DNA from: Caenimonas koreensis DSM 17982
Lineage (GTDB): Bacteria > Pseudomonadota > Gammaproteobacteria > Burkholderiales > Burkholderiaceae_C
NCBI RefSeq assembly: GCF_009646335.1
Contig: NZ_WJBU01000007.1
Location: 1-64,000 of the forward strand
Length of the DNA: 64,000 nt
Direction of reading: 5' to 3'
A program made the translations under genes and the position numbers. Under the pieces are notes generated by a model. That model made no database searches. It was not told the origin of the DNA and saw nothing but the letters and a program-made list of their open reading frames with translations. Of the stretch, positions 1 through 64,000 are shown piece after piece; position 1 is the stretch's first letter; every line of letters starts with the position of its first letter.

Positions 1-144
1 CGCAATTTCTTTCTTGCCCAAGATTGGCGCCAGGAATGCGGTGCACGTCGCATCTGCAGCTTCATCCAATAGAGGCTTGTCCTGGGCTCGCGAAACTGCG
101 GGCAGAAGCAATGCACAAAGAACGACGAGTATTGACTTGTTCAT
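1..144 (-). CDS. Partial secreted protein in an integron cassette
   Basis: The reading frame starts with ATG at 144-142 and runs off the left edge after 48 codons. It opens MNKSILVVLCALLLPAVSRA, a clear signal peptide with a probable cleavage after SRA, so the product is exported. The mature part seen has one Cys (DATCTAF). It lies 24 bases beyond the left end of an attC-like site (168-254), in the same orientation as the four cassettes to its right, so it is the next cassette of the array. Function cannot be read from so short a piece. Confidence 0.6.
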   Translation of the reverse strand, partial: MNKSILVVLCALLLPAVSRAQDKPLLDEAADATCTAFLAPILGKKEIA

Positions 145-167
145 GTTAGCCGTGGGCAAACAGTGAG

Positions 168-254
168 GGATAACGTAAAAATGACCGGACCACGACGACT
201 TGCGGCGAAGCCGCTTTGTGCTGTTGTGGGTCCGTGTCGATTGACAAGTTAAGC
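168..254 (-). repeat. attC-like site 1 (integron recombination site)
   Basis: About 87 bp bounded by GGATAAC (168-174) and GTTAAGC (248-254), which fit the integron core-site pattern RYYYAAC/GTTRRRY. The interior is an imperfect palindrome and shares long blocks with the sites at 561-647 and 1040-1126 (for example GTCCGTGTCGATTGACA near the right end). The stop codon of the gene at 249-560 is formed inside this core site, as is common in cassettes. Confidence 0.85.
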
Positions 255-560
255 ATGGACCGCCCCGAATGCTCCAAGCGCAAGACCAGTTAAATACGCC
301 ACTGAAGCAAAGAAGAGTGTGACAGCCTGATAGTTGCGGATCGTTGCGGTCGGCTGGTCGGTGCCTATCAAGAGCCACAGCAAGAGCGAAGCCGGTCTGT
401 CGCGATCTGCACTTCCCGCGGCCAAACTACCAAATAGAAACGAAGCGCCTAGACCGAGCCAAAGTCCGTACTTAAGCCATTCAGTCGGAATAAGCCAAGG
501 CGTAGTCCCACCCGCAATGAAAGCAGCGGCGATGATGAACCACGAATTTCGCTTGTTCAT
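249..560 (-). CDS. Small membrane protein, integron cassette gene
   Basis: A 103-residue protein with about three hydrophobic helices (residues ~7-20, 30-50, 80-100), so an inner-membrane protein of unknown function. The ATG abuts the cassette boundary core site GTTTAAC (561-567) and the stop TAA sits inside the other core site (248-254), so the gene fills its cassette end to end. No SD-like sequence fits inside the cassette before the ATG, so translation may depend on sequence from the neighbouring cassette. No family was recognised. Confidence 0.7.
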   Translation of the reverse strand: MNKRNSWFIIAAAFIAGGTTPWLIPTEWLKYGLWLGLGASFLFGSLAAGSADRDRPASLLLWLLIGTDQPTATIRNYQAVTLFFASVAYLTGLALGAFGAVHA

Positions 561-647
561 GTTTAACGTAAAGATGACCGGCGCACAGCAACTGCGGCGC
601 GAGCCGCAGCCTGCTGCTGTGCGTCCGTGTCGATTGACAAGTTATGC
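561..647 (-). repeat. attC-like site 2
   Basis: 87 bp from GTTTAAC (561-567) to GTTATGC (641-647). The interior has the mirror-image blocks GCGCACAGCA and TGCTGTGCGTC. It differs from the site at 1040-1126 at only a few positions. Such near-identity between sites of successive cassettes is typical of sedentary chromosomal integrons rather than mobile ones. Confidence 0.88.
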
Positions 648-653
648 AGCTGA

Positions 654-1043
654 CTACCGGGCGAGAAATGTACTTGCAGCATCACCTCTGATTCCCCATG
701 CAGTTAGGCGCCCGTCGGACTGACGGCAAGCGAGCACGTAGTCCTCGGCCTCGAAGTCGTAGAGCAGGAGATAGCTCTGGTCTTCTGCAACGACGAAAGC
801 TCCGCGGACACCGATGAGACGATGCTCGGGTAACTGCAAGTCATCGCCCGACTCGTACTGAACAAAAAAGGGATCGACAACGAGTGTGGCCATTGCCTCA
901 ACTTCGTGCTCGACACGCTCTTTGCTCCATGCAGTGCCGAGCGTAGTGCCTGCCGGTGCTGGCTCGTATGTGACGGCGCAGCGCAGAAACTCGGACTCGA
1001 CTTGGCGGCGTAAGTGCCGCAAATCCACTTCATGCTGCTGCAT
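654..1043 (-). CDS. Hypothetical cassette-encoded protein
   Basis: A soluble 129-residue protein without signal peptide or membrane helix; it begins MQQHEVDLRHLRR and is acidic in its middle. I chose the ATG at 1043-1041 because it lies inside the cassette core site GTTATGC (on the minus strand), exactly as in the next cassette at 1588. The longer open frame to 1133 would read through the recombination site. It stops 7 bases before the attC at 561-647. No family recognised. Confidence 0.65.
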   Translation of the reverse strand: MQQHEVDLRHLRRQVESEFLRCAVTYEPAPAGTTLGTAWSKERVEHEVEAMATLVVDPFFVQYESGDDLQLPEHRLIGVRGAFVVAEDQSYLLLYDFEAEDYVLACRQSDGRLTAWGIRGDAASTFLAR

Positions 1044-1126
1044 AACGTAAAGATGACCGGCGCACAGCAACTGCGGCGCGAGCCGTAGCCTGCTGCTGTG
1101 CGTCCGTGTCGATTGACATGTTATGC
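1040..1126 (-). repeat. attC-like site 3
   Basis: 87 bp from GCATAAC (1040-1046) to GTTATGC (1120-1126), whose ends are exact reverse complements. It is almost identical to the site at 561-647. Its left core site supplies the ATG of the gene ending at 654, and its right core site supplies the TAA stop of the gene at 1121-1588. Confidence 0.88.
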
Positions 1127-1588
1127 AGCCCACCGATATGGACGAAGCTGTATTGACTCAACCCAGTTCATAACTCTCCAGTCACGACGCTCGAGTTCTT
1201 CAAGAAATTCTCGAAAGTTCTGAGCCAGGAAAGCGTAACCCGGCTCCGACCTAGAAAAGAAAACGATGCGTTCATTGACCGGAAGGTAGCCATAGAAATT
1301 TCCCAGCGTGTCTTGGGCGAACAAGACGGCACTCTTTAGCTCGCCCTGCTCGACAACTGAAAACCATTCCGCACGGAAACTCAGGTCTTCGTCGATATCA
1401 CCGAAACCCACCGTGGCCAACCATGACACCAAGGAAGCAGGCAGTGAAATGCCTAGCCTTGACTCAACCTCCGCGAGTTCCGGACCCGAGGCTTGCGCGT
1501 ACTGTTTGAACAAGGGCCTTGAACCAATCCAGCCAGCACGGCGGTGCTCAAGAAGTCGATCTGCGATGTCACGCACGGCAAGCTGCAT
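1121..1588 (-). CDS. SMI1/KNR4 (SUKH) family protein, cassette gene
   Basis: A 155-residue soluble protein. The segment around residues 35-65 (ELAEVESRLGISLPASLVSW) and the following WLATVGFGDI fit the SUKH/SMI1-KNR4 signature, in which an acidic helix leads into LP..L..W/F......G. The family is best known as immunity proteins against polymorphic toxins and nucleases, and such genes are frequent passengers in integron cassettes and toxin loci. No cognate toxin gene is visible in the window. Start ATG overlaps the core site at 1585-1591 and stop TAA lies in the core site 1120-1126. Confidence 0.75.
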   Translation of the reverse strand: MQLAVRDIADRLLEHRRAGWIGSRPLFKQYAQASGPELAEVESRLGISLPASLVSWLATVGFGDIDEDLSFRAEWFSVVEQGELKSAVLFAQDTLGNFYGYLPVNERIVFFSRSEPGYAFLAQNFREFLEELERRDWRVMNWVESIQLRPYRWAA

Positions 1589-1674
1589 AACGTAGAAATG
1601 AGTGGCGACCGGGCTTAGGTGCGACCGAAGGGAGCGGACGCACCCGGGCGTCCATCTCGATTGTCCAGTTAGAT
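1585..1674 (-). repeat. attC-like site 4 (divergent interior)
   Basis: 90 bp from GCATAAC (1585-1591) to GTTAGAT (1668-1674). Its interior differs from the other three sites, although TCGATTGTCCAGTT near the right end still resembles them. GTTAGAT matches ATCTAAC at 2015-2021, which defines the cassette between them. Confidence 0.8.
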
Positions 1675-1681
1675 TGCTTGC

Positions 1682-2011
1682 TCATAGCTTGGGAAATAGC
1701 GCGATGCCCAAGCATACGAGCGCCAGAACAAAGAGCGGCAAGAATAAGTACCACCCAACTCTGAGGCCCTCGCACAGCCGGATGAACGCGGCATCGGCAG
1801 TACGCCGATAGTCTCTGTGCTCCAAGAACTCTAAGACATGTCGGTCTCGCGACGTTCGCACTAAACCGAGCCACTCCGTTGGCGCACCCAATTGCTGCCA
1901 GAGTTCAGGGAAGCGGCGACGAAGCGTGAACGCCATGACAACAGTTCCAAGGGAGACAACTGTAAGCACAGCGAATGTCGCATAGACGAGGATGGTGGCG
2001 ACGGTTTCCAT
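1682..2011 (-). CDS. UspB-like two-helix membrane protein, cassette gene
   Basis: A 109-residue protein with one hydrophobic helix at each end (residues ~4-28 and ~87-107) around a basic, charged middle (LRRRFPELWQQLGAP, FLEHRDYRRTADAAFIRLCE). This layout and length resemble UspB, the small membrane protein linked to stationary-phase stress in enterobacteria, but the resemblance is by eye and not close. The ATG is 3 bases from the core site ATCTAAC (2015-2021). This is the cassette nearest the right edge of the array, where attI would be expected. Confidence 0.6.
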   Translation of the reverse strand: METVATILVYATFAVLTVVSLGTVVMAFTLRRRFPELWQQLGAPTEWLGLVRTSRDRHVLEFLEHRDYRRTADAAFIRLCEGLRVGWYLFLPLFVLALVCLGIALFPKL

Positions 2012-2014
2012 GCA

Positions 2015-2308
2015 ATCTAACGTAATGTCTCAAGCAAACCCGCACGATAAAACCGGCAGGTTCTCGCTTCACCTTGCGTCAAACCGCACGCAAGTCCTTG
2101 ACCACCAAGCTGAATTCCCACGTCCCCACCCCTTCTGAATCGTTGCCTCAAAACTTTTATCACGCAGCCTAACGCATGCCGAATAAAACCGCTAAATATT
2201 CATCCGGTTTGCACGATAAAACCGCCTAGCTCCAGTGCTTTTCCAACTTATCCGGCACGCCACCGGTATAAATCTTGCGCCAAACCGGGCAACGCGGCTC
2301 ACCCACTC
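2015..2308. other. Right boundary of the cassette array and non-coding stretch
   Basis: The last core site is ATCTAAC at 2015-2021. Beyond it no integrase gene or good ORF is seen. The stretch contains two exact copies of CACGATAAAACCG (2043-2055 and 2212-2224) and a related AATAAAACCG (2182-2191), plus an isolated GCCTAAC (2167-2173) that could be a decayed recombination core. In the cassettes' direction this is where attI and intI normally lie, so the array is either an integrase-less cluster of attC sites or has lost its integrase here. Confidence 0.5.
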
Positions 2309-2701
2309 TTAAGCCGCCACCACCCCCACCGCCTCCACCTCCACCCTGAACCCAAAGTGCAGCGGCCCCGTCGGCACCACTGCCCTCGCCGGCCGCGCCT
2401 CTGCGGCCCACAACGCATACACCGCATTGAACGCAGGCCAGTCGTCCAGGCTCGCCACGTACACGCGCACTTGCACTAACTGCGCAACGCTGCTGCCCGC
2501 GGCTTCCAGGGCCGCCCGCACGTTCGCCAGCACTTGCGCGGCCTGCTCCTCAAACGACGCATCAACCAGCTTCGTGCCATCAGGCTTGATCGGCAATTGG
2601 CCCGACACAAATACAAATCCATTGGCCACGCTCACGTGGCTGTAGTGCCCGCCCGGCTTGGCCATCGTGGGGGGATTGATGCGCGTCACTGTCGAAGTCA
2701 T
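2309..2701 (-). CDS. RidA/YjgF/YER057c family enamine/imine deaminase
   Basis: A 130-residue Rid-family protein; the family hydrolyses reactive enamine/imine products of PLP enzymes and forms trimers in the cytosol. The family signature is visible as VANGFVFVSGQLP (around residue 25), ANVRAALEAAGSS and VRVYV near the middle. The end lacks the exact IEIEA-type RidA motif (RVEVEAVGVVAA), so it belongs to a Rid subgroup rather than archetypal RidA. The ATG at 2701 is chosen because the upstream PLP enzyme ends at 2707, leaving a 5-base gap; the frame extends further but would overlap that gene. Pairing a deaminase with a PLP enzyme that makes 2-aminoacrylate is functionally sensible. Confidence 0.88.
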   Translation of the reverse strand: MTSTVTRINPPTMAKPGGHYSHVSVANGFVFVSGQLPIKPDGTKLVDASFEEQAAQVLANVRAALEAAGSSVAQLVQVRVYVASLDDWPAFNAVYALWAAEARPARAVVPTGPLHFGFRVEVEAVGVVAA

Positions 2702-2706
2702 TCGTT

Positions 2707-3849
2707 TCACCAGCCGTAAAAGCGCGGCCACTCGGCCGCTTCACCCGCCGCCTGCAACGCCTGATATTGCGGAAACTGCGCTGCCGTCGCACATGCATGG
2801 TTGGGCAAGATGCGCAATTGCGTCCCCACCGGAAATCGCTTCGCCATGTCTTCTCGCGACCCATCCGCGGCTGACACGATGCCGTGCTCCTGGTTGGCAC
2901 TGCTCATCACCACGCCTTCCAACACACGCCCCTGCGCGTCGCACACCTGGCCATAACCATAGTCGTGCTGCTGGCTCGCCGTGCCACGGTCGCGGCTCAT
3001 CGCCATCCAGCCCGCATCCACAATCGCCCAGCCCTTCTCGCGCTGGTGGCCGATCACCGTGGTCAGCACGCTCAACGCAATGTCGTCGGGCTGGCACACA
3101 CCGATGTTCGCCATCACCAAATCAAAAAACACATACACGCCGGCGCGCACTTCCGTCACGCCTTCCAGCTGCTGCGCCGCGAGCGCCGTGGGCGTCGAGC
3201 CCACACTCACCACCGCGCACGGCAAGCCGGCATCGCGCAGGCGCTGCGCCGCACGCACGCAGCCCGATCGCTCCTGCTCTGCCATCGCACGCAGTGCCTC
3301 TGGCGTGTTCAATGAATAGCTCTCGCCCGCATGCGTCATCACGCCGCCCAGCTGCATGCCGCCCTCGTGCAAGGCACGGCCCACGTCGATCAGCACAGCG
3401 TCTTCAGGCTTGACGCCCGAGCGGTGGCCGTCGGTATCAATCTCGATCCACACCTCAAACACTTCGCCATGCTCGCGCCCGAAGGCGGCGATGGCTGTGG
3501 CGCCTTCCACGCTGTCGGTGATGATTTTCAGGTCGCAGCCTTTGCGCCGCAGCGCCAGCGCTTGCGCCAGCTTCACGGGCGCCATGCCCACGGCATAAAG
3601 AATGTCGGTGATGCCCGCCGCGAAGAACTGCTCTGCTTCTTTCAGGGTCGATACGCAGATGCCGCTGGCGCCTGCGGCCACCTGCGCGCGCACGACTTCG
3701 ATGCATTTCGACGTCTTCACGTGCGGGCGAAACTTCACGCCAAGCTCATTCATGCGCGTCTGCATGAGCGTGATGTTGCGCGCCATGCGCGCGGTGTCGA
3801 TGAGGGCGGCGGGGGTTGAAAGGTGTTCGAGTGCGGTCATTGCCGCCAT
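2707..3849 (-). CDS. D-serine dehydratase / D-threonine aldolase-like PLP enzyme
   Basis: A 380-residue fold-type III PLP enzyme with an N-terminal alanine-racemase-like barrel and a C-terminal DSD1-like domain. The PLP lysine is K45 in RPHVKTSK, and the metal-binding His-x-Cys pair is in PNHACATAA near residue 350. The zinc-dependent eukaryotic-type D-serine dehydratases and the D-threonine aldolases share these features; substrate cannot be decided from sequence. It is cytosolic. It is directly followed (5 bases) by a Rid-family deaminase, which would clear the 2-aminoacrylate released by D-serine dehydration; this favours a dehydratase role, as inference. Two close ATGs (3849, 3840) are possible starts. 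Confidence 0.85.
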   Translation of the reverse strand: MAAMTALEHLSTPAALIDTARMARNITLMQTRMNELGVKFRPHVKTSKCIEVVRAQVAAGASGICVSTLKEAEQFFAAGITDILYAVGMAPVKLAQALALRRKGCDLKIITDSVEGATAIAAFGREHGEVFEVWIEIDTDGHRSGVKPEDAVLIDVGRALHEGGMQLGGVMTHAGESYSLNTPEALRAMAEQERSGCVRAAQRLRDAGLPCAVVSVGSTPTALAAQQLEGVTEVRAGVYVFFDLVMANIGVCQPDDIALSVLTTVIGHQREKGWAIVDAGWMAMSRDRGTASQQHDYGYGQVCDAQGRVLEGVVMSSANQEHGIVSAADGSREDMAKRFPVGTQLRILPNHACATAAQFPQYQALQAAGEAAEWPRFYGW

Positions 3850-3868
3850 GCTAGCGCGAACGCACTGA

Positions 3869-5257
3869 TCAAAGCCCGCGCCAGCCCCCGCCCATCGCCT
3901 GGATCAGCGCTACGGCGGCCACCTGCCTGTCCGACTGGGCGGCCACCAGCGCACGCCGTGCGCTCTGCGCCGTGACTTGCGCGCTCACCACCTCGGTGTA
4001 GCTCACCTGCCCCGCCAGGTAGCGATTGAGCACCTGCTGTTCCACCAGGCTCGCCGCCTGCGACGCTTGCTGCCGCAGCACCAGCTGCTGCTGCAGGATG
4101 CGCGAGGCGATGAGCTGGTCTTCCACCTCCTGGAAGGCAGACAGCACTGTCTGCCGGTACCGCGCTGCGGCTGACTCCAGCCCCGCACGCGCACTGTCCA
4201 CCCGCGCACTTCGCGCGCCGCCATCAAAAAGCGCCTGCGCCAGCGACGCGCCAATCGACCATGCCAGTGCCGAGCTGCTGAACAGGTCGCCAATGCGCGC
4301 CGCGCCCTGCCCGGCCGAGGCTGACAAGCTGATGTTCGGGAAGTACGCCGCGCGCGCAATGCCGATCTGCTCGTTCGCCTGCTCCACGCGCCGTTCGGCA
4401 GCGGCAATGTCGGGCCGCCGCAGCAGCAGTGTCGATGGCACATCCACCGGCACATCAGGCACCTCGCCCTGCCACACGGGCCGCGCGGCAATGCTGAAGT
4501 TCGCGGGCGCGCGGCCCACCAGCACGGCAATCGCATGCTCGAGCGTGGCGCGTTGCCGCTCCAGCCCCAGCATGTCGGCACGCGCGTTGATCAGCTGCGT
4601 CTGCGATTGCAGCACGTCTGTCTTCGCAACAATGCCTGCGTTGTAGCGGTTGGTCGCGATGGTCTGCGAGCGTTCGTAGCCGGCAATCGTCTGCTTCTGC
4701 AATTCAATCTGCGAATCGAGCTGGCGCAGGTTGAAGTAGTTCAGCGCCAGTTCGCCCTGCGCCGACAGCTTGGCCGATTGCAGGTCGGCCAGGCTCGCCT
4801 GCTCGCCCGCGTTCGCCGCATTCACTGCCGTGCGCAAGCGGCCCCACACATCAGGCTCCCAGCCGCCACCCAGGCCCACCTGGAAGCGGTTGGCCGCAGG
4901 CCCGCCGCCACCGCCGCTGCGATTGGCACTCACGCTCAAATCCACCGTAGGGAACAGCGTGGCGCGCTGCTGCGCCGTGAGTGCGCGCGCCTGCGCATAA
5001 GCGGCCACGGCAACAGCAACGTTCTGGTTCGACACTTCGACTTGCGCGGCCAGCTCATTGAGCACCGGGTCCTGGAAGAGCTGCCACCACGGCCCGCGCT
5101 CCAGCATGTCTGCCGGCACGGCGCGCACCCACTCGCCCTGGCCTTCCTTGAATGCAGCGGGCGTCTCCACGGCTGGCCGTTGATAAACGGGGCCCACGGC
5201 GCAGCCGCCGATAGCGCCCGCCATCGCCACAGCCAAAATAGTTCTTTGCAGCTTCAT
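3869..5257 (-). CDS. Outer-membrane efflux lipoprotein (NodT/OprM family)
   Basis: A 462-residue TolC-type channel subunit. The signal peptide ends in a lipobox (AIGGC, Cys19), so it is lipid-anchored, and GPVYQRP is the usual start of mature NodT proteins. Two outer_membrane_efflux repeats follow, with GRAPANF, RPDIAAAERR and SAFQEVEDQL typical of the family. It is the last gene of the RND operon and overlaps the permease gene by 4 bases (ATGA). It should form the outer-membrane exit duct for the pump. Confidence 0.93.
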   Translation of the reverse strand: MKLQRTILAVAMAGAIGGCAVGPVYQRPAVETPAAFKEGQGEWVRAVPADMLERGPWWQLFQDPVLNELAAQVEVSNQNVAVAVAAYAQARALTAQQRATLFPTVDLSVSANRSGGGGGPAANRFQVGLGGGWEPDVWGRLRTAVNAANAGEQASLADLQSAKLSAQGELALNYFNLRQLDSQIELQKQTIAGYERSQTIATNRYNAGIVAKTDVLQSQTQLINARADMLGLERQRATLEHAIAVLVGRAPANFSIAARPVWQGEVPDVPVDVPSTLLLRRPDIAAAERRVEQANEQIGIARAAYFPNISLSASAGQGAARIGDLFSSSALAWSIGASLAQALFDGGARSARVDSARAGLESAAARYRQTVLSAFQEVEDQLIASRILQQQLVLRQQASQAASLVEQQVLNRYLAGQVSYTEVVSAQVTAQSARRALVAAQSDRQVAAVALIQAMGGGWRGL

Positions 5258-8200
5258 ACGTTTTGCATCTCCGGCGCGGCGTGCCGGCCCAATTGCCGCT
5301 CGAGCGGGCTGCGGCGGCGCAGTTTGTCCAGCAACAGGTAGATCACAGGTGTGGTCAGCAGCGTGATCACCTGGCTTGCGATCAGCCCACCAATGATCGC
5401 CACGCCCAGCGGCCTGCGCAACTCGGCAGCCTCACCGAAGCCGATGGCCAGTGGCAGCGCCCCCAGGCCCGCCGCCAGCGTCGTCATCAAGATCGGCCTG
5501 AAGCGCAGCAGGCATGCCTCACGCACCGCTTCAAGTGGCGAAAGCCCGCGCGAGCGCTCTGCCTCCAGCGCAAAGTCGATGATCAATATCGCGTTTTTCT
5601 TCACAATGCCGATCAGCAGAAAAAGCCCGATCAGCGCAATGATGGACAACTCCATGTTGAAAATCATCAACGCGAGTGCCGCGCCCACACCGGCCGATGG
5701 CAGTGTGGAAAGCACCGTGATCGGGTGCACCAGGCTCTCGTACAAAATGCCCAGCAAGATATAGATCACGACGATGGCCGCCAGGATCAGCATGGGCTGC
5801 TGTTGCTGCGAATCCTGCGCGGCGCGTGCCGTGCCCTGGAAGCTGCCGCGCACGTTGATGGGCATGCCGATCTCGGCCTCCGCGTCGCGCACAGCCTGCT
5901 GCCCGTCCTGCAGGTTGAAGCCTTCCGCGAGGTTGTACGACACGGTGGTCGCAAGCTCCGCGTCCTGGTGGTTCACCGCACTGGCCGTGGCGCGCTCGGA
6001 GAATTTGGCAATGGCCGACAGCGGCACCATCGTCGTCACCTTGCTGGCCACCGCCTGCCCGGTGGCCTGGTCACGCAGGCTCGGGTTGATGGCAGAGGCA
6101 CTGGTGGTCGTCACCGTCACCGGCGTGGTGTTGACGGGCGTCACGGCGCTGCCTGGCGTGCCCCTGGCCGGCACATAAATATCGTTCAGCGCGCTCGGGC
6201 TCTTCGTGTAGCTGGGCGCCACGCCCATGATCACGCGGTACTGGTTCAACTCACCGTAAATCGTTGCCACCTGCCGCTGGCCAAAGCCGTTGTACAGCGC
6301 GTTGTCGATATCGCGTGAATTGATGCCCAGGCGCGATGCACTATTCTTGTCCACATCGACATACAGCTCCACGCCGTTTTCCTGCTGGTCGGTATCCACA
6401 TCCACCAGCGCGGGCTGGCGCTTCATCGCCTCGGCCAGGCGGCTGGCCCATTTGCGCAAGTCGTCGATGTTGTCGCTCTTGAGCGTGTATTGGTAGGTGC
6501 TGTTCGACTGGCGCCCGCCCATGCGCACGTCCTGCACCGGGTTGAGGAACAGGCTCACGCCCGTGACGCGCGCCAGCTTGGGCCGCAGCCGCGCAATCAC
6601 GGCCTGGCCCTTCTCCGCGCCCGCCACGCCGCGCTTGAGGTTCACAAACATGAAGCCGCCACCCGCCCGCCCACCACCAGTGAAGCCCACCACGTTTTCC
6701 ACCGCCGGGTCATCGCGAATGATGTCCACCAGCTGCTTGAGTTTGTCCTGCATGGCCTGGAACGAGATGCTCTGGTCAGCGCGCACGCCGCCTTGAATCG
6801 CCCCCGTGTCCTGCTGCGGGAAGAAGCCCTTGGGGATCATCGTGAAGAGGTAGCCATTCATCGCCACCACCAGCAGGAAGATTGCGAGCACCAGCCAGCG
6901 CGCCGACAAGGCCCAGTCGAGCGAATATTCGTACGCGCGCTGTATGCGCACAAAGCCGCGCTCGAACCAGCGCGAGACGCGGCCTGGCTTCTTCTCGTGG
7001 CCCTTGGGGTCGAGCAGCCACGCGCACATCATCGGCGTGGTCGTGAGTGAAATCACCAGCGAAATCATCACTGCCGCCGAAAGCGTGACCGCAAACTCGC
7101 GGAACAGCCGGCCGACTTGCCCGCCCATGAACAGCAGCGGAATGAACACGGCCACCAGCGACAAGCTGATCGACAGCACCGTAAAGCCCACTTCACTCGC
7201 GCCCAGCAGCGCCGCCTTGAAGCGGTCCATGCCCGCCTCGATGTGGCGCGTGGTGTTCTCCAGCACCACGATCGCGTCGTCCACCACAAAGCCCGTCGCC
7301 ACCGTGAGCGCCATCAGGCTCAGGTTATTGAGCGAAAAGCCCAGCAGGTACATCACGCCGAAGGTGCCGAGCAGCGACACGATGGTCGCTACCGCCGGGA
7401 TGAACGTCGCACGGGCGCTGCGCAGGAACGCGCTCACCACCAGCACGACCAGCACGATGGCAATGCCCAGCGTGAGCTCCACTTCATGCAGCGACGAGCG
7501 GATGGAGTTCGTGCGGTCGGTTGCCACTTCGAGCTTGATGTCTTTGGGCAGTTGCTCCTGCAACTCGGGCAGCATTGCGCGCACGCTGTCCACGGTTTCA
7601 ATCGCGTTCGCGCCGGGCTGCAGAGTAATCAGCACGACAACAGCTGGCGAGCCATTGAACAGGCCCAGCGTGTTGATGTTCTCGACGCTGTCGCTCACCT
7701 CGGCCAAATCGGTCAGGCGAATGGCTGCGTCATTGCGCCACGCGACCACCAGGTTGCGATAGTCCGACGCCATGGGCCGCCGCACGGAGTTCGGCCCTGT
7801 GCCGGTGTAGATCTGTAGCTGCCGCCCCGCTCCTTCAATCGTGCCCTTGGGCCGGTTCGGGCTGCTCGCCTGCAAGGCGGCGCGTATGTCTTCCGTGCTC
7901 ACGCCGTAGCGGCTGAGCGCAAACGGCATCAGGTCCACACGCACGGCCGGCAGCGACCCGCCGCCCAGCTCCACATCGCCCACGCCCGGCACTTGCGACA
8001 CGCGCTGCTGGATGATGTTCGAGACCGAGTCGTAGATCTGCCCCGCAGAGCGCGTGGGCGATGTCAGCGCCAGGATCAGCACGGGCGATGCCGACGGATT
8101 GGCTTTGCGATACGTGGGGTTGCTGCGCAAGCTCGACGGTAGGTCGGCGCGCGACGCATTGATGGCCGCCTGCACTTCGCGCGCGGCTGAATCGATCTTG

Positions 8201-8496
8201 CGATTCAGGTCGAACTGCAGGCTGATGCGGGTGGAGCCAACGCCGCTGCTCGACGTCATTTCGTTCACGCCCGCAATCACGCCCAGACGGCGCTCCAGCG
8301 GTGTGGCAACGCTCGTTGCCATCGTGTCGGGCGACGCACCCGCCATGGATGCGCTGACGGAGATCACGGGGTAGTCGATCTGCGGCAGCGGCGCCACGGG
8401 CAACACGAAGAACGCGCCTATGCCCGACAGCGCCAGGCCCAGTGTGAGCAACACTGTGGCAACGGGGCGGCGGACGAAGGGCTGGGAGAGGTTCAT
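5254..8496 (-). CDS. mdtC: RND efflux permease, MdtC/MuxC type
   Basis: A 1080-residue proton-driven inner-membrane pump of the HAE1/AcrB superfamily. The N-terminus [20 protein letters not shown], the [13 protein letters not shown] motif of TM4 (Asp pair for proton relay) and the C-terminal [17 protein letters not shown] segment are all present, and the length is normal. It is the second of two different permease subunits, which assemble as heterotrimers in MdtABC/MuxABC systems. Start ATG at 8496 (not the longer frame to 8517) has GGAAGG 9 bases upstream and overlaps the previous stop as ATGA. An extended Thr/Val-rich loop (about residue 780-800, [17 protein letters not shown]) looks like a small insertion. 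Confidence 0.92.
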
Positions 8497-11400
8497 GCGC
8501 TCGCCTTCCTTCCCCACTTCCGCGCCAGCGAATCAAACCCCAGATAAATCACCGGCGTCGTAAACAGCGTCAGCAGCTGGCTCACGATCAACCCGCCAAA
8601 AATCGCCAGCCCCAGCGGCCTTCTCAATTCCGCCCCATCGCCCCACCCGAACATCAGCGGCACAGCCGCAAACAGCGCGGCCAGCGTCGTCATCAAAATC
8701 GGCCGGAAGCGCAGCAGCGCCGCCTGGTGAATCGCCTCGCGCGGCGGCTTGCCTTCCACACGCTCGGCCTCAATCGCAAAGTCGATCATCATGATCGCGT
8801 TCTTCTTCACGATGCCGATCAGCAAGATGATGCCGATGATGCCGATCACACCCAGGTCATTGCCCGTCACCATCAACGCCAGCAGCGCGCCCACGCCCGC
8901 AGAAGGCAGCGTCGAGAGAATCGTCAGCGGATGGATGTAGCTTTCATAAAGCACACCCAGCACGATGTACACGCAGATCACCGCCGCCAGGATCAGCCAC
9001 AGCTGGTTCGACAGTGACGACTCGTAAGCGCCCGATGCGCCCAGGAAAGTCATCGTCACGCTTGAAGGCAGATTGATCTCTTTCGCTGCATCGCGAATCG
9101 AATCAACCGCTGTGCCCAGCGACACACCCGGCGCGGTGTCGAAGCCCACCGTCGTCGCCGGGTACTGCGACACGTGCGTGATCTGCAGCGGCGCACGCAC
9201 TTCAGTGATCTTCGCCACGGCGGAGAGCGGCGTCGGGTCGCCCGACGATGTTTTCAGCTGCACCATGCCCAGCGATGCAGGCGTGGCGGCGCTGTCAGGC
9301 CGGGCTTCGAGAATCACGCGGTATTGGTTGGTCTGCGTGAAGATGGTCGAGACGATGCGCTGGCCGAAGGCGCTGTAGAGCGCTTCATCAATCGCCGAGG
9401 CGGAGATATTCAGCCGCGCCGCCGTGTCGCGGTCGATCTCCACATACACAGCCGCGCCGGTAGCTTCAGCATCAGTCGTCGGGTTGCGCACCTTGTCGTT
9501 GCTGCGCAGCTGCTGCACGAGCTTGCTGGCCCACTCCGTCACCGTGGCGTTGTCCGCGCCTTCAATGGACAAACGATATTGCGTCGGCCCCGTCTCAGCG
9601 TCGATCGTCAAGTCCTGCGTGGGCTGAAGGTACAGCGTGATGCCGGGCACACGCTGCGCACGGCTGCGCAGCCTGTCCATCAATTCGTCCTGCTGCGTGT
9701 GGTCCTTCTTCAGGTTGATCAGCATGCGGCCGGTGTGCAGCATGGTGTTGTTGGCTGCGTCCACGCCCACGATGCTCGACAGCGTTTCGACGTCAGGGTC
9801 TTCCATGATCAGCCGCGCGACTTCCTGCTGCATCTTCGCCATCTCGGTGTAAGACGCCGATTGCGATGCTTCCACCCGCGCCTGCAACTGGCCCGTGTCC
9901 TGCGTGGGGAACAAGCCCTTGGGGATGAAGATGTAGAGCAGCACCGTGAGCGCGAGCGTGAGGAAAGCAACCAGCAACGTGAGGCCTTGCCGCTCCAGCA
10001 CCCACGTGAGCGCGACGTCATACCGGTCAACCACGCGATCGAACCCACGCTGGATTTTTCCGCCCAGGCCCTTTTCGCCACCCGGGTGCGCCGTGAGCCA
10101 GCGCGCCGACATCATCGGCACCAGCGTGAGCGACACCACCGCCGAAATCAGGATCGTGATCGCCAGCGTCACGGCGAATTCGCGGAACAGCCGCCCCACC
10201 ACATCGCCCATGAACAGCAGCGGAATGAGCACGGCAATCAGCGACACCGTCAGCGAAATGATCGTGAAGCCGATCTCGCTTGCGCCCTGCAGCGCCGCCT
10301 CCATCGGCGGCTGCCCATCTTCGATGTGGCGCGAGATGTTCTCGATCATCACGATCGCGTCGTCCACCACGAAGCCCGTCGCAATCGTGAGCGACATGAG
10401 GCTCAGGTTGTTCAGGCTGTAGCCCAGCATGTACATCACGCCGCAGGTGCCAATGAGCGATATCGGCACGGCCAGGCTTGCTATGAGCGTCGCACGCGGG
10501 CTGTGCAGGAAGAAGAAGATCACCAGCACCACGAGCACCACGGCCAGCACCAGCTCGATCTGCACATGGTTCACCGAGCCGCGGATGCCCTTGGTGCGGT
10601 CGCTCAGCACATCGACCTTCATTGATGCGGGCAGGCCCGCCGTGAGTTCAGGCAGGCGGGCCTTGATGGCGTCCACCGTGGCAATCACGTTCGCGCCGGG
10701 CTGGCGCTGCACGTCGAGAATGATCGCGGGCTTGATCTGGCCATCCACCACGGCCCACGCGCCGAGCTTCACGTTCTCTGCGCTCTCCACGGCCTTGGCA
10801 ACGTCAGTGAGACGTACCGGCGCACCATTGCGAAAAGCGATGACGAGGTTCTGGTAATCCGCTGCCGCAACGAGCTGGTCATTCGCGTTGATCGTGTAGG
10901 CGCGCGTGGCGCCGTCGATGCTGCCTTTGGCGCCATTGGCGTTCGCGGCCGTGATTGCCGTGCGAACGTTGTCGAGCGTGAGCCCGTACGACGCCAGCGC
11001 GCGCGTATCGACCTGGATGCGCACGGCCGGCCGCTGCCCGCCTGCGAGCGTCACAAGCCCCACACCGGCCACCTGGCTGATCTTCAGCGCGAGCCGCGTG
11101 TTGACGATGTTCTGCACCTCAGTGAGCGGCAGCGTGTCTGACGTGATCGCCATCGTGAGCACGGGTGCGTCGGCCGGGTTGACCTTGGCGTACACCGGCG
11201 GCGCGGGCAAATCCGCTGGCAGCAGCGAGCCGCCCGCGTTGATGGCCGCCTGCACCTGCTGCTCAGCCACGTCGAGCGCGAGGCCCAGGCCGAACTGCAG
11301 CGTGACGATGGAGACGCCCGCCGCACTCGTCGATGCCATGCGCGACAAGCCCGGCATCTGGCCGAACTGCCGCTCCAGCGGCGCCGTCACGGTTTGCGCC

Positions 11401-11576
11401 ATCACCTCCGGGCTTGCGCCGGGGTAGAGCGTCTGCACCTGTATGGTCGGGTAGTCCACCTGCGGCAGCGCCGACAGCGGCATGAACCTGAAGCCCACCA
11501 TGCCGGCCAGCACGATCGCCAGCATCAGCAGCGACGTGGCAACTGGCCGCAGGATGAAGGGGCGCGACGGGCTCAT
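8493..11576 (-). CDS. mdtB: RND efflux permease, MdtB/MuxB type
   Basis: A 1027-residue RND permease, the first permease of the operon. It has [19 protein letters not shown] at TM1, [19 protein letters not shown] at TM4 with the paired Asp of the proton relay, and [21 protein letters not shown] near TM10-11. Length fits MdtB (about 1040 aa). It overlaps the adaptor gene upstream and the MdtC gene downstream by 4 bases each, so all are translationally coupled. In related bacteria such pumps export bile salts, novobiocin, beta-lactams or metals; the substrate here is not determined. Confidence 0.92.
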
Positions 11577-13279
11577 TGCTGCTGGCTGCGCCGCTGCTTC
11601 ATCTGCTGCCAGCGTGCCAGCGCTTCAGGGTCGCCCTTGTCGATCTTCTCAAGAAAGCCTTTGCGGCGGGCCAGGGCTTCAGGATCGTCTTTGACGGAGT
11701 CGAGAAAGCGCGCGCGCTGCTCGGGGGTGGGCTTGTCGGCCGCGCTGCCGGCACCACCGGCAGGCGCACCACCAGCGCCGCCACCAGCACCGGAAGGCCC
11801 GGTCGGCGCTGCAGGCGACGCATCGGCGGGCCCGCCCTCGGCGCTGCGACGGCGGCGCGCGCCCTGCTCGCCCGATGCCCCCCCTGCTGCGGGTGCAGCG
11901 CCAGTGTCTGCGCCAGCAGCCGCGGCGCCTCCGCCGGCACCTCCGCCGGCACCGCCGCCGAATCCTCCACCGCCACCGCCACCCGCGCCACGTGCACTCC
12001 CGGCCTCGCCCGGCAGGATCACGCGCGAGCCATCGCGCAGCCTGTCCGCGCCTTCGGTGATCACGCGTTCGCCCGCCTGTAAGCCGCTCGCGATCTGGAT
12101 CTTGTCGGTCACCGCCACGCCAGCTTTCACGGGCCGCTGCGACACCGTGCGCTCTTGCGCCTTCAGCACAAACACAAAGTCGCCGGCAGCACCATGTCGC
12201 AGTGCAGACACGGGGATGACCACTGCGTCCTTGATGGTGCGCACATTGAGCTGCACGTTCACGAACTGGCTCGGGAACATCGTGAGCCTGGTGTTGTTGA
12301 ACCGCGCTTTTGCACGCACGGTGCCGGTCTGCGTGTCGATCTGGTTGTCGAGCGAGGCAAAGGTGCCCACATCGAGCACGTTCGTTCGCGTGCGGTCGAA
12401 GGCTTTCGCCTCCATGAAGGCGCCCGCGTTCTGCTGCAGCGACACGGCCTGGTCCTGCGGAATCGCAAACTCCACATCAATCGGCGAGACCTGGGTGATG
12501 AGCGCGACGCCATTCGCATCGCCGGTGTTGATCACATTGCCGACATCGACGGTGCGCAAGCCCACGCGGCCGGCCACTGGCGCCACGATGCGCGTGTAGC
12601 TCAGGTTCAGCTTCGCCGTGCCTTCATTCGCTTTGGAGATGACGAGCGCCGCTTCGAGCTGCTTGACCAACGCCTCCTGCGTGTCGACTTCCTGCCGCGC
12701 GATCGAATCCTGCTTGAGCAGCGTGCGATAGCGCTCGAGCGTCACGCGCGCTGCCTGCAGCGATGCCTCGTCACGCAAACGCTGGCCCGTTGCCTGTTGC
12801 ACGGCCAGCTCGAACATGCGCGCGTCGATCACGGCCAGCAACTCGCCCTTGCGAACCGTCTGCCCTTCCTTGAACAGAATCTGCTGCAGCACGCCACTGA
12901 CTTGCGGCCGCACACGCACCGTGGCTTGCGGCACGACGGTTCCCAGGGCGTCGATGATGATCGGAATGTCGGCACGTTCTGCAGTCGCGACACCGACCGT
13001 CGTGGCGCCGCGGCCACCAGGCCCGCCGGGGCCACCTGGCCTGGCGCCGCCAGGGCCACCAGGCCCGCTCGCACCCGGACGCGCACTGCCCGAGGCTGCC
13101 GTCGCAGCCGCAAACACAGACGTCTGCGGATGCGTCAGGTCCCACGCGAGCCAGCCCAGTGCGCCCACCACGATCACGGCGATCACGCTGCCGATGACAG
13201 TGGCACGACGCGTGATTCGGGGCCGGGGGCGCTCAAGGGGCGCGGGAAGGTTGCGGGCGTCGGGCTGCTGTTGTTCCAT
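11573..13279 (-). CDS. mdtA: RND periplasmic adaptor, MdtA/MuxA type, with long Gly/Ala-rich tail
   Basis: A 568-residue membrane fusion protein. There is one N-terminal membrane helix (~25-48), a Gly/Pro-rich linker, then the biotinyl-lipoyl/alpha-hairpin/beta-barrel core ([19 protein letters not shown] to about residue 425). The start is ATG 13279 with AAGGA 5 bases upstream; the GTG just before it would be too close to the ribosome site. Oddly, about 140 residues follow the core: a Gly/Ala-rich low-complexity tract and then a charged end where DPEALAR occurs twice. Ordinary MdtA is about 415 residues. The operon order adaptor-permease-permease-channel is canonical. Confidence 0.9.
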
Positions 13280-13418
13280 CACTGTCCTTGTTCTGACTGG
13301 CGCACGCGCAGTCGGCAGAGTGTGATGCTAACGTCGGCGCCCAGCCATCGGCATGCCGCGCGATGCCCCGTAGGTAAAGTCCTGCAAAGTCAGTGGAAGG
13401 CCACTGGCGGGACGCGCG

Positions 13419-15086
13419 TCAAGGTGCGGTCAAAGGCAGCAGCTTGCCCTGCGACCCGGCCGGCGCAGGCACGCCAAGCAGGTGCGCGAGCGTCGGCGCT
13501 ATGTCCGTCACTTCCACCTTCGTGTCGATGCGCCCTGGCCTCACCCACTTCGGCCCGTACACCAGGAGAGGCACGTGCGTGTCGTACTCGTGCGGCGACC
13601 CGTGGGTGGAGGCAGAGCTGGAATTGAACATGTAGTTGGCCTTGAGCGTGAACTGCACTTCGCCCGACACATCGGGGTGCCACGACTTGCGCGAGGCTTC
13701 AAAGTACCGCGCGCCCGCCCTGCTGCCGGACAGCAACTCCTTGCGTGTGTACGCCGTCTCGAAGCCTGGCTCCAGCAACAGCAGCCTGCGTGCTTCTTCG
13801 GCGACAGCGTCCAGGTCAACGCCCTTTTGCGCAATGAGCGGCTTGTCGAGCAGGAGTGACGCCGCCGAATAGCCCATCACCCACTTGCCCTCGCCGAACT
13901 TCTGCGCCAGGCCCGCGTTGATGCGCGCAAGTGCCTGCGCCGAATTGATCTTGCCCGCGTCGATGCCCTTCGTCTTGCTGTACTCAGGCGCCGGCATGAA
14001 GCCGTGGTCTGCCGTCAGCACTGCGACCCAGTTGTCCTTGCCGACGCGCGTGTCCAGGTCTCGAAAGAAGCCTTGCAGCAGGCGATCGAGCTGCAGGAAG
14101 TGATCGTGCGACAGGCGCGACTCGGCGCTGAACGCGTGATTCACATAGTCGTGCCCCGAAAGGCTCACCGAAAGGATGTCTGGTGCGTCGTCGCGACCGA
14201 GCTTCTCGCCTTCGACAGCGGCCAGCGCGAATTCGAGGTCAAGTGCGTCGCCATACGGGCCGCGCAAGAGCGCGCTGTAGAAAGCGGGCCCCGGCGCGTC
14301 GTCCTGCGGCACGCCCATCATCATCGGCAGCCTGGCGTCGCGCGTTGCGAACCACGGCTGCTCATCCGGGATGGAGCGCGCGTATGCGTCTTCAGCCAGC
14401 ATGGGCCGCCAGAACTGCTTGAAGAAGCGGTCCGCCGGCTTGGCAGCATTGAATTCATTGACCCAGGCCGGGTGCTGCTTCATGTAGTACGTGCTGGAGG
14501 CAAACGTGCCGTCATCGCTCATGTACATGTAGGCGGTGCCGGTCTTGCCCGCGGGCAGGATCGCGCCGCGGTCTTTGCCCGAGATGCCGATCACAACCGA
14601 TCGCGGGTCGGCGCGGCGCAGCACATCGCCCACGGTTTCGACCTTCAGGTTCTTCGGGCTGGTGCCGTCGAGCGCCCTCGTCTTGTGGCCGATATAGGTG
14701 GCGGATGTGTCGCCGGTGTTGTACACCTCGCGGCCGGTGGCCGGGTCCCGCCACTCGTTGCCGATGATGCCGGTTCGCTCGGGGCTGGCGCCGGTGAGCA
14801 TCAACGCATGGCCTGCTGCCGTCACGGTGAACGCGTGCGAATAGTGCGCCTGCGAAAACCACGCGCCGCGCTCCAGGAAGCGCGCAAAGCCGTCGGGCTG
14901 CAGCTGGTCGCGATAGGCCAGCACCTGGCGCTGCGGCAGGCCGTCCACCACCAGGAACACGAGCAGTTTAGGTTTGCCTGCAGGGCCGGCGGCTGAGGGA
15001 TCTGTTCCGGCGGTGGGGCTGGCGCAGGCAGACAGGAGCGCCGCGGCCAGCGCGGCAACGAGTGCAATTCGACGGGTAGGCTGCAT
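13419..15086 (-). CDS. PafA-like alkaline phosphatase family lipoprotein
   Basis: A 555-residue exported enzyme of the type I phosphodiesterase/nucleotide pyrophosphatase (alkaline phosphatase) superfamily. The signal peptide ends at LLSAC (Cys21), a lipobox, so it is membrane-anchored. Metal and nucleophile motifs are visible: VVDGL near residue 48, the nucleophile Thr in AFTVTAAGHALMLTG, SGHDYVNH, TADHG and HGSPHEYDTHVPLLVYGP near the end. This set and length match PafA/PhoX-like broad phosphomonoesterases that release phosphate outside the cytoplasm. It lies 9 bases after the UspA gene on the same strand, probably one transcript. No Pho box was identified. Confidence 0.88.
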   Translation of the reverse strand: MQPTRRIALVAALAAALLSACASPTAGTDPSAAGPAGKPKLLVFLVVDGLPQRQVLAYRDQLQPDGFARFLERGAWFSQAHYSHAFTVTAAGHALMLTGASPERTGIIGNEWRDPATGREVYNTGDTSATYIGHKTRALDGTSPKNLKVETVGDVLRRADPRSVVIGISGKDRGAILPAGKTGTAYMYMSDDGTFASSTYYMKQHPAWVNEFNAAKPADRFFKQFWRPMLAEDAYARSIPDEQPWFATRDARLPMMMGVPQDDAPGPAFYSALLRGPYGDALDLEFALAAVEGEKLGRDDAPDILSVSLSGHDYVNHAFSAESRLSHDHFLQLDRLLQGFFRDLDTRVGKDNWVAVLTADHGFMPAPEYSKTKGIDAGKINSAQALARINAGLAQKFGEGKWVMGYSAASLLLDKPLIAQKGVDLDAVAEEARRLLLLEPGFETAYTRKELLSGSRAGARYFEASRKSWHPDVSGEVQFTLKANYMFNSSSASTHGSPHEYDTHVPLLVYGPKWVRPGRIDTKVEVTDIAPTLAHLLGVPAPAGSQGKLLPLTAP

Positions 15087-15095
15087 GCTTGGGCC

Positions 15096-15533
15096 TCAGG
15101 AGGTGATCACAACCAGTACGCTGCAAGGCGAGTGTTCGATCAGCGCGCCGGAGATCGAGCCGCGCCACCAGCGCGCCGCCCAGCTGTCGAGGTGCTTGTG
15201 GCCCACGATGACGAGGTTCGCGTCGATCTTGCGCGCGTACTTGGTGATTTCGTCAATCGCTTCGCCCACCACAACTTCACCCTGCGCTGCGTAGCCCGCA
15301 TTCGACAGGCGCTTCAAGCCGTCTTCGAGCACGGCCTCGTGCTTCTTCTTCTCGCGCTCTTCCAGCTCCATGTCGTACACGCCGCCTTCCAGGCCGACAA
15401 AACTCATGGCAGACGGCATCACGGCAACGAGGAACAGCTCTGACGAGCTCCAGTGCGCCAGGTCCTGGCAGTCAAGCAAGGCTTTCTGGCCTGCGTCGGA
15501 GCCGTCGTAAGCCAGCAGGATTCGTTTGTACAT
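15096..15533 (-). CDS. Universal stress protein (UspA family)
   Basis: A 145-residue single-domain Usp. It starts MYKRILLAYDGSDAGQKAL, the typical first beta strand and Asp-containing loop, and ends with VIVGHKHLDSWAARWWRGS...SPCSVLVV, where the Gly-rich ATP-loop is altered (G-x2-H rather than G-x2-G), so nucleotide binding is uncertain. Cytosolic. It sits between the B12 operon (58 bases upstream) and the phosphatase gene (9 bases downstream). Confidence 0.9.
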   Translation of the reverse strand: MYKRILLAYDGSDAGQKALLDCQDLAHWSSSELFLVAVMPSAMSFVGLEGGVYDMELEEREKKKHEAVLEDGLKRLSNAGYAAQGEVVVGEAIDEITKYARKIDANLVIVGHKHLDSWAARWWRGSISGALIEHSPCSVLVVITS

Positions 15534-15591
15534 GGCGTCGGTCCCGTCTCGTTGTAAATGGGCGCAAGCATAGACGCAACGTCAGGCGTTG

Positions 15592-16389
15592 TCATGACTT
15601 CGGCAGCGCCACCCACTGCCCCGCAAGCGCATGAATGGCAATGCGGCTGGCAAACACTGATTCGACAGCGCGATGCGTCCGCGGGTCAGCGCACGCGCCG
15701 TGGTGCACAACAAGTCCGGCGTCCATCACGGCCATCTCATCCGCGTGCAGCGCCATCGTGATCTCATGCAGCACGCTGATGGCGGTGCCCCCACGCGCCA
15801 CGTGCCCGCGCACGATGCGCAGCCAGTCCGCCTGGTGCGGCGGATCGAGGTTGGCGACCGGCTCATCCATCACCAGCAGCGGCGCCTGCACGGCCAGCGC
15901 ACGCGCGAGCAGCACGCGTTGCCGCTCACCACCAGAGAGCTCGCCGAGCGGGCGATGCTGCCAGTCGATGCACTGCGTCTCGTGCATGGCGGCATCCACC
16001 GCTGCGTGGTCGGCCGCAGAAGGCCCGCCCATCCACGACTGGTGCGGCAGGCGGCCGAGCATGACCACGTCGCGAGCCAGCAAGTCTTGTGCGCCTGCCT
16101 CGTTCTGGCCGAGCCACGCCAGCTTTTGCGCGCGCTCGCGATGGAGCCATGCCGCCGCGTCGCGGCCGAGCAGCGCGATCGACCCGCTGTAGGGCACCAG
16201 CTGCGCGAGCGCCTTCAGCAGTGTGGTCTTGCCGGCGCCATTCGGCCCCACGATCGAGAGCCACTTGCCTGCAGGCACGTCCAGGTCGATGCCGCGCAGA
16301 ACTTCACGTGGCGGCGCGCCTGAAGCACGGCGCGAGCCGAGGGTCACCCGCAGCGCGCGCGTGCTCAGGACTGAAGCGGCGGCAGTCAC
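15592..16389 (-). CDS. btuD: Cobalamin ABC transporter ATP-binding protein
   Basis: A 265-residue ABC ATPase. Walker A GPNGAGKTT, signature LSGGERQRV and Walker B LLVMDEPVANLDPP are present, with the switch His in SVLHE. The frame is open far upstream, but GTG at 16389 is the start: it overlaps the permease stop as GTGA and has GGAGG 6 bases upstream. It would power the BtuC permease in vitamin B12 import. Last gene of the riboswitch-controlled operon. Confidence 0.9.
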   Translation of the reverse strand: MTAAASVLSTRALRVTLGSRRASGAPPREVLRGIDLDVPAGKWLSIVGPNGAGKTTLLKALAQLVPYSGSIALLGRDAAAWLHRERAQKLAWLGQNEAGAQDLLARDVVMLGRLPHQSWMGGPSAADHAAVDAAMHETQCIDWQHRPLGELSGGERQRVLLARALAVQAPLLVMDEPVANLDPPHQADWLRIVRGHVARGGTAISVLHEITMALHADEMAVMDAGLVVHHGACADPRTHRAVESVFASRIAIHALAGQWVALPKS

Positions 16390-17426
16390 AGCGGCCTCCG
16401 GTGCATCAACCACACGAGATAGCCGCCGCCAAGCACCGCCGTGAGCACACCCACTGGCAGCTCTTGTGGTGCGAGCAGCCAGCGCGACAACACGTCGGCA
16501 GCGAGCAGCAGCACGCCGCCCGTCAGTGCCGAAAGCGGCAGCAGCCAGCGATGCGTGGGCTTGATCCACGTGCGCACGATGTGCGGCGCGACGAGGCCGA
16601 CGAAGGCGATCAGCCCCACCTGTGCGACTGCTGCGGCCGTGCCCAACGCCATGAGTGCAATCAGTGCCATGCGCACGGGCGCAAGCCGTATGCCCAGGCT
16701 GGCCGCCGTCGTCTCGCCCAGCGACAGCGCGTCGAGCGCCGGGCTGAAGAGGACTGAAGCGGCCAGGCAAAGCACCAGCACCACAGCCAGCAGCTGAACG
16801 CTCGCCCAGCCCAGGAAGCCGGTGGTGCCCAGCATGAACACCTGCACCGTGAGCATCACTTCAGGCATGCGGAACATCACCAGCGCCGACAACGCGCCGC
16901 ACACCATGCCCACGACAACGCCGGCCAGCAGCAACCGCAAGGTGTGTTGCACGCCGCGCGCCAGCCCGAGCGTGATGAGCACGGCCATCAGCGCGCCGGC
17001 AAATCCAGCGCCCGTCAAGCCCAGCCGCGCGCCCCAGCCAGCAGCAGCCATGGGTGAGGCACCCGCCAGCACGAGCAACACCGAAACGCCCAGCGACGCG
17101 CCGGTGGCGCTGCCAAGCAGATACGGATCGGCCAGCGGGTTGCGAAAGAGCCCTTGGGCCACTGCGCCACACAACCCGAGCAATGCGCCTGCCAGCCAGG
17201 CGCCGAGCGTGCGCGGCATGCGGATGTCCCACAGGACAGCCGAGCTTGCGGCGCCGCCATCGGACCACAGCGGCTCCCAGCCGGTGCTGCCCACTGCCGC
17301 ACCTGCCGCCGCCAACAGCAGCGTCGCGACAAGCAAGGCGAGTGCGAGTGCGCCGGCGCTGTGCACGGCGCGCTGGTGTATTGCGGCCTTCTGTACAGCG
17401 GCAGTGTGTGACCCCTGCCCCGTCAT
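16386..17426 (-). CDS. btuC: Cobalamin ABC transporter permease (FecCD family)
   Basis: A 346-residue protein with about ten membrane helices of the FecCD/BtuC family. Family motifs include IRMPRTLGAWLAGALLGLCGA, QGLFRNPLADPYLLG and GLIAFVGLVAPHIVR. The ATG at 17426 overlaps the btuF stop (ATGA), so the longer frame to 17456 is rejected. It forms the inner-membrane channel for B12 between BtuF and BtuD. Confidence 0.92.
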   Translation of the reverse strand: MTGQGSHTAAVQKAAIHQRAVHSAGALALALLVATLLLAAAGAAVGSTGWEPLWSDGGAASSAVLWDIRMPRTLGAWLAGALLGLCGAVAQGLFRNPLADPYLLGSATGASLGVSVLLVLAGASPMAAAGWGARLGLTGAGFAGALMAVLITLGLARGVQHTLRLLLAGVVVGMVCGALSALVMFRMPEVMLTVQVFMLGTTGFLGWASVQLLAVVLVLCLAASVLFSPALDALSLGETTAASLGIRLAPVRMALIALMALGTAAAVAQVGLIAFVGLVAPHIVRTWIKPTHRWLLPLSALTGGVLLLAADVLSRWLLAPQELPVGVLTAVLGGGYLVWLMHRRPL

Positions 17427-18367
17427 CGCGCGCCGCCCTTGGTGCTCACCAGGCAAAGCGCCAGCGACCGCGCGGCTTCGTCCAGCCGCGGGCCGGGCCG
17501 CGCGATGACGTCGCCCTGCTGCTGCGTCAGCGCGCAGACTCGGCCCTCACGGATGGCGCGCAGGCGGCTCCAGCCGGGCCGGCTGGCCAGCGACGCCGCA
17601 TCGCGCTGCGAAATGATGATGACTTGCGGATCGGCCCGCACGACGAGCTCGGGGTTGATCTTGGGCACGCTTCCCAGCTCGCCCGCCACGATGTTCCTGG
17701 CGCCCAGGCGCGCGAGCAGCTCGCCGATATGCGACGACGCGCTCGCGGCATAGGGGCCGGTGGCGACTTCGAAGTACACCGTCGCGCCTTGCGCGCTGGC
17801 AGGCACGCCCCGGGCCGCATCGCCGATGCCGCGGTCGACCCGCGCCGAGATCGTTGCCGCCGCAGCCGGGCTCACGCCCAGCAGCTGGCCAACTTTGCCC
17901 AGCGCGCGATGCACGTCGGCCATCGTCTTCAGGTCAACGCCAAAGACGGGCACGCGCAGGCTCTCCAGCCGCGTCAGGGCGCGCGAGGTGGACGACAGCA
18001 GCACGAGATCGGGCTGGAGCGACACGATGGTTTCAATGCTGGCGTCGTCCACACCGCCGACGTGCGGCAAGCGGCGCACACCATCGGGCCAGTTGCTGAA
18101 CGAATCGACGCCCACGAGCCGCTGGCATGCGCCGAGTTCGCAGACGGTTTCTGTCAGGGACGGCAGGAGCGTGACGATGCGTTGGGGCGGCTGGGTGAGC
18201 GTGATGGCAACGCCGCGGTCGTCGGTGACGGTGGTGGTGGCGCTGGCGGTGAAGGTGGCGAGAAGAAGGAGTGTGAAGAGGACTGCAGCGACAAGGGCAT
18301 TGCCTGCGCTGCTTGCCCCCACCCCTGCCCTCCCCCAGAGGGGGAGGGAGTAAGACACGTCAGTCAT
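17423..18367 (-). CDS. btuF: Periplasmic cobalamin-binding protein
   Basis: A 314-residue substrate-binding protein of the BtuF/FepB clan: QRIVTLLPSLTETVCELGA, VGVDSFSNWP and VGGVDDASIETIVSLQPDLVL are typical N-lobe motifs. The signal peptide hydrophobic core is at about residues 25-42 with a cleavage near TASAT. The N-terminal region before it (about 20 residues, SYSLPLWGRAGVG) is encoded by a copy of an intergenic palindromic repeat (18315-18353), so either the repeat was absorbed into the gene or translation starts further in. The ATG at 18367 overlaps the stop of the upstream gene by 8 bases. Confidence 0.85.
   Translation of the reverse strand: MTDVSYSLPLWGRAGVGASSAGNALVAAVLFTLLLLATFTASATTTVTDDRGVAITLTQPPQRIVTLLPSLTETVCELGACQRLVGVDSFSNWPDGVRRLPHVGGVDDASIETIVSLQPDLVLLSSTSRALTRLESLRVPVFGVDLKTMADVHRALGKVGQLLGVSPAAAATISARVDRGIGDAARGVPASAQGATVYFEVATGPYAASASSHIGELLARLGARNIVAGELGSVPKINPELVVRADPQVIIISQRDAASLASRPGWSRLRAIREGRVCALTQQQGDVIARPGPRLDEAARSLALCLVSTKGGAR
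18315..18353. repeat. REP-like GC-rich palindromic repeat, copy 1
   Basis: A short element with the core CCCTCCCCCAGAGGGGGAGG, forming a CCCTCCCCC/GGGGGAGGG stem, preceded by a CCCCCACCCC block. Two more copies lie in opposite orientations at 32361-32397 and 32420-32460. This copy is inside the 5' end of btuF. Confidence 0.75.
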
Positions 18368-19169
18368 GATGTTGACTCCACGCCATCACGATGCGGTGCA
18401 GTTGTTCGACGCCATCGGTCAACGCAGCCGGGCCTGGCTGCAGGATGTCGGCGGACTTGATCTCGAAGAGCTGTTCGTCGCGCACCGCATTGACCTGGGC
18501 CCAGCCCGGCCGCGCCGCCACCTTCGCGGCACGAAATTTCTTGCCGCACCATGAGCCGATGATGATGTCGGGGTTGCGTGCCACGATCTCGTCACCACTC
18601 GCGATGATGCGGTCGCGGCCCATTGGCATCAACGCGAGTTCGGCAAAGCAATCGTCGCCGCCTGCGATGGTGAGCAACTGCGACACCCAGCGGATGCAGC
18701 TGATGTGCGGCTCGTCCCACTCCTCGAAAAATACGCGGGGCCGGCGCTTCAAGACGCTGGCCTGCGCCGCAATTTCATCGAGGCGCCGGCGCATTGCGTC
18801 GAGCAGGGCTTCGCCCTTTGCGGCCTCGCCCACCATGGCCGCCACCTGGTACAGCATCCCGAAAATCTCCGCGATGCTGCGCTGGTTGAAGATGGTGACC
18901 TGCACGCCCTTTCGCACCAGCTCAGCCGCGATGTCGGCCTGCAAGTCCGAAAAGCCGAACACGCAGTCCGGCTGCAGCGCCAGGATCCTGTCGATCTTTG
19001 CGGACAGGAACGCGCTGACCTTGGGCTTCTCGTCACGCGCACGGCGCGGGCGCACCGTGTAGCCGGAGATCCCCACGATCCGCGCTTGCTGGCCGAGCAG
19101 GTAGAGCCACTCGGTCGTCTCCTCCGTGAGGCAGACGATGCGCTGCGGGCCGCGGGGGTAGTTCGTCAT
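18360..19169 (-). CDS. Cobalamin-binding-like protein without signal peptide
   Basis: A 269-residue protein of the same periplasmic-binding clan as BtuF (PQRIVCLTEETTEWLYLLG, ISGYTVRP, LALQPDCVFGFSDLQADIAAELVRKG). Unlike btuF it has no signal peptide: it starts MTNYPRGPQR directly at the first strand of the domain. It could be a cytosolic corrinoid-binding protein, or its exported version may have been lost. It is 4 bases after btuB and overlaps btuF, so it is transcribed with the B12 uptake genes. Exact role unknown. Confidence 0.8.
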   Translation of the reverse strand: MTNYPRGPQRIVCLTEETTEWLYLLGQQARIVGISGYTVRPRRARDEKPKVSAFLSAKIDRILALQPDCVFGFSDLQADIAAELVRKGVQVTIFNQRSIAEIFGMLYQVAAMVGEAAKGEALLDAMRRRLDEIAAQASVLKRRPRVFFEEWDEPHISCIRWVSQLLTIAGGDDCFAELALMPMGRDRIIASGDEIVARNPDIIIGSWCGKKFRAAKVAARPGWAQVNAVRDEQLFEIKSADILQPGPAALTDGVEQLHRIVMAWSQHHD

Positions 19170-19173
19170 CCAG

Positions 19174-21117
19174 TCAGAACGAAGCGCGGATGGACGCCTT
19201 GAATGCGCGCCCCGCTTCGGGGTAGATCGACTCGGTCGTGCCGGCCACGCAGCCGAACGCCTGCGTGTAGTACTTCTTGTCGAAGAGGTTCGTCACGCCC
19301 AACGCGGCCTCGACGAAGCGGCCCGTCCACGCATAGCGCACGTCCGCCGTGGCATAAGCGGGCATCGAGCACTTGTTGTCGAAGTCCGGGCGCTGCGACG
19401 ACACCCAGTTCACGCCGCCTGTCACGCGGTGGCCGGCAGCGGGCTTCCAGTCGGCGCGCACAGCCAGCGTTCGGTGCGGCACGAGCGGCACATCCTTGCC
19501 TGCATAGGGGCCGCTGCGGAATGTTGCTTCACGAAGGGCGGCGTTGACGCGAAGGTCGAGCGAGCCCGTCAACGCATGACTCGTGTCGATCTCCAGGCCC
19601 TGCCTGTGGGTCGGGTCGAAGTTCACGTTCGCGCCAGGAAAGAAGTTCGCGGCATTCGGGTCGTAGCCGATCTCGTGGGTCAAGCGGCTCGAATACACGC
19701 GCGCGTCGACCTTGCCGCCGGTGTACGCCCAGCGCGCGCCCAACTCTGCATCGCGCGAGACCTGCGGCAACAAGCTGGCGCCCAGCGACGTGAAACTGAA
19801 CTCATCGGCGTTCGCGAGCCGGAAGCTGCGGCCTACTCGCGCGTAAGCCGTCAGCGTGCTGCTGACCGGCTGGCTCGCGCCCAGCTCCCATGCGTTCATG
19901 CGGTCGTTGATGCCCGAGGCGGCGCTGGTGTTGTCCTTGACGATGCGCTCGGTGCGCAGACCCGCACTGATGCGCGTGCCGCCGGCCAGCGTGATGTCGT
20001 CCTTCGCATAAAGGGCGCGCGACGACTGTGTGGCCGTTGAGCCAAAGGCGCCGAGCACGTCGCGCGTCCAGCGCTCGTGGCTCGCACCCAGCACGAGCAC
20101 GTTCACCGCGCCGCCCAGCTTCGCTTCATGGCGCGCGTTGAGGCTGTAGTTGGTGGAGGCAACGTCGTAGTCATACACAAAGCCGCTGTTCACGCTGCGA
20201 AGGCGCTTGTCACGTGTGCCTGCATCACCCGTGACCTGCCAGCTGCCCAGCTCGGCCTTGACGAAAACGCCGACGCGCTGGTTGCGGATGCTCGCGTCAT
20301 CCGCCGGCTTGCTGCTCTGGCGTGGATTGGCCGCGTACTGCGCCGCGCTCAAGGCACCGGGCAGTTGCACGGACAAGTCGTCGTGCGCGCCGCGAACGCC
20401 CAGGCGCAGCCAGTCGTTGGACCATTGGCCCGTTGCAGAAATCGAATCAAGATCTGACGCGAAGCGGTCGCGGTAGTTGTCTGCCTTCTGCTTTTGAGCC
20501 GAAGCGTCGAGCGAGAAGCCGCCACCTTGCACCGCCACATTGCCGCGCAGTTCACGCAGCCCGTAGCTGCCTGCTGCGCCATAAACAGACGCCTTGTTGG
20601 GCCGCGTCTTGCCTGCGCCGGCCTTGGTGGTGATGACGATCACGCCGCCCGTCGCGCCTTCGCCGTAGAGCACCGCGCCGCTGCCGCGTATCACTTCGAT
20701 GCGCTCGATCGATTCAATGGGGATGCCCGCCAGCCGCGTGCCGCCCAGGTCAGCCTCACTCAGGCGCAGGCCATCGACGATCACGACCTGGTTGTTGTCT
20801 GCGGTGCCGCCGAAGCCGCGCAGGTCGAGCACATATTCGCCGCCGCCGAAAAAGTCCTGGCGGCCTGCAATGCCGAGCACGCGCATCAGAGCTTCATTGA
20901 CGGTGGACGCGCCCGAGGCGCTGATGTCGTCCGCTGTGACGACACTCACGCCGAACGGCAGCGCCTGCGCCACTTCGGCAAAGCGAGTCGCAGTGACGGT
21001 GGTGAGTGGCAGCGTGTACGACTGGGCGGATGCGATGGGAGAAAGGGTGACGGTGCAAGTCGCGACGAGCGAAAGCACCAGCGCCGAAGGGCGCGCGGGG
21101 GGAGCTGAAACATTCAT
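19174..21117 (-). CDS. btuB: TonB-dependent cobalamin receptor
   Basis: A 647-residue outer-membrane receptor. A signal peptide (cleavage near IASAQ) is followed by a TonB box-like stretch (TLPLTTVTATRF), a plug domain (GFGGTADNNQVVIVDGLRLSEADL, RIEVIRGSGAVLYGEGATGGVI) and a 22-stranded barrel ending in F (SIRASF). Length and motifs fit BtuB. It is the first gene behind a cobalamin riboswitch, which assigns the vitamin B12 substrate. The ATG at 21117 is 14 bases after the terminator T-tract and lacks a strong SD. Confidence 0.92.
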   Translation of the reverse strand: MNVSAPPARPSALVLSLVATCTVTLSPIASAQSYTLPLTTVTATRFAEVAQALPFGVSVVTADDISASGASTVNEALMRVLGIAGRQDFFGGGEYVLDLRGFGGTADNNQVVIVDGLRLSEADLGGTRLAGIPIESIERIEVIRGSGAVLYGEGATGGVIVITTKAGAGKTRPNKASVYGAAGSYGLRELRGNVAVQGGGFSLDASAQKQKADNYRDRFASDLDSISATGQWSNDWLRLGVRGAHDDLSVQLPGALSAAQYAANPRQSSKPADDASIRNQRVGVFVKAELGSWQVTGDAGTRDKRLRSVNSGFVYDYDVASTNYSLNARHEAKLGGAVNVLVLGASHERWTRDVLGAFGSTATQSSRALYAKDDITLAGGTRISAGLRTERIVKDNTSAASGINDRMNAWELGASQPVSSTLTAYARVGRSFRLANADEFSFTSLGASLLPQVSRDAELGARWAYTGGKVDARVYSSRLTHEIGYDPNAANFFPGANVNFDPTHRQGLEIDTSHALTGSLDLRVNAALREATFRSGPYAGKDVPLVPHRTLAVRADWKPAAGHRVTGGVNWVSSQRPDFDNKCSMPAYATADVRYAWTGRFVEAALGVTNLFDKKYYTQAFGCVAGTTESIYPEAGRAFKASIRASF

Positions 21118-21130
21118 GATGAAGACCGGA

Positions 21131-21161
21131 CAAAAAAACCCGTGCCTGCTTCCCCGCAGGC
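21131..21161 (-). terminator. Intrinsic terminator of the cobalamin riboswitch
   Basis: On the minus strand GCCTGC-GGGGAA-GCAGGC (21161-21144) is followed by ACGGG and seven Ts (21138-21132), just before btuB. Together with the hairpin GGCTGCACG...CGTGCAGCC at 21203-21176 it would form the expression platform of the riboswitch. Confidence 0.8.
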
Positions 21162-21211
21162 CATATGGGCGTCACGGCTGCACGACTTTCCAGGCGTGCA
21201 GCCACCTTGTT

Positions 21212-21415
21212 GGCCGGTATCCGGGCTGGCGGGATCGTCTCCATCACCTTCCCAGGCGCGAGTGTTCAGACTCGCACCCAGTGGCTTCGTCGATGGAGCG
21301 GAATTCGTTTGACCGAATTCATCCGCTTACCGTTGCGGGGGCAGCGCAGGTTGGCTTGAGGCCTCAAGAGGCTGTGGGCGCCCTGCTTCCCGTTGAACTG
21401 CGGCATGCGAACCAC
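21212..21415 (-). promoter_or_regulatory. Cobalamin (AdoCbl) riboswitch
   Basis: Read on the minus strand the region carries the conserved core GCTGCCCCCGCAACGGTAA, the B12 box GAAGCCACTGGG, and a closing GCCAGCCCGGATACCGGCC, in the right order within about 200 nt. It lies directly upstream of btuB and ahead of an intrinsic terminator, so cobalamin binding should stop transcription of the whole btuB-btuD operon. Confidence 0.93.
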
Positions 21416-21481
21416 ACCGCGAGCACCAACGTTTTCGATTTTACGCGCGATGCCGCGGCGAAACCCTACAATCGTTCGCGT

Positions 21482-21694
21482 ATGCCCAGCGCCTCACAAG
21501 TCGACAAGATCGCCGAACGCGTCGAGCGACTCCTTTTGCGTTATGAGGAGCTGCAGCGCACCAACGCACTGCTCGCCGAGCAGGTCGAAGTCCTCACCCA
21601 CGAACGCGATTCGCTCAAGTCGCGTCTGGCAGCCGCCCGCTCACGCGTCGATGCACTGCTCGAGCGCCTGCCCGAAGTCAAGAAAGCTGCGTAA
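21482..21694 (+). CDS. ZapB-like coiled-coil protein (TIGR02449 type)
   Basis: A 70-residue protein that is almost entirely coiled coil (heptads from KIAERVERLLLRYEELQ to LLERLPEV). Small proteins of this type sit immediately before zapA in many beta- and gammaproteobacteria and are thought to belong to the cell-division apparatus. Here zapA follows 6 bases after the stop. A TACAAT -10 box lies at 21467-21472, only about 10 bases before the ATG, so the mRNA may have almost no leader. Confidence 0.85.
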   Translation: MPSASQVDKIAERVERLLLRYEELQRTNALLAEQVEVLTHERDSLKSRLAAARSRVDALLERLPEVKKAA

Positions 21695-21700
21695 CCCCCG

Positions 21701-22066
21701 ATGGCCGCGAAAATGAAACAGCTCGAAGTCCAGATCATGGGCCAGAGCTACCTGCTGGCCTGCCCTGAGGGCGGCGAGCAGCGTTTGCTCGAAGCTGTCG
21801 AGCGTGTCGACACAGCCATGTGCAAGATCCGCGACGCAGGCAAAGTCAAGGCGCGCGACCGCATTGCCGTGCTGGCCGCGCTGAACCTCGCGTTCGACGT
21901 GAGCGACCGCGGCGCGGCAACCAACGCCGCCACATTCACACCCGCTGTTCTGCCCCTTGCCAACAAGGATGCGCAGCCTGCCAACAACGTGGCCGACGAC
22001 GCGCGGCTTGCCAGCCTGATTCTGCGGCTGGACACCGCGCTGGCGGGCGACGGCCAGCTTTTGTAG
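21701..22066 (+). CDS. zapA: Cell division protein ZapA
   Basis: A 121-residue cytosolic protein that binds and bundles FtsZ at the division ring. The N-terminus KQLEVQIMGQSYLLACPEGGE and the helix DTAMCKIRDAG..KARDRIAVLAALNLA are diagnostic. Position between the zapB-like gene and 6S RNA is the conserved proteobacterial order. Its stop codon lies inside the first unit of a tandem repeat (22061-22105). Confidence 0.93.
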   Translation: MAAKMKQLEVQIMGQSYLLACPEGGEQRLLEAVERVDTAMCKIRDAGKVKARDRIAVLAALNLAFDVSDRGAATNAATFTPAVLPLANKDAQPANNVADDARLASLILRLDTALAGDGQLL

Positions 22067-22105
22067 CGCGCGGTCTTGTAGCGCGCCGTTTTGTAGCGCG
22101 CTGTC
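22061..22105. repeat. Three tandem 15-bp repeats after zapA
   Basis: Units TTGTAGCGCGCGGTC (22061-22075), TTGTAGCGCGCCGTT (22076-22090) and TTGTAGCGCGCTGTC (22091-22105). The first unit supplies the TAG stop of zapA. The GCGCGC cores can pair with each other, so the repeat could act as an RNA structure between zapA and 6S RNA. Confidence 0.85.
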
Positions 22106-22169
22106 AAGCGCAAAAATATTCGCACGACAGATGGCAAGGTTTCCGCCACCACGATGCGATGGCGCGGCC

Positions 22170-22175
22170 TACAAT
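22170..22175 (+). promoter_or_regulatory. -10 box of the 6S RNA promoter
   Basis: TACAAT lies 7 bases before the predicted 6S RNA 5' end at 22182. A convincing -35 element was not seen. Confidence 0.55.
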
Positions 22176-22181
22176 GAACTT

Positions 22182-22353
22182 GTCTGCAGTGCGCGCCGGG
22201 CTTTATATGTCCTTGAACCAATGCTCTTCGAGCACGGGCTTGGAACATCTCCCGACTAGCGTGATCGTCTCGCGTCAGATGAACCCAAAGCCGGGCTGAC
22301 CTTGCCCACCTGAACCCCGGTTCAGGCTGCGGGTCCGGTGGCACTTGCAGACA
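22182..22353 (+). ncRNA. ssrS: 6S RNA
   Basis: About 172 nt. The ends pair (GTCTGCAGTGC with GCACTTGCAGAC), and the inside has the family strings CCTTGAACC, GGGCTTGGAACATCTCCCG and a long central bubble. It follows zapA, its normal place, and is followed by a run of seven Ts (22356-22362). 6S RNA mimics an open promoter and sequesters sigma70 RNA polymerase in stationary phase. Confidence 0.88.
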
Positions 22354-22401
22354 CCTTTTTTTCGCTCAAGAATGCACGCGTCCAACCCGAAGGGCGAACG
22401 C

Positions 22402-23814
22402 ATGAGCGACTCCGAAGCCAGGTTCCACGTGCTGCGCCAGTCGGCGGGCAGGCGGGCATCTGCCGTGATCGAAGCCATGGTGCTGAGCGGCAGCGACATC
22501 GAGCTCAACCGCATCAACGTCATCGAGTTTTCGTCGGCCCATTCGCTGGAGCTGGACGAGTCGCTCGACGCCTTCCTGCACGCGGCCAAGCTGGGCCTGT
22601 TCGACATGTCGTGGAACCTGCTGTGCCCGGGTTGCGGCGGCGTGCTCAGCGCCAACACCAGCATCAATGACATTCACCAGCACGACTACCCCTGCGCGAT
22701 CTGCGCGGCAGGCTATGAGCCCACGCTCGACGGCATGGTGGAAGTGACCTTCACCGTCAGCCCGCGCGTGCGCCAGATCGCCGCGCACACGCCCGATGCG
22801 CTGCCCATGTGGGACTACATGCAGCAGGTGTACTGGAGTTCCGGCATCCAGTTTCCGCCCGGCGTGCCGATGCGCGAGCTGATGGAGAAAATCGTCGTCG
22901 ACTGGATGGAGCTGCCCGCTGGCGAAAAGGCGACGATGTCGCTGCAACTGCCCGAAGGCTTTTTCATCGTGTTCGATCCTGTCACGCACGCGGCCCAGTT
23001 CCTCGACGTGCAAGGCGAGCCCACACGCGAGCGGCAGGAAGTCGGCATCGTCTTCAACGCCGTGCAGGCGCCCACCGGAACGATGAAGATGCGCCCCGGC
23101 CCGCTGCGCCTGACACTTGAAAACCGCACCGACGCACGCGTGCTGCCCGCCATCTATCTTGCTGGCGACGAACTCCACCACATGCTGGGGCAGCGCAAGA
23201 AATTCCTCACGGCGCGCGACCTGCTCACCAACCAGACTTTTCGCGACCTCTTTCGCACCGACACGCTGGAAGTGGACCAACGCCTGAAGATCACCAGCCT
23301 GACCTTCGTGTTCACGGACCTCAAAGCCTCGACCGAGCTGTACGAGCGCGTTGGCGACCTGGTGGCCTACGACCTGGTGCGCGCGCATTTCGGCGTGCTC
23401 AATGAAGTGGTGCGGCGCGAATCAGGCGCGGTCGTCAAGACGATTGGCGATGCGGTGATGGCCAGCTTTCCGACGCCCGACCGGGGCATTGCCGCCGTGC
23501 TAGGCATGCGCGAAGCGATGCAGGCGCTCAATGCGTCGCGCAAGAGCGAAGACCTGCTGCTGAAAATCGGCATTCATGAAGGCCCTTGCCTCGCAGTAAC
23601 GCTGAACGACCGGCTCGACTACTTCGGCCAGACGGTGAACGTGGCCGCACGCGTGCAGGGCCTGGCCGTGTCGCGCGCCATCTTCGCGACCGAGCCGATC
23701 GTCAAGCACCCGGCAGTGGCAGCCATGCTCTCTGCAGCCGGCCTCACGCCTGTGCCGCAGCGCTGCAACCTTCGCGGCATTGCAGATGAATTGACGGTCT
23801 ACCAGATTCCTTGA
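22402..23814 (+). CDS. Class III adenylate/guanylate cyclase with DUF5939-like N-terminal region
   Basis: A 470-residue cytosolic protein. The C-terminal cyclase domain is recognised by TFVFTDLKASTELYERVGD (first metal Asp) and VVKTIGDAVMASF (second metal Asp), then IGIHEGPCLAV and YFGQTVNVAARVQ with the conserved Asn/Arg region. The N-terminal part has a CPGCG...CAICAAGY four-Cys cluster, probably a zinc ribbon, as in DUF5939 cyclases. The frame is open from 22345, but ATG 22402 with AAGGG upstream is preferred, since earlier ATGs fall at the 6S RNA terminator. It may supply cAMP for proteins such as the cNMP-binding kinase at 52709; that is inference. Confidence 0.88.
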   Translation: MSDSEARFHVLRQSAGRRASAVIEAMVLSGSDIELNRINVIEFSSAHSLELDESLDAFLHAAKLGLFDMSWNLLCPGCGGVLSANTSINDIHQHDYPCAICAAGYEPTLDGMVEVTFTVSPRVRQIAAHTPDALPMWDYMQQVYWSSGIQFPPGVPMRELMEKIVVDWMELPAGEKATMSLQLPEGFFIVFDPVTHAAQFLDVQGEPTRERQEVGIVFNAVQAPTGTMKMRPGPLRLTLENRTDARVLPAIYLAGDELHHMLGQRKKFLTARDLLTNQTFRDLFRTDTLEVDQRLKITSLTFVFTDLKASTELYERVGDLVAYDLVRAHFGVLNEVVRRESGAVVKTIGDAVMASFPTPDRGIAAVLGMREAMQALNASRKSEDLLLKIGIHEGPCLAVTLNDRLDYFGQTVNVAARVQGLAVSRAIFATEPIVKHPAVAAMLSAAGLTPVPQRCNLRGIADELTVYQIP

Positions 23815-23815
23815 A

Positions 23816-23918
23816 GAGGTTGAGCGTTGAGCGTTGGGCGTTCAGCGTCCGCCGTGAGTGAAAATGCGTGAGGCTTCCACGCCTAACGCCCAACGCCCAA
23901 CGCTCAACGCCCAACCTC
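23816..23918. repeat. Inverted repeat built from GCGTTGRG heptamer-like units
   Basis: The left arm begins at 23816 with GAGGTTGAGCGTTGAGCGTT and runs to about 23850. The right arm (about 23880-23918) is its near reverse complement, made of CAACGCC/CAACGCT units. About 30 bases lie between. A hairpin would form right after the cyclase stop codon and before the TauE gene. The spurious N-terminal residues TPNAQRPTLNAQ seen when the next frame is extended come from this repeat. Confidence 0.8.
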
Positions 23919-23926
23919 TCCCCCAA

Positions 23927-24724
23927 GTGCCCGAACCACAACTGATTGCCGAACTGCTCGCCATCGGGCTCACCACGGGCTTTCTCGCGGGGCTGCTGGG
24001 CATCGGCGGCGGCATGCTGATGGTGCCCTTCGTCACCATCATCCTCACCAACAAGGGCTATCCGGCCGAATACGTCGTGAAGATGGCCGTGGCCACTTCG
24101 CTGGCGACGATCTGCTTCACGTCGCTGTCGTCCGTGCGCGCGCATGCCAAACGCGGGGCCGTGCTGTGGCCCGTGGTGAAAGTGCTGGCGCCGGGCATCC
24201 TGTGCGGCTCGCTCGTAGGCTCGCAGCTGGCCGTGGCGCTGCCGGGCAAAGTGCTCAGCGTGCTCTTTGCCGTGTTCGTCGCGTTCTCGGCCACGCAGAT
24301 GTTCCTCAACCGCAAGCCCAAGCCGTCGCGCACGCTGCCCGGCGCTGCGGGCACGTTTGCCATGGGCGGCTTGATCGGCCTGTTGTCGTCCCTCGTCGGA
24401 GCGGGCGGCGCCTTTGTGTCGGTGCCATTCATGACGTGGTGCAACATCAAGATTCATGATGCCGTCGGCACATCGTCAGCGCTCGGTTTTCCGATCGCGT
24501 TCGCAGGCACCGTGGGCTATGTCTGGGCCGGCCAGGGCCTGCCACAGATGCCGCCCGGCTCCATCGGCTACCTCTACCTGCCGGGGCTCATCATCATTGC
24601 AACGGCGAGCATGTTGATGGCGCCCGTTGGCGCGCGCACTGCGCATCGAATGGATATCCGGCCGCTCAAGCGGGTATTCGCCGTAGTGCTCTACATGCTC
24701 GCGGCATACTTCCTGCTGCGCTGA
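23927..24724 (+). CDS. TauE/SafE family membrane permease
   Basis: A 265-residue protein with about eight membrane helices in two repeats, each with a Gly-rich GLLGIGGGMLMVPFV or SLVGAGGAFVSVPFM motif typical of TauE/SafE (DUF81) exporters of sulfite, sulfoacetate or other small organic anions. GTG 23927 is taken as start because the longer frame is encoded by an inverted repeat. No strong SD is seen, so the start is uncertain. Substrate unknown; the following gene is a one-carbon enzyme. Confidence 0.85.
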   Translation: MPEPQLIAELLAIGLTTGFLAGLLGIGGGMLMVPFVTIILTNKGYPAEYVVKMAVATSLATICFTSLSSVRAHAKRGAVLWPVVKVLAPGILCGSLVGSQLAVALPGKVLSVLFAVFVAFSATQMFLNRKPKPSRTLPGAAGTFAMGGLIGLLSSLVGAGGAFVSVPFMTWCNIKIHDAVGTSSALGFPIAFAGTVGYVWAGQGLPQMPPGSIGYLYLPGLIIIATASMLMAPVGARTAHRMDIRPLKRVFAVVLYMLAAYFLLR

Positions 24725-24754
24725 AAGCGCCGGCCAGCGACCACGAGGACACAC

Positions 24755-25669
24755 ATGAAAATCGCGATCATCGGACAACAGGATTTCGGCAAGGCAGCGC
24801 TGGAGGCATTCCTCGCGCGCGGCGACGAAGTGGCCGGCGTGTTCTGCCAGCCCGACAAGGAAGGCGCCAAGCCCGACGCACTGCGCGAGGCTGCGGCGCA
24901 GCGCAACGTGCCTGTCTTCCAGTTCAAGGGCCTGCGGTCCGCGCCTGCGCAAGATGCGCTTCGTGCGTTGAATGTGGACCTGGGCGTGATGGCCTATGTG
25001 CTGCAGTTCGCGCCGCAGGAATTCGTGAACATCCCCAGGCACGGCACCATTCAATACCACCCTTCCCTGCTGCCGTTGCACCGCGGGCCATCGTCGATCA
25101 ACTGGCCCATCTCGCTCGGCGCGAAGGAAACGGGCCTGACCATCTTCCGGCCCACTGACGGCCTCGACGAAGGCCCCGTCATCCTGCAGAAGTCCTGCGC
25201 GATCGGCCCCGATGAAACACTGGGCGAGGTCTACTTCAACAAGCTCTTCCCGATGGGCGTCGCAGCACTGCTCGAAGCCGCTGACCTCGTGGTCGCCGGC
25301 AAACACACCGAGACCGTGCAGGACGAATCGAAGGCCACTTACGAAGGCTGGTTCCAGGAAGAAGAATCGCGCATCAACTGGGCGAACCATGTGGACGTGG
25401 TCTACAACCTGATCCGTGCGTGCAACCCGGCGCCCGGTGCGTGGACGATGCTGGGCGGCGTGAAGACCTGGATCTACGACTGCCGCAAGATCACTATGGG
25501 CAAGTTCACCGGCGCGCACAAGCCCGGCGACATCCACGCCGTGAGCGATACGTCGCTCACCATCAAGGCGCAAGGCGGCATGATCGAAGTGCTCAAGCTG
25601 CGCGCCGAAGGCGGCAAGAAGATGAATGCGGGCGAATGGGCGCGGGCAAACCGCATCACGCCAGCCTGA
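24755..25669 (+). CDS. Formyltransferase-family protein, 10-formyl-THF hydrolase-like
   Basis: A 304-residue cytosolic protein with the Fmt/GART N-terminal fold (MKIAIIGQQDFGKAAL) and an Fmt C-terminal domain (~205-300). The active-site motif is IQYHPSLLPLHRGPSSINWP with DGLDEG later. In methionyl-tRNA formyltransferase the catalytic triad is Asn-His-Asp in INVH and GLDTG. Here Asn is replaced by Gln, while YHPSLLP.HRG..SINW resembles the hydrolase domain of 10-formyltetrahydrofolate dehydrogenase (ALDH1L). It is therefore more likely to act on 10-formyl-THF, releasing formate, than on tRNA. SD GAGGA precedes the ATG. Confidence 0.82.
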   Translation: MKIAIIGQQDFGKAALEAFLARGDEVAGVFCQPDKEGAKPDALREAAAQRNVPVFQFKGLRSAPAQDALRALNVDLGVMAYVLQFAPQEFVNIPRHGTIQYHPSLLPLHRGPSSINWPISLGAKETGLTIFRPTDGLDEGPVILQKSCAIGPDETLGEVYFNKLFPMGVAALLEAADLVVAGKHTETVQDESKATYEGWFQEEESRINWANHVDVVYNLIRACNPAPGAWTMLGGVKTWIYDCRKITMGKFTGAHKPGDIHAVSDTSLTIKAQGGMIEVLKLRAEGGKKMNAGEWARANRITPA

Positions 25670-25953
25670 CCGTCCGGCGAACGATCCGACACACGGCCGT
25701 CACGTTTGGCCACAACTGTAGTTGAAGGTCTGCATGCGTGCGCGCGACCTCTGCGGGTCATGCCCGATGCGCCAGTTGCCGGACGCGGCTACGCTCGTGA
25801 CCTGATGTACAGCGCATGCATGTCGCCTCTCCGGACAAACCCTGAATTTCGCCATTCTTGACCCGCGTCAAGAACATCGGGCCACAGTTCGCAGCAGCAT
25901 GCGCCGTGCGTCGTCGTGCCCCGAATGCCTTCACATCAAGGAGACCCGTCCAC
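25670..25953. other. Intergenic region upstream of tctC
   Basis: 284 bases with no ORF, repeat or clear palindrome. It ends in an AAGGAG ribosome site (25939-25944) for tctC and presumably holds its promoter, which I could not assign. Confidence 0.4.
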
Positions 25954-26964
25954 ATGACCCGACTTTGCATCCTGAAATCCGCACTTTCTGTGGCCGTGAC
26001 TGCGGCCTTGGTCACGATGGCGCCCGCTGCGCAGGCGGCATGGGAGCCAACCAAGGCGGTGGAATTCGTGGTGCCCGCAGGCACGGGTGGCGGCGCCGAC
26101 CAGATGGCCCGGCTCATCCAGGGCGTCGTCATCAAGTACAAGCTGATGAAAGAGCCGATGATCGTCGTCAACAAGTCGGGCGGCGCAGGCGCCGAGGGCT
26201 TTCTCGACGTCAAGGGCTCCAAGGGCGACCCGCACAAACTGGTCGTCACGCTCTCCAACCTGTTCACCACACCGCTTGCCACCGGCGTGCCCTTCAACTG
26301 GCGCGACATGACACCGGTGTCGATGATGGCGCTCGACAATTTCGTGCTCTGGGTCAACGCGGAGACGCCTTACCAGACGGCCAAGCAATACCTTGACGCC
26401 ACCAAGGCTGCCGGCCCGAGCAAGATGAAGATGGGCGGCACGGGCTCCAAGCAGGAGGACCAGATCCTCACGGTGGGCATCGAGAAAGCCACGGGCACCA
26501 AATTCATTTACGTGCCGTTCAAGGGCGGTGGCGAAGTGGCCGTGCAGCTCGTGGGCAAGCACATCGACTCCACTGTCAACAACCCGATCGAAGCTGTGGC
26601 GCAGTGGCGCGCCGGCCAGCTGCGCGCGCTGTGCGTGTTCGACGACAAGCGCATGCCCTACAAGGCAAAGATCACCGACAAGCAGTCGTGGTACGACGTG
26701 CCGACCTGCAAGGAAGCCGGCGTGCCAACGACCTACACCATGCTGCGCGGTGTGTTCATGGCACCGGGCGTGACCAAGGAACAGACCGACTTCTACGTGA
26801 ACCTCCTCAAGAAGGTGCGTGAAACGCCGGAGTGGAAAGACTATATGGAGAAGGGTGCATTCAACCAGACCAGCATGACGGGCGACGACTACGTCAAGTG
26901 GCTGGGCAAGGCCGAGAACGACCACCGCGAGCTGATGAAGGAAGCCGGCTTCATGGCGAAGTAG
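25954..26964 (+). CDS. tctC: Tripartite tricarboxylate transporter receptor (TctC/Bug)
   Basis: A 336-residue periplasmic binding protein. Signal peptide with cleavage near AAQAA, then VEFVVPAGTGGGADQMARLI, the family's first ligand loop, and a C-terminal EAGFMAK. ATG 25954 follows AAGGAG at 9 bases; the longer frame is rejected. It is the only one of the three Bug proteins here with membrane partners next to it (tctB 63 bases downstream). Adjacent oxalate genes suggest a dicarboxylate such as oxalate as ligand; this is inference. Confidence 0.9.
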   Translation: MTRLCILKSALSVAVTAALVTMAPAAQAAWEPTKAVEFVVPAGTGGGADQMARLIQGVVIKYKLMKEPMIVVNKSGGAGAEGFLDVKGSKGDPHKLVVTLSNLFTTPLATGVPFNWRDMTPVSMMALDNFVLWVNAETPYQTAKQYLDATKAAGPSKMKMGGTGSKQEDQILTVGIEKATGTKFIYVPFKGGGEVAVQLVGKHIDSTVNNPIEAVAQWRAGQLRALCVFDDKRMPYKAKITDKQSWYDVPTCKEAGVPTTYTMLRGVFMAPGVTKEQTDFYVNLLKKVRETPEWKDYMEKGAFNQTSMTGDDYVKWLGKAENDHRELMKEAGFMAK

Positions 26965-27027
26965 GCGGCTGGCTTGATGAGCAGTTGAACAATCGGCGAA
27001 ACATAACAACGCAGGAGAAGGCGCCCG

Positions 27028-27543
27028 ATGGAAGAACAGGAAATTCAGCCGGAACGCACCGGCGTGGCCAACTATGTCGTCGAGGCGGTCGTCGCCACGC
27101 TGATCATGCTGCTGGGGCTGCTCGTGCTGCAGGGCAGCTGGTCACTCGGCTCGAAGTGGACGAGCGACGGGCCCGGCTCCGGCTACTTTCCGTTCTACAT
27201 CGGGCTGCTCATGTGCATCGCTGGCGCAGGCGCGCTCTACCAGGCGCTGATGGCCAAAGAGCGTGACATGGAAGTGTTTGTCGACAGGGCGCAGCTGCGC
27301 CGCGTGCTGCAGGTGCTCATCCCCGCTGTGATCTACGTGCTGGCCGTGCAGGTCATCGGCCTGTATGTCGCCTCGGCGATCTACATCGCCGGCTTCATGA
27401 TCGTGCTGGGCAAATACTCGCCGGTCAAAAGCGTCATCACTGCCGTGTGCATCAATGTGGTGTTCTTCCTGATGTTCGAGGTCTGGTTCAAGGTGCCGCT
27501 GTTCAAAGGCATGTTCGACCCGTTGCACTTCCTGGGCTACTGA
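27028..27543 (+). CDS. tctB: TTT small membrane subunit TctB
   Basis: A 171-residue protein with four hydrophobic helices, the usual TctB layout, and the motif GPGSGYFPFYIGLLM near residue 50, which is diagnostic. SD GGAGAAGG precedes the ATG. The tctA start is 2 bases after its stop. Confidence 0.92.
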   Translation: MEEQEIQPERTGVANYVVEAVVATLIMLLGLLVLQGSWSLGSKWTSDGPGSGYFPFYIGLLMCIAGAGALYQALMAKERDMEVFVDRAQLRRVLQVLIPAVIYVLAVQVIGLYVASAIYIAGFMIVLGKYSPVKSVITAVCINVVFFLMFEVWFKVPLFKGMFDPLHFLGY

Positions 27544-27545
27544 CC

Positions 27546-29075
27546 ATGGAAGAAATCAACGCACTCTTCCATGGCTTCAGCGTCATCCTGACGCCGATGA
27601 ACATGCTGCTGATGATGGTGGGCATCGTGCTCGGTGTGCTCATTGGCGTGCTGCCGGGGCTCGGCGGCGCGAACGGTGTGGCCATCCTGCTGCCGCTCAC
27701 TTTCACGATGTCGCCCACGTCGGCGATCATCATGTTGTCGTGCATTTATTGGGGCGCGCTGTTTGGCGGCGCGATCACCTCGATCCTGTTCAACATTCCG
27801 GGCGAGCCGTGGTCCGTCGCAACCACATTCGACGGCTACCCGATGGCACAGAACGGCTATGCCGGGCAGGCGCTGACGGCCGCATTCACCTCGTCATTCA
27901 TTGGCGCATTCGTGGCCGTGGTGATGATCACCTTCCTCGCGCCGCTGGTCGCGAAGTTCGCGCTGAAGTTCGGGCCGCCTGAATACTTCGCGGTGTACCT
28001 GCTGACGTTCTGCAGTTTCGTCGGCATGGGCAAAGGATCGCCCTTCAAAATCATTGCGTCGATGACCATTGGCTTTGCACTGGCAGCCGTGGGCATGGAC
28101 ACGGTGACGGGCCAGTTGCGCCTGACGTTCGGCCTGCCCGACCTGATGCGCGGCTTCGACTTCCTGATCGCCGTGATTGGCCTGTTTGGCATTGGTGAAA
28201 TCCTGCTGTCGATGGAAGAAGGCCTCGCGTTCTCAGGCAAGACAGCCAAGATCAACCCGAAGGTGGTGTTCGAAACCTGGAAGACGCTGCCGAAATACTG
28301 GATGACGTCGGTGCGCAGCTCGCTCGTCGGCATCTGGATGGGCATCACGCCCGGCGGTGCAACGCCGGCCTCTTTCATGAGCTACGGCCTGGCCAAGAAG
28401 ATGTCGAAAGACGGCGCGAAGTTCGGCACCGGCCAGATCGAAGGCGTGATCGCCCCCGAGACAGCGGCGCACGCCGCGGGCACGAGCGCCCTGCTGCCGA
28501 TGCTGGCCCTCGGCATTCCGGGCTCGCCCACCGCTGCCGTGCTGCTGGGCGGCCTGCTGATCTGGGGCCTGCAACCCGGCCCGCTGCTGTTCGTCGAGCA
28601 AAAAGACTTTGTGTGGGGCCTGATCGCGTCGATGTACCTGGGCAACCTCGTTGGCCTGATCGTGGTGCTGACCACTGTGCCGCTGTTCGCATCGATCCTG
28701 CGCATTCCGTTCTCGATCATCGCGCCGGTGATCGTGGTGATCTGCGCCATTGGCGCCTACACCGTGCACAACGCGATGCTCGACATCTGGTTCATGATGG
28801 TCTTCGGCGTGATCGGCTACGTATTCAAGAAGCTCGATTACCCGCTGGCACCGCTCGTGCTCGCGCTCGTGCTGGGCGACAAGGCCGAAGACTCGTTCCG
28901 CCAGGCGATGCTGCTGTCGCAAGGCGAAGTCGGCATTCTCTGGTCGAACCCGCTGGTGGGCACGATCTCGACGCTGGCGATGATCCTGCTCTTCTGGCCG
29001 CTGCTGTCGAGGCTGCTCGCGAAGGTCCGCAAGCCAAAGCCGAAGGACCTGCCGCAGGAGCAACCGGTTGATTGA
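27546..29075 (+). CDS. tctA: TTT large membrane subunit TctA
   Basis: A 509-residue protein with about 10-12 membrane helices. The two Gly/Pro-rich repeats are clear: GVLIGVLPGLGGANGVAILLPLTF and the second at about 350 (GIPGSPTAAVLLGGLLIWGLQPGP). ATG 27546 gives the normal family start MEEINALFHGF. With TctB and TctC it forms a cation-driven carboxylate importer. Confidence 0.94.
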   Translation: MEEINALFHGFSVILTPMNMLLMMVGIVLGVLIGVLPGLGGANGVAILLPLTFTMSPTSAIIMLSCIYWGALFGGAITSILFNIPGEPWSVATTFDGYPMAQNGYAGQALTAAFTSSFIGAFVAVVMITFLAPLVAKFALKFGPPEYFAVYLLTFCSFVGMGKGSPFKIIASMTIGFALAAVGMDTVTGQLRLTFGLPDLMRGFDFLIAVIGLFGIGEILLSMEEGLAFSGKTAKINPKVVFETWKTLPKYWMTSVRSSLVGIWMGITPGGATPASFMSYGLAKKMSKDGAKFGTGQIEGVIAPETAAHAAGTSALLPMLALGIPGSPTAAVLLGGLLIWGLQPGPLLFVEQKDFVWGLIASMYLGNLVGLIVVLTTVPLFASILRIPFSIIAPVIVVICAIGAYTVHNAMLDIWFMMVFGVIGYVFKKLDYPLAPLVLALVLGDKAEDSFRQAMLLSQGEVGILWSNPLVGTISTLAMILLFWPLLSRLLAKVRKPKPKDLPQEQPVD

Positions 29076-29091
29076 GCCGCGTGGGCGACGT

Positions 29092-29118
29092 TTAGATTTT
29101 CCCGCGCTGCTTGAGCCG
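29092..29118 (-). pseudogene. Remnant of a second crp-like 3' end
   Basis: On the minus strand this stretch encodes RLKQRGKI followed by a stop, the same last eight residues as the intact regulator gene ending at 29871. The two copies share the 20-base core TTCCCGCGCTGCTTGAGCCG and differ at three bases, all silent (AAA/AAG, ATC/ATT, TAA/TAG). Homology ends abruptly upstream. It is therefore a cut-down copy of a related gene end, or half of a direct repeat flanking the inserted palindromic segment. Confidence 0.7.
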
Positions 29119-29122
29119 ATTG

Positions 29123-29143
29123 AATTGGGGTCAGATTCCAATT
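29123..29143. repeat. Small AATTGG/CCAATT palindrome
   Basis: AATTGG (29123-29128) and CCAATT (29138-29143) flank GGTCAGATT. Similar GGGGTCAGA-containing sequences often occur in intergenic repeats of proteobacteria. It lies immediately beside the crp remnant, at the left edge of the palindromic segment. Confidence 0.5.
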
Positions 29144-29180
29144 TCGACCGGGTTTGGTTGTCGGTCTACTGTTCGGGGTG

Positions 29181-29450
29181 CGTCACGCCAGGCGGTGTGC
29201 GGTGCTGTCCCGCGGTGCGGTGGTCAGCGCTGTCGCGCTGACTTCGCTGTCAGGCGGGCTGCGGCAGCGGTGCGACATAACTCGCTGCGCCTAAAGGCTC
29301 CACTCGAACAGATGTCGCAAGTCAGAAGGTCCCGCGTGGCTCGTTTCGCACGCTGCGCGTGCTGCACATAGCCCCGCTCCGCTGCCGCAACCCGCCTGAC
29401 AGCCACCACCCCTGATTGCGGTACAACACCGCACACCACCTGACGTGACG
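29181..29450. repeat. Long palindromic unit 1
   Basis: The left arm (29181-29270) and right arm (29379-29450) are inverted copies. The outer 33 bases match at about 29 positions, and the inner 25 bases (29246-29270 with 29379-29403) match at 24. The left arm contains an extra perfect hairpin GTCAGCG...CGCTGAC. The 108-base top of the palindrome carries a 59-base block (29267-29325) whose inverted copy is at 29679-29737. ORFs here are by-products of the repeat. Confidence 0.8.
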
Positions 29451-29557
29451 TGGACAGTGCGGTGGACTGTCGACGAGTTGGAAGACCACGAACGCGCCGC
29501 GTGATCAGAGCGGTCATGCAACAACGTGTTGATCGACTACCGCTCTGTCCTGCAAAG

Positions 29558-29831
29558 CCGTGTGCGGGTGGGCTGTGGCGCGCAATCAGGGCGTGGTGCC
29601 TGCGATGGGTGGGCTTGTGGCGCTGCGTTGCTACGAGTGCTTGCGTGAGCAAGCTGATCGAGCAACGCGGGACGTGAACTGACTTGCGGCATCTGTCCGA
29701 GTGGAGCCTTCAGGCGCAGCGAGTTATGCCGCAGCGCCGCGAGCCTGCCCAGCGCAGGTTGCCTGAAGGTCACGCGACAAGCGAGACCGAAAGGACACCA
29801 CGACCGCGCGACATAGCCCACCCGCACACGG
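29558..29831. repeat. Long palindromic unit 2
   Basis: Outer arms of 26 bases (29558-29583 and 29806-29831) are inverted copies with 24 matches, starting CCGTGTGCGGGTGGGCT. Inside lies the 59-base block 29679-29737, 54/59 identical to the reverse complement of the block in unit 1. The two units are thus similar-sized stem-loops in opposite orientation, sharing their apical sequence but not their arms. Confidence 0.7.
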
Positions 29832-29870
29832 ATTTGCTACCCCGAACCCACAGAGCGCCACAAGCACCCC

Positions 29871-30479
29871 CTAAATCTTCCCGCGCTGCTTGAGCCGGCT
29901 CAGCGTCTCTGCCGACAGGTTCAGGTAAGACGCGAGTTCCTTTTTGGGAATGCGGTCGAACAGCTCGGCGTGCTTGCGCATGAAGCGCTTCACGCGGCCC
30001 GGCGCGTCGAGCAGGTGCAGCGTGATCGTGTGCGCCATGATCTCGCTCATCAGGTGCATCACGTTGTATTCGAATGATTGCTTCAGCCCCTGGTGCCGCT
30101 CCAGGAACGCAACCCACTCGCGCATGCCCAGCTTGACCACCCGCGCCTTCGTCACGCAGACGATGCTGTAAGGCGTGGGCGTGCCCAGGCGCCAGGCGGC
30201 ATAGCTTGTTTCCATCTCGCCTTCATCCGTGAAGCGCAGGATCATTTCCTTGGCTTCCTGGTTGGCCACGACGCGCTTCAGGATGCCTTCAAGAATGAAG
30301 TACTGCTCCATCTCGTGCACGCCCTGATTGAGCAGCACGTCGCCCTTGGCGCAATCGACCACGACCAGGTGCGGCTCCAGCTCGAGCATCTGCGCCGCCG
30401 TCATGCCCTTGAGCACGATGTTGTGCGCAAGCTGGAGGCGAATGACGTTTTTTTCAGCGTGGTTGTCGACAGCGATCAT
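29871..30479 (-). CDS. Crp/Fnr family transcription regulator
   Basis: A 202-residue regulator with an N-terminal cyclic-nucleotide-type beta barrel and a C-terminal HTH (IPKKELASYLNLSAETLSRLKQ). The recognition helix has E-x-x-S-R, the FNR-type residues that read TTGAT/ATCAA-like half-sites, and a TTGAC-N4-GTCAA site lies just upstream (30523-30536). It has none of the four Fe-S cysteines of FNR, so it is not an oxygen sensor of that kind. It is divergent from oxc. A TTG start at 30536 would extend it but would overlap the operator; ATG 30479 is preferred, without a clear SD. Confidence 0.85.
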   Translation of the reverse strand: MIAVDNHAEKNVIRLQLAHNIVLKGMTAAQMLELEPHLVVVDCAKGDVLLNQGVHEMEQYFILEGILKRVVANQEAKEMILRFTDEGEMETSYAAWRLGTPTPYSIVCVTKARVVKLGMREWVAFLERHQGLKQSFEYNVMHLMSEIMAHTITLHLLDAPGRVKRFMRKHAELFDRIPKKELASYLNLSAETLSRLKQRGKI

Positions 30480-30522
30480 GGCGAAAAGCAAAGCGCGCTG
30501 CACAGCGCGAAGTTCCCTAAAA

Positions 30523-30536
30523 TTGACCACGGTCAA
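30523..30536. promoter_or_regulatory. FNR-type operator between crp-like gene and oxc
   Basis: A perfect dyad TTGACCACGGTCAA. With a TATGAT -10 box at 30559-30564, the expected start of oxc transcription is about 30571, which puts the operator centre at about -41.5, the classical class II activator position. Confidence 0.7.
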
Positions 30537-30558
30537 GGCACAAGCGCGGTGTGATTCC

Positions 30559-30564
30559 TATGAT
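30559..30564 (+). promoter_or_regulatory. -10 box of the oxc operon
   Basis: TATGAT lies 33 bases before the GTG start of oxc. There is no good -35 hexamer, as expected for a promoter that depends on the activator at 30523-30536. Confidence 0.55.
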
Positions 30565-30596
30565 AGTCCTACGACCGCAATCTCGAGGAGCCCCAC

Positions 30597-32351
30597 GTGT
30601 CCGCAGTACTGGAACAAGCCGAATCGGCAACCCCGACCCCCCAAGCTCCCGCAACCACTGATGGATGGCACCTCGTCATCGATGCGCTGAAGCTCAACGA
30701 CATCGACACGATCTTCGCGCTGCCCGGCATTCCGATCACCGATTTCCTTCGCATCTCGCAGGCCGAAGGCATGAAGGTGATTTCGTTTCGCCATGAGCAG
30801 CACGCGGGCAATGCCGCTGCAGCAGCCGGCTTTCTCACGCAGAAGCCGGGCATCTGCTTCACCGTATCGGCGCCCGGTTTCCTCAACGGGCTGACTGCGC
30901 TTGCCAACGCAACGACCAACTGCTTCCCGATGATCCTCGTCTCGGGCTCCAGCGAGCGCGAGATCGTTGACCTGCAGCAAGGCGACTACGAAGAGATGGA
31001 CCAGCTCGCCATCGCCAAGCCCTTGTGCAAAGCCGCGTTCCGCGTGCTGCATGCAGAAGACATCGGCGTGGGCATTGCACGCGCGATTCGCGCTGCTGTC
31101 TCGGGCCGGCCCGGCGGCGTGTACCTCGACCTGCCCGCCAAGCTGTTTGCGCAGACGATGGATGCGGCGGCTGGCAAGAAGTCGCTGATCAAGGTGGTGG
31201 ACCCTGCGCCCAAACAAATCCCCGCACAAGACGCGGTGCAGCGCGCGGTCAACCTGCTCAAGCACGCGAAGAAGCCGCTGATCATTCTTGGCAAGGGCGC
31301 AGCGTATGCGCAAGCCGATGCAGACATCCGCGCGCTGGTCGAAATAAGCGGCATTCCCTACCTGCCGATGTCGATGGCCAAGGGCCTGCTGCCTGACAAC
31401 CATTCGCAATCTGCGTCTGCCGCGCGCTCGCAAGTGCTCGCCGAAGCCGATGTCGTGATGCTCGTGGGCGCGCGCCTGAACTGGCTGCTGTCGCACGGCA
31501 AGGGCAAGACATGGGGCGCTGGCAGCCAGAAGGAGCCGGGCCAGAAGAAGTTCATCCAGGTCGACATCTCGCCGACGGAAGCCGACAGCAACGTCGCCAT
31601 CGATGCGCCCGTGGTCGGCGATATCGGCTCATGCGTTGCAGCCATCGTTGCTGCGATGGGCCCGGACTGGGCCAAGGCGCCTTCAGACTGGACGAGCGCC
31701 ATCGCCGACAAGCGCGAGAAGAACCAGGCCAAGATGGCCGAGACGCTCGCGAAAAATCCGGTGCCGATGAATTTCCACTCGGCGCTCAACGTCATTCGCA
31801 ACCAGGTGAAGGCACGGCCCGATGCGATCGTGGTGAACGAAGGCGCGAACACGCTCGACTTCGCGCGCAGCATCGTTGACATGTACGAGCCGCGCAAGCG
31901 CCTTGACGTGGGCACATGGGGAATCATGGGCATCGGCATGGGCTTTGCCGTGGCCGCTGCCGTGGTCACCGGCAAGCCGGTGATCGCCATCGAAGGCGAC
32001 AGCGCCTTCGGCTTCAGTGGCATGGAATGCGAAACGATCTGCCGCTACAACCTGCCCGTGTGCGTGGTCGTGTTCAACAACAACGGCATCTACAAAGGCA
32101 CCGACGTGAACCCGACGGGCGGCAAGGACGCAGCGCCCACGGTGTTCGTGAAAGACGCCCGCTACGAGATGCTGATGCAGGCCTTTGGCGGGCATGGCGT
32201 GCGCGCCACGACACCGGCTGAACTGGAAGCTGCGCTGACCGAGGCTGTGAAGTCCGGCCGGCCCACACTGATCAACGCGATCATCGACGAGACAGCCGGC
32301 ACCGAGAGTGGCCGCATCACGTCGCTGAACCCGAACGCGAAGAAGAAATGA
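30597..32351 (+). CDS. oxc: Oxalyl-CoA decarboxylase
   Basis: A 584-residue ThDP enzyme that converts oxalyl-CoA to formyl-CoA and CO2. The ThDP-activating Glu is in [16 protein letters not shown] (E67), and the C-terminal Mg/ThDP motif is [19 protein letters not shown] followed by [22 protein letters not shown]-like segment [17 protein letters not shown] is typical of Oxc. GTG start with GAGGAG 6 bases upstream. Cytosolic. It is first in a probable operon with frc and a CoA ligase. Confidence 0.95.
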
Positions 32352-32360
32352 ATTGAATTC

Positions 32361-32397
32361 CTCCTTCCCCCTCCGGGGGAAGGCCGGGATGGGGGCA
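32361..32397. repeat. REP-like palindromic repeat, copy 2
   Basis: Core TTCCCCCTCCGGGGGAA, in inverted orientation to the copy at 32420-32460. The pair sits between oxc and frc and could fold into two adjacent hairpins, or one large one, that stabilises or attenuates the transcript. Confidence 0.75.
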
Positions 32398-32419
32398 CTG
32401 CAGCGGTTGTTGCCCGCCC

Positions 32420-32460
32420 TGCCCCCACCCCAACCCTCCCCCAAAGGGGGAGGGAGCAAG
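32420..32460. repeat. REP-like palindromic repeat, copy 3
   Basis: Core CCCTCCCCCAAAGGGGGAGG preceded by a CCCCCACCCC block, very similar to the copy at 18315-18353. It ends 34 bases before the frc ATG. Confidence 0.75.
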
Positions 32461-32494
32461 AAAAAGGTTTTGAAACTTCGATGAGAGAACTGCA

Positions 32495-33742
32495 ATGAGC
32501 AAAGCGTTAGACGGCGTCAAGATCCTCGACTTCACCCACGTGCAATCCGGCCCGACCTGCACGCAGCTGCTGGCGTGGTTTGGCGCGGACGTGATCAAGG
32601 TCGAGAAGGCGGGTGAAGGCGATGCCACGCGCGGGCAACTGCGCGATATCGACGGTGTGGACAGCCTCTACTTCACGATGCTGAACCACAACAAGCGGTC
32701 CATCACCGTCAACACGAAAGACCCGAAGGGCAAGGAAGTGTTGATTCGCCTGATCAAGCAGTGCGACGTGCTGGTTGAAAACTTTGCGCCCGGCGCACTC
32801 GACCGCATGGGCTTTTCGTGGGAGAAGATCCAGGAGATCAACCCGCGCATGATCGTCGCGTCGGTCAAGGGCTTTGGCCCCGGCCCTTACGAAGACTGTA
32901 AGGTGTACGAGAACGTGGCGCAGTGCGCAGGCGGCTCCGCATCGACGACAGGTTTTGACGACGGCCCGCCACTAGTGACCGGCGCGCAGATTGGCGACAG
33001 CGGCACGGGCCTGCACCTGGCGCTGGGTATCGTGGCCGCGCTCTACCAGCGCAACACCACCGGCCGCGGCCAGCGCGTGCTTGCCGCCATGCAAGACGCC
33101 GTACTCAACCTGTGCCGCGTGAAGCTGCGCGACCAGCAGCGGCTGGACCGCACCCATACGCTGCAGGAATATCCGCAGTTCCCCGACACCGAATTCGGCG
33201 ATGCAGTCCCGCGTGCAGGCAACGCCTCAGGCGGCGGCCAGCCGGGCTGGATCCTGAAGTGCAAGGGCTGGCAGACAGACCCCAACGCCTACATCTACTT
33301 CATCACGCAGGCGCCGGTGTGGGGCGCGATCTGCAAGGTGATCGGTGAAGAAGGCTGGATCACCGACCCGAGCTATGCAACGCCCAAGGCGCGCTTGCCG
33401 CACCTGAAAACCATCTTCTCGCGCATCGAGGAATGGACCAAGACCAAGACGAAGTTCGAGGCGATGGACATCCTGAACAAGTTCGACATTCCGTGCGGGC
33501 CGATCTTGTCGATGAAAGAAATTGCAGAAGAGCCTTCACTGCGCGCGACCGGCACGGTTGTGGAAGTTGACCACCCCACGCGCGGCAAGTACCTCACCGT
33601 GGGCAACCCGATCAAGATGTCCGACAGCATCACCGAAGTCACGCGCTCTCCCCTGCTGGGCGAGCACACGGAAGAAGTGCTGGGCCAGCTCGGCTACGGC
33701 GCGGATGAAATCGCGGCGCTGCGCGAATCCAAAGTTATCTAA
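32495..33742 (+). CDS. frc: Formyl-CoA:oxalate CoA-transferase
   Basis: A 415-residue family III CoA-transferase, which moves CoA from formyl-CoA to oxalate. The catalytic Asp is D168 in [14 protein letters not shown] (D169 in the Oxalobacter enzyme), and the Gly-rich loop [11 protein letters not shown] that gates the active site is intact. Length is close to the reference of about 428. It works in a cycle with Oxc: Frc makes oxalyl-CoA and Oxc regenerates formyl-CoA. Confidence 0.93.
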
Positions 33743-33775
33743 CGCACGACGACAAAAACCAAGGAGACACTCATC

Positions 33776-35905
33776 ATGGCCGACAAGTCCAAAGTCCGCG
33801 CAATCCTCGACAAGGTCAAGGCCTCCGGCCGCGACTCGCTCACCGCACCCGAGGGCAAGGAAATCTGCGACGCGTACGGCATCGCGGTGCCCCAGGAAGG
33901 CGTGTGCTCGAGCGCGGCTGACGCCTCGAAGCTCGCGTCGTCCATGGGCTTTCCGGTCGTGATGAAAATTGTCTCGCCCGACATCCTGCACAAGACAGAA
34001 GCAGGCGGCGTGATCGTTGGCGTCAAGAGCGCTGAAGAAGCCGCTGCCGCCTACGACAAGATCATCGCCAACGCGAAGAACTACAAGGCCGACGCCAACA
34101 TCGTCGGCGTGCAGGTGCAGCAGATGATCAAGGGCGGGCTGGAAGTGATTGTGGGTGCCATCACCGACGACAGCTTCGGCAAACTCGTTGCATTCGGCCT
34201 GGGCGGCGTGCTCGTTGAAGTATTGAAAGACGTCACCTTCCGCCTTGCACCCGCCACCAGCGAAGACGCAGCGTCGATGCTCGATGGCATCCAGGCGGCG
34301 GAGATGCTCAAGGGTGTGCGCGGTGGTGACCCCGTCAATCGCGAAGCACTTCAGAAGATCATCGTCGGCGTGTCGCAGCTCGTCTCCGACTTTCCTGAAA
34401 TCTCCGAGCTGGACCTGAACCCGGTTTTCGCCAGCCGCGACAGCGCCATCGCTGCCGACGTGCGCATCGTGCTGAACTTCGACCAGAAGCCCGCGCGCTT
34501 CCGCCCCGACGAGAAGGATGTGGTCATCTCGATGAACCGCATCATGAAGCCCAAGGCGGTGGCCGTGATCGGCGCGTCGAACGAGGCCGGCAAGATCGGC
34601 AACTCGGTGATGAAGAACCTGATCAACGGCGGCTACAAGGGCAAGATCTACCCGATCAACCCCAAGGATGCCGAAGTGATGGGCGTGAAGGCCTACAAGA
34701 GCGTCAAGGACGTTGAGGACGAGATCGATACCGCCGTGTTCGCGGTGCCCGCGAAGTTCGTGGCGAGCGCATTGAAGGAATGCGGCGAGAAGAAGATTGC
34801 CGGCGCGATCCTGATTCCGTCGGGCTTTGGCGAGACCGGCAATATCGAGGGGCAGGAAGAGCTGCAGCGCATCGGCCGCGAATACAACATCCGCCTGATG
34901 GGGCCGAACATCTACGGCTTCTACTACACGCCTTCCAACCTTTGCGCGACGTTCTGCACCGCGTACGACTTGAAGGGCTCCACCGCCCTGTCATCGCAAT
35001 CGGGCGGCATCGGCATGGCCATCATCGGCTTTTCGCGCAGCGCGAAGATGGGCGTGTCGGCCATCGTCGGCCTGGGCAACAAGTCGGACATCGACGAAGA
35101 CGACCTGCTGCTGTTCTTCGAGCAGGACGACAACACCAAGGTCATCGCGCAGCATGCTGAAGACCTGAAGGACGGCCGCGCCTTCGCCGAAGTCGCCAAG
35201 CGCGTCTCGAAGAAAAAGCCGGTGATCATGCTCAAGGCGGGCCGCACATCGATGGGCGCTGCAGCCGCTGCCTCGCATACCGGCGCTGTGGCCGGCACCG
35301 ACAAGATCTATGACGACGTGTTGCGCCAGTCTGGCGTGATCCGCGCGAAGAGCCTGCGCCAGATGCTGGAGCTCTCGCGCGGCGTGCCCATCCTGCCAAC
35401 GCCCAAGGGCGAGAACGTGGTGATCATCACTGGCGCGGGCGGCTCAGGCGTGCTGCTGTCGGATGCGTGCGTGGACAATGGCCTGAAGCTGCTCAAGCCC
35501 ATGCCCGACGACCTCGACGCGGCATTCCGCAAGTTCATTCCACCGTTCGGCGCGGCGGGCAACCCGGTGGACATCACCGGTGGCGAGCCGCCCATCACGT
35601 ACGTCAACACCGTGAAGCTCGGCCTGGAAGACGACCGCATCCACGCGCTGATCCTGGGTTACTGGCACACCATCGTGACGCCACCCATGGTGTTCGCGCG
35701 CAACATGGTCGCGATCGTGAACGAGATGAAGGCGCTGGGCAAAGTCAAACCGGTGGTCGCCTCACTGGCAGGCGACGTTGAAGTCGAGGAAGCGGCGCAG
35801 TACCTCTACGAGAACGGCATCCCCGCGTATGCGTACTCGACGGAATTGCCGGTTGAAGTGCTGGGCGCGAAGTACCAGTGGGCGCGCGCGGCGGGTCTGC
35901 TCTAG
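33776..35905 (+). CDS. NDP-forming acyl-CoA ligase, fused subunits
   Basis: A 709-residue enzyme of the acetate-CoA ligase (ADP-forming)/succinyl-CoA synthetase superfamily. Residues ~10-235 are the ATP-grasp (beta) domain (GFPVVMKIVSPDILHKTEAGG), about 255-380 the CoA-binding domain (PKAVAVIGASNEAGKIGNSV), and the rest the ligase domains with the phospho-accepting H501 in SHTGAVAG. The beta-before-alpha order differs from the usual alpha-before-beta fusion. It lies 33 bases after frc with its own AAGGAG, so it probably belongs to the oxalate operon. It could form oxalyl-CoA directly or salvage the energy of formyl-CoA; both are inference. Confidence 0.85.
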   Translation: MADKSKVRAILDKVKASGRDSLTAPEGKEICDAYGIAVPQEGVCSSAADASKLASSMGFPVVMKIVSPDILHKTEAGGVIVGVKSAEEAAAAYDKIIANAKNYKADANIVGVQVQQMIKGGLEVIVGAITDDSFGKLVAFGLGGVLVEVLKDVTFRLAPATSEDAASMLDGIQAAEMLKGVRGGDPVNREALQKIIVGVSQLVSDFPEISELDLNPVFASRDSAIAADVRIVLNFDQKPARFRPDEKDVVISMNRIMKPKAVAVIGASNEAGKIGNSVMKNLINGGYKGKIYPINPKDAEVMGVKAYKSVKDVEDEIDTAVFAVPAKFVASALKECGEKKIAGAILIPSGFGETGNIEGQEELQRIGREYNIRLMGPNIYGFYYTPSNLCATFCTAYDLKGSTALSSQSGGIGMAIIGFSRSAKMGVSAIVGLGNKSDIDEDDLLLFFEQDDNTKVIAQHAEDLKDGRAFAEVAKRVSKKKPVIMLKAGRTSMGAAAAASHTGAVAGTDKIYDDVLRQSGVIRAKSLRQMLELSRGVPILPTPKGENVVIITGAGGSGVLLSDACVDNGLKLLKPMPDDLDAAFRKFIPPFGAAGNPVDITGGEPPITYVNTVKLGLEDDRIHALILGYWHTIVTPPMVFARNMVAIVNEMKALGKVKPVVASLAGDVEVEEAAQYLYENGIPAYAYSTELPVEVLGAKYQWARAAGLL

Positions 35906-35931
35906 CCAAAGGGTCCGGCGCCCGCCAGCAG

Positions 35932-38900
35932 TCAGGCGGCCGGCCTCAGCGGTATCTCCACAATGAACTGCGCGCCGCGTCCCGGCCCGTCGCTGTGCAC
36001 TGTGATCCTGCCGCCCATTTCCATCGCAGCCAGCGCGCTGCTGTGCAACCCGAAGCCGTGGCCGGCCTGGCGGGTGGTGAAGCCGTGCGCGAAGATGCGC
36101 GACACGTTCTCCATCGCAATGCCTTCCCCCTGGTCCGCGACAGTGAGCCTCAGTTTCTTGCCGCCCTCTGCCAGGGGCACCTCGATCACGTCCGTGCCCA
36201 CAGTCAGCCGCCGGTCGGGCGGCGGCGTGCCGTGCAACGCCTGCGCCGCATTGACGATCAGGTTGACCAGAATCTCCAGCAGGCGCTGCCTGTCCAGCGA
36301 GAGCGTTGGCACGGCCGTATAGCGGCGCACAACAATCGCACCGCTGCGCTTGACCGCATCGGCCGCCAGCAGCAGGGCTTCGTCCATCAATGAATCGGGC
36401 CGGCTACTTTCAAGCACGCTCGACGGGCCCGCATGCGACTGCTGCGTCGCTACCACATAGATGATGTGTTCGATGCTGCGCGAGAGTCGGTCGATATCTT
36501 CGAGCGCCGTCTGCCGCTCTGCGGCGAGTACGCCCACGAGGTCATTGAAGTAGGTCTGCAGCGTCTTGCCGCGTGGATCACTGCCCATGAAGTCCGGCAC
36601 TTGCGTGGCCAGCTCGTTCATCAACGCAACGCCCCGCGTGAGGCGCTCGATGCTCGATGCATCCACCGTCCGCCGCACGACGCTCGCTGATACGTTCACG
36701 CTGTTCAGGACGTTGCCTACGTTGTGCAAAACGTTGTTCGCGATCTCCGCCCTGCCCGCGCTGCGCGCCGCTGCAACCAGCCGGGCCTGCATCTGCTGGA
36801 GTTCAACCGTGCGCGCTTGCACCCGCCTTTCAAGATTCTCGTAGAGCTGCGCATTCGCAAGCGAGACAGCGAGCTGCCCCGCAATCAGTCGCACCGCATC
36901 CAGCCGCTGTGTGTTGAAGGCGGCCCGGCCCAGACGGTTTTCCAGCACGAGCACCGCACGTGTACCGCCCTGCCCCGCAATCGGCACCACCAGCAGCGAA
37001 CACACCGGCACTTGCGCGAAGTACGGATCGCCGGCAAAGCGCGCATCGCTGCGCACGTCGTCGATGACGAGTGCCTCGTCGGTGCGCTCGGCGTACGCGA
37101 ATGCAGACATCGGCAGCAGGCCCCGCGCCGCAGCTTCTTGCACGGGCAGCGATGTCAGGCCAGCCTCGTGCGGGGGCATCCACCACTGGCCGTCAATCAC
37201 CGTGAGCATCAGCACCTTGGTGGCACCACTCAATGCTGCGAGCACGTCAGTCACACGCGCGGTGAGCAGCTCCAGCGTCATCTCGGAGCTCAAGGCCTGC
37301 GAGGCGCGCAACACGCCGACCAGGTCCAGCACATCGCGTGTTGCTGCGTTGCTTGCCGGGCTCAAGTGCTGCGCGGGCCTTTGCACAGCGGCGTCGGGCT
37401 CGGCGCGGCCGTCCCGCAGGAAGGCATGCGTCTGCTCCAGCTGCGCAACCTTGGCTGCAGCACCCCATGCCGCATAGCAGTCGCGCGACTGCCGGATCAG
37501 GCTCGCACCGCTTGCCAGCATGCCACGCGCGCAATGGAACACGCCGGCACGCTCGGCAATCAGACCCCTGTGCCACGCACGTTCGCGCTCGGCACTCTCC
37601 TGCACCGCGCTATCAAATGCGGCGGCGGCACGCCACAGGTCGCCCTGCGCCCACGCCTGCTCGGCTTGCACCAGCCGCAACAGGTGCAGGTAGTTATAGG
37701 GCTGGTCGCCAGCGCGGGCTGCGAGCCAGTCGCGGCATGCTTCGAGGTGTGCAAAGGCCTGCGGGCACTCGCTGGCAGGCACGCTGCCCGCTTGCAGCTG
37801 CCAGGCCTGCGCCAATGCTGCGAAAAGCTGAATGTGCGGCACCCGGAAAAACCCGGCGGCCACACCTTGCACGCGGCGCAGCAAATCCGGCGCCTGGTGC
37901 GCCAGGGCGCGAGCGTCTGTCCATATCAGCGCCTGCAATGCACGGAAGTAATCAAAATCGACGTAAGGCAAATGCCGCACGCGCGCCATGAATTCGTGTT
38001 CGGCAAAGTGCTCATCGTCAAAGCTGTCGGGCGCGCGTGTCAGCCCGCGCAATGCGCGCAGGAACTGCTGCTCGCAGGTGTGCATGGCCGCTGCGTGCGC
38101 ATTGCCCGCGCGCTGGCACAGCGCAAGCCCCGCTTCGATTTCCGCCTCGTGAACATCGATGGTGGGCGCGATGTCCAGCAGCAGCCCGTAGGCATAGGTG
38201 TGGCCGTAACACGCGAATGACAAGTCGCCGCGCGCCTGCAGTTCCTCACAGGCGCGCCTGGCGTGCTCGAAGGCGCTTTCAAGCGGCTCGAACCAGCCGC
38301 ACGCATGGCCGGCAAAGCGGTAGCGCGCCTCGGCTGTTTGCGCGAGCATGCCCAATGCCTCGCCCACGTTGACCACATGCCGCGCAATGCGATAGCCGGT
38401 GCGGAAGTCCTGTCGCCTGCCGATCAACATGGCGTTCATGTGCCCCATGCACGCAATCAGTTCCGCGCACGGGCCGTGCTCTTCCCACAGGCGCTGGCTC
38501 TCAAGAAGGAGCACGACGAAAGACTTCAAGTCAGAGCTGAGGTAGGCAGAGCCGGCTGTGCGGCCCAGGAGCTTGGCAACCGCCATCAAGCGCGCGTCAC
38601 GAATCTGGCCGCGACTGGCCGGGTCGATCTTGCTGTCGTGCGCGACCCATGGGTCGAGCGCATCCAGGCGCTGCTCGATCTGCGCTTCGCTCTGGTCCAG
38701 CCGCACGTGCATTCCAAGCTGGGCGAGCAAGCGCAGGCCGATCTGCATCGCCTCTGCCATACGCCCGCGCATGTCCAGGCTGCGCATCTGCAGGCAGGCG
38801 GGCTCCACCAGCTCCTGCGGATGCTGCATCTGCGCCTGCATCTTTTCGTAGAGCGGATCGGCCTCATCTGCACGGCCCAGTGTGTACAAGGCGCAATGCA

Positions 38901-41262
38901 GTTCGGCGTCGATCAGGCGTCGCAGCGGCGTTGCTGCAGGCTCACCCATGCCATCCAGCAACGCGGCGGCCGATACAAGATAGCGATGTGCCAGTTGATG
39001 CGCCGCGCTGGCCGCCAGTGTCTGCGCCAGGCTATGAAGGAGCTGTGCTGCACGGTGGATCTCGCGCTCGCCGTCTTGCAGCTGAGCATCTCGCGCCTGA
39101 AGCAGTGGCAGGCACGCCTGGTACAGCTGCGCCGCCTCGGCTAGAAACTCCGGCTCAGGCGCCAGCCGCCGTGCCATGGCGAGCCGGCGCTGGCTGCGCG
39201 CCTGCTCGCTCATGGCCGCCAGCGTGGCCTGCTGCACGCGCTCATGACGCATGCGCAGGCCCTCTTGCCCGCCGCGCTGCTGCGCAACAATCAACCCGTC
39301 TTCGATGCAAGGCCGCAGGTGCGCTTCAAGTTCAGGCGCCGCAAGCCCGGCTGCCGCACCGAGCAAGCGGTAGTCCACCGCGAACGTGAGGCAGCTCATG
39401 GTCTCCAGCAGTTCGCGCGACGCTGCGGGCAGCGCCGCAATGCGCACCCACACCAGGTCCATCACATTGCTGCCCCCAACGAAATGCCGGATGGCCGCTT
39501 CGTCCCAGCGCCAGCCCTGCTCGCCCAGCAAGAGCAACCCCTCGTTGCGCAACGCGTTGATCATCTCGACGGTGTGAAACGGGTTGCCATCGGTCAAGGC
39601 CGCCACAGCGCTCGCGAGGCCCTGCACCCGGGCGGCAGGCAGGCGCAGCATGTCACCGATGAGGCTCGCCAGGTCCGTCCCATCCAGATTCGCAAGCTCG
39701 ACTTGCACGGCTCGCTGCGGGGGCTCTATCCAACGCGCGAGCATGGCTTGCAGGACGTGCGACGCATCGAGCTCGTCGGTGCGATAGGCGCCCACCAGCA
39801 GTACGCCGCGCAAGCTGGCGTCGCTCATCAGCCGCTCGAAGATCCGCAGCGACTGCGCACCAGCCCACTGCAAGTCGTCCAGCACAATGACCAAAGGCCG
39901 GCTCGGCGATGCGACAGCCCCGATCAAGTCCACCAGGGCTTGCTGCATCTGCACTTCCATATGGCGCGGATCGCCCTCTGGTGCGCCCGGCTGCGGCCCC
40001 AGCAGCAGCTCGAACTCCGGGAAGATTCGCGTGAGCAGGCTCGCGTGGCTGCCCAGCGCCGCCAGGATGCGGGCACGGTGCTGCGCCAAGGCGGCATCGG
40101 GTTGCGCGAGCAGCAGGCGGCCAATTGATCGCATCGCCTGCATTACGCCGCCCACAGATGCAGTCTCCTTCAGGAACTGATCGAACTTGCCGTGTACGAT
40201 CCAGCCGCCCGCTGCGGCCACTACTGGCTGCAGCTGCGCCACCAAAGCACTTTTGCCAACGCCCGCTGCGCCGCAAACCAGCACCGTGCGGCGCGTTGTA
40301 TGCAATGCGTCGGCCAGTGCGCTGCGCAATACAGCTGTTTCGCCTGCGCGCCCCACGAGCTGGTCCGGCGCCGCCAGCCGCACGGCAAAGTCGCGCTCGC
40401 CCAGCTCGATGGGCGATGGCACAGGCCCGCCCGTCATGGGCAATGCCACAAGGTCGTGCAGCAAGCCCTCTGCGCTCTGGTAACGGCGCTCGGGCGCTTT
40501 TTCGAGCAGCCGCAAGATGATGGCGGAGAGCGCGGGCGGCACGGCTTGATCAATGTCGCCCGGCGCGACAGGTGCGCGCACGAGGTGATCATGAATGAGC
40601 GCCAGTGCGTCGGCCTGCTGGAAGGGCGGCCGGCCCGTGACCATCTCGTACAGCGTTACACCCAGCGCATACAGGTCGGCGCGCGAGTCCACGACCCGGC
40701 CCGTGCGGCCCGTCTGCTCGGGCGCCGCATAGCCGAGCGTGCCCACCATCTGGCCATCGTGAATCGCCTGGTCATGAGACCGGGCAACGACAGCGAGGTC
40801 AAAGTCAATCAGCAGCGCCCGCCCATCAGGGGCCACCAGAACGTTGGCCGGGTGGATGTCCCGATGAATCACACCGGCGCGGTGAACGTTGCCAAGGATC
40901 CGCGCGAGCTGCCGTGCAAACGACAGCACCATGGGCAAGGCCATGGCGCCTGATCGCAGGATGTCCGCAACCGGGCGGGCATCGCTATCGTGAAGCGCCA
41001 ATGCGTGAGGCTGGCCTTGGCTGGCGCAAAGCTGCACGACACCATCGATGCCGGTCAGGCGCCCCAGCACTTCTCTTTCGGTGCCCAACCGCCGTGCCGC
41101 ATCGGGGCCAAGGAATTCCTTGCAGACGACCGTGCCTGCTTGCGCAGCGGCTTGCAGCCGGTAAACCCGCGTCGTCGCGCTGACGTAGATGACGTCATCA
41201 CTGTCGTCATTGCGCGCGTGCTGCATGGCCGCAGCCTTGTTCGGGAGGGACGGATGTTCCAA
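35932..41262 (-). CDS. Giant hybrid: Ser/Thr kinase, AAA ATPase, TPR-like, GAF and histidine kinase
   Basis: A 1776-residue signalling protein without membrane helices. Residues ~25-275 form a Ser/Thr kinase (K48; HRDIHPAN at 133-140, where the usual Lys after HRD-x is His; DFD 153-155; APE 180-182). A STAND/AAA ATPase follows (Walker A GAAGVGKS 331-338; Walker B VIVLDDLQWA), then a long helical-repeat region (~700-1300), a GAF domain (~1330-1470) and a histidine-kinase core (~1499-1776) with H1513 in NNVLHNVGN, an N-box NLIVNAAQAL and G-boxes DQGEGIA and GHGFGLH. This is the trifunctional kinase/ATPase/sensor kinase type. No response regulator is adjacent. Confidence 0.88.
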   Translation of the reverse strand: MEHPSLPNKAAAMQHARNDDSDDVIYVSATTRVYRLQAAAQAGTVVCKEFLGPDAARRLGTEREVLGRLTGIDGVVQLCASQGQPHALALHDSDARPVADILRSGAMALPMVLSFARQLARILGNVHRAGVIHRDIHPANVLVAPDGRALLIDFDLAVVARSHDQAIHDGQMVGTLGYAAPEQTGRTGRVVDSRADLYALGVTLYEMVTGRPPFQQADALALIHDHLVRAPVAPGDIDQAVPPALSAIILRLLEKAPERRYQSAEGLLHDLVALPMTGGPVPSPIELGERDFAVRLAAPDQLVGRAGETAVLRSALADALHTTRRTVLVCGAAGVGKSALVAQLQPVVAAAGGWIVHGKFDQFLKETASVGGVMQAMRSIGRLLLAQPDAALAQHRARILAALGSHASLLTRIFPEFELLLGPQPGAPEGDPRHMEVQMQQALVDLIGAVASPSRPLVIVLDDLQWAGAQSLRIFERLMSDASLRGVLLVGAYRTDELDASHVLQAMLARWIEPPQRAVQVELANLDGTDLASLIGDMLRLPAARVQGLASAVAALTDGNPFHTVEMINALRNEGLLLLGEQGWRWDEAAIRHFVGGSNVMDLVWVRIAALPAASRELLETMSCLTFAVDYRLLGAAAGLAAPELEAHLRPCIEDGLIVAQQRGGQEGLRMRHERVQQATLAAMSEQARSQRRLAMARRLAPEPEFLAEAAQLYQACLPLLQARDAQLQDGEREIHRAAQLLHSLAQTLAASAAHQLAHRYLVSAAALLDGMGEPAATPLRRLIDAELHCALYTLGRADEADPLYEKMQAQMQHPQELVEPACLQMRSLDMRGRMAEAMQIGLRLLAQLGMHVRLDQSEAQIEQRLDALDPWVAHDSKIDPASRGQIRDARLMAVAKLLGRTAGSAYLSSDLKSFVVLLLESQRLWEEHGPCAELIACMGHMNAMLIGRRQDFRTGYRIARHVVNVGEALGMLAQTAEARYRFAGHACGWFEPLESAFEHARRACEELQARGDLSFACYGHTYAYGLLLDIAPTIDVHEAEIEAGLALCQRAGNAHAAAMHTCEQQFLRALRGLTRAPDSFDDEHFAEHEFMARVRHLPYVDFDYFRALQALIWTDARALAHQAPDLLRRVQGVAAGFFRVPHIQLFAALAQAWQLQAGSVPASECPQAFAHLEACRDWLAARAGDQPYNYLHLLRLVQAEQAWAQGDLWRAAAAFDSAVQESAERERAWHRGLIAERAGVFHCARGMLASGASLIRQSRDCYAAWGAAAKVAQLEQTHAFLRDGRAEPDAAVQRPAQHLSPASNAATRDVLDLVGVLRASQALSSEMTLELLTARVTDVLAALSGATKVLMLTVIDGQWWMPPHEAGLTSLPVQEAAARGLLPMSAFAYAERTDEALVIDDVRSDARFAGDPYFAQVPVCSLLVVPIAGQGGTRAVLVLENRLGRAAFNTQRLDAVRLIAGQLAVSLANAQLYENLERRVQARTVELQQMQARLVAAARSAGRAEIANNVLHNVGNVLNSVNVSASVVRRTVDASSIERLTRGVALMNELATQVPDFMGSDPRGKTLQTYFNDLVGVLAAERQTALEDIDRLSRSIEHIIYVVATQQSHAGPSSVLESSRPDSLMDEALLLAADAVKRSGAIVVRRYTAVPTLSLDRQRLLEILVNLIVNAAQALHGTPPPDRRLTVGTDVIEVPLAEGGKKLRLTVADQGEGIAMENVSRIFAHGFTTRQAGHGFGLHSSALAAMEMGGRITVHSDGPGRGAQFIVEIPLRPAA

Positions 41263-41348
41263 GCGTGCACCGAATTCGTGTGGGGCAGGTTACACCGGCA
41301 CACCCGGCGCCGCAATGGTGAGCGCCATGCCGGCCAGAACCGCTGGCT

Positions 41349-42125
41349 TCAGAACTTCGTGTACCCGCCGTCGATCATGAATTGCTCGCCCGTTGCGTAG
41401 CTCGATGCATCGCTCGCGAGGTACACGGCGATGCCGCCGAAATCGTCGATCTCGCCCCAGCGGCGCGCCGGGATGCGTGGCAGCACGGCGGCGGCGAACT
41501 TCTCGTTGTTGACGGAGCGCTCGGTCATGTCGGTCACGATCCAGCCGGGCAGGATCGAATTGACGCGGATGCGATGCCGCGCCAGTTCCACGGCCAGCGC
41601 GCGCACCATCGACGTGACCGCGCCTTTTGATGCGCCGTAGTGACTGTTGCGCGCCGCGCCTTCGACCGCTGCCGTGCTCGCGGTGGCAATGAGCGAGCCG
41701 CCCTCGCCTCGCTCGATCATGTGCCGCGCAGCAGCGCGAAAGGTGAGGAACACGCCTTCGACATTCACCCGCTGCACGCGCCGGAATTCATCCAACTCCA
41801 TCTCCACCAGCGGCGTGCCCTTGCTCGACACGCCTGCGTTGGCAAAGCACGCATCAACCTTGCCGAGCGCCGCTACAGAGGCCGCGAATGTGTCGTTCAC
41901 GGCCCTCTCATCGCTCACGTCGCACACGAATGCATGCACGCGTTGGTCGTCGCCGCACTCTTGCGCCAACTTCGCTCGTGCGGCCTCGGTCTTGTCAGGG
42001 TTGGACCCCCAGATTGCGACGCTTGCGCCCGACGCGAGCAGCGCCCGCGCCATGCCCAGGCCAATGCCGCCGTTGCCGCCTGTGATGACGGCACTGCGGC
42101 CGCTGAGATTGAAGGGTTGATACAT
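41349..42125 (-). CDS. Short-chain dehydrogenase/reductase
   Basis: A 258-residue classical SDR. It has the cofactor loop TGGNGGIG near residue 17, NAGVSS, and the catalytic Tyr-Lys in HYGASKGA with upstream Ser in TASTAA; the end SYATGEQFMIDGGYTKF is typical. ATG 42125 is chosen because GAGGAG lies 6 bases upstream. NAD(P)-dependent oxidoreductase of unknown substrate, cytosolic; it stands alone between the hybrid kinase and an unknown gene. Confidence 0.9.
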   Translation of the reverse strand: MYQPFNLSGRSAVITGGNGGIGLGMARALLASGASVAIWGSNPDKTEAARAKLAQECGDDQRVHAFVCDVSDERAVNDTFAASVAALGKVDACFANAGVSSKGTPLVEMELDEFRRVQRVNVEGVFLTFRAAARHMIERGEGGSLIATASTAAVEGAARNSHYGASKGAVTSMVRALAVELARHRIRVNSILPGWIVTDMTERSVNNEKFAAAVLPRIPARRWGEIDDFGGIAVYLASDASSYATGEQFMIDGGYTKF

Positions 42126-42216
42126 GCGCTGCTCCTCATGGGTGAACAACGCACAGGATAAGTCAGGCGGGGCGGTCTGCGGCAACGCCATTGCCGCACC
42201 GCGTCACGGCTGGAAG

Positions 42217-43236
42217 TCAGCTACTCGGGCACACACCACGATAGATGATCCCAAGGTTCTCCAGCCGCGGGATGCCCGCGAGTGGCGGTAGATCCGTCGT
42301 GATGCTGACAACACGGTCGCCAGCCTTGTTCAAGTTAAAGAGGCTGCGGTTCAGTTCCGGGCCGTCGAGAACACAAAGTGCATTTTTGTCTAAATTGAAC
42401 CAGCCAAAAATGGTGTGACCGGCTCGCGCAGACGGCTCGTCCACGACCAACACATTCCTGGTCACCGCTCGATTGCGAAGTGCGGGCGCCGCAATGACTT
42501 GTTCGACTGGTAAGGGCTGCGCCAACGACACGATGTGTGCACCAGGTCCGCTATCAGGCACAGCGCGCTGCGCACTGGAAGGGCCGGCCACTGGTGGCTG
42601 CCAATTAAAATTCGACGCCGATCTTCCCCCCAATTGCGGTGAATCGGGATCATCCGGCCGGACTGCCCGGCTGCTTTCAGGCTGCGGTTCATCCAGACAC
42701 GTCGGCGCGACCCGGCCGATAGCAATGCGAAGTGCATTCCAGTTCAATATGCCATCGATGTCGAACTGCTCGAGCTCAGCTTGTGAGACGGCTGGCTGGC
42801 CAATCAGTCCGGTCACGTGGGTCTTGTCTGGCGATAGTTTTAGCGTGACGGCACATGGGCCACGAAACATCACAATCTCGTTTTCTTTCGCGTCGTAGCG
42901 CGCCTTAATCAGGCCCTTATCGCCGAACTCGAACCAGGCCCCGGCGTGGACTCCCTGGATCTGATCGCACAGGTCTTGCGACTTCAGCGCCTCGCTCACA
43001 TGCAAATTCAGCCCGTACATGTGCCCCAGGCGCCCGTCCACTACCGATGATTGCGGTTGCGCGGGCAGTATCTCGGCGTGTTCCTCGACGGGCGATGGCA
43101 TCGGTTGCGCGTGCTCAGGCGGGGCCGCAGTCGCGGTCTGCTGGTCGTTAGGCGGCTGGTTCAACGGATGGTTCGGCGGCTGGTTCGGCGCGGTGCGGGG
43201 CCGGAAGGAAAAATTGAGACAGCAAATGGAGGGCAT
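42217..43236 (-). CDS. Unknown Pro-rich protein
   Basis: A 339-residue soluble protein I do not recognise. The first ~60 residues are Pro/Asn/Gln-rich with repeats of NQPPN/NHPLN. A folded part follows with GAWFEFGDKGLIKARYD and MFRGPCAVTLKLSPDKTHVTG; a second segment (~280-325) has a similar run GWFNLDKNALCVLDGPELNRSL...KAGDRVVS, which may be a divergent repeat of the first. No signal peptide or membrane helix. Base composition is lower in GC than the neighbours, suggesting transfer. A secreted effector or phage-like origin is possible but unsupported. Confidence 0.55.
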   Translation of the reverse strand: MPSICCLNFSFRPRTAPNQPPNHPLNQPPNDQQTATAAPPEHAQPMPSPVEEHAEILPAQPQSSVVDGRLGHMYGLNLHVSEALKSQDLCDQIQGVHAGAWFEFGDKGLIKARYDAKENEIVMFRGPCAVTLKLSPDKTHVTGLIGQPAVSQAELEQFDIDGILNWNALRIAIGRVAPTCLDEPQPESSRAVRPDDPDSPQLGGRSASNFNWQPPVAGPSSAQRAVPDSGPGAHIVSLAQPLPVEQVIAAPALRNRAVTRNVLVVDEPSARAGHTIFGWFNLDKNALCVLDGPELNRSLFNLNKAGDRVVSITTDLPPLAGIPRLENLGIIYRGVCPSS

Positions 43237-43350
43237 GAGTGTGTTGAGGGCGAGTTTGAAGTACAGGCCCCGATGAGTATCAATTGCCGCCCGCTCGTTC
43301 CGAACCCCCTGCCTTCGGATGTGTCCGCAGCCGAACCCTGGCCGTTGAAC

Positions 43351-44127
43351 TCAGCGCCCCGCCCACGCCGGCGGGCGCTTTTGCGTGAAGGCACTCACGC
43401 CCTCACGAAAATCGTCACTGCCATACGTGCGCGCAATGATGTCGTCCACATCGGGCAAGTTGGCGAGCAGCAGCCGCTGTAGCGCGAGCTTGGTCGAGGC
43501 CTGCGTCACAGGCGCAAGAGCGGCAACTTGCGCGCACAGCGCCTGCGCCGCCGCGTCAATAGCGTCAGCCTCCACCACCTGCGCCAGATAGCCGCACGCC
43601 CTCGCCTCATGCGCCGCGATGATTTCTGCGGCGATGAGCATGCGCTGCACGCGCGGCCTGCCAAATGCAGCAACGAGCCGCGTGAGGTTGGTGGCCGACA
43701 GGCAATTGCCCAGCGTCTTCGCAATCGGCACGCCAAAGCGCGAAGTCGGCGTTGCGATGCGGATGTCGCACGCGGTTGCAATCACCAGCCCGCCGCCAAC
43801 GCACCAGCCTTCGACAACCGCCACCGTGGGAATGGGCAGTGCCTCCAGCGGCGCAATGCATTCGTCGATGCGCGTCTCGTAAGCAACACCATCCGCGCCC
43901 GAGGTGAATGCCTTGAACTGCTCGATGTCCGTGCCGGCGACGAATGCTTCGTGCCCCGCGCCGCGCAGCATGGCGACGCGAACTGACTTGTTCTCGCGCA
44001 GCTGCTTGCAGATATCGATCAAGCCCTCGTACATCGCCCACGTCATGGCGTTGCGCGCTGCGGGGCGGTCGAACGTGACCGTCGCGACCGCGCCGTTGAT
44101 CTCCAGGCGAACCGTTCCATCATTCAT
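43351..44127 (-). CDS. Enoyl-CoA hydratase/isomerase family protein
   Basis: A 258-residue crotonase-fold protein: VTFDRPAARNAMTW at the start, AFVAGTDIEQFKAF (oxyanion loop 1) and VEGWCVGGGLVIATACDIRIA (oxyanion loop 2). At the usual catalytic Glu positions it has FGVPIAKTLGNCLSATN, so hydratase activity is uncertain and another crotonase reaction such as lyase or hydrolase is possible. It overlaps the CoA-transferase gene by 4 bases (ATGA). Last gene of the minus-strand operon. Confidence 0.88.
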   Translation of the reverse strand: MNDGTVRLEINGAVATVTFDRPAARNAMTWAMYEGLIDICKQLRENKSVRVAMLRGAGHEAFVAGTDIEQFKAFTSGADGVAYETRIDECIAPLEALPIPTVAVVEGWCVGGGLVIATACDIRIATPTSRFGVPIAKTLGNCLSATNLTRLVAAFGRPRVQRMLIAAEIIAAHEARACGYLAQVVEADAIDAAAQALCAQVAALAPVTQASTKLALQRLLLANLPDVDDIIARTYGSDDFREGVSAFTQKRPPAWAGR

Positions 44128-45323
44128 ACCGCGAATGCTCCCTGCTGCTCCAGCTCGGCTTGCTGCGCGGCATTGAGCCCGAGCTGCGACAAAATTTCTG
44201 CGCGATGCTCACCGAGCAAGGGCGGATGCCTGCGCACTTGCGCGGGCGTGCCACCGAGCTTCACCGGGAAGCCGATGTTGGGCACTTTGCCTTCGATGGG
44301 ATGGTCGATCTCCATGCGCATCTGGCGCGCCTTGCCATGCTCGCTCTCGAATGCTTCGGGGTACGTGAGGATCGGCCCTGCAGGTATGCCTGCTGCGAGC
44401 AGCGTATCGACCCAGTAGTCCTTGGGCTGCAGCACAAAGGTTTTCTCCAGCTCCACTTCCAGCTCCGCGCGATGCTGCAGGCGCAGCGAAATCGTCGTGA
44501 ACCGTTCATCGGCCAGCAGGTCGAGCCGGCCGATCACATTGCACAGCAACTGCCACAGCTTCTGGTTGTTCGCGCCCATCACAAAGTACCCGTCGGACGA
44601 ACGCATCGCCTGGTATGGCGCTGTCATCTTGTTCGACGTGCCCAGCGGCTGCGGCGGTTTGCCGGTGCCCCACCAGTCGCACGTGTCCCAGATCGAAAAC
44701 GCAATCGCCGAATCGAACAGCGATGCATCCACATACTGCCCTTGCCCCGAGCCTTTCGCGCCGATGTAGGCAGCGAGCGTGGCGTACACAGCGAAGAGCG
44801 CGCAGCCGATGTCGGCCACGGGCACGCCCGCTTTCACGGGCGGGCCACCCGGATAGCCCGTCACGCTCATCACGCCTGACATCGCTTGCGCCATCAAGTC
44901 GAAACCGGGCCGGTCGGCCCACGGCCCCGTCTGGCCGAAGCCGGAGATGCTCGTGTACACCAGCTTCGGGTTGATGGCCTTCAGGTCGTCGTAGCCCAAG
45001 CCCAGGCGCTTCATGGCGCCGGGGCGGTAGTTCTCGATCAGGATGTCGGCGTCGCGTGCAAGTTGCACGAGTACGTCGCGCCCGGCCTTGGACTTCAGGT
45101 TGAGCGCGATGCTGCGCTTGTTGCGGTTCATGTTGAGGAACCCCATGCTGTCGGGGCCCTTCATCTTGAACCCCATCGAGCCGCGCGTCTGGTCGCCACC
45201 GCCGGGTGGCTCAACCTTGATCACGTCGGCACCGAGGTCGCCAAGCAGCATGCACGCATACGGGCCTGCCATGACCTGGCAGACGTCAAGCACTTTGACG
45301 CCCTGCAGCGGAAGAGGTCGCAT
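44124..45323 (-). CDS. CaiB/BaiF family III CoA-transferase
   Basis: A 399-residue family III CoA-transferase. [27 protein letters not shown] and the catalytic Asp in VADIGCALFAVYA are diagnostic, as is NRNKRSIALNLKS. ATG 45323 shares one base with the stop of the receptor gene (TGATG). It transfers CoA to an unknown, probably dicarboxylic, acid that would enter through the neighbouring Bug receptor, with the crotonase-fold enzyme acting next. Confidence 0.9.
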   Translation of the reverse strand: MRPLPLQGVKVLDVCQVMAGPYACMLLGDLGADVIKVEPPGGGDQTRGSMGFKMKGPDSMGFLNMNRNKRSIALNLKSKAGRDVLVQLARDADILIENYRPGAMKRLGLGYDDLKAINPKLVYTSISGFGQTGPWADRPGFDLMAQAMSGVMSVTGYPGGPPVKAGVPVADIGCALFAVYATLAAYIGAKGSGQGQYVDASLFDSAIAFSIWDTCDWWGTGKPPQPLGTSNKMTAPYQAMRSSDGYFVMGANNQKLWQLLCNVIGRLDLLADERFTTISLRLQHRAELEVELEKTFVLQPKDYWVDTLLAAGIPAGPILTYPEAFESEHGKARQMRMEIDHPIEGKVPNIGFPVKLGGTPAQVRRHPPLLGEHRAEILSQLGLNAAQQAELEQQGAFAV

Positions 45324-46297
45324 CAGCCCTCGCCTTTCACGCCGCCGTCTTTGATGATCTTGGCCCACTTGATTTGCTCAGCGTGCATGAACTCGCCGAA
45401 CTTCTCGGGCGAGCCGCCGCCGTCTTGCGCGCCAGAGGCATTCAGCTTCTCGACCACGTCGGGCATCAGCATGACCTTGTTCGCGTCTTCATTCATTCGC
45501 TTGGCCATGGCGGCAGGCATCTTCGCGGGGCCGGCCAGGCCATACCAGGTGGTGGCCTCAAAGCCGGGGAAGCCCGACTCGGCCATCGTCGGCACGTTGG
45601 CGTAAGCCGGCACGCGCTGCAAGCGCGTCTGCGCGAGCGCGATCGCCTTGCCGCTCTTCACGTGCGGCGTGGCAGCCGTCATCGTGTCGAAGCTGTATTG
45701 GATGGTGCCGCCTATCAGGTCGGTGAGCATCGGGCCCGAGCCCTTGTACGGCACATGGATTGCCTTCACCTTCGCGGCGAGCATGAACATCTCCAGCGCC
45801 AGGTGCTGCGCGCTGCCCGTGCCCGCAGAGCCGAAGCTGATCTTGCCCGGGTTGGCGCGGCACAGCTCGACGAGCGCGGCCACCGTCTTGGCGGGTTGGC
45901 TCTCGTTGCAGATCAGCAGGTTGGGCGTCACGCCCACGAGCACGATGGGTTGGAAGTCCTTCGCAGGGTCGTAGTTGACCTTCTGCAGGCCGGGCGTGAT
46001 GGCCTGGCTGTTGATGTGCGCCATGAGCAGTGTGTTGCCGTCGCCGGGCTGCTTGGCCACGTAGTCGGCAGCGATGGTGCCGGAGGCGCCTGCCTTGTTC
46101 TCGACGATGACTTGCGTCTTCCACATCTCACCCAGCTTCTGGCCGATGACGCGCGCGAGGATGTCGGTGCCGCCGCCCGGCGCAAAGCCGACGATGATAC
46201 GGATGGGGCCGTTGGGCAGCGTCTGTGCGCGCAACATCGGCGCTGCGAGTGTGGCGGCGCCGGCGGCCGTGGCGGTGACGAAGGTTCTGCGTTTCAT
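45323..46297 (-). CDS. Bug-family tripartite tricarboxylate receptor (orphan)
   Basis: A 324-residue periplasmic binding protein. The signal starts MKRRTFVTATAAGAATLAAP, cleaved near LRAQ. IRIIVGFAPGGGTDILARVIG, YDPAKDFQPI and GSAGTGSAQHLALE are family motifs. No tctA/tctB lies nearby, so it must share membrane subunits encoded elsewhere, or act as a sensor. It is 26 bases after the aminotransferase gene, in the same operon. Confidence 0.92.
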   Translation of the reverse strand: MKRRTFVTATAAGAATLAAPMLRAQTLPNGPIRIIVGFAPGGGTDILARVIGQKLGEMWKTQVIVENKAGASGTIAADYVAKQPGDGNTLLMAHINSQAITPGLQKVNYDPAKDFQPIVLVGVTPNLLICNESQPAKTVAALVELCRANPGKISFGSAGTGSAQHLALEMFMLAAKVKAIHVPYKGSGPMLTDLIGGTIQYSFDTMTAATPHVKSGKAIALAQTRLQRVPAYANVPTMAESGFPGFEATTWYGLAGPAKMPAAMAKRMNEDANKVMLMPDVVEKLNASGAQDGGGSPEKFGEFMHAEQIKWAKIIKDGGVKGEG

Positions 46298-46323
46298 GTT
46301 TTGTCTCCTGGATATGAAGTGAC

Positions 46324-47553
46324 TCAGGCCGCCTTTTGCAGCAGTTGTGGCGCGGGATGCGAAGCGAAAAAGTCCATGGCAGCGGCAACGCCCGAGGCCG
46401 CGAGCTTCACGCCCGAGAGCTTCAGGCCCATCTCGCAGCCTGAGAGCGCGGCCATCAGCGTGAGGTCGTTGCAGTCGCCCAGGTGGCCGATGCGGAACAT
46501 CTTGCCCTTCGCCTTGCCCAGGCCGGTGCCCAGCGAGCAGTCAAAGCGCTCGTAGATCACGCGGCGCACGGCGTCGGCGTCGATGCCCTCGGGCATCATC
46601 ACGCCGGTCAACACGGGCGAGTAAACCGTGGGGTCGGCGCATTGAATGTCCAGGCCCCATGCGCGCACCGCGGCTCGCACACCTTCGCCCCAGCGCTGGT
46701 GCCGCGCGAACACCGCTGGCAGGCCGCCGTGCTCGGGCGCCAGCAACATGTCGCACGCTTCGGCCAGACCGTACAACAGGTTCGTGCTCGGCGTGTAGGG
46801 CCAGTAGCCGCCCTTGTTCATCTCGATGATTTCGTCCCACGCCCAGAAGGCCTTGGGCATCTTGGCTGTCTTGCTCGCTTCAATGGCTTTGGGCGACACC
46901 GCGTTGAAGCTGATGCCCGGCGGCAGCATCAGGCCCTTTTGCGAGCCGCTGATGGTCACGTCAACACCCCACTCGTCGTGGCGGTAGTCGGCGCTGGCCA
47001 GGCCCGAGATGCTGTCCACCATCAGCAGCGCGGGGTGCTTTGCCGCATCGATGGCTCTGCGAACGGCCAGGATGTTGCTGGTGACGCCGGTGGACGTTTC
47101 GTTATGCACGACGCACACAGCCTTGATCGCATGCTGCGTGTCGGCCTTCAAACGCTCTTCGATCATGTGCGCCTGCACGCCGCGCCGCCAACCCTCCATG
47201 CCCGGCAGGCCGAGAAACTCTGTCTTCAAACCCAGGCGCGTCGCCATCTTCTGCCACAGGCTGGCGAAGTGGCCCGTCTCGTACATCAGCACGTGATCGC
47301 CGGGGCTGGTGACGTTGGTCAATGCAGCTTCCCATGCGCCTGTGCCTGATGCGGGGTAGATGATCACCGGATGCTTGGTCTGGAAGATCTGCGCGATGCC
47401 TTTCAACACCCGCACGCCCAGCGCGCCGAACTCCGGCCCGCGATGGTCAATCGTCGGATAGCTCATCGCGCGCAGGATGCGATCGGGCACGGGCGACGGC
47501 CCCGGGATCTGCAGGAAGTGGCGGCCGGTGGGATGAAAGTCGAGCGTGGGCAT
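46324..47553 (-). CDS. Serine-glyoxylate aminotransferase-like class V enzyme
   Basis: A 409-residue PLP enzyme. FLQIPGPSPVPDRILRAM, HRGPEFG, YPASGTGAWEAALTN and the PLP lysine in SGSQKGLMLPPG match serine/alanine-glyoxylate aminotransferases. It would convert glyoxylate to glycine using serine or another donor. ATG 47553 has CGAGG a few bases upstream; the longer frame to 47580 runs toward the operator. First gene of the minus-strand operon, divergent from gntR. Confidence 0.9.
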   Translation of the reverse strand: MPTLDFHPTGRHFLQIPGPSPVPDRILRAMSYPTIDHRGPEFGALGVRVLKGIAQIFQTKHPVIIYPASGTGAWEAALTNVTSPGDHVLMYETGHFASLWQKMATRLGLKTEFLGLPGMEGWRRGVQAHMIEERLKADTQHAIKAVCVVHNETSTGVTSNILAVRRAIDAAKHPALLMVDSISGLASADYRHDEWGVDVTISGSQKGLMLPPGISFNAVSPKAIEASKTAKMPKAFWAWDEIIEMNKGGYWPYTPSTNLLYGLAEACDMLLAPEHGGLPAVFARHQRWGEGVRAAVRAWGLDIQCADPTVYSPVLTGVMMPEGIDADAVRRVIYERFDCSLGTGLGKAKGKMFRIGHLGDCNDLTLMAALSGCEMGLKLSGVKLAASGVAAAMDFFASHPAPQLLQKAA

Positions 47554-47582
47554 GTGGGGCCTCGAGTCAGGATTCGGCAAAT

Positions 47583-47597
47583 TTTTGCATACAAAAT
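47583..47597. promoter_or_regulatory. GntR operator copy 1
   Basis: TTTTGCATACAAAAT, an imperfect palindrome around TGCATACA, lies 30 bases upstream of the aminotransferase start. An identical 15-mer is at 47648-47662, so both divergent promoters carry one copy. Confidence 0.8.
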
Positions 47598-47647
47598 CTG
47601 CTTGTCAATACGGGCTAAAGCGAAGACTGCGTCTTTACACCCCCATA

Positions 47648-47662
47648 TTTTGCATACAAAAT
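47648..47662. promoter_or_regulatory. GntR operator copy 2
   Basis: Second exact copy of TTTTGCATACAAAAT, ending 6 bases before the gntR ATG. This position would let the regulator block its own expression directly. Confidence 0.8.
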
Positions 47663-47668
47663 AGCGCC

Positions 47669-48364
47669 ATGACTGCCAAAGTGATTGCCATTCCGCGTGC
47701 CGCGCTGCACGACCACGTGGCACAGCGCCTGCGGCAGATGCTGGTGGAAAACCACATCGCACCCGGCGCCAAACTCAATGAACGCGAGCTCGCTGAAGTG
47801 CTGCAGGTGTCGCGCACGCCGCTGCGCGAAGCGATCAAGATGCTTGCCGCTGAGGGCCTGGTTGAGCTGCTTCCCAATCGCGGTGCGATCGCTGTCTCAC
47901 TCACCGAAGCCGATGTGGTGGACACCTTCGAAGTGATGGCGGGGCTGGAGGGCATGTCGGGCGCGCTTGCTGCCGAACGCATCACCGACGCCGAGCTCGA
48001 CGAGATCAAGGCGATGCACTTCGAGATGATGGCCGCGTACACGCGCAAGGATTTGTCGAACTACTACCGGCTCAATGCGCTGATCCACAACGCCATCGTT
48101 GCCGCCGCCAAGAACCCCGTGCTCACCGCCACCTACAACCAGGTCAATGCCCGCTTGCAGGCACTGCGCTTTCGCTCCAACCAGGACGGCGAGAAGTGGA
48201 AGGCGGCGATGAAGGAACACGAGCAAATGATTGAAGCCCTGTCGGCACGCGACGTGAAGGCGATGCGTGACGTGCTGTCATCACACTTGCAGAACAAGCG
48301 CGAAGTGGTGATCGAACAAATACGCCGCGGCATGGACTTGCACACAGCGCAGGGCCGGCGATGA
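47669..48364 (+). CDS. GntR family regulator (FCD subfamily)
   Basis: A 231-residue regulator. Winged HTH: LRQMLVENHIAPGAKLNERELAEVLQVSRTPLREAIKMLAAEGLVELLPNRG compacted in the first ~75 residues, shown here by its key RTPLREA motif; then an all-helical FCD ligand domain with metal-binding residues in NALIHNAIV and the C-terminal HLQNKREV. ATG 47669 is used, since upstream codons run through the operator. It probably controls both its own operon and the divergent aminotransferase operon in response to an organic acid. Confidence 0.9.
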   Translation: MTAKVIAIPRAALHDHVAQRLRQMLVENHIAPGAKLNERELAEVLQVSRTPLREAIKMLAAEGLVELLPNRGAIAVSLTEADVVDTFEVMAGLEGMSGALAAERITDAELDEIKAMHFEMMAAYTRKDLSNYYRLNALIHNAIVAAAKNPVLTATYNQVNARLQALRFRSNQDGEKWKAAMKEHEQMIEALSARDVKAMRDVLSSHLQNKREVVIEQIRRGMDLHTAQGRR

Positions 48365-51300
48365 ACGCGCCGCTGCCCATGAAGGTCGCGAGTGAAGTGA
48401 AGCAGGCGGCCGGCCAGGCCTACGAAGCGGTTTCGCGAGCCAGCAATGAAGTGGCCGGGCGGCTGGCGCAGCAGCTCGCGTCGAACACGACGGGCGAGGT
48501 GCTCTTCTCGCGTGCCGACAGGGGTCGTTACGCTACGGACGCGTCGATCTACCAGGTCGTGCCAACAGGCGTGTTCATTCCGCGCACGACGGGCGACGTG
48601 AAGCTGGCGCTCGACATCTGCCGCGACTTGAAAGTGCCCATCGTCGCGCGTGGCGGTGGCACGAGCCAGTGCGGGCAGACGGTGGGCGCGGGCCTGGTCA
48701 TCGACCACTCCAAACACGTGCGCAACATCCTGCACGTGGATGCGGCGAACCGCACGGCGCAGGTGGAGCCGGGCATCGTGCTCGACCACTTGAATGCCGC
48801 CCTCAAGAAGCTGGGGCTCTGGTATCCGGTGGATGTGTCCACGAGCGCGCAGGCCACGCTGGGCGGCATGGCGGGCAACAACTCGTGCGGCAGCCGCAGC
48901 ATTGCCTACGGCAACATGGTGCACAACGTGCTGGGCATCGAAGCCTGGTCCGCCGACGGCCAGTTGCTGGACTTCGGCCGTTTCGAGCACAGCACCGGGC
49001 CTGCCCGCGCCATTGGCGAGCGCGTGCAGGCCATGGCGGCACTGCTCGCACCGGAGATCGATTCGCGCTGGCCCAAGGTGCTGCGCCGCGTTGCGGGCTA
49101 CAACCTCGACATTTTCCGCAACCAGAATGAAAAGCCGTACACCGCCGATGGATCGGTCAACCTTGCGCACCTGCTGGTGGGCAGCGAAGGCACGCTGGCG
49201 CTGACGAAATCGCTCACGCTGCAGCTCGCACCCTTGCCCACGCACAAGGTGCTGGGCGTGGTGAACTTCCCGACGTTCTACAAGGCGATGGACAGCGCGC
49301 AGCACATCGTGAAGATGGGCGGCCCATCGCTCACCGCCGTGGAGCTGGTTGATCGCACGATGATCGACTTGTCGCTGCAAAACCCCGCCTTTGCGCCCAT
49401 CGTGCGCGGCGCGGTGATCGGCCAGCCTGACGCCGTCTTGCTCGTCGAATTTTCTGGCGATGACAAGCCAGCGCTGGTGCGCAAGGTCGATGAACTGGTG
49501 GAGCTGATGGGCGAGCTGGGCCTGCCCGGCTCGGTGGTGCGCATGGTCGATGCCGAGCCGCAGCGCAAGCTGTGGGACGTGCGCAAGGCGGGCCTGAACA
49601 TCATGATGAGCCTCAAGGGCGACGGCAAGCCGGTGAGCTTTATCGAAGACTGCGCCGTGCCGCTCGAACACCTGGCCGAATACACCGACGCGCTCACGCA
49701 GGTGTTTCGCAAACATGGCAGCAAGGGCACGTGGTATGCGCATGCGTCAGTCGGCACGCTGCATGTGCGGCCGATCCTGGACATGCGGACAGACGGCGCG
49801 CCCAAGATGCGCGCCATTGCCGAAGAAGCGTCTGCCCTCGTGCGCAAGTACAAAGGCGCTTACAGCGGCGAGCATGGCGACGGCTTGTGCCGCGGCGAGT
49901 GGATCGAGTGGCAGTTCGGCCCCAAGATCAACGAGGCCTTCGCGCAGATCAAGCAGTTGTTCGACCCGCAGCAGCTGTTTGCGCCCAACCGCATCATCAA
50001 CCCGCCACGCATGGACGACACGCGGCTGATGCGCTTTCCACCGCGCTACAAAGTCATCCCGCTCAAGACGGCGCTGGACTGGCAACCGTGGGACGTGCAG
50101 AACGACCCGGCGACCGAACGCACATCCGCGCCCGGCACCGGCGGCGACCCGGCACACGGCTTCGCCAAGGCGGTGGAGATGTGCAACAACAACGGCCACT
50201 GCCGCAAGTTCGACGCCGGCACGATGTGCCCGAGCTACCGCGTCACGCGCGATGAGCAGCACCTCACGCGCGGGCGGGCCAACACACTGCGGCTCGCGCT
50301 GTCGGGCCAGCTCGGCAGCGACGGCCTTGCGAGCGAAGAAGTCGCGCAGGCGATGGACTTGTGCGTGAGCTGCAAGGGCTGCAAGCGCGACTGCCCGACG
50401 GGTGTGGACATGGCAAAGATGAAGATCGAATTTCTTCATCACTACAAGGCCAAACACGGCTACACGTTGAAAGACCGCCTGATCGCCAGGCTGCCCGATT
50501 ACGCCGCGCATGCAAGCGGCTTCGCGTGGCTGTTGAACCTGCGCAATCGCGTGCCGTTGCTGGCATCGCTTGGCGAAAAACTGCTGGGCTTCAGTGCACG
50601 GCGCAGCTTGCCCGAGTGGCAGGGCACGCACTTCTTCAATACACCGCACAAGACTGCCACGCGCGACGAAGTGCTGGCGGCCGCCAAGCCCGTGGTGCTG
50701 TTTGTCGATACGTTCAATGGCTTCTTCGAATCCGCCAATGCACAAGCGGCGTTGAAGGTGTTGCAGGCAGCGGGCTACACCGTGCACATCGCGCAGAAGC
50801 TGCAGGCCGATGGCAAACACTTGTGCTGCGGCCGGACGTACCTGTCGAGCGGCATGGTCGATGAAGCACGCGCCAAAGCGCGAGAGGTTGTCGACTCGCT
50901 GTTGCCCTTTGCGCGCAAAGGCATCGCCGTCGTCGGCCTGGAGCCGTCGTGCCTGCTGACGCTGCGCGACGAGATGCTGTCCATAGGGCTGGGTACAGAC
51001 GCGCAGGCCGTTGCCGATGCTGCGTTGCTCTTCGAGGAGTTTCTGGCGCGCGAGGCCAAGGCGGGTCACCTGGAAGCGCTGAAGGCGAAGCTGCGGCCCC
51101 TCGACCGGCAAGTGCTCTTGCACGGCCACTGTCACCAGAAAGCATTCGCCGTCGTGTCCCCCATCATCGACGTGCTGCAGCTCGTGCCGGGCATGCAGTG
51201 CGAACTGGTCGAGTCGAGCTGCTGCGGCATGGCTGGCAGCTTCGGCTACGAGGCGAGCCATCACGATGTGTCGATGCAGATGGCTGAACTGAGCTTGCTG

Positions 51301-51426
51301 CCTGCCGTGCGCGCCAAGCCCGGTGCCATCGTCGTGGCCGACGGCACAAGCTGCCGCCACCAGATCCACGACGGCGCGCAGCGTGAAGCGATCCACGCTG
51401 CGGTGCTGCTTGCGGGGCAGCTGTAG
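48361..51426 (+). CDS. FAD- and Fe-S-containing 2-hydroxyacid dehydrogenase, YdiJ-like
   Basis: A 1021-residue GlcD-GlcF type fusion. The N-terminal half is an FAD_binding_4/FAD-oxidase C domain (VARGGGTSQCGQTVGAG; QATLGGMAGNNSCGSRS; HVRPILDMR, SGEHGDGLCRGEW). The C-terminal half has two Fe-S cysteine clusters (CNNNGHCRKFDAGTMCP and CVSCKGCKRDCP) and CCG motifs (HLCCGRTY, SSCCGMAGSFGYE). E. coli YdiJ, a D-2-hydroxyglutarate dehydrogenase, has the same size and layout; glycolate or D-lactate are alternatives. ATG overlaps the gntR stop (ATGA). Together with the glyoxylate aminotransferase it suggests hydroxyacid/glyoxylate turnover. Confidence 0.88.
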   Translation: MNAPLPMKVASEVKQAAGQAYEAVSRASNEVAGRLAQQLASNTTGEVLFSRADRGRYATDASIYQVVPTGVFIPRTTGDVKLALDICRDLKVPIVARGGGTSQCGQTVGAGLVIDHSKHVRNILHVDAANRTAQVEPGIVLDHLNAALKKLGLWYPVDVSTSAQATLGGMAGNNSCGSRSIAYGNMVHNVLGIEAWSADGQLLDFGRFEHSTGPARAIGERVQAMAALLAPEIDSRWPKVLRRVAGYNLDIFRNQNEKPYTADGSVNLAHLLVGSEGTLALTKSLTLQLAPLPTHKVLGVVNFPTFYKAMDSAQHIVKMGGPSLTAVELVDRTMIDLSLQNPAFAPIVRGAVIGQPDAVLLVEFSGDDKPALVRKVDELVELMGELGLPGSVVRMVDAEPQRKLWDVRKAGLNIMMSLKGDGKPVSFIEDCAVPLEHLAEYTDALTQVFRKHGSKGTWYAHASVGTLHVRPILDMRTDGAPKMRAIAEEASALVRKYKGAYSGEHGDGLCRGEWIEWQFGPKINEAFAQIKQLFDPQQLFAPNRIINPPRMDDTRLMRFPPRYKVIPLKTALDWQPWDVQNDPATERTSAPGTGGDPAHGFAKAVEMCNNNGHCRKFDAGTMCPSYRVTRDEQHLTRGRANTLRLALSGQLGSDGLASEEVAQAMDLCVSCKGCKRDCPTGVDMAKMKIEFLHHYKAKHGYTLKDRLIARLPDYAAHASGFAWLLNLRNRVPLLASLGEKLLGFSARRSLPEWQGTHFFNTPHKTATRDEVLAAAKPVVLFVDTFNGFFESANAQAALKVLQAAGYTVHIAQKLQADGKHLCCGRTYLSSGMVDEARAKAREVVDSLLPFARKGIAVVGLEPSCLLTLRDEMLSIGLGTDAQAVADAALLFEEFLAREAKAGHLEALKAKLRPLDRQVLLHGHCHQKAFAVVSPIIDVLQLVPGMQCELVESSCCGMAGSFGYEASHHDVSMQMAELSLLPAVRAKPGAIVVADGTSCRHQIHDGAQREAIHAAVLLAGQL

Positions 51427-51454
51427 CCAGCGCCTGGGAGCGGGTCACGGCACA

Positions 51455-51925
51455 ATGACACACATGGTTGTGCCCGTCGTCCGCTCCGCCCTCCCCTCCG
51501 ATGAAGCCGCGTGGCGGCGCCTCTGGGCCGGCTACTGTGAGTTCTACCAGGCGCGTGTTCCCGAGGCGGTCACCAACCGCACCTGGAAGCGCATCCTCGA
51601 CCCGGACTCGGCCATCCTGTGCATGGTGGCCGAGGTCGAAGGCCAGGTGTATGGCTTTGCGAACTGCGTCGTTCACGAGAACACCTGGGAGGCGCTGCCT
51701 GTTTGCTACCTTGAAGACCTGTTCGTGCTGCCGTCGGCGCGCGGCCATGGCGTAGGCCGTGCACTCATCGAGTGGCTGCGCAACGCGATGCGCGCCGAAG
51801 GCTGGTCGCGCCTGTACTGGATGACGCAGCAGGACAACGCGCAGGCGCGACGCCTCTACGATCACTTCACTGCCGCTGACGACTACGTGCGCTACGTCGT
51901 TCGCGACAAACCGCCAGTGGGCTGA
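51455..51925 (+). CDS. GNAT family N-acetyltransferase
   Basis: A 156-residue acetyltransferase. The acetyl-CoA loop is LEDLFVLPSARGHGVGRALIEWL (motif A, RGHGVG) and motif B is YWMTQQDNAQARRLYDHF. ATG 51455 or 51464 are possible; both follow GGGAG. Substrate unknown. Cytosolic. Confidence 0.88.
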   Translation: MTHMVVPVVRSALPSDEAAWRRLWAGYCEFYQARVPEAVTNRTWKRILDPDSAILCMVAEVEGQVYGFANCVVHENTWEALPVCYLEDLFVLPSARGHGVGRALIEWLRNAMRAEGWSRLYWMTQQDNAQARRLYDHFTAADDYVRYVVRDKPPVG

Positions 51926-51938
51926 GGAGCAACGCCCG

Positions 51939-52664
51939 ATGGCGCCCGGACTCGTCTTTGTCCTCGCGGTTCTCGCCTTCCTGGCGTTCACGCTCTGGCG
52001 CAAGCTGGTGGCCGCCCAGCGCGAGGCGTACATCCGCAACTTCGAATTTCCGATGGGCCTGTTCGAGCGCCTTCGCAAGCAGCGCCCCGAGCTCTCGCTC
52101 AAAGACTGCCAGCTGGTGGCGCATGCATTGCGGCAGTTCTTCCTGTCGCACCTCAAAAGCGGCAAGCAGTTCGTGTCGATGCCGTCGCAAGTCGCTGATG
52201 ACCTGTGGCACGAATTCATTCTGTACACACGCAACTACCAGCAGTTCTGCGACCGCGCCTTCGGCACTTTCATGCATCACACGCCTGCGGTGGCGCTGGG
52301 CAAGGCGCGCAACTCCAACATCGGCCTGCGCCGCTGCTTCTGGTTCACCTGCAAGGAAGAGAACATCAACCCGCGCAAGCCCATGCGCCTGCCGCTCCTG
52401 TTCGCCATTGATACCAAGCTCGGCATTGCCGATGGCTTTCGGTATGTGGCCGACTGCGACTCGGTGCGGCGCGCAGGCGAAGGAGCGGGCGGCACCGCCG
52501 GCGTGTATTGCGGTGGCGACTTCGGCAGCGCGAGCTTTGACGGCGGGACCGACGGCTTTGGTGACGTCGGCGGTGGTGGTGGCGGCGACGTTGGCGGGCC
52601 AAGCGGGGATGGCGGTGGCGGCGATGGTGGTTGCGGTGGTGGCGGCTGCGGCGGCGGCGAATGA
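51939..52664 (+). CDS. Glycine-rich-domain (GRDP/DUF1399-like) protein
   Basis: A 241-residue protein with one N-terminal membrane helix (residues ~2-20) and a soluble domain. The motif DDLWHEFILYTRNYQQFC (~85-103) resembles the D-x-x-WH-x-H/F-...-Y-x-x-FC signature of glycine-rich domain proteins. The last ~75 residues are very Gly-rich with Asp and end in a GCGGGGCGGGE tail with two Cys; such tails are often disordered or surface-interacting. Function unknown. Its start is 13 bases after the GNAT gene and its end is 44 bases before a kinase gene. Confidence 0.65.
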   Translation: MAPGLVFVLAVLAFLAFTLWRKLVAAQREAYIRNFEFPMGLFERLRKQRPELSLKDCQLVAHALRQFFLSHLKSGKQFVSMPSQVADDLWHEFILYTRNYQQFCDRAFGTFMHHTPAVALGKARNSNIGLRRCFWFTCKEENINPRKPMRLPLLFAIDTKLGIADGFRYVADCDSVRRAGEGAGGTAGVYCGGDFGSASFDGGTDGFGDVGGGGGGDVGGPSGDGGGGDGGCGGGGCGGGE

Positions 52665-52708
52665 CCCTGCGAATTGCCTTGCGCACCGAATCCAAGTAAC
52701 GTGCACGC

Positions 52709-54025
52709 ATGGCCCAGCAACCCGCCACGCCCGCGACCATAGGCAAATACAGCGTCGAGCGCGAAATCGGTCGCGGCGCGAGCAGTACCGTCTTCCTCGG
52801 ATTCGACCGCTTCAACCAGCGGCCCGTGGCCATCAAGCAGATCCACGCGCACCTGCTTGAAGACCCGGCGCAGGCGCAGCGCTACCGCCGCCGCTTGCGC
52901 AATGAAGCGCAGATGGCCGGCCAGCTCAATCACCCGCACGTGGTGCGCATGTTCGACGTGGATGAAGACGCGCACCCGCCGTACCTGGTGCTCGAATTCA
53001 TTGATGGCGTGCCGCTGGCCTCGCATGCCACCACCGACAGGCTGCTGCCCATAGCCCAGGTGCTCGACGTGATCTTCAAGTGCTGCAGCGCGCTCGAACA
53101 CGCGCAGCAAAAGGGGCTGGTTCACCGCGACATCAAACCCGCCAACCTGATCCTGCAGGAAAACGGCGTGGTGAAGGTGACCGACTTCGGCACAGCGCTG
53201 TCGATGCGCAGTGAAGTCACGCAGCTCACCGGCCTGGTCGGCTCGCCCTCGTACATGTCGCCCGAACAAGTGCGCGAGCAGGTCTGCACGCACCAGAGCG
53301 ACATGTTCTCGCTGGGCATCGTGCTGTACGAACTGCTCACGGGCCGCAACCCTTTCCAGGGTGAGAACGACTTCACGACGCTCTACAAGGTCAACACCGA
53401 AATGCCGCCGCCGCCGCGCGTGCTGCGGCCCGATTTGCCGCCCGCTGTCGATGCCGTGGTAATGCGCGCATTGAGCAAGGCACCCAGTGAGCGCTACCGG
53501 GAATGGTCTGACTTCGCCGATGCGATTCTTTCAGTCAGCCGCGCGTTGCCCGAACGGCGAGCCAAGGACCGTGAAGCCGAGCGCTTCTCGCAGATGCGCG
53601 CCTTGCCGTTTTTCAGCGAGTTTCACGACGCGATGATCTGGGAAGCGCTGCGGCTGGGCACGCTGCGCACGTTCTCGCGCGGCGATGTGCTGATGCGCGA
53701 GCAGACCGAGGGCACGTCGTTCAGCATCCTGCTCGAAGGCAATGTGGCCATCCGGCACAACAGCTTCACGCTCACGGTGCTGGGGCCGGGCGTGACGCTC
53801 GGCGAGATGTGCTACCTGCAGCCCGAGCGGCCCATGAGAACGGCCACCGCAGTGGCCGAATCGGAAGTGCTGGTGCTGGAGATTCTCAATGGCGCACTGC
53901 GCCAGGCCTCAGAAGGCCTGCAGACGTCTTTCGACAAGGCCTTCATCAAGCTGCTGGTTGCACGCCTGATCAAGACCAACGAGCAGATCGGCAACTGGGA
54001 CCTGCTCGCCGGCCAGGTGCGCTAG
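52709..54025 (+). CDS. Ser/Thr protein kinase with C-terminal cyclic-nucleotide-binding domain
   Basis: A 438-residue cytosolic kinase. The kinase domain (~13-280) is complete: Gly loop GRGASSTVFLG, K43 in AIK, HRDIKPAN (139-146), DFG (159-161) and SPSYMSPEQ. Residues ~305-425 form a cNMP domain (FFSEFHDAMIWEALRLGTL, phosphate-binding-cassette-like LGEMCYLQPERPMRTATA with the GE and R). So activity may be controlled by cAMP or cGMP. No membrane helix or PASTA domain. A class III cyclase is encoded at 22402. Confidence 0.9.
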   Translation: MAQQPATPATIGKYSVEREIGRGASSTVFLGFDRFNQRPVAIKQIHAHLLEDPAQAQRYRRRLRNEAQMAGQLNHPHVVRMFDVDEDAHPPYLVLEFIDGVPLASHATTDRLLPIAQVLDVIFKCCSALEHAQQKGLVHRDIKPANLILQENGVVKVTDFGTALSMRSEVTQLTGLVGSPSYMSPEQVREQVCTHQSDMFSLGIVLYELLTGRNPFQGENDFTTLYKVNTEMPPPPRVLRPDLPPAVDAVVMRALSKAPSERYREWSDFADAILSVSRALPERRAKDREAERFSQMRALPFFSEFHDAMIWEALRLGTLRTFSRGDVLMREQTEGTSFSILLEGNVAIRHNSFTLTVLGPGVTLGEMCYLQPERPMRTATAVAESEVLVLEILNGALRQASEGLQTSFDKAFIKLLVARLIKTNEQIGNWDLLAGQVR

Positions 54026-54045
54026 CGCACCCTTGTGCGCACTGC

Positions 54046-54861
54046 TTACTGGCGCGGCTCGCCGCGTTCGTTGACGATGATGGTCGCACCAGGGGGCGCC
54101 GTCATCTGGATGCGATGCTCCACGCCGCGGTAGTTGTACGTGACGTCCCAGTACTCGGGCGTTGCGTTCGTCACCGTCTGGCAGCGCTGCACATCGCGGT
54201 CGGCGTAGGCCGTGCCGTTGTTCGAGTTGCCAACGTTCGAGCCGACGACGGCACCGCCGATCACGCCGGCAGCCGTGGCAGCATCACGGCCACCGCCGCG
54301 CCCCACCTGGTGGCCCAGCACGCCGCCAATCAACGCGCCGACCACAGCGCCGCCGACATTCGGGTCGTTTCGCGGTGCGGCCACGGGCACTTGCTGGCGC
54401 TCGACCCAGCAGCGCTGGGTGGGCGTGCCCACCACGGCACGCACGGAAGTCACAGGCACTTCATACACGCGCTCATTGGGGCGGCGGCGCCATTGGTAGT
54501 CAGGCACCTCAGCCACGGGTTGCGGCTGCTCGAAGCCGGGCCTGTCGCGCATCACCGGGCGCACGGATGAGATGGTGTTGTTCATGCCGATGTCGCGCAG
54601 CGACGGATAGCTGCCACGGCGAAGGATCACGCAACGGCCCTCGAAACGGGCGTGCTCGCAGACCTCCCAGCGGCCACGGTCCACGACGATGGACGACGTC
54701 TTGTCGTTCATGCCGGTACGGTCGAAGTTCCAGACCTCCTTGTCAGCCGTCATGGCGCGACCACGATAGCCCTCGCCCTCATAGAAGGTGATTTGCGCGG
54801 CCGCATGACCGGCGGCGACGAGAGCCGCAGCGGCCACGATGGTTTGAAGAGTTCGTTTCAC
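54046..54861 (-). CDS. Beta/gamma-crystallin-like exported protein with glycine-zipper region
   Basis: A 271-residue exported protein. GTG 54861 has AGGAG 6 bases upstream and gives a normal signal peptide (KRTLQTIVAAAALVAAGHAAAQ type, cleavage near HAAAQ). A beta/gamma-crystallin domain follows (ITFYEGEGYRGRAM to TISSVRPV, with two Greek-key-like halves), then a glycine zipper (GGAVVGALIGGVLGHQVGRG...GGAVVGSNVG) as in Rick_17kDa/2TM surface lipoproteins. Probably an envelope protein; no Cys lipobox is seen at the cleavage site. Confidence 0.85.
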   Translation of the reverse strand: MKRTLQTIVAAAALVAAGHAAAQITFYEGEGYRGRAMTADKEVWNFDRTGMNDKTSSIVVDRGRWEVCEHARFEGRCVILRRGSYPSLRDIGMNNTISSVRPVMRDRPGFEQPQPVAEVPDYQWRRRPNERVYEVPVTSVRAVVGTPTQRCWVERQQVPVAAPRNDPNVGGAVVGALIGGVLGHQVGRGGGRDAATAAGVIGGAVVGSNVGNSNNGTAYADRDVQRCQTVTNATPEYWDVTYNYRGVEHRIQMTAPPGATIIVNERGEPRQ

Positions 54862-54986
54862 GGGTGGCTCCTGTAGTTGTTTACCTTCAACGCGGACCAC
54901 ACGCGCGCAGACGACCGCCAGAGCGCGCAATAGCGTTAAGAAATGTGAAGTGGCGACTCATCCGTGAATCAGGTTGCGGCAGAGAG

Positions 54987-56516
54987 TCAGTTCCCAGGTC
55001 CTGACGCTGCGGGTTGAGGCGCAAGTTGGGATGGCCACAGCAGCTTGTATTGAATAGGCGACCTCTCGAACGCATTGCACTTCGTCATCACGTCAATGAC
55101 GCCGTCCAGGTCCTCATAGTCAAACGCAGCAGTCCATTCGTGGATACGCTGCATAGCATTCATGTACGGGACCGGGTCTGCAGCGCGCGTGAGAGTCCGC
55201 AAACAGTCCAGGTACTCTTCACGAAAGAGCGTCGGGACGATGATCCGGCAACTGCCGGCCACACTGAGCTCTGCGTTCATCACGAGACGCGCAAGCCGTC
55301 CATTTCCGTCCGTGAAAGGGTGCACCTCCGAAATCAGGAACATCGCCAGCAACGCCCGCGCCGTTCCTTCCGGAACAGTTGGCAAAAGACGAGAACCCTC
55401 TACCAGCGTTCCTCGAACAAGTCGTGGCTGAACGAACTCAGTGTTCCCTGCACGATTCGCCGCGGTCTTGAACTCTCCCGGGTTCACCTCCGGTCGCTCC
55501 TTCATCTGGTCGGCGTGCCGGGCTCTGAGCTGCTCCTGTATCGACTCGCCGACCGCGAGCGTTTGATTCGCCCATCCGCGATTGATGGCCTGCCTGAAAA
55601 CTCCGAGGATGTCGTGCGAATCCTTCGGCCGCTCAGTAATGGGCTTGCCTTCAAGCACGAAACCGCGTGCCTCGCTCACGTCAAATTCGGTTCCTTCGAT
55701 GAAATTGCTGAAGTAAGACTCCAGGAACGCGAAGTGGTTACGGGCACGCTCGGTTTTGAGTGCGGCTGCCGGCTGCTTGAGGGGCGTGGCGCGAAGTTCA
55801 GCCGCCAATCGCTCAAACAGTTCCAGGCGCTTTGAGTCGTAAGGAATCCTGGCTGCCATCGCCTTGCCTTCGACGCTAGCCATTTGGGTTTTGCGAGTGC
55901 CCAAGATCCCGCCGATGATTCCTTCCAGGTGAGCAAACTCCCTCGCCATGTCGAGGATCGGTGCTAGCTCCCTGGCTTCCTCACGCAAGCGATTGAGAGC
56001 CTCTTGCCCGCGAGCGTCACAAATTTCAATCAGTCGCTTCTCAACGGCCCCTTGGCCGGCGGACTTGGCGTTCTCACCGCGACTTCGCACCAGGTTCTCC
56101 AGCAGAACTCGTGATTGCGAAGGGAAGAAGAGGTTTCGCCCCATCATGGGCGCGTCGCCGTGCACTGCTGGAGGGCCAACATGCGTTTGAACCGTCATGC
56201 CCGGTAGCTCGACTTTGCGCCGCCATGTGTGCGTCAAGTGAAAGATGCCGCCGACTGGCGCCCCTCCCATGAAAGCGCTCTTGAAGCCCACAACGGCTCC
56301 CGGAAAGAGTGCGGCGAGGACCCTGATGCGATTGCGTGCGACAAGCTCCGGCCACTCTTGCGCAGGCCGGCTAGAGACGACGCCTGGAAGAACGCGCTCG
56401 AACGCTCCATCCTTCATCCTGCGCTGAATTGTGCGAATGTCTGCCGCGCTCAACTCAGCGTAGAGCACCAACGACTCGTCGTGTGTCGTCTTTTGCTTCA
56501 TTGGGACTGTGCTCAT
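54987..56516 (-). CDS. Fic-domain protein with AbiEi-like N-terminal domain
   Basis: A 509-residue cytosolic protein. The Fic motif is intact: HPFTDGNGR (399-407), implying AMP transfer to a target protein. An inhibitory motif SxxxEG is at S270-G275 (SNFIEG), so activity is probably autoinhibited. Residues ~15-145 resemble the AbiEi/DUF6088-type DNA-binding antitoxin fold (AADIRTIQRRMKDGAFERVL, then FHLTHTWRRKVELPG). The combination implies a self-regulating toxin-like Fic. The promoter carries a cluster of 15-bp palindromes (56526-56670). The gene and its upstream are AT-richer than the surroundings, suggesting transfer. Confidence 0.82.
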   Translation of the reverse strand: MSTVPMKQKTTHDESLVLYAELSAADIRTIQRRMKDGAFERVLPGVVSSRPAQEWPELVARNRIRVLAALFPGAVVGFKSAFMGGAPVGGIFHLTHTWRRKVELPGMTVQTHVGPPAVHGDAPMMGRNLFFPSQSRVLLENLVRSRGENAKSAGQGAVEKRLIEICDARGQEALNRLREEARELAPILDMAREFAHLEGIIGGILGTRKTQMASVEGKAMAARIPYDSKRLELFERLAAELRATPLKQPAAALKTERARNHFAFLESYFSNFIEGTEFDVSEARGFVLEGKPITERPKDSHDILGVFRQAINRGWANQTLAVGESIQEQLRARHADQMKERPEVNPGEFKTAANRAGNTEFVQPRLVRGTLVEGSRLLPTVPEGTARALLAMFLISEVHPFTDGNGRLARLVMNAELSVAGSCRIIVPTLFREEYLDCLRTLTRAADPVPYMNAMQRIHEWTAAFDYEDLDGVIDVMTKCNAFERSPIQYKLLWPSQLAPQPAASGPGN

Positions 56517-56525
56517 GCGTAGTTT

Positions 56526-56670
56526 GTCGCGAAATACAATTTTAAAACTGTAAATTTGTCGCGAATCACTACCAATTCAATGTCGCAAATCACAACTCAA
56601 ACGAAGTCTCGTACCGGCAGGTTGTCGCCTTTCACTGCTACTATAAATGAATTTTGTCGTGAATCACGAC
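56526..56670. promoter_or_regulatory. Operator cluster upstream of the Fic gene
   Basis: Four copies of a 15-mer around the palindrome GTCGTGAATCACGAC: 56526-56540 (GTCGCGAAATACAAT), 56558-56572 (GTCGCGAATCACTAC), 56582-56596 (GTCGCAAATCACAAC) and the perfect 56656-56670. A fifth, weaker copy is at 56624-56638 (GTCGCCTTTCACTGC). All lie within 155 bases of the Fic start codon in an AT-rich stretch. Confidence 0.75.
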
Positions 56671-56746
56671 TTTTATTGTAACAGAGCATGGCTGCCGAAG
56701 CAACTCGACAAGTCGAGAACTGGCGGCTCCAGGCCCCGAAACTTGC

Positions 56747-58294
56747 CTAAGAGCGCGCCAATCCCTGCACAAACAGCCCCCGGTGCGCCTCACGCAGCAG
56801 GTTCTTCTGCACCTTGCCCATCGTGTTGCGCGGCAGCTGGTCCACGATGAAGCAGCGTTTGGGGATCTTGAAGTTCGCGAGTTTCGATTTGAGTTGCGCG
56901 ACGATCTGCTCGCCATCGAGCTGCGCGCCCGGCTTGGCAATCACCACGGCCACGCCCACTTCACCGAAATCCGGATGCGGCACGCCCACCAGCGCGCTTT
57001 CGGCCACGCCGGCCATCTCGTTGATGTAGCCCTCGATCTCGGCCGGGTACACGTTGTAGCCGCCGCTGATGATCAGGTCTTTGCTGCGCCCGACGATGGT
57101 GATGTAGCCGCGCTCGTCGATCTTGCCAACGTCACCGGTCTTGAACCAGCCGTCGGCCGTGAATTCCTCTTTCGTCTTCTCGGGCATCTGCCAGTAGCCC
57201 TTGAAGACATTCGGCCCTTTCACCTGGATGCCGCCGATCTCGCCCACTGGCATGGGCTGGCCCTGGTCGTCCATCACACGCACGCCCACGCCCGGCAACG
57301 GGAATCCCACCGTGCCACCGCGCCGCTCGCCATCGCATTCCTGGTACGGATTGGAGGTGAGCATCACCGTCTCGCTCATGCCGTAGCGCTCCAGGATGGT
57401 GAAGCCGGTTCGCTCCTTCCAGTCATTGAAGGTCTCGATGAGCAGCGGCGCAGAGCCACTGATGAACAGGCGCATGTGGCTGACGGCCTCACGCGTGAGC
57501 GTGCGTTCGCCGAGCATGCGCACATACAGCGTGGGCACGCCCATGAACACCGTCGCCTCGCGCATCTTCTCGATCGCCAGCCGCGGGTCGAACTTGCCGA
57601 GCCAGATCATCTTGCTGCCATTGAGCAGCGCGCCGTGCATCGCCACGAACAGGCCGTGCACGTGGAAGATCGGCAATGCGTGAATCAACACGTCGCCCTT
57701 GCGCCAACCCCAATAGTCCTTGAGCACCTTCGCGTTCGACAGCAGGTTGCCGTGCGTGAGCATCGCGCCCTTGCTGCGCCCAGTGGTGCCGCTCGTGTAC
57801 AGAATCGCGGCCAGCCCATCGGCCTTGGCTTTCGCAATCTCGTGCTTGTCGCTGTGATGCGCTGCCCGCTCGAGCAGCGAGCCCGTGCGGTCGTCATTGA
57901 GCGTGAACACATGTTGCGTGCCGGCCTTGAAAGCAATCTTGCTCACCCAGCCGAAATTCTTCGTGCTGCAGACCACCACGGCAGGCTCGGCATTGCCGAT
58001 GAAGTATTCGATCTCCGCGCTTTGGTAGGCCGTGTTGAGCGGCAGGAAGACGTAGCCCGCGCGCAGCGTCGCGAGGTACAGCATCATCGCTTCGACCGAC
58101 TTTTCAACCTGCACCGCGATGCGCGAGCCTGGCGGCAGCTTCAGCGCTTGCAGCAGGTTCGCGATCATTGCCGTCGCGCGCTCCAAGTCGCGCCACGAAT
58201 ACACAAGGCCGTTGTCCGTCTCGACAGCGTGCTCGTCGAGGTTCGCAGGAAAGGCCGCCCGCAAGGCGGCGAACAGGTTCTGGTTGTCGCTCAT
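56747..58294 (-). CDS. matB: Malonyl-CoA synthetase
   Basis: A 515-residue ANL-superfamily ligase that makes malonyl-CoA from malonate, ATP and CoA. The P-loop-like motif is ILYTSGTTGRSKGAML; later motifs are ERYGMSET, GWFKTGDVG, GRSKDLIISGGYNVYPAEIE and the catalytic Lys in LPRNTMGKVQK. ATG 58294 is preferred; an ATG at 58306 overlapping the receptor stop (TGATG) is possible. It lies with matA and a Bug receptor under a GntR regulator, which fixes malonate as likely substrate. Confidence 0.9.
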   Translation of the reverse strand: MSDNQNLFAALRAAFPANLDEHAVETDNGLVYSWRDLERATAMIANLLQALKLPPGSRIAVQVEKSVEAMMLYLATLRAGYVFLPLNTAYQSAEIEYFIGNAEPAVVVCSTKNFGWVSKIAFKAGTQHVFTLNDDRTGSLLERAAHHSDKHEIAKAKADGLAAILYTSGTTGRSKGAMLTHGNLLSNAKVLKDYWGWRKGDVLIHALPIFHVHGLFVAMHGALLNGSKMIWLGKFDPRLAIEKMREATVFMGVPTLYVRMLGERTLTREAVSHMRLFISGSAPLLIETFNDWKERTGFTILERYGMSETVMLTSNPYQECDGERRGGTVGFPLPGVGVRVMDDQGQPMPVGEIGGIQVKGPNVFKGYWQMPEKTKEEFTADGWFKTGDVGKIDERGYITIVGRSKDLIISGGYNVYPAEIEGYINEMAGVAESALVGVPHPDFGEVGVAVVIAKPGAQLDGEQIVAQLKSKLANFKIPKRCFIVDQLPRNTMGKVQKNLLREAHRGLFVQGLARS

Positions 58295-58305
58295 CAGTCT
58301 TCGCA

Positions 58306-59295
58306 TCAATCGAGCTTCGCTCCTGAGGCTTTCACCACCGTCGCCCACTTCCTGATTTCGGTGCTGACAAATGCAGCGAACTGCTGCTGCGACAGGTTCG
58401 GGAATTCCGCGCCGTTGTTGGCCCAGATGGCTTTGAGCTCGTCAGACTGGATGGCCTTGCGCGTCTCGTCGATCACACGCGCCTGGATGTCGGCAGCCGT
58501 GCCCTTGGGCGCCCACAGGCCGTACCACGTCGTCACGTTGTAGTCGGGCAAACCCACTTCCGCCGCACAGGGCACATCGGGGAATGCCGGGTTGCGCTTG
58601 GGACCGGCCACCATTAACGCCGTGATGCGCCCGCCCTTGATGTGCGCCGACGATGAACCCAGGCCGTCGAACATGATGTCAACGCTGCCTGAGATCAGGT
58701 CCTGCAATGCAGGCCCCGCGCCGCGATACGGAATGTGCGTGATGAAGGTCTTTGTCTGCTGCTTGAACAGCTCGCCTGCCAGGTGGTGCGATGTGCCGCT
58801 GCCCGCCGAGCCGTAGTTGTACCTGCCGGGGTTCTTGCGCATCAGCGCGAGGAACTCCTTGACGTCCTTTGCTTCCACGCGCTTCGGGTTGACGACCAGC
58901 ACCTGCGGCACGTTGGCCACGAGCGTGAGGGGAATGAAATCTTTCTCCAGGTCGTAGTCGAGCTTGGGGTACATCGACGGCGCGATCGTGTGGTGCACCG
59001 CACCCATGAAGAGCGTGTAGCCGTCAGCCGCGGCGCGCGACGCAACGCTTGCGCCCACCGTGCCGCCCGCACCGCCCTTGTTGTCAATGATGAGCTGCTT
59101 GCCTGTCTGCTTGGTGAACTGCGCAGACAGCGGCCGTGCAAACGCATCGGTGCCACCGCCTGCAGGGAACGGCACGACCAGCATCACCGGCTTGGCCGGC
59201 CATGCGCTTTGCGCTGATGCAAACGGCGCGAGTGAGGCAGCGCTGGCGGCTGCGGCTGCGCGAAGCACGTCGCGGCGGGAAAGGCTGTTGTTCAT
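58306..59295 (-). CDS. Bug-family receptor, probable malonate-binding protein
   Basis: A 329-residue periplasmic binding protein with a twin-arginine-like signal (LSRRDVLRAAAAAS, cleavage near SAQS). Family motifs: VMLVVPFPAGGGTDAFARPL, YDLEKDFIPLT and GSAGSGTSHHLAGELF. It is sandwiched between matA and matB, so malonate is the likely ligand, as inference. No tctA/tctB partner is adjacent. Confidence 0.9.
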   Translation of the reverse strand: MNNSLSRRDVLRAAAAASAASLAPFASAQSAWPAKPVMLVVPFPAGGGTDAFARPLSAQFTKQTGKQLIIDNKGGAGGTVGASVASRAAADGYTLFMGAVHHTIAPSMYPKLDYDLEKDFIPLTLVANVPQVLVVNPKRVEAKDVKEFLALMRKNPGRYNYGSAGSGTSHHLAGELFKQQTKTFITHIPYRGAGPALQDLISGSVDIMFDGLGSSSAHIKGGRITALMVAGPKRNPAFPDVPCAAEVGLPDYNVTTWYGLWAPKGTAADIQARVIDETRKAIQSDELKAIWANNGAEFPNLSQQQFAAFVSTEIRKWATVVKASGAKLD

Positions 59296-59335
59296 CGGTT
59301 TGTCTCCTGTGTGTTTTGAATGAATCGCACTGGCG

Positions 59336-60715
59336 CTAAAAGTACAGGTCTTCTATCGCCCCCGAAATCGGGATTTGTCCCTGCGCGGCCATCGCGCGAT
59401 GTTTGTCGAGCCGCTTGAGGTCATACAGGTAATTGACCATGAGCCCGTAAGACTGCTTGATGCCTTTCGCAGACGGGTCGCCCGCCCAGTTCAGCCGCTC
59501 GACGCGCGCGCCGTTGCCCAAATGAAAGCGAGCGACGGCGTCGAGGGGTTTACCCTCGTGCTGCGCTTTGCCCAGATACGAAGCCGCACTGGACAGCAGC
59601 CACTGGCGCAGCGGTGACTTCGGTGCGAGCTCCAGTGGCTTGTCGAGCGCGGCAAGGATCACATCTGCCGTTGGTTCGGCGCCCAGCGTCTTCTTCAACT
59701 CACTGCGCGTCTTTGCACTTGCCTGCGCGAGCATCTCGCCCGCCTGCTTGCCGAGCCAGCTGCGAAAGCCGGGAATGGGCGATAGCGTGGCGAAAGTCTT
59801 GAGCTTGGGGAATTCATCTTTCAGTGTCTCGACCACGCGCTTGATCAGCGAGTCGCCAAAGCTCACGCCGCGCAGGCCCACTTGCGTGTTGCTGATCGAA
59901 TAGAAGATGGCGGTAGTGGCCTTGTCGATTTCTGCTGGCGCGGCGTGCTCGTCGAGCAGCGGCGTGATGCTGGCGGCCAGTTCATCGACCAGCGCAACCT
60001 CAACAAAAATCAGCGGCTCGTCTTTGAGCCGCGGGTGAAAAAAGCCGTAGCAGCGGCGGTCGCTGTCGAGGCGGTTTTTCACGTCGGCCCAGCCGCGGAT
60101 GTCGTGCACGGCTTCGTACTTGATCAGCTTTTCGATCAGCGATGCAGGCGAGTCCCAGCTGATGCGCCGCAGCTCCAGAAAGGCCACGTCGAACCAGGTC
60201 GAAAACAATGCCTCCAGTTCGGCGTCCAGCGGCAGCAGCCGCTTGTCGGCCTTGAGGCTGGGCAGCAAATCGGCACGCAAATCAACGAGAAAGCGCATGC
60301 CTTCAGGAAAGACGGCAAAGCGCTGCAGCAGGCGCGTGCGCGGCGACAGGAAGGCCTTGCGCATGCGGATCTCGGCCTGGCCCTCATCAGCCGTGCCTTG
60401 CGCGGCTTCATAGTGTTCACGCGCCGCCTTGATCTTGGCGGCGTCGGGCGCGAACTGCTCGCTCATCAGCAGCCAGCAGTCGCGCCGCTGCTCGGGCGTC
60501 GCCTTCGCGTACCAGCCGGCCACACCCATGGCCAGGCGCCCGCCTTCCACCTCGCTCACCTGCGGATCGACGATGGCCTGCAACTCGGTGAGCGTGCGGC
60601 GCAGGACGCGTGGCGACAGCGCTTCCCGGTCGCGCCGCAGCGTGGCCTTCAGCCGCTCGCGGGTGGAGCGCGGCAGGACGTCCGCACTCTCGCTGGTGCC
60701 AAAGATCGCCATCAT
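59336..60715 (-). CDS. matA: Malonyl-CoA decarboxylase
   Basis: A 459-residue enzyme that converts malonyl-CoA to acetyl-CoA and CO2. Typical segments are RRISWDSPASLIEKLIKYEAVH, RCYGFFHPRLKDEPLIFVEVAL, SISNTQVGLRGVSFGDSLIKRV and FHLGNGARVERLNW, which carry the family's conserved Ser and His. ATG 60715 overlaps the gntR stop (ATGA); the frame extends further but inside gntR. With MatB it completes malonate to acetyl-CoA. Confidence 0.93.
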   Translation of the reverse strand: MMAIFGTSESADVLPRSTRERLKATLRRDREALSPRVLRRTLTELQAIVDPQVSEVEGGRLAMGVAGWYAKATPEQRRDCWLLMSEQFAPDAAKIKAAREHYEAAQGTADEGQAEIRMRKAFLSPRTRLLQRFAVFPEGMRFLVDLRADLLPSLKADKRLLPLDAELEALFSTWFDVAFLELRRISWDSPASLIEKLIKYEAVHDIRGWADVKNRLDSDRRCYGFFHPRLKDEPLIFVEVALVDELAASITPLLDEHAAPAEIDKATTAIFYSISNTQVGLRGVSFGDSLIKRVVETLKDEFPKLKTFATLSPIPGFRSWLGKQAGEMLAQASAKTRSELKKTLGAEPTADVILAALDKPLELAPKSPLRQWLLSSAASYLGKAQHEGKPLDAVARFHLGNGARVERLNWAGDPSAKGIKQSYGLMVNYLYDLKRLDKHRAMAAQGQIPISGAIEDLYF

Positions 60716-61380
60716 CGTGTGAGCCTGGATCGCGGCTGGCGCGACAGTTCGCGCAACGCAACGCGCTGGCGGTTCAGGTGCGTGCGCATGGCCGCATCGG
60801 CGCCTTCGGCATCGTGGGCCTTCAGGGCGGCGAACACCGCCATGTGCTCGGCCAGACTCTGGTCGAGCCGGCCCGGCGCATGCAACTGCTGCAGCCGCGC
60901 GAGCTTCACGATCTTGCGCAAGTCCGCAATCACCTGCGCGAGCCAGCGGTTGTTGGCCAGCTCGATGATCGCTTCGTGGATGGCGAAGTTCACGGCGTAG
61001 CAATCGTTGATGCGCTTGGCCTTGGCGTGCCGCTGCAACTTGTCGTGCATGTCCTGCAGGGTGGCGATGTCAGCATCGGTCGCGTGCTCGGCCGCTTCGC
61101 GCGCGCAGCGGCCCTCGAGCAGAGCCAGCACGGGAAAGATCTCGTCGAGATCCTGTTCGGTCACTTCATTGACGAACGAGCCGCGGCGCGGCTCGTGCCG
61201 CACCAGCCCCTCTGCGGTGAGCACCTTCAAAGCCTCGCGCAATGGCGTGCGTGAAATGCTCAATTGCTCGGCCAGCCGCACTTCGTCAAGAAAGGTGCCG
61301 GGCATCAACTCGCCATTGAAGATGCGCTCGCGCAGCTGCGTGGCGACTTCATCGTGCATGGAGTTGTGGACCAGGCGCAT
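60712..61380 (-). CDS. GntR family regulator of the malonate operon
   Basis: A 222-residue FCD-subfamily regulator. The wHTH contains GTFLDEVRLAEQLSISRTPLREALK within its first 55 residues (key RTPLREAL), and the helical ligand domain carries NFAIHEAIIE and EHMAVFAALKAHD. It leads the matA-Bug-matB operon, corresponding to MatR of rhizobia. A perfect dyad TAATTAC-AC-GTAATTA sits just upstream at 61407-61422, probably its operator. Confidence 0.88.
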   Translation of the reverse strand: MRLVHNSMHDEVATQLRERIFNGELMPGTFLDEVRLAEQLSISRTPLREALKVLTAEGLVRHEPRRGSFVNEVTEQDLDEIFPVLALLEGRCAREAAEHATDADIATLQDMHDKLQRHAKAKRINDCYAVNFAIHEAIIELANNRWLAQVIADLRKIVKLARLQQLHAPGRLDQSLAEHMAVFAALKAHDAEGADAAMRTHLNRQRVALRELSRQPRSRLTR

Positions 61381-61406
61381 GGACGTTCGGGCTCGGTAAT
61401 TTCCTG

Positions 61407-61422
61407 TAATTACACGTAATTA
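61407..61422. promoter_or_regulatory. Probable operator of the malonate GntR
   Basis: Perfect inverted repeat TAATTACACGTAATTA, 26 bases upstream of the regulator ATG and next to a further GTAATT at 61396-61401. It differs from the operator of the other GntR protein (47583-47662). Confidence 0.7.
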
Positions 61423-61475
61423 TGAGTGGCTGCGCGTCGGGGGCAAGTACGTTTTAACCCTTAATTCATCAGGTG

Positions 61476-61502
61476 GTTCGGGCCTGCGGCTCAGGCCCGA
61501 AC
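61476..61502 (-). terminator. Hairpin overlapping the lgt stop codon
   Basis: GTTCGGGCCTG and CAGGCCCGAAC form a perfect 11-bp stem with a 5-base loop across the lgt stop (61491-61493). No T-run follows on the minus strand, so it may be a weak terminator or a transcript-protecting stem. Confidence 0.5.
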
Positions 61503-62330
61503 GGCCACCGCGCCCTGCGCACGCCGCTGCGCCCACAGCCACAGCAATGCGCCCGCGACGATCATCGGCACGCACAGCCACTGCCCCATCGACAGACCGG
61601 TCGAGTCCTTGAGCCACATCAGGTGCGCATCGGGCTCGCGGAAAAACTCCGCGATGAAGCGGAATGCGCCATAGCCGATCAGGAACCAGGCCGACACTTT
61701 GCCCACCGCGCGATCCTTGCGCGCGTAGAGCCACAGCAGCACAAACAGCAGCAGCCCTTCAAGCAGGAACTGGTAGATCTGCGAGGGGTGCCTGGCAAAC
61801 GTCGCGCCGCTTTGCGGAAAGATCATTCCCCACGGCAGCCAGTCGGGCGCCTGCCGGCCCCACAGCTCGCCATTGATGAAGTTGCCCACACGCCCGGACG
61901 CGAGCCCCGTGGGTACACAGGGCGCGACGAAATCCATCACCTGCCAGAACGGCTTGTTGCGCGTGTGCGCAAACCACCACTGCGCCGCAATCACGCCCAG
62001 CATGCCGCCATGAAAGCTCATGCCGCCCTGCCACACAAAGAAAACTTCCAGCGGATGCTGCGCGTAATAGGCGGGCTTGTAGAACAGGCAGTAACCCAGC
62101 CTGCCGCCAATGATCACGCCGAGCACGCCGAAGAACAGGATGTCTTCCACGTCCTTGCGCGTCCACGCCTTCGGCCCCTGAACGCTCGCATACGGCTGGT
62201 GCTTCAGCCGCATCATGGCCAGCAGCATGAAGAGGCCGAATGCGGCAAGGTACGTCAGGCCGTACCAGTGAATGGCAACAGGGCCGAGCTGCAGCGCGAC
62301 CGGATCGATGTGGGGGTACGTCAGAACCAT
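61491..62330 (-). CDS. lgt: Prolipoprotein diacylglyceryl transferase
   Basis: A 279-residue inner-membrane enzyme with about seven helices that adds diacylglycerol to the lipobox Cys of prolipoproteins. The signature [14 protein letters not shown] is present, with the active His region HGGMLGV. ATG 62330 gives the standard N-terminus ([21 protein letters not shown]) and the usual family length. It serves lipoproteins such as those at 3869 and 13419. Confidence 0.95.
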
Positions 62331-62358
62331 GCGGCGTATTGTGCGGGAAAGATATGGC

Positions 62359-63297
62359 TCAACCGCGCGGCATTGCCCTGACCTGCCGGCGCGCAAATTC
62401 AACGAACCGCGCCAGCGTTGGATGGGCCGATTTCGCGGCTGGCCACGCCAGCGTCGTCTCGCAGCCCGGCACCGCCTGCGCCTGCTTGCCGCCCACCTGC
62501 CGGTACACGATGCCGGGCCGCTGGAACTGCCGCACGCTGTCAGGCACCCAGGCGATGCCCAGGCCCGCCGCGACGAGGTTGACGATGGTCTGCATCTGGA
62601 TGGCGTCCTGCGCCACATGGGGCGTGCGCCCTGCCGCGTGATACATGCCGAACAGCGCGTCGTGCAGCGACGGCACGATGCGGCGTGGGAACATCACCAG
62701 CGGCTCGTCCAGCACGGCAGGCAGCGCAAGCGCCCTTGCCGTCGCCAGCGGGTGTTGCTGCGGCAGCGCCAGCACCAGCGGCTCGCGCGCAATGCGCAGG
62801 TGCTCCAGGCCCACAGGCGCAAAACCAGGCGAATGGATCATGAAGCCGGCATCGATTTCGCCGCGCTCGAGATGCTGCAGCTGCACATCGCCCGTCGCCT
62901 CGATCAGCTCGAAAGCGACCTGCGGGTTGGCTTCGCGAAAGCTGCGCAACCATTGCGGCAGCAAGCTGAACCCTACCGTCGATACAAACGCCAGCCGCAG
63001 CCGCCCAAGCTCCCCGTGCGCCGCAGCGCGCCCATGGGCGGGCAGTGACTGGGCGCGCGCCAGCAGCTCGCGCGCTTCCGGCAGCAGCACATGCCCCGCC
63101 GCGGTCAGCTGCACGCTGCGCTTGGTGCGGTCGAACAGGCGCACGCCCAACTGCTGCTCCAGATTGGCAATAGCCTGCGTCATGGGCGGCTGCGTCATGT
63201 GCATTCGCGCAGCGGCGCGGCCGAAGTGAAGCTCCTCGGCAACGGCAATGAACTGGCGCCACAGGCGAAGCTCGATCAAAGGTGCACTCATATGCAC
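62359..63297 (-). CDS. LysR family transcription regulator
   Basis: A 312-residue LTTR. The N-terminal HTH is visible in [20 protein letters not shown] and [24 protein letters not shown], in the usual place (residues ~8-65); a two-lobed ligand domain follows. It is divergent from ilvD with a 65-base gap, so it may regulate ilvD. ATG 63297 or 63291 are possible starts. Confidence 0.9.
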
Positions 63298-63362
63298 GGC
63301 ATATTAATCGACCCATAAAAACGGATTGGAAAGAATCAGCACCCCGGCGCATACTGCCGCCC

Positions 63363-64000
63363 ATGGACAAAAAAATCATCCCCATCAATTCGCGCAGCAG
63401 CACCATCACCGAGGGCAAGTCGCGCGCTCCCAACCGCTCCATGTACTACGCCATGGGCTACGAGGAGGCCGACTTCAAAAAGCCCATGGTCGGCGTTGCC
63501 AACGGCCACAGCACGATCACGCCGTGCAACAGCGGCCTGCAAAAACTCGCCGACGCTGCCATCGCAGGCATTGAAGAGGCCGGCGGCAACGCGCAGGTGT
63601 TCGGCACACCCACCATCTCCGACGGCATGGCGATGGGCACCGAGGGCATGAAGTACTCGCTGGTGAGCCGCGAAGTGATCTCCGATTGCATCGAAACCTG
63701 CGTGCAGGGCCAGTGGATGGATGGCGTGGTCGTGATCGGCGGCTGCGACAAGAACATGCCCGGCGGCCTGATGGGCATGCTGCGCGCCAATGTGCCGGCC
63801 ATCTACGTGTATGGCGGCACGATTCTTCCGGGCAAGTGGAACGGCAAGGACCTGAACATCGTCAGCGTGTTCGAGGCCGTGGGGCAAAACGCCGCCGGCA
63901 ACCTCAGCGATGCCGACCTGCGCGAGATTGAAATGCGCGCCATTCCCGGCACCGGCTCCTGCGGCGGCATGTACACGGCGAACACGATGTCGAGTGCTTT
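63363..64000 (+). CDS. ilvD: Dihydroxy-acid dehydratase, 5' part
   Basis: The first 212 codons of ilvD; the gene continues beyond the window. [55 protein letters not shown] and [16 protein letters not shown] contain the Fe-S/active-site cysteines. The enzyme makes the 2-keto acid precursors of valine, isoleucine and leucine. Confidence 0.95.

What the first reader, a model, noticed from the sequence alone, without database searches (positions are those of the whole stretch)
29181..29831. Paired long palindromes sharing an inverted apical block: candidate new element
In about 650 bases there are two ~270-base stem-loop units. Their arms differ, but both carry a 59-base block (29267-29325, 29679-29737) that is 54/59 identical in inverted orientation. 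No protein-coding gene fits. It may be a non-autonomous mobile element (MITE/REP-like cluster), a structured RNA, or a protein-binding array. It is bounded by the crp-end duplication.
Basis: seen in the sequence. Interest (0 to 1): 0.75.

Follow-up and report, generated by a model that had tools for sequence, protein, structure and literature searches.

The report
Widespread two-hairpin mobile DNA repeat
A 660-base stretch of non-coding DNA is one copy of a widely scattered and apparently undescribed bacterial repeat, made of two long hairpins with the same folded tip, which probably spreads from gene gap to gene gap with the help of an enzyme that has not been identified.

Summary
In detail: two ~270-base hairpins between tctA and a crp-like gene share a 59-base tip, 54/59 identical in inverted orientation (best of 60 shuffles 35). 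It is one copy of a dispersed family. A motif for the tip occurs in 71 of 250 genomes of the taxonomic family and 46 of 135 genera, 0 in the reversed control. Tips less than 600 bp apart face each other: 56 pairs in this order, 0 in the opposite one, 4 in one direction. The tip covaries like a folded structure and tolerates wobble pairs on one strand only (25 to 1), while the long arms show no polarity. Units lie between genes, enriched between convergent ones (45/103 v 45/384), and six ~530-bp copies, 88-97% identical, sit at unrelated sites of one genome. Nine wide pairs enclose lower-GC DNA, mostly with a small ORF. Neither Y1 (RAYT) transposases nor integron integrases are present in all carriers. 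Best reading: a non-autonomous mobile element whose folded tips are recognised by an unknown trans-acting enzyme. Rfam and nine literature searches showed no match.

The parts
29180..29450 (.). Left-end (LE) hairpin, 271 bp; outer arm GCGTCACGCCAGGCGGTG; arms 29181-29213/29418-29450 and 29246-29274/29375-29403
   Evidence: similar LE arms in other Ramlibacter genomes and in G135, another genus
29267..29328 (-). Apical core of the LE hairpin (TGTYTGARCG strand on -)
   Evidence: 54/59 inverted match; covariance model R1, 59.0 bits (this sequence was in the model's alignment)
29451..29551 (.). Inter-hairpin spacer with a small imperfect palindrome (29506-29547)
   Evidence: I11; the place where wide pairs of the family hold other DNA
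29552..29837 (.). Right-end (RE) hairpin, 286 bp; inner arm GCAAAGCCGTGTGCGGGTGGGCTGTGGCGCGC; arms 29552-29594/29795-29837 and 29599-29627/29730-29758
   Evidence: RE arms in other Ramlibacter genomes (G003 has 23 matching stretches, many of them RE-arm pieces)
29676..29737 (+). Apical core of the RE hairpin (TGTYTGARCG strand on +)
   Evidence: also in the model's alignment
29127..29146 (+). Short repeat GGGGTCAGATTCCAATTTCG at the left boundary of the three copies in this genome; 14 places in the genome with up to 3 mismatches, 11 of them not beside the element
29093..29118 (+). 26-bp direct repeat of the 3' end of the crp-like gene (left copy)
   Evidence: D1; not found at the other two copies
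29872..29897 (+). 26-bp direct repeat, right copy (3' end of the crp-like gene)
   Evidence: D1
27546..29075 (+). Left flanking gene, TctA-like (name recalled from the sequence, not searched), convergent
29871..30536 (-). Right flanking gene, Crp/Fnr-like regulator (name recalled, not searched), convergent

Best explanation
The segment is one copy of a dispersed, non-autonomous mobile repeat built from two different long hairpins, a left end (LE) and a right end (RE), whose ~60-nt tips are the same and point in opposite directions. SHOWN: it is a family; the tip has a conserved stem, two conserved boxes (TGTYTGARCGNAG and CGCAGYGAGTT) around a variable mini-hairpin, and CTGACTY beside the stem; the stem and the box pair R-Y covary; wobble tolerance shows that one strand, TGTYTGARCG, is the one whose folding is selected; close pairs keep one order; units sit between genes, often at convergent 3' ends, and near-identical copies occupy unrelated sites of one genome. 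INFERRED: the folded tip is recognised as single-stranded DNA by a recombinase or HUH-type nuclease encoded elsewhere, which moves the LE-RE unit, now and then with a gene between the ends, into intergenic sites, including the middle of other palindromic repeats, so that nested palindromes build up. Once in place it probably blocks read-through from either side, which would make convergent gaps the best-tolerated sites.
For: Copies: three in the window's genome with unrelated flanks, the second full at 87%, the third partial at 88%; 14 tips there by covariance model. Spread: 71/250 family genomes, 46/135 genera, reversed control 0; in one distant genus of the class 8 and 14 motif matches in two genomes, shown to be Thioalkalivibrio by a 100% match of L150 over 2001 bases to G700 of that genus, where units of 717-891 bp recur. 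Recent dispersal: six ~530-bp copies, 88-97% identical, plus two RE-only copies in G135 (one contig, 5.4 Mb) with the same ends and different flanks. Order: 56 v 0 below 600 bp, 5 v 1 at 600-3500 bp; in the named set 31 of 64 clusters with an inner partner, 0 outer. Structure: 136 doubly changed cells v 37 (sd 6.6) shuffled. Polarity: A.C 25 v G.T 1 on the AACTC strand, 13 genomes v 0; arms 125 v 121. Placement: convergent 45/103 v 45/384, p=6e-12; divergent depleted, p=8e-4. Presence/absence: in the tctA-crp interval of 18 relatives no AACTCRCTGCG box with fewer than 2 mismatches; four have 48-114 bp there. Wide pairs hold other DNA between inverted ends, e.g. 97% over 240 bp and 97% over 282 bp. 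Loss of the LE hairpin leaving part of one arm, read by eye in three copies (C42, L450, L451).
Against: No target-site duplication at C3 and C42, none seen by eye in G135. No enzyme identified: no Y1 match in 22 of 71 motif-bearing genomes, G135 among them. No clean pair of filled and empty orthologous sites with an exact junction: at tctA-crp the relatives' intervals are short and diverged or hold another frame, and the locus tried in Thioalkalivibrio is rearranged. In the first sample the wobble polarity was weaker, A.C 13 v G.T 5, and 8 of the 25 come from one genome. All eight G135 copies lie between co-directional genes, none between convergent ones. 37 of 100 fetched loci showed only one tip. 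Wide pairs are few, and one (L371) holds a gene with host-like codons.
Confidence: 0.6

Rival explanations
1. A structured RNA or RNA-level 3'-end element: each transcript that runs through folds the TGTYTGARCG tip, which stops, protects or processes the RNA; copies are kept because they are useful between convergent genes, and spread is secondary.
For: Covariation and strand polarity of the tip fit RNA as well as single-stranded DNA; convergent enrichment and depletion in divergent gaps; the order of the two tips gives one folded tip for reading from either side; no terminator-like site was found in window 28900-30050 (0, shuffles 1.0 +- 1.1), while hairpin-plus-T-run sequences are visible in the short intervals of some relatives (by eye).
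Against: Single-tip copies in co-directional gaps show no orientation with transcription, 14 v 10; wobble-type pairs are few, 26 of 1,072 stem pairs; long arms have no polarity; no Rfam family; copy number varies strongly between genomes of one genus, 0 to 29 motif matches.
Confidence: 0.2
2. A REP/BIME- or TIR-type repeat moved by a RAYT/TIRYT (Y1, HUH) transposase, as described for GTAG repeats and TIR families.
For: REPs are palindromic, often paired head to head, and lie mainly between convergent and unidirectional genes (PMC3733652, passages). The short repeat at the left boundary also precedes the only Y1 gene found in this genome. A GTAG string borders the outer RE arm of this genome's copies (2 of 21 distinct RE arms examined), and CGTC stands near the outer end of 21 of 37 distinct LE-like arms, though that scan used a pattern containing CGTC and allowed 4 mismatches.
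Against: Y1 in 49/71 motif-bearing v 140/179 other genomes (odds ratio 0.62, p=0.14); G135, with eight near-identical or half copies, has no Y1 match; GTAG is missing from 19 of 21 RE arms; the units are more than ten times longer than REPs.
Confidence: 0.12
3. Integron-like recombination sites: the folded tip is handled by an IntI-type tyrosine recombinase and the pairs are cassette ends.
For: Strand-specific folded site with conserved boxes and variable stem, lower-GC DNA with small ORFs between some pairs; IntI over cut-off in 41/71 motif-bearing v 72/179 other genomes (p=0.016) and in five of the six G-handle genomes with wide pairs (G051, G097, G150, G157, G277; not G255, whose enclosed gene looks native).
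Against: Several high-copy genomes have no IntI over cut-off (G126, G224, G063, G132, G237); the attC boxes as I recall them (GTTRRRY/RYYYAAC) are not in the tip; sites are inverted, not direct, and scattered; kinship and genome size were not controlled.
Confidence: 0.05
4. No mobility: palindromes made and kept perfect by template switching during replication.
For: In one Thioalkalivibrio-genus copy the host flank itself is an inverted duplication (L277); LE hairpins are lost by deletions within the arms (by eye).
Against: Template switching cannot carry the same sequence to unrelated sites, would not be expected to preserve the conserved mismatched boxes, and gives no strand polarity.
Confidence: 0.05

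Closest known systems
REP elements, BIMEs and REPINs (GTAG or CGTC repeats; RAYTs)
   Same: Dispersed non-coding palindromes, head-to-head pairs, mostly between convergent or unidirectional genes; recognition of single-stranded REP DNA by a RAYT is reported (PMC3733652, passages)
   Different: Units of about 530-890 bp rather than 20-40 bp; GTAG at only 2 of 21 RE arms; conserved mismatched boxes around a variable mini-hairpin; two different ends; no association with Y1 genes
TIR repeats of TIRYT transposases (PMC3733652, passages)
   Same: Moderately abundant inverted-repeat families apart from REPs
   Different: No Y1 match in 22 of 71 carriers; the TIR sequences of that paper were not compared
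Bacterial MITEs (ERIC, Correia/NEMIS, RUP; recalled)
   Same: Non-autonomous, intergenic, foldback structure
   Different: No general TSD found; each end is itself a ~270-bp hairpin with a strand-polar tip; LE and RE arms differ
Beta-proteobacterial repeat element, BRE (PMC3110155, section 14 and passages)
   Same: Repeated, GC-rich, usually intergenic, in Polaromonas JS666, Delftia, Acidovorax, Rhodoferax; described tandem copies resemble the tips about 99 bp apart in Ramlibacter-genus genome G014
   Different: Described as ~90-bp repeats in tandem; a paired inverted layout is not described in the text read. Its sequence is not in that text, so identity is untested
Integron attC sites (recalled)
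   Same: Folded, strand-specific, structure kept while sequence varies
   Different: Different boxes, inverted pairs, no consistent integrase

Membership tests
REP/GTAG or CGTC repeat | 20-40 bp palindrome | tested here: not met
   Units ~530-890 bp
REP/GTAG or CGTC repeat | GTAG or CGTC tag at one end | tested here: inconclusive
   GTAG at 2 of 21 distinct RE arms; CGTC in 21 of 37 distinct LE-like arms, found with a pattern that itself contains CGTC
REP/GTAG repeat (RAYT-mobilised) | Co-occurrence with a Y1/RAYT gene | tested here: not met
   49/71 carriers v 140/179 non-carriers have a Y1 match
MITE | Non-coding, inverted repeats at the ends, copies at unrelated sites | tested here: met
MITE | Target-site duplication | tested here: not met
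   No exact direct repeat >=11 bp at C3 and C42; only the window copy has a 26-bp one; shorter duplications were not tested
MITE | Parent transposon with the same ends | tested here: inconclusive
   Two enclosed proteins checked: no Pfam hit over its cut-off, no PADLOC hit; the other enclosed ORFs and whole genomes were not searched for a transposase with these ends
Structured RNA family in Rfam | Match at gathering score | tested here: not met
Structured RNA | Transcription and processing | not testable with these tools
   needs RNA-seq
Integron attC | Integron integrase in the same genome | tested here: inconclusive
   41/71 v 72/179, but none over cut-off in several high-copy genomes
BRE | Sequence identity to the Bordetella BRE | not testable with these tools
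   BRE sequence not in the text that could be read
   My gene caller finds no gene between 29075 and 29871; mechanical ORFs there are 142 aa or less

The most novel reading that the evidence does not exclude
A previously undescribed class of bacterial mobile element whose two ends are long hairpins with a common, strand-polar folded tip; it can carry single foreign genes between the ends and is moved by an unknown single-strand-recognising enzyme, distinct from RAYT transposases and integron integrases.
Probability: 0.35. Interest if true: 0.8.

Novelty: new variant of a known kind. Interest (0 to 1): 0.62.

Why it matters
A repeat present in about a third of the sampled genera of a large family of bacteria (46 of 135) has a conserved folded core, a fixed geometry and sometimes other DNA between its ends, yet no matching name or mover turned up in the libraries searched here. 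If the tip is a single-strand recombination site, it points to an undiscovered enzyme and a second route, beside integrons, by which small genes are shuffled. If it acts in RNA instead, it is a widespread two-way 3'-end element. Either way the covariance model and the box motif make it directly searchable and testable.

Tried and rejected
Rejected: protein-coding explanation; known RNA family; the crp-end repeat as the family's target duplication; GGGGTCAGATTCCAATTTCG as the element's own end (11 of its 14 places are not beside the element); plasmid or phage cargo (no blastn match of the segment at E<=1e-5 in either collection; 4 stretches in viral contigs for the box pattern, of which L228 and L230 lack the stem as printed, L229 has it, and L231 was not inspected). 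Led nowhere: an empty-site comparison in Thioalkalivibrio (locus rearranged); a tRNA control for wobble counts (no tRNAs in the 46 loci scanned); the terminator control is too small to use (16 hairpins, G.T 7, A.C 4). An early argument that rare wobble pairs prove a DNA-only palindrome was dropped when one search showed strand polarity.

Literature: nine searches of the held library. The lists are capped: 20 of 50, 9 of 9, 25 of 114, 15 of 98, 15 of 22, 30 of 264 (bare sequence strings), 1 of 1, 3 of 3 and 3 of 3 papers were shown; the rest were not seen. Read: abstract plus two sections of PMC4666352; section 14 and passages of PMC3110155; passages of PMC3733652 and PMC5217627. Search listing only for the others. 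No paper describing this element was seen; subscription journals and bioRxiv are mostly not in the library.

Rows dropped: 16 of 211 instances were set aside (short flanks, N or duplicates) and 17 of the remaining 195 for lack of a stem, 45 of 116 clusters at locus edges and 6 inside genes were not counted in the context test; five of those six have 2-4 of 7 stem pairs and look like chance, one (L166) has 6 of 7. In one search, 33 of 167 modules were dropped (edge, duplicate or weak stem). The L334-L433 set was chosen by hand from the places printed (100 regions), not at random. The background gaps include gaps that hold units; those do not. The gene caller is my own codon-usage script, looked at only on the window. 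The lower GC between wide pairs was compared with the whole locus, not with ordinary intergenic DNA.

Full report
CHECK OF THE OBSERVATION. No gene is predicted between the two convergent neighbours, which end at 29075 and 29871, and no terminator-like or promoter-like site in 28900-30050.

COPIES IN THE SAME GENOME. A second full copy (87%) lies at C3:117090-117751; a third, with most of hairpin 1 missing, at C42. From the ORF lists all three lie between convergent genes. A covariance model of the tip finds 14 tips in the genome (the two window tips were in the model's alignment and match by construction). Homology of the three copies starts at a short repeat, GGGGTCAGATTCCAATTTCG, that has 14 places in the genome, 11 not beside the element, one just upstream of the only Y1-transposase gene found.

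THE FAMILY. Of 41 genomes around the window's, 13 including its own match the segment, all of the same genus. One of them has a contig with the length and match position of a named Ramlibacter contig, so the genus is probably Ramlibacter. The tips gave the pattern AACTCRCTGCG-N4..34-CGYTCARACA: 11 of 31 genomes in the genus, 71 of 250 genomes and 46 of 135 genera in the family, 4 of 370 in the class (own, one family member, two of one other genus). With the covariance model 20 of 299 genomes and 15 of 140 genera of the order match at E<=0.001: matches of 50 bits or more in families f1, f10 and f184; the weaker ones, in five further families and some of f1, may be chance.

ANATOMY. Tip, on the TGTYTGARCG strand: CTGACTY, stem, N, TGTYTGARCGNAG, variable mini-hairpin, CGCAGYGAGTT, stem. 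R and Y covary: in 211 instances G-C 127, A-T 80, A-C 3, G-T 1. RNAalifold finds double changes in 10 of 14 pairs; for a structure that I named, 136 cells have compensating double changes against 37 (sd 6.6) in shuffles, and sliding the partner destroys the signal. The alignment was made by MAFFT, not fitted to the structure.

STRAND POLARITY. In 134 tips with a good stem, mismatches of the wobble kind are A.C 25 and G.T 1 on the AACTC strand, that is G.T on the other strand; 13 genomes lean this way, none the other, one is tied (8 of the 25 are from G186). The earlier set, chosen with the exact pattern, gave 13 v 5. In the long arms the numbers are 125 and 121. So the tip is selected as a fold of one strand, the arms are not. 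This argues for a single-stranded DNA or RNA form of the tip and against a plain double-stranded binding site.

PAIRING. Among 100 loci fetched around printed hits a relaxed detector finds 167 tips, 1 in the reversed sequence. Neighbours closer than 600 bp: 56 in the order of the window, 0 in the opposite order, 4 in one direction; at 600-3500 bp: 5, 1 and 2; 37 loci show one tip. In the named set 31 of 64 intergenic clusters had a partner on the inner side, 0 on the outer side. In the model hits printed I saw by eye no close pair in the opposite order; six pairs in G135 have the same spacing, 283.

PLACEMENT. Of 107 units, 45 convergent, 52 co-directional, 6 divergent, 3 at edges, 1 inside a gene; gaps without a unit: 45, 267 and 72. 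Convergent odds ratio 5.8 (p=6e-12), divergent 0.27 (p=8e-4). The named set gave 26, 36 and 3 against 82, 443 and 95. Against this trend all eight G135 copies are co-directional. Single-tip units in co-directional gaps: 14 v 10 by strand.

MOBILITY. G135 (one 5.4-Mb contig) has six copies of about 530 bp, 88-97% identical to each other, and two with only hairpin 2, at eight sites with unrelated flanks apart from an outer inverted repeat around four of them, as if the unit had gone into another palindrome. In the Thioalkalivibrio genus 26 of 30 genomes match the 2-kb test locus and 14 of 30 have 8 or more matching stretches, which are pieces, not copies; for G689 and G690, one contig each, the only printed match is the flanking gene. 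At tctA-crp four relatives have 48-114 bp and no element, one has 349 bp, and 13 have 837-1015 bp that begin with a shared open frame (read by eye). In three copies hairpin 1 is gone, leaving a piece of one arm (by eye). No general target duplication was found.

WIDE PAIRS. Nine pairs are spaced 733-2,651 bp: five of the 61 pairs in window order in the 100-locus set, four others picked out because they were wide. The DNA between has lower GC than the locus in all nine (0.50-0.66 v 0.58-0.71), though ordinary intergenic DNA was not used as a control. Most hold a small ORF with codon use unlike the host's; L371 holds a regulator-like gene with host-like codons and may be chance. The two hairpins around them are inverted copies, 76-97% identical over 84-351 bp; in 14 narrow pairs the whole unit is 70-79% identical to its own reverse complement over 434-584 bp. 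Two enclosed proteins have no Pfam hit over its cut-off and no PADLOC hit.

WHICH ENZYME. Y1 transposases: 189 of 250 genomes, 49 of 71 carriers, so no positive association. Integron integrase over cut-off: 113 of 250, 41 of 71 carriers v 72 of 179 (p=0.016), but none in several high-copy genomes; genome size and kinship were not controlled. G135 has IntI and no Y1 match; G132 has Y1 and no IntI over cut-off; both have several high-scoring tips. Neither is present in all carriers, so neither alone explains the spread, unless it has been lost after the event.

LITERATURE AND PLACE. Nothing matching was seen in nine searches with capped lists. Nearest are REP/TIR repeats (PMC3733652) and the BRE of Bordetella (PMC3110155), which shares genera but is described as ~90-bp tandem repeats and could not be compared by sequence. 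I file it as a new variant of a known kind (non-autonomous palindromic repeat), not as a member of the REP, attC or Rfam families.

VERDICT. Real, widespread, structurally constrained, probably mobile; mover and function unknown. The step from 'folded single strand' to 'transposition substrate' is inference.

Noticed in passing
21195-21445 (- strand): Cobalamin riboswitch, 72.1 bits (Rfam RF00174), the only Rfam hit in the window at gathering score.
   Followed up: no
29127-29146 and 13 other places in the genome: Short repeat AATTGGGGTCAGATTCCAATTTCG, a mini-palindrome that also precedes the only Y1-transposase gene found in the genome; looks like a repeat of that transposase, and marks the left edge of the three big copies.
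   Followed up: partly
29093-29118 / 29872-29897: Direct repeat of the 3' end of the crp-like gene on both sides of the element; not found at the other two copies, origin unexplained.
   Followed up: partly
tctA-crp interval in relatives (L247-L256, L266, L267, L273): Thirteen relatives have 837-1015 bp here that begin with a shared open frame (MPVI[A]LTQEMGSLAKDVA..., by eye, not ORF-called), absent from the window's genome.
   Followed up: no
L277/L280 (G668:C1, about 142165-143040): Flanking host DNA, including what looks like the 3' end of the neighbouring gene, is an inverted duplication around the element.
   Followed up: no
L037, L064, L080 and other places of genome G014 (same genus): Tips repeated about 99 bp apart in the same direction, unlike the usual inverted pairs; an N stands between some of them, so assembly may matter; resembles the description of BRE tandem repeats.
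   Followed up: no
L137, L142, L181 (Acidovorax, Polaromonas JS666, uncultured Acidovorax): An extra outer hairpin of the kind AAAGTACTTTTCTTTG-CTTCGC-CAAAGAAAAGTACC stands on both sides of the pair.
   Followed up: no
RE outer end, 29837-29840 (- strand GTAG): A GTAG string borders the outer RE arm of this genome's copies but 19 of 21 distinct RE arms examined lack it.
   Followed up: partly
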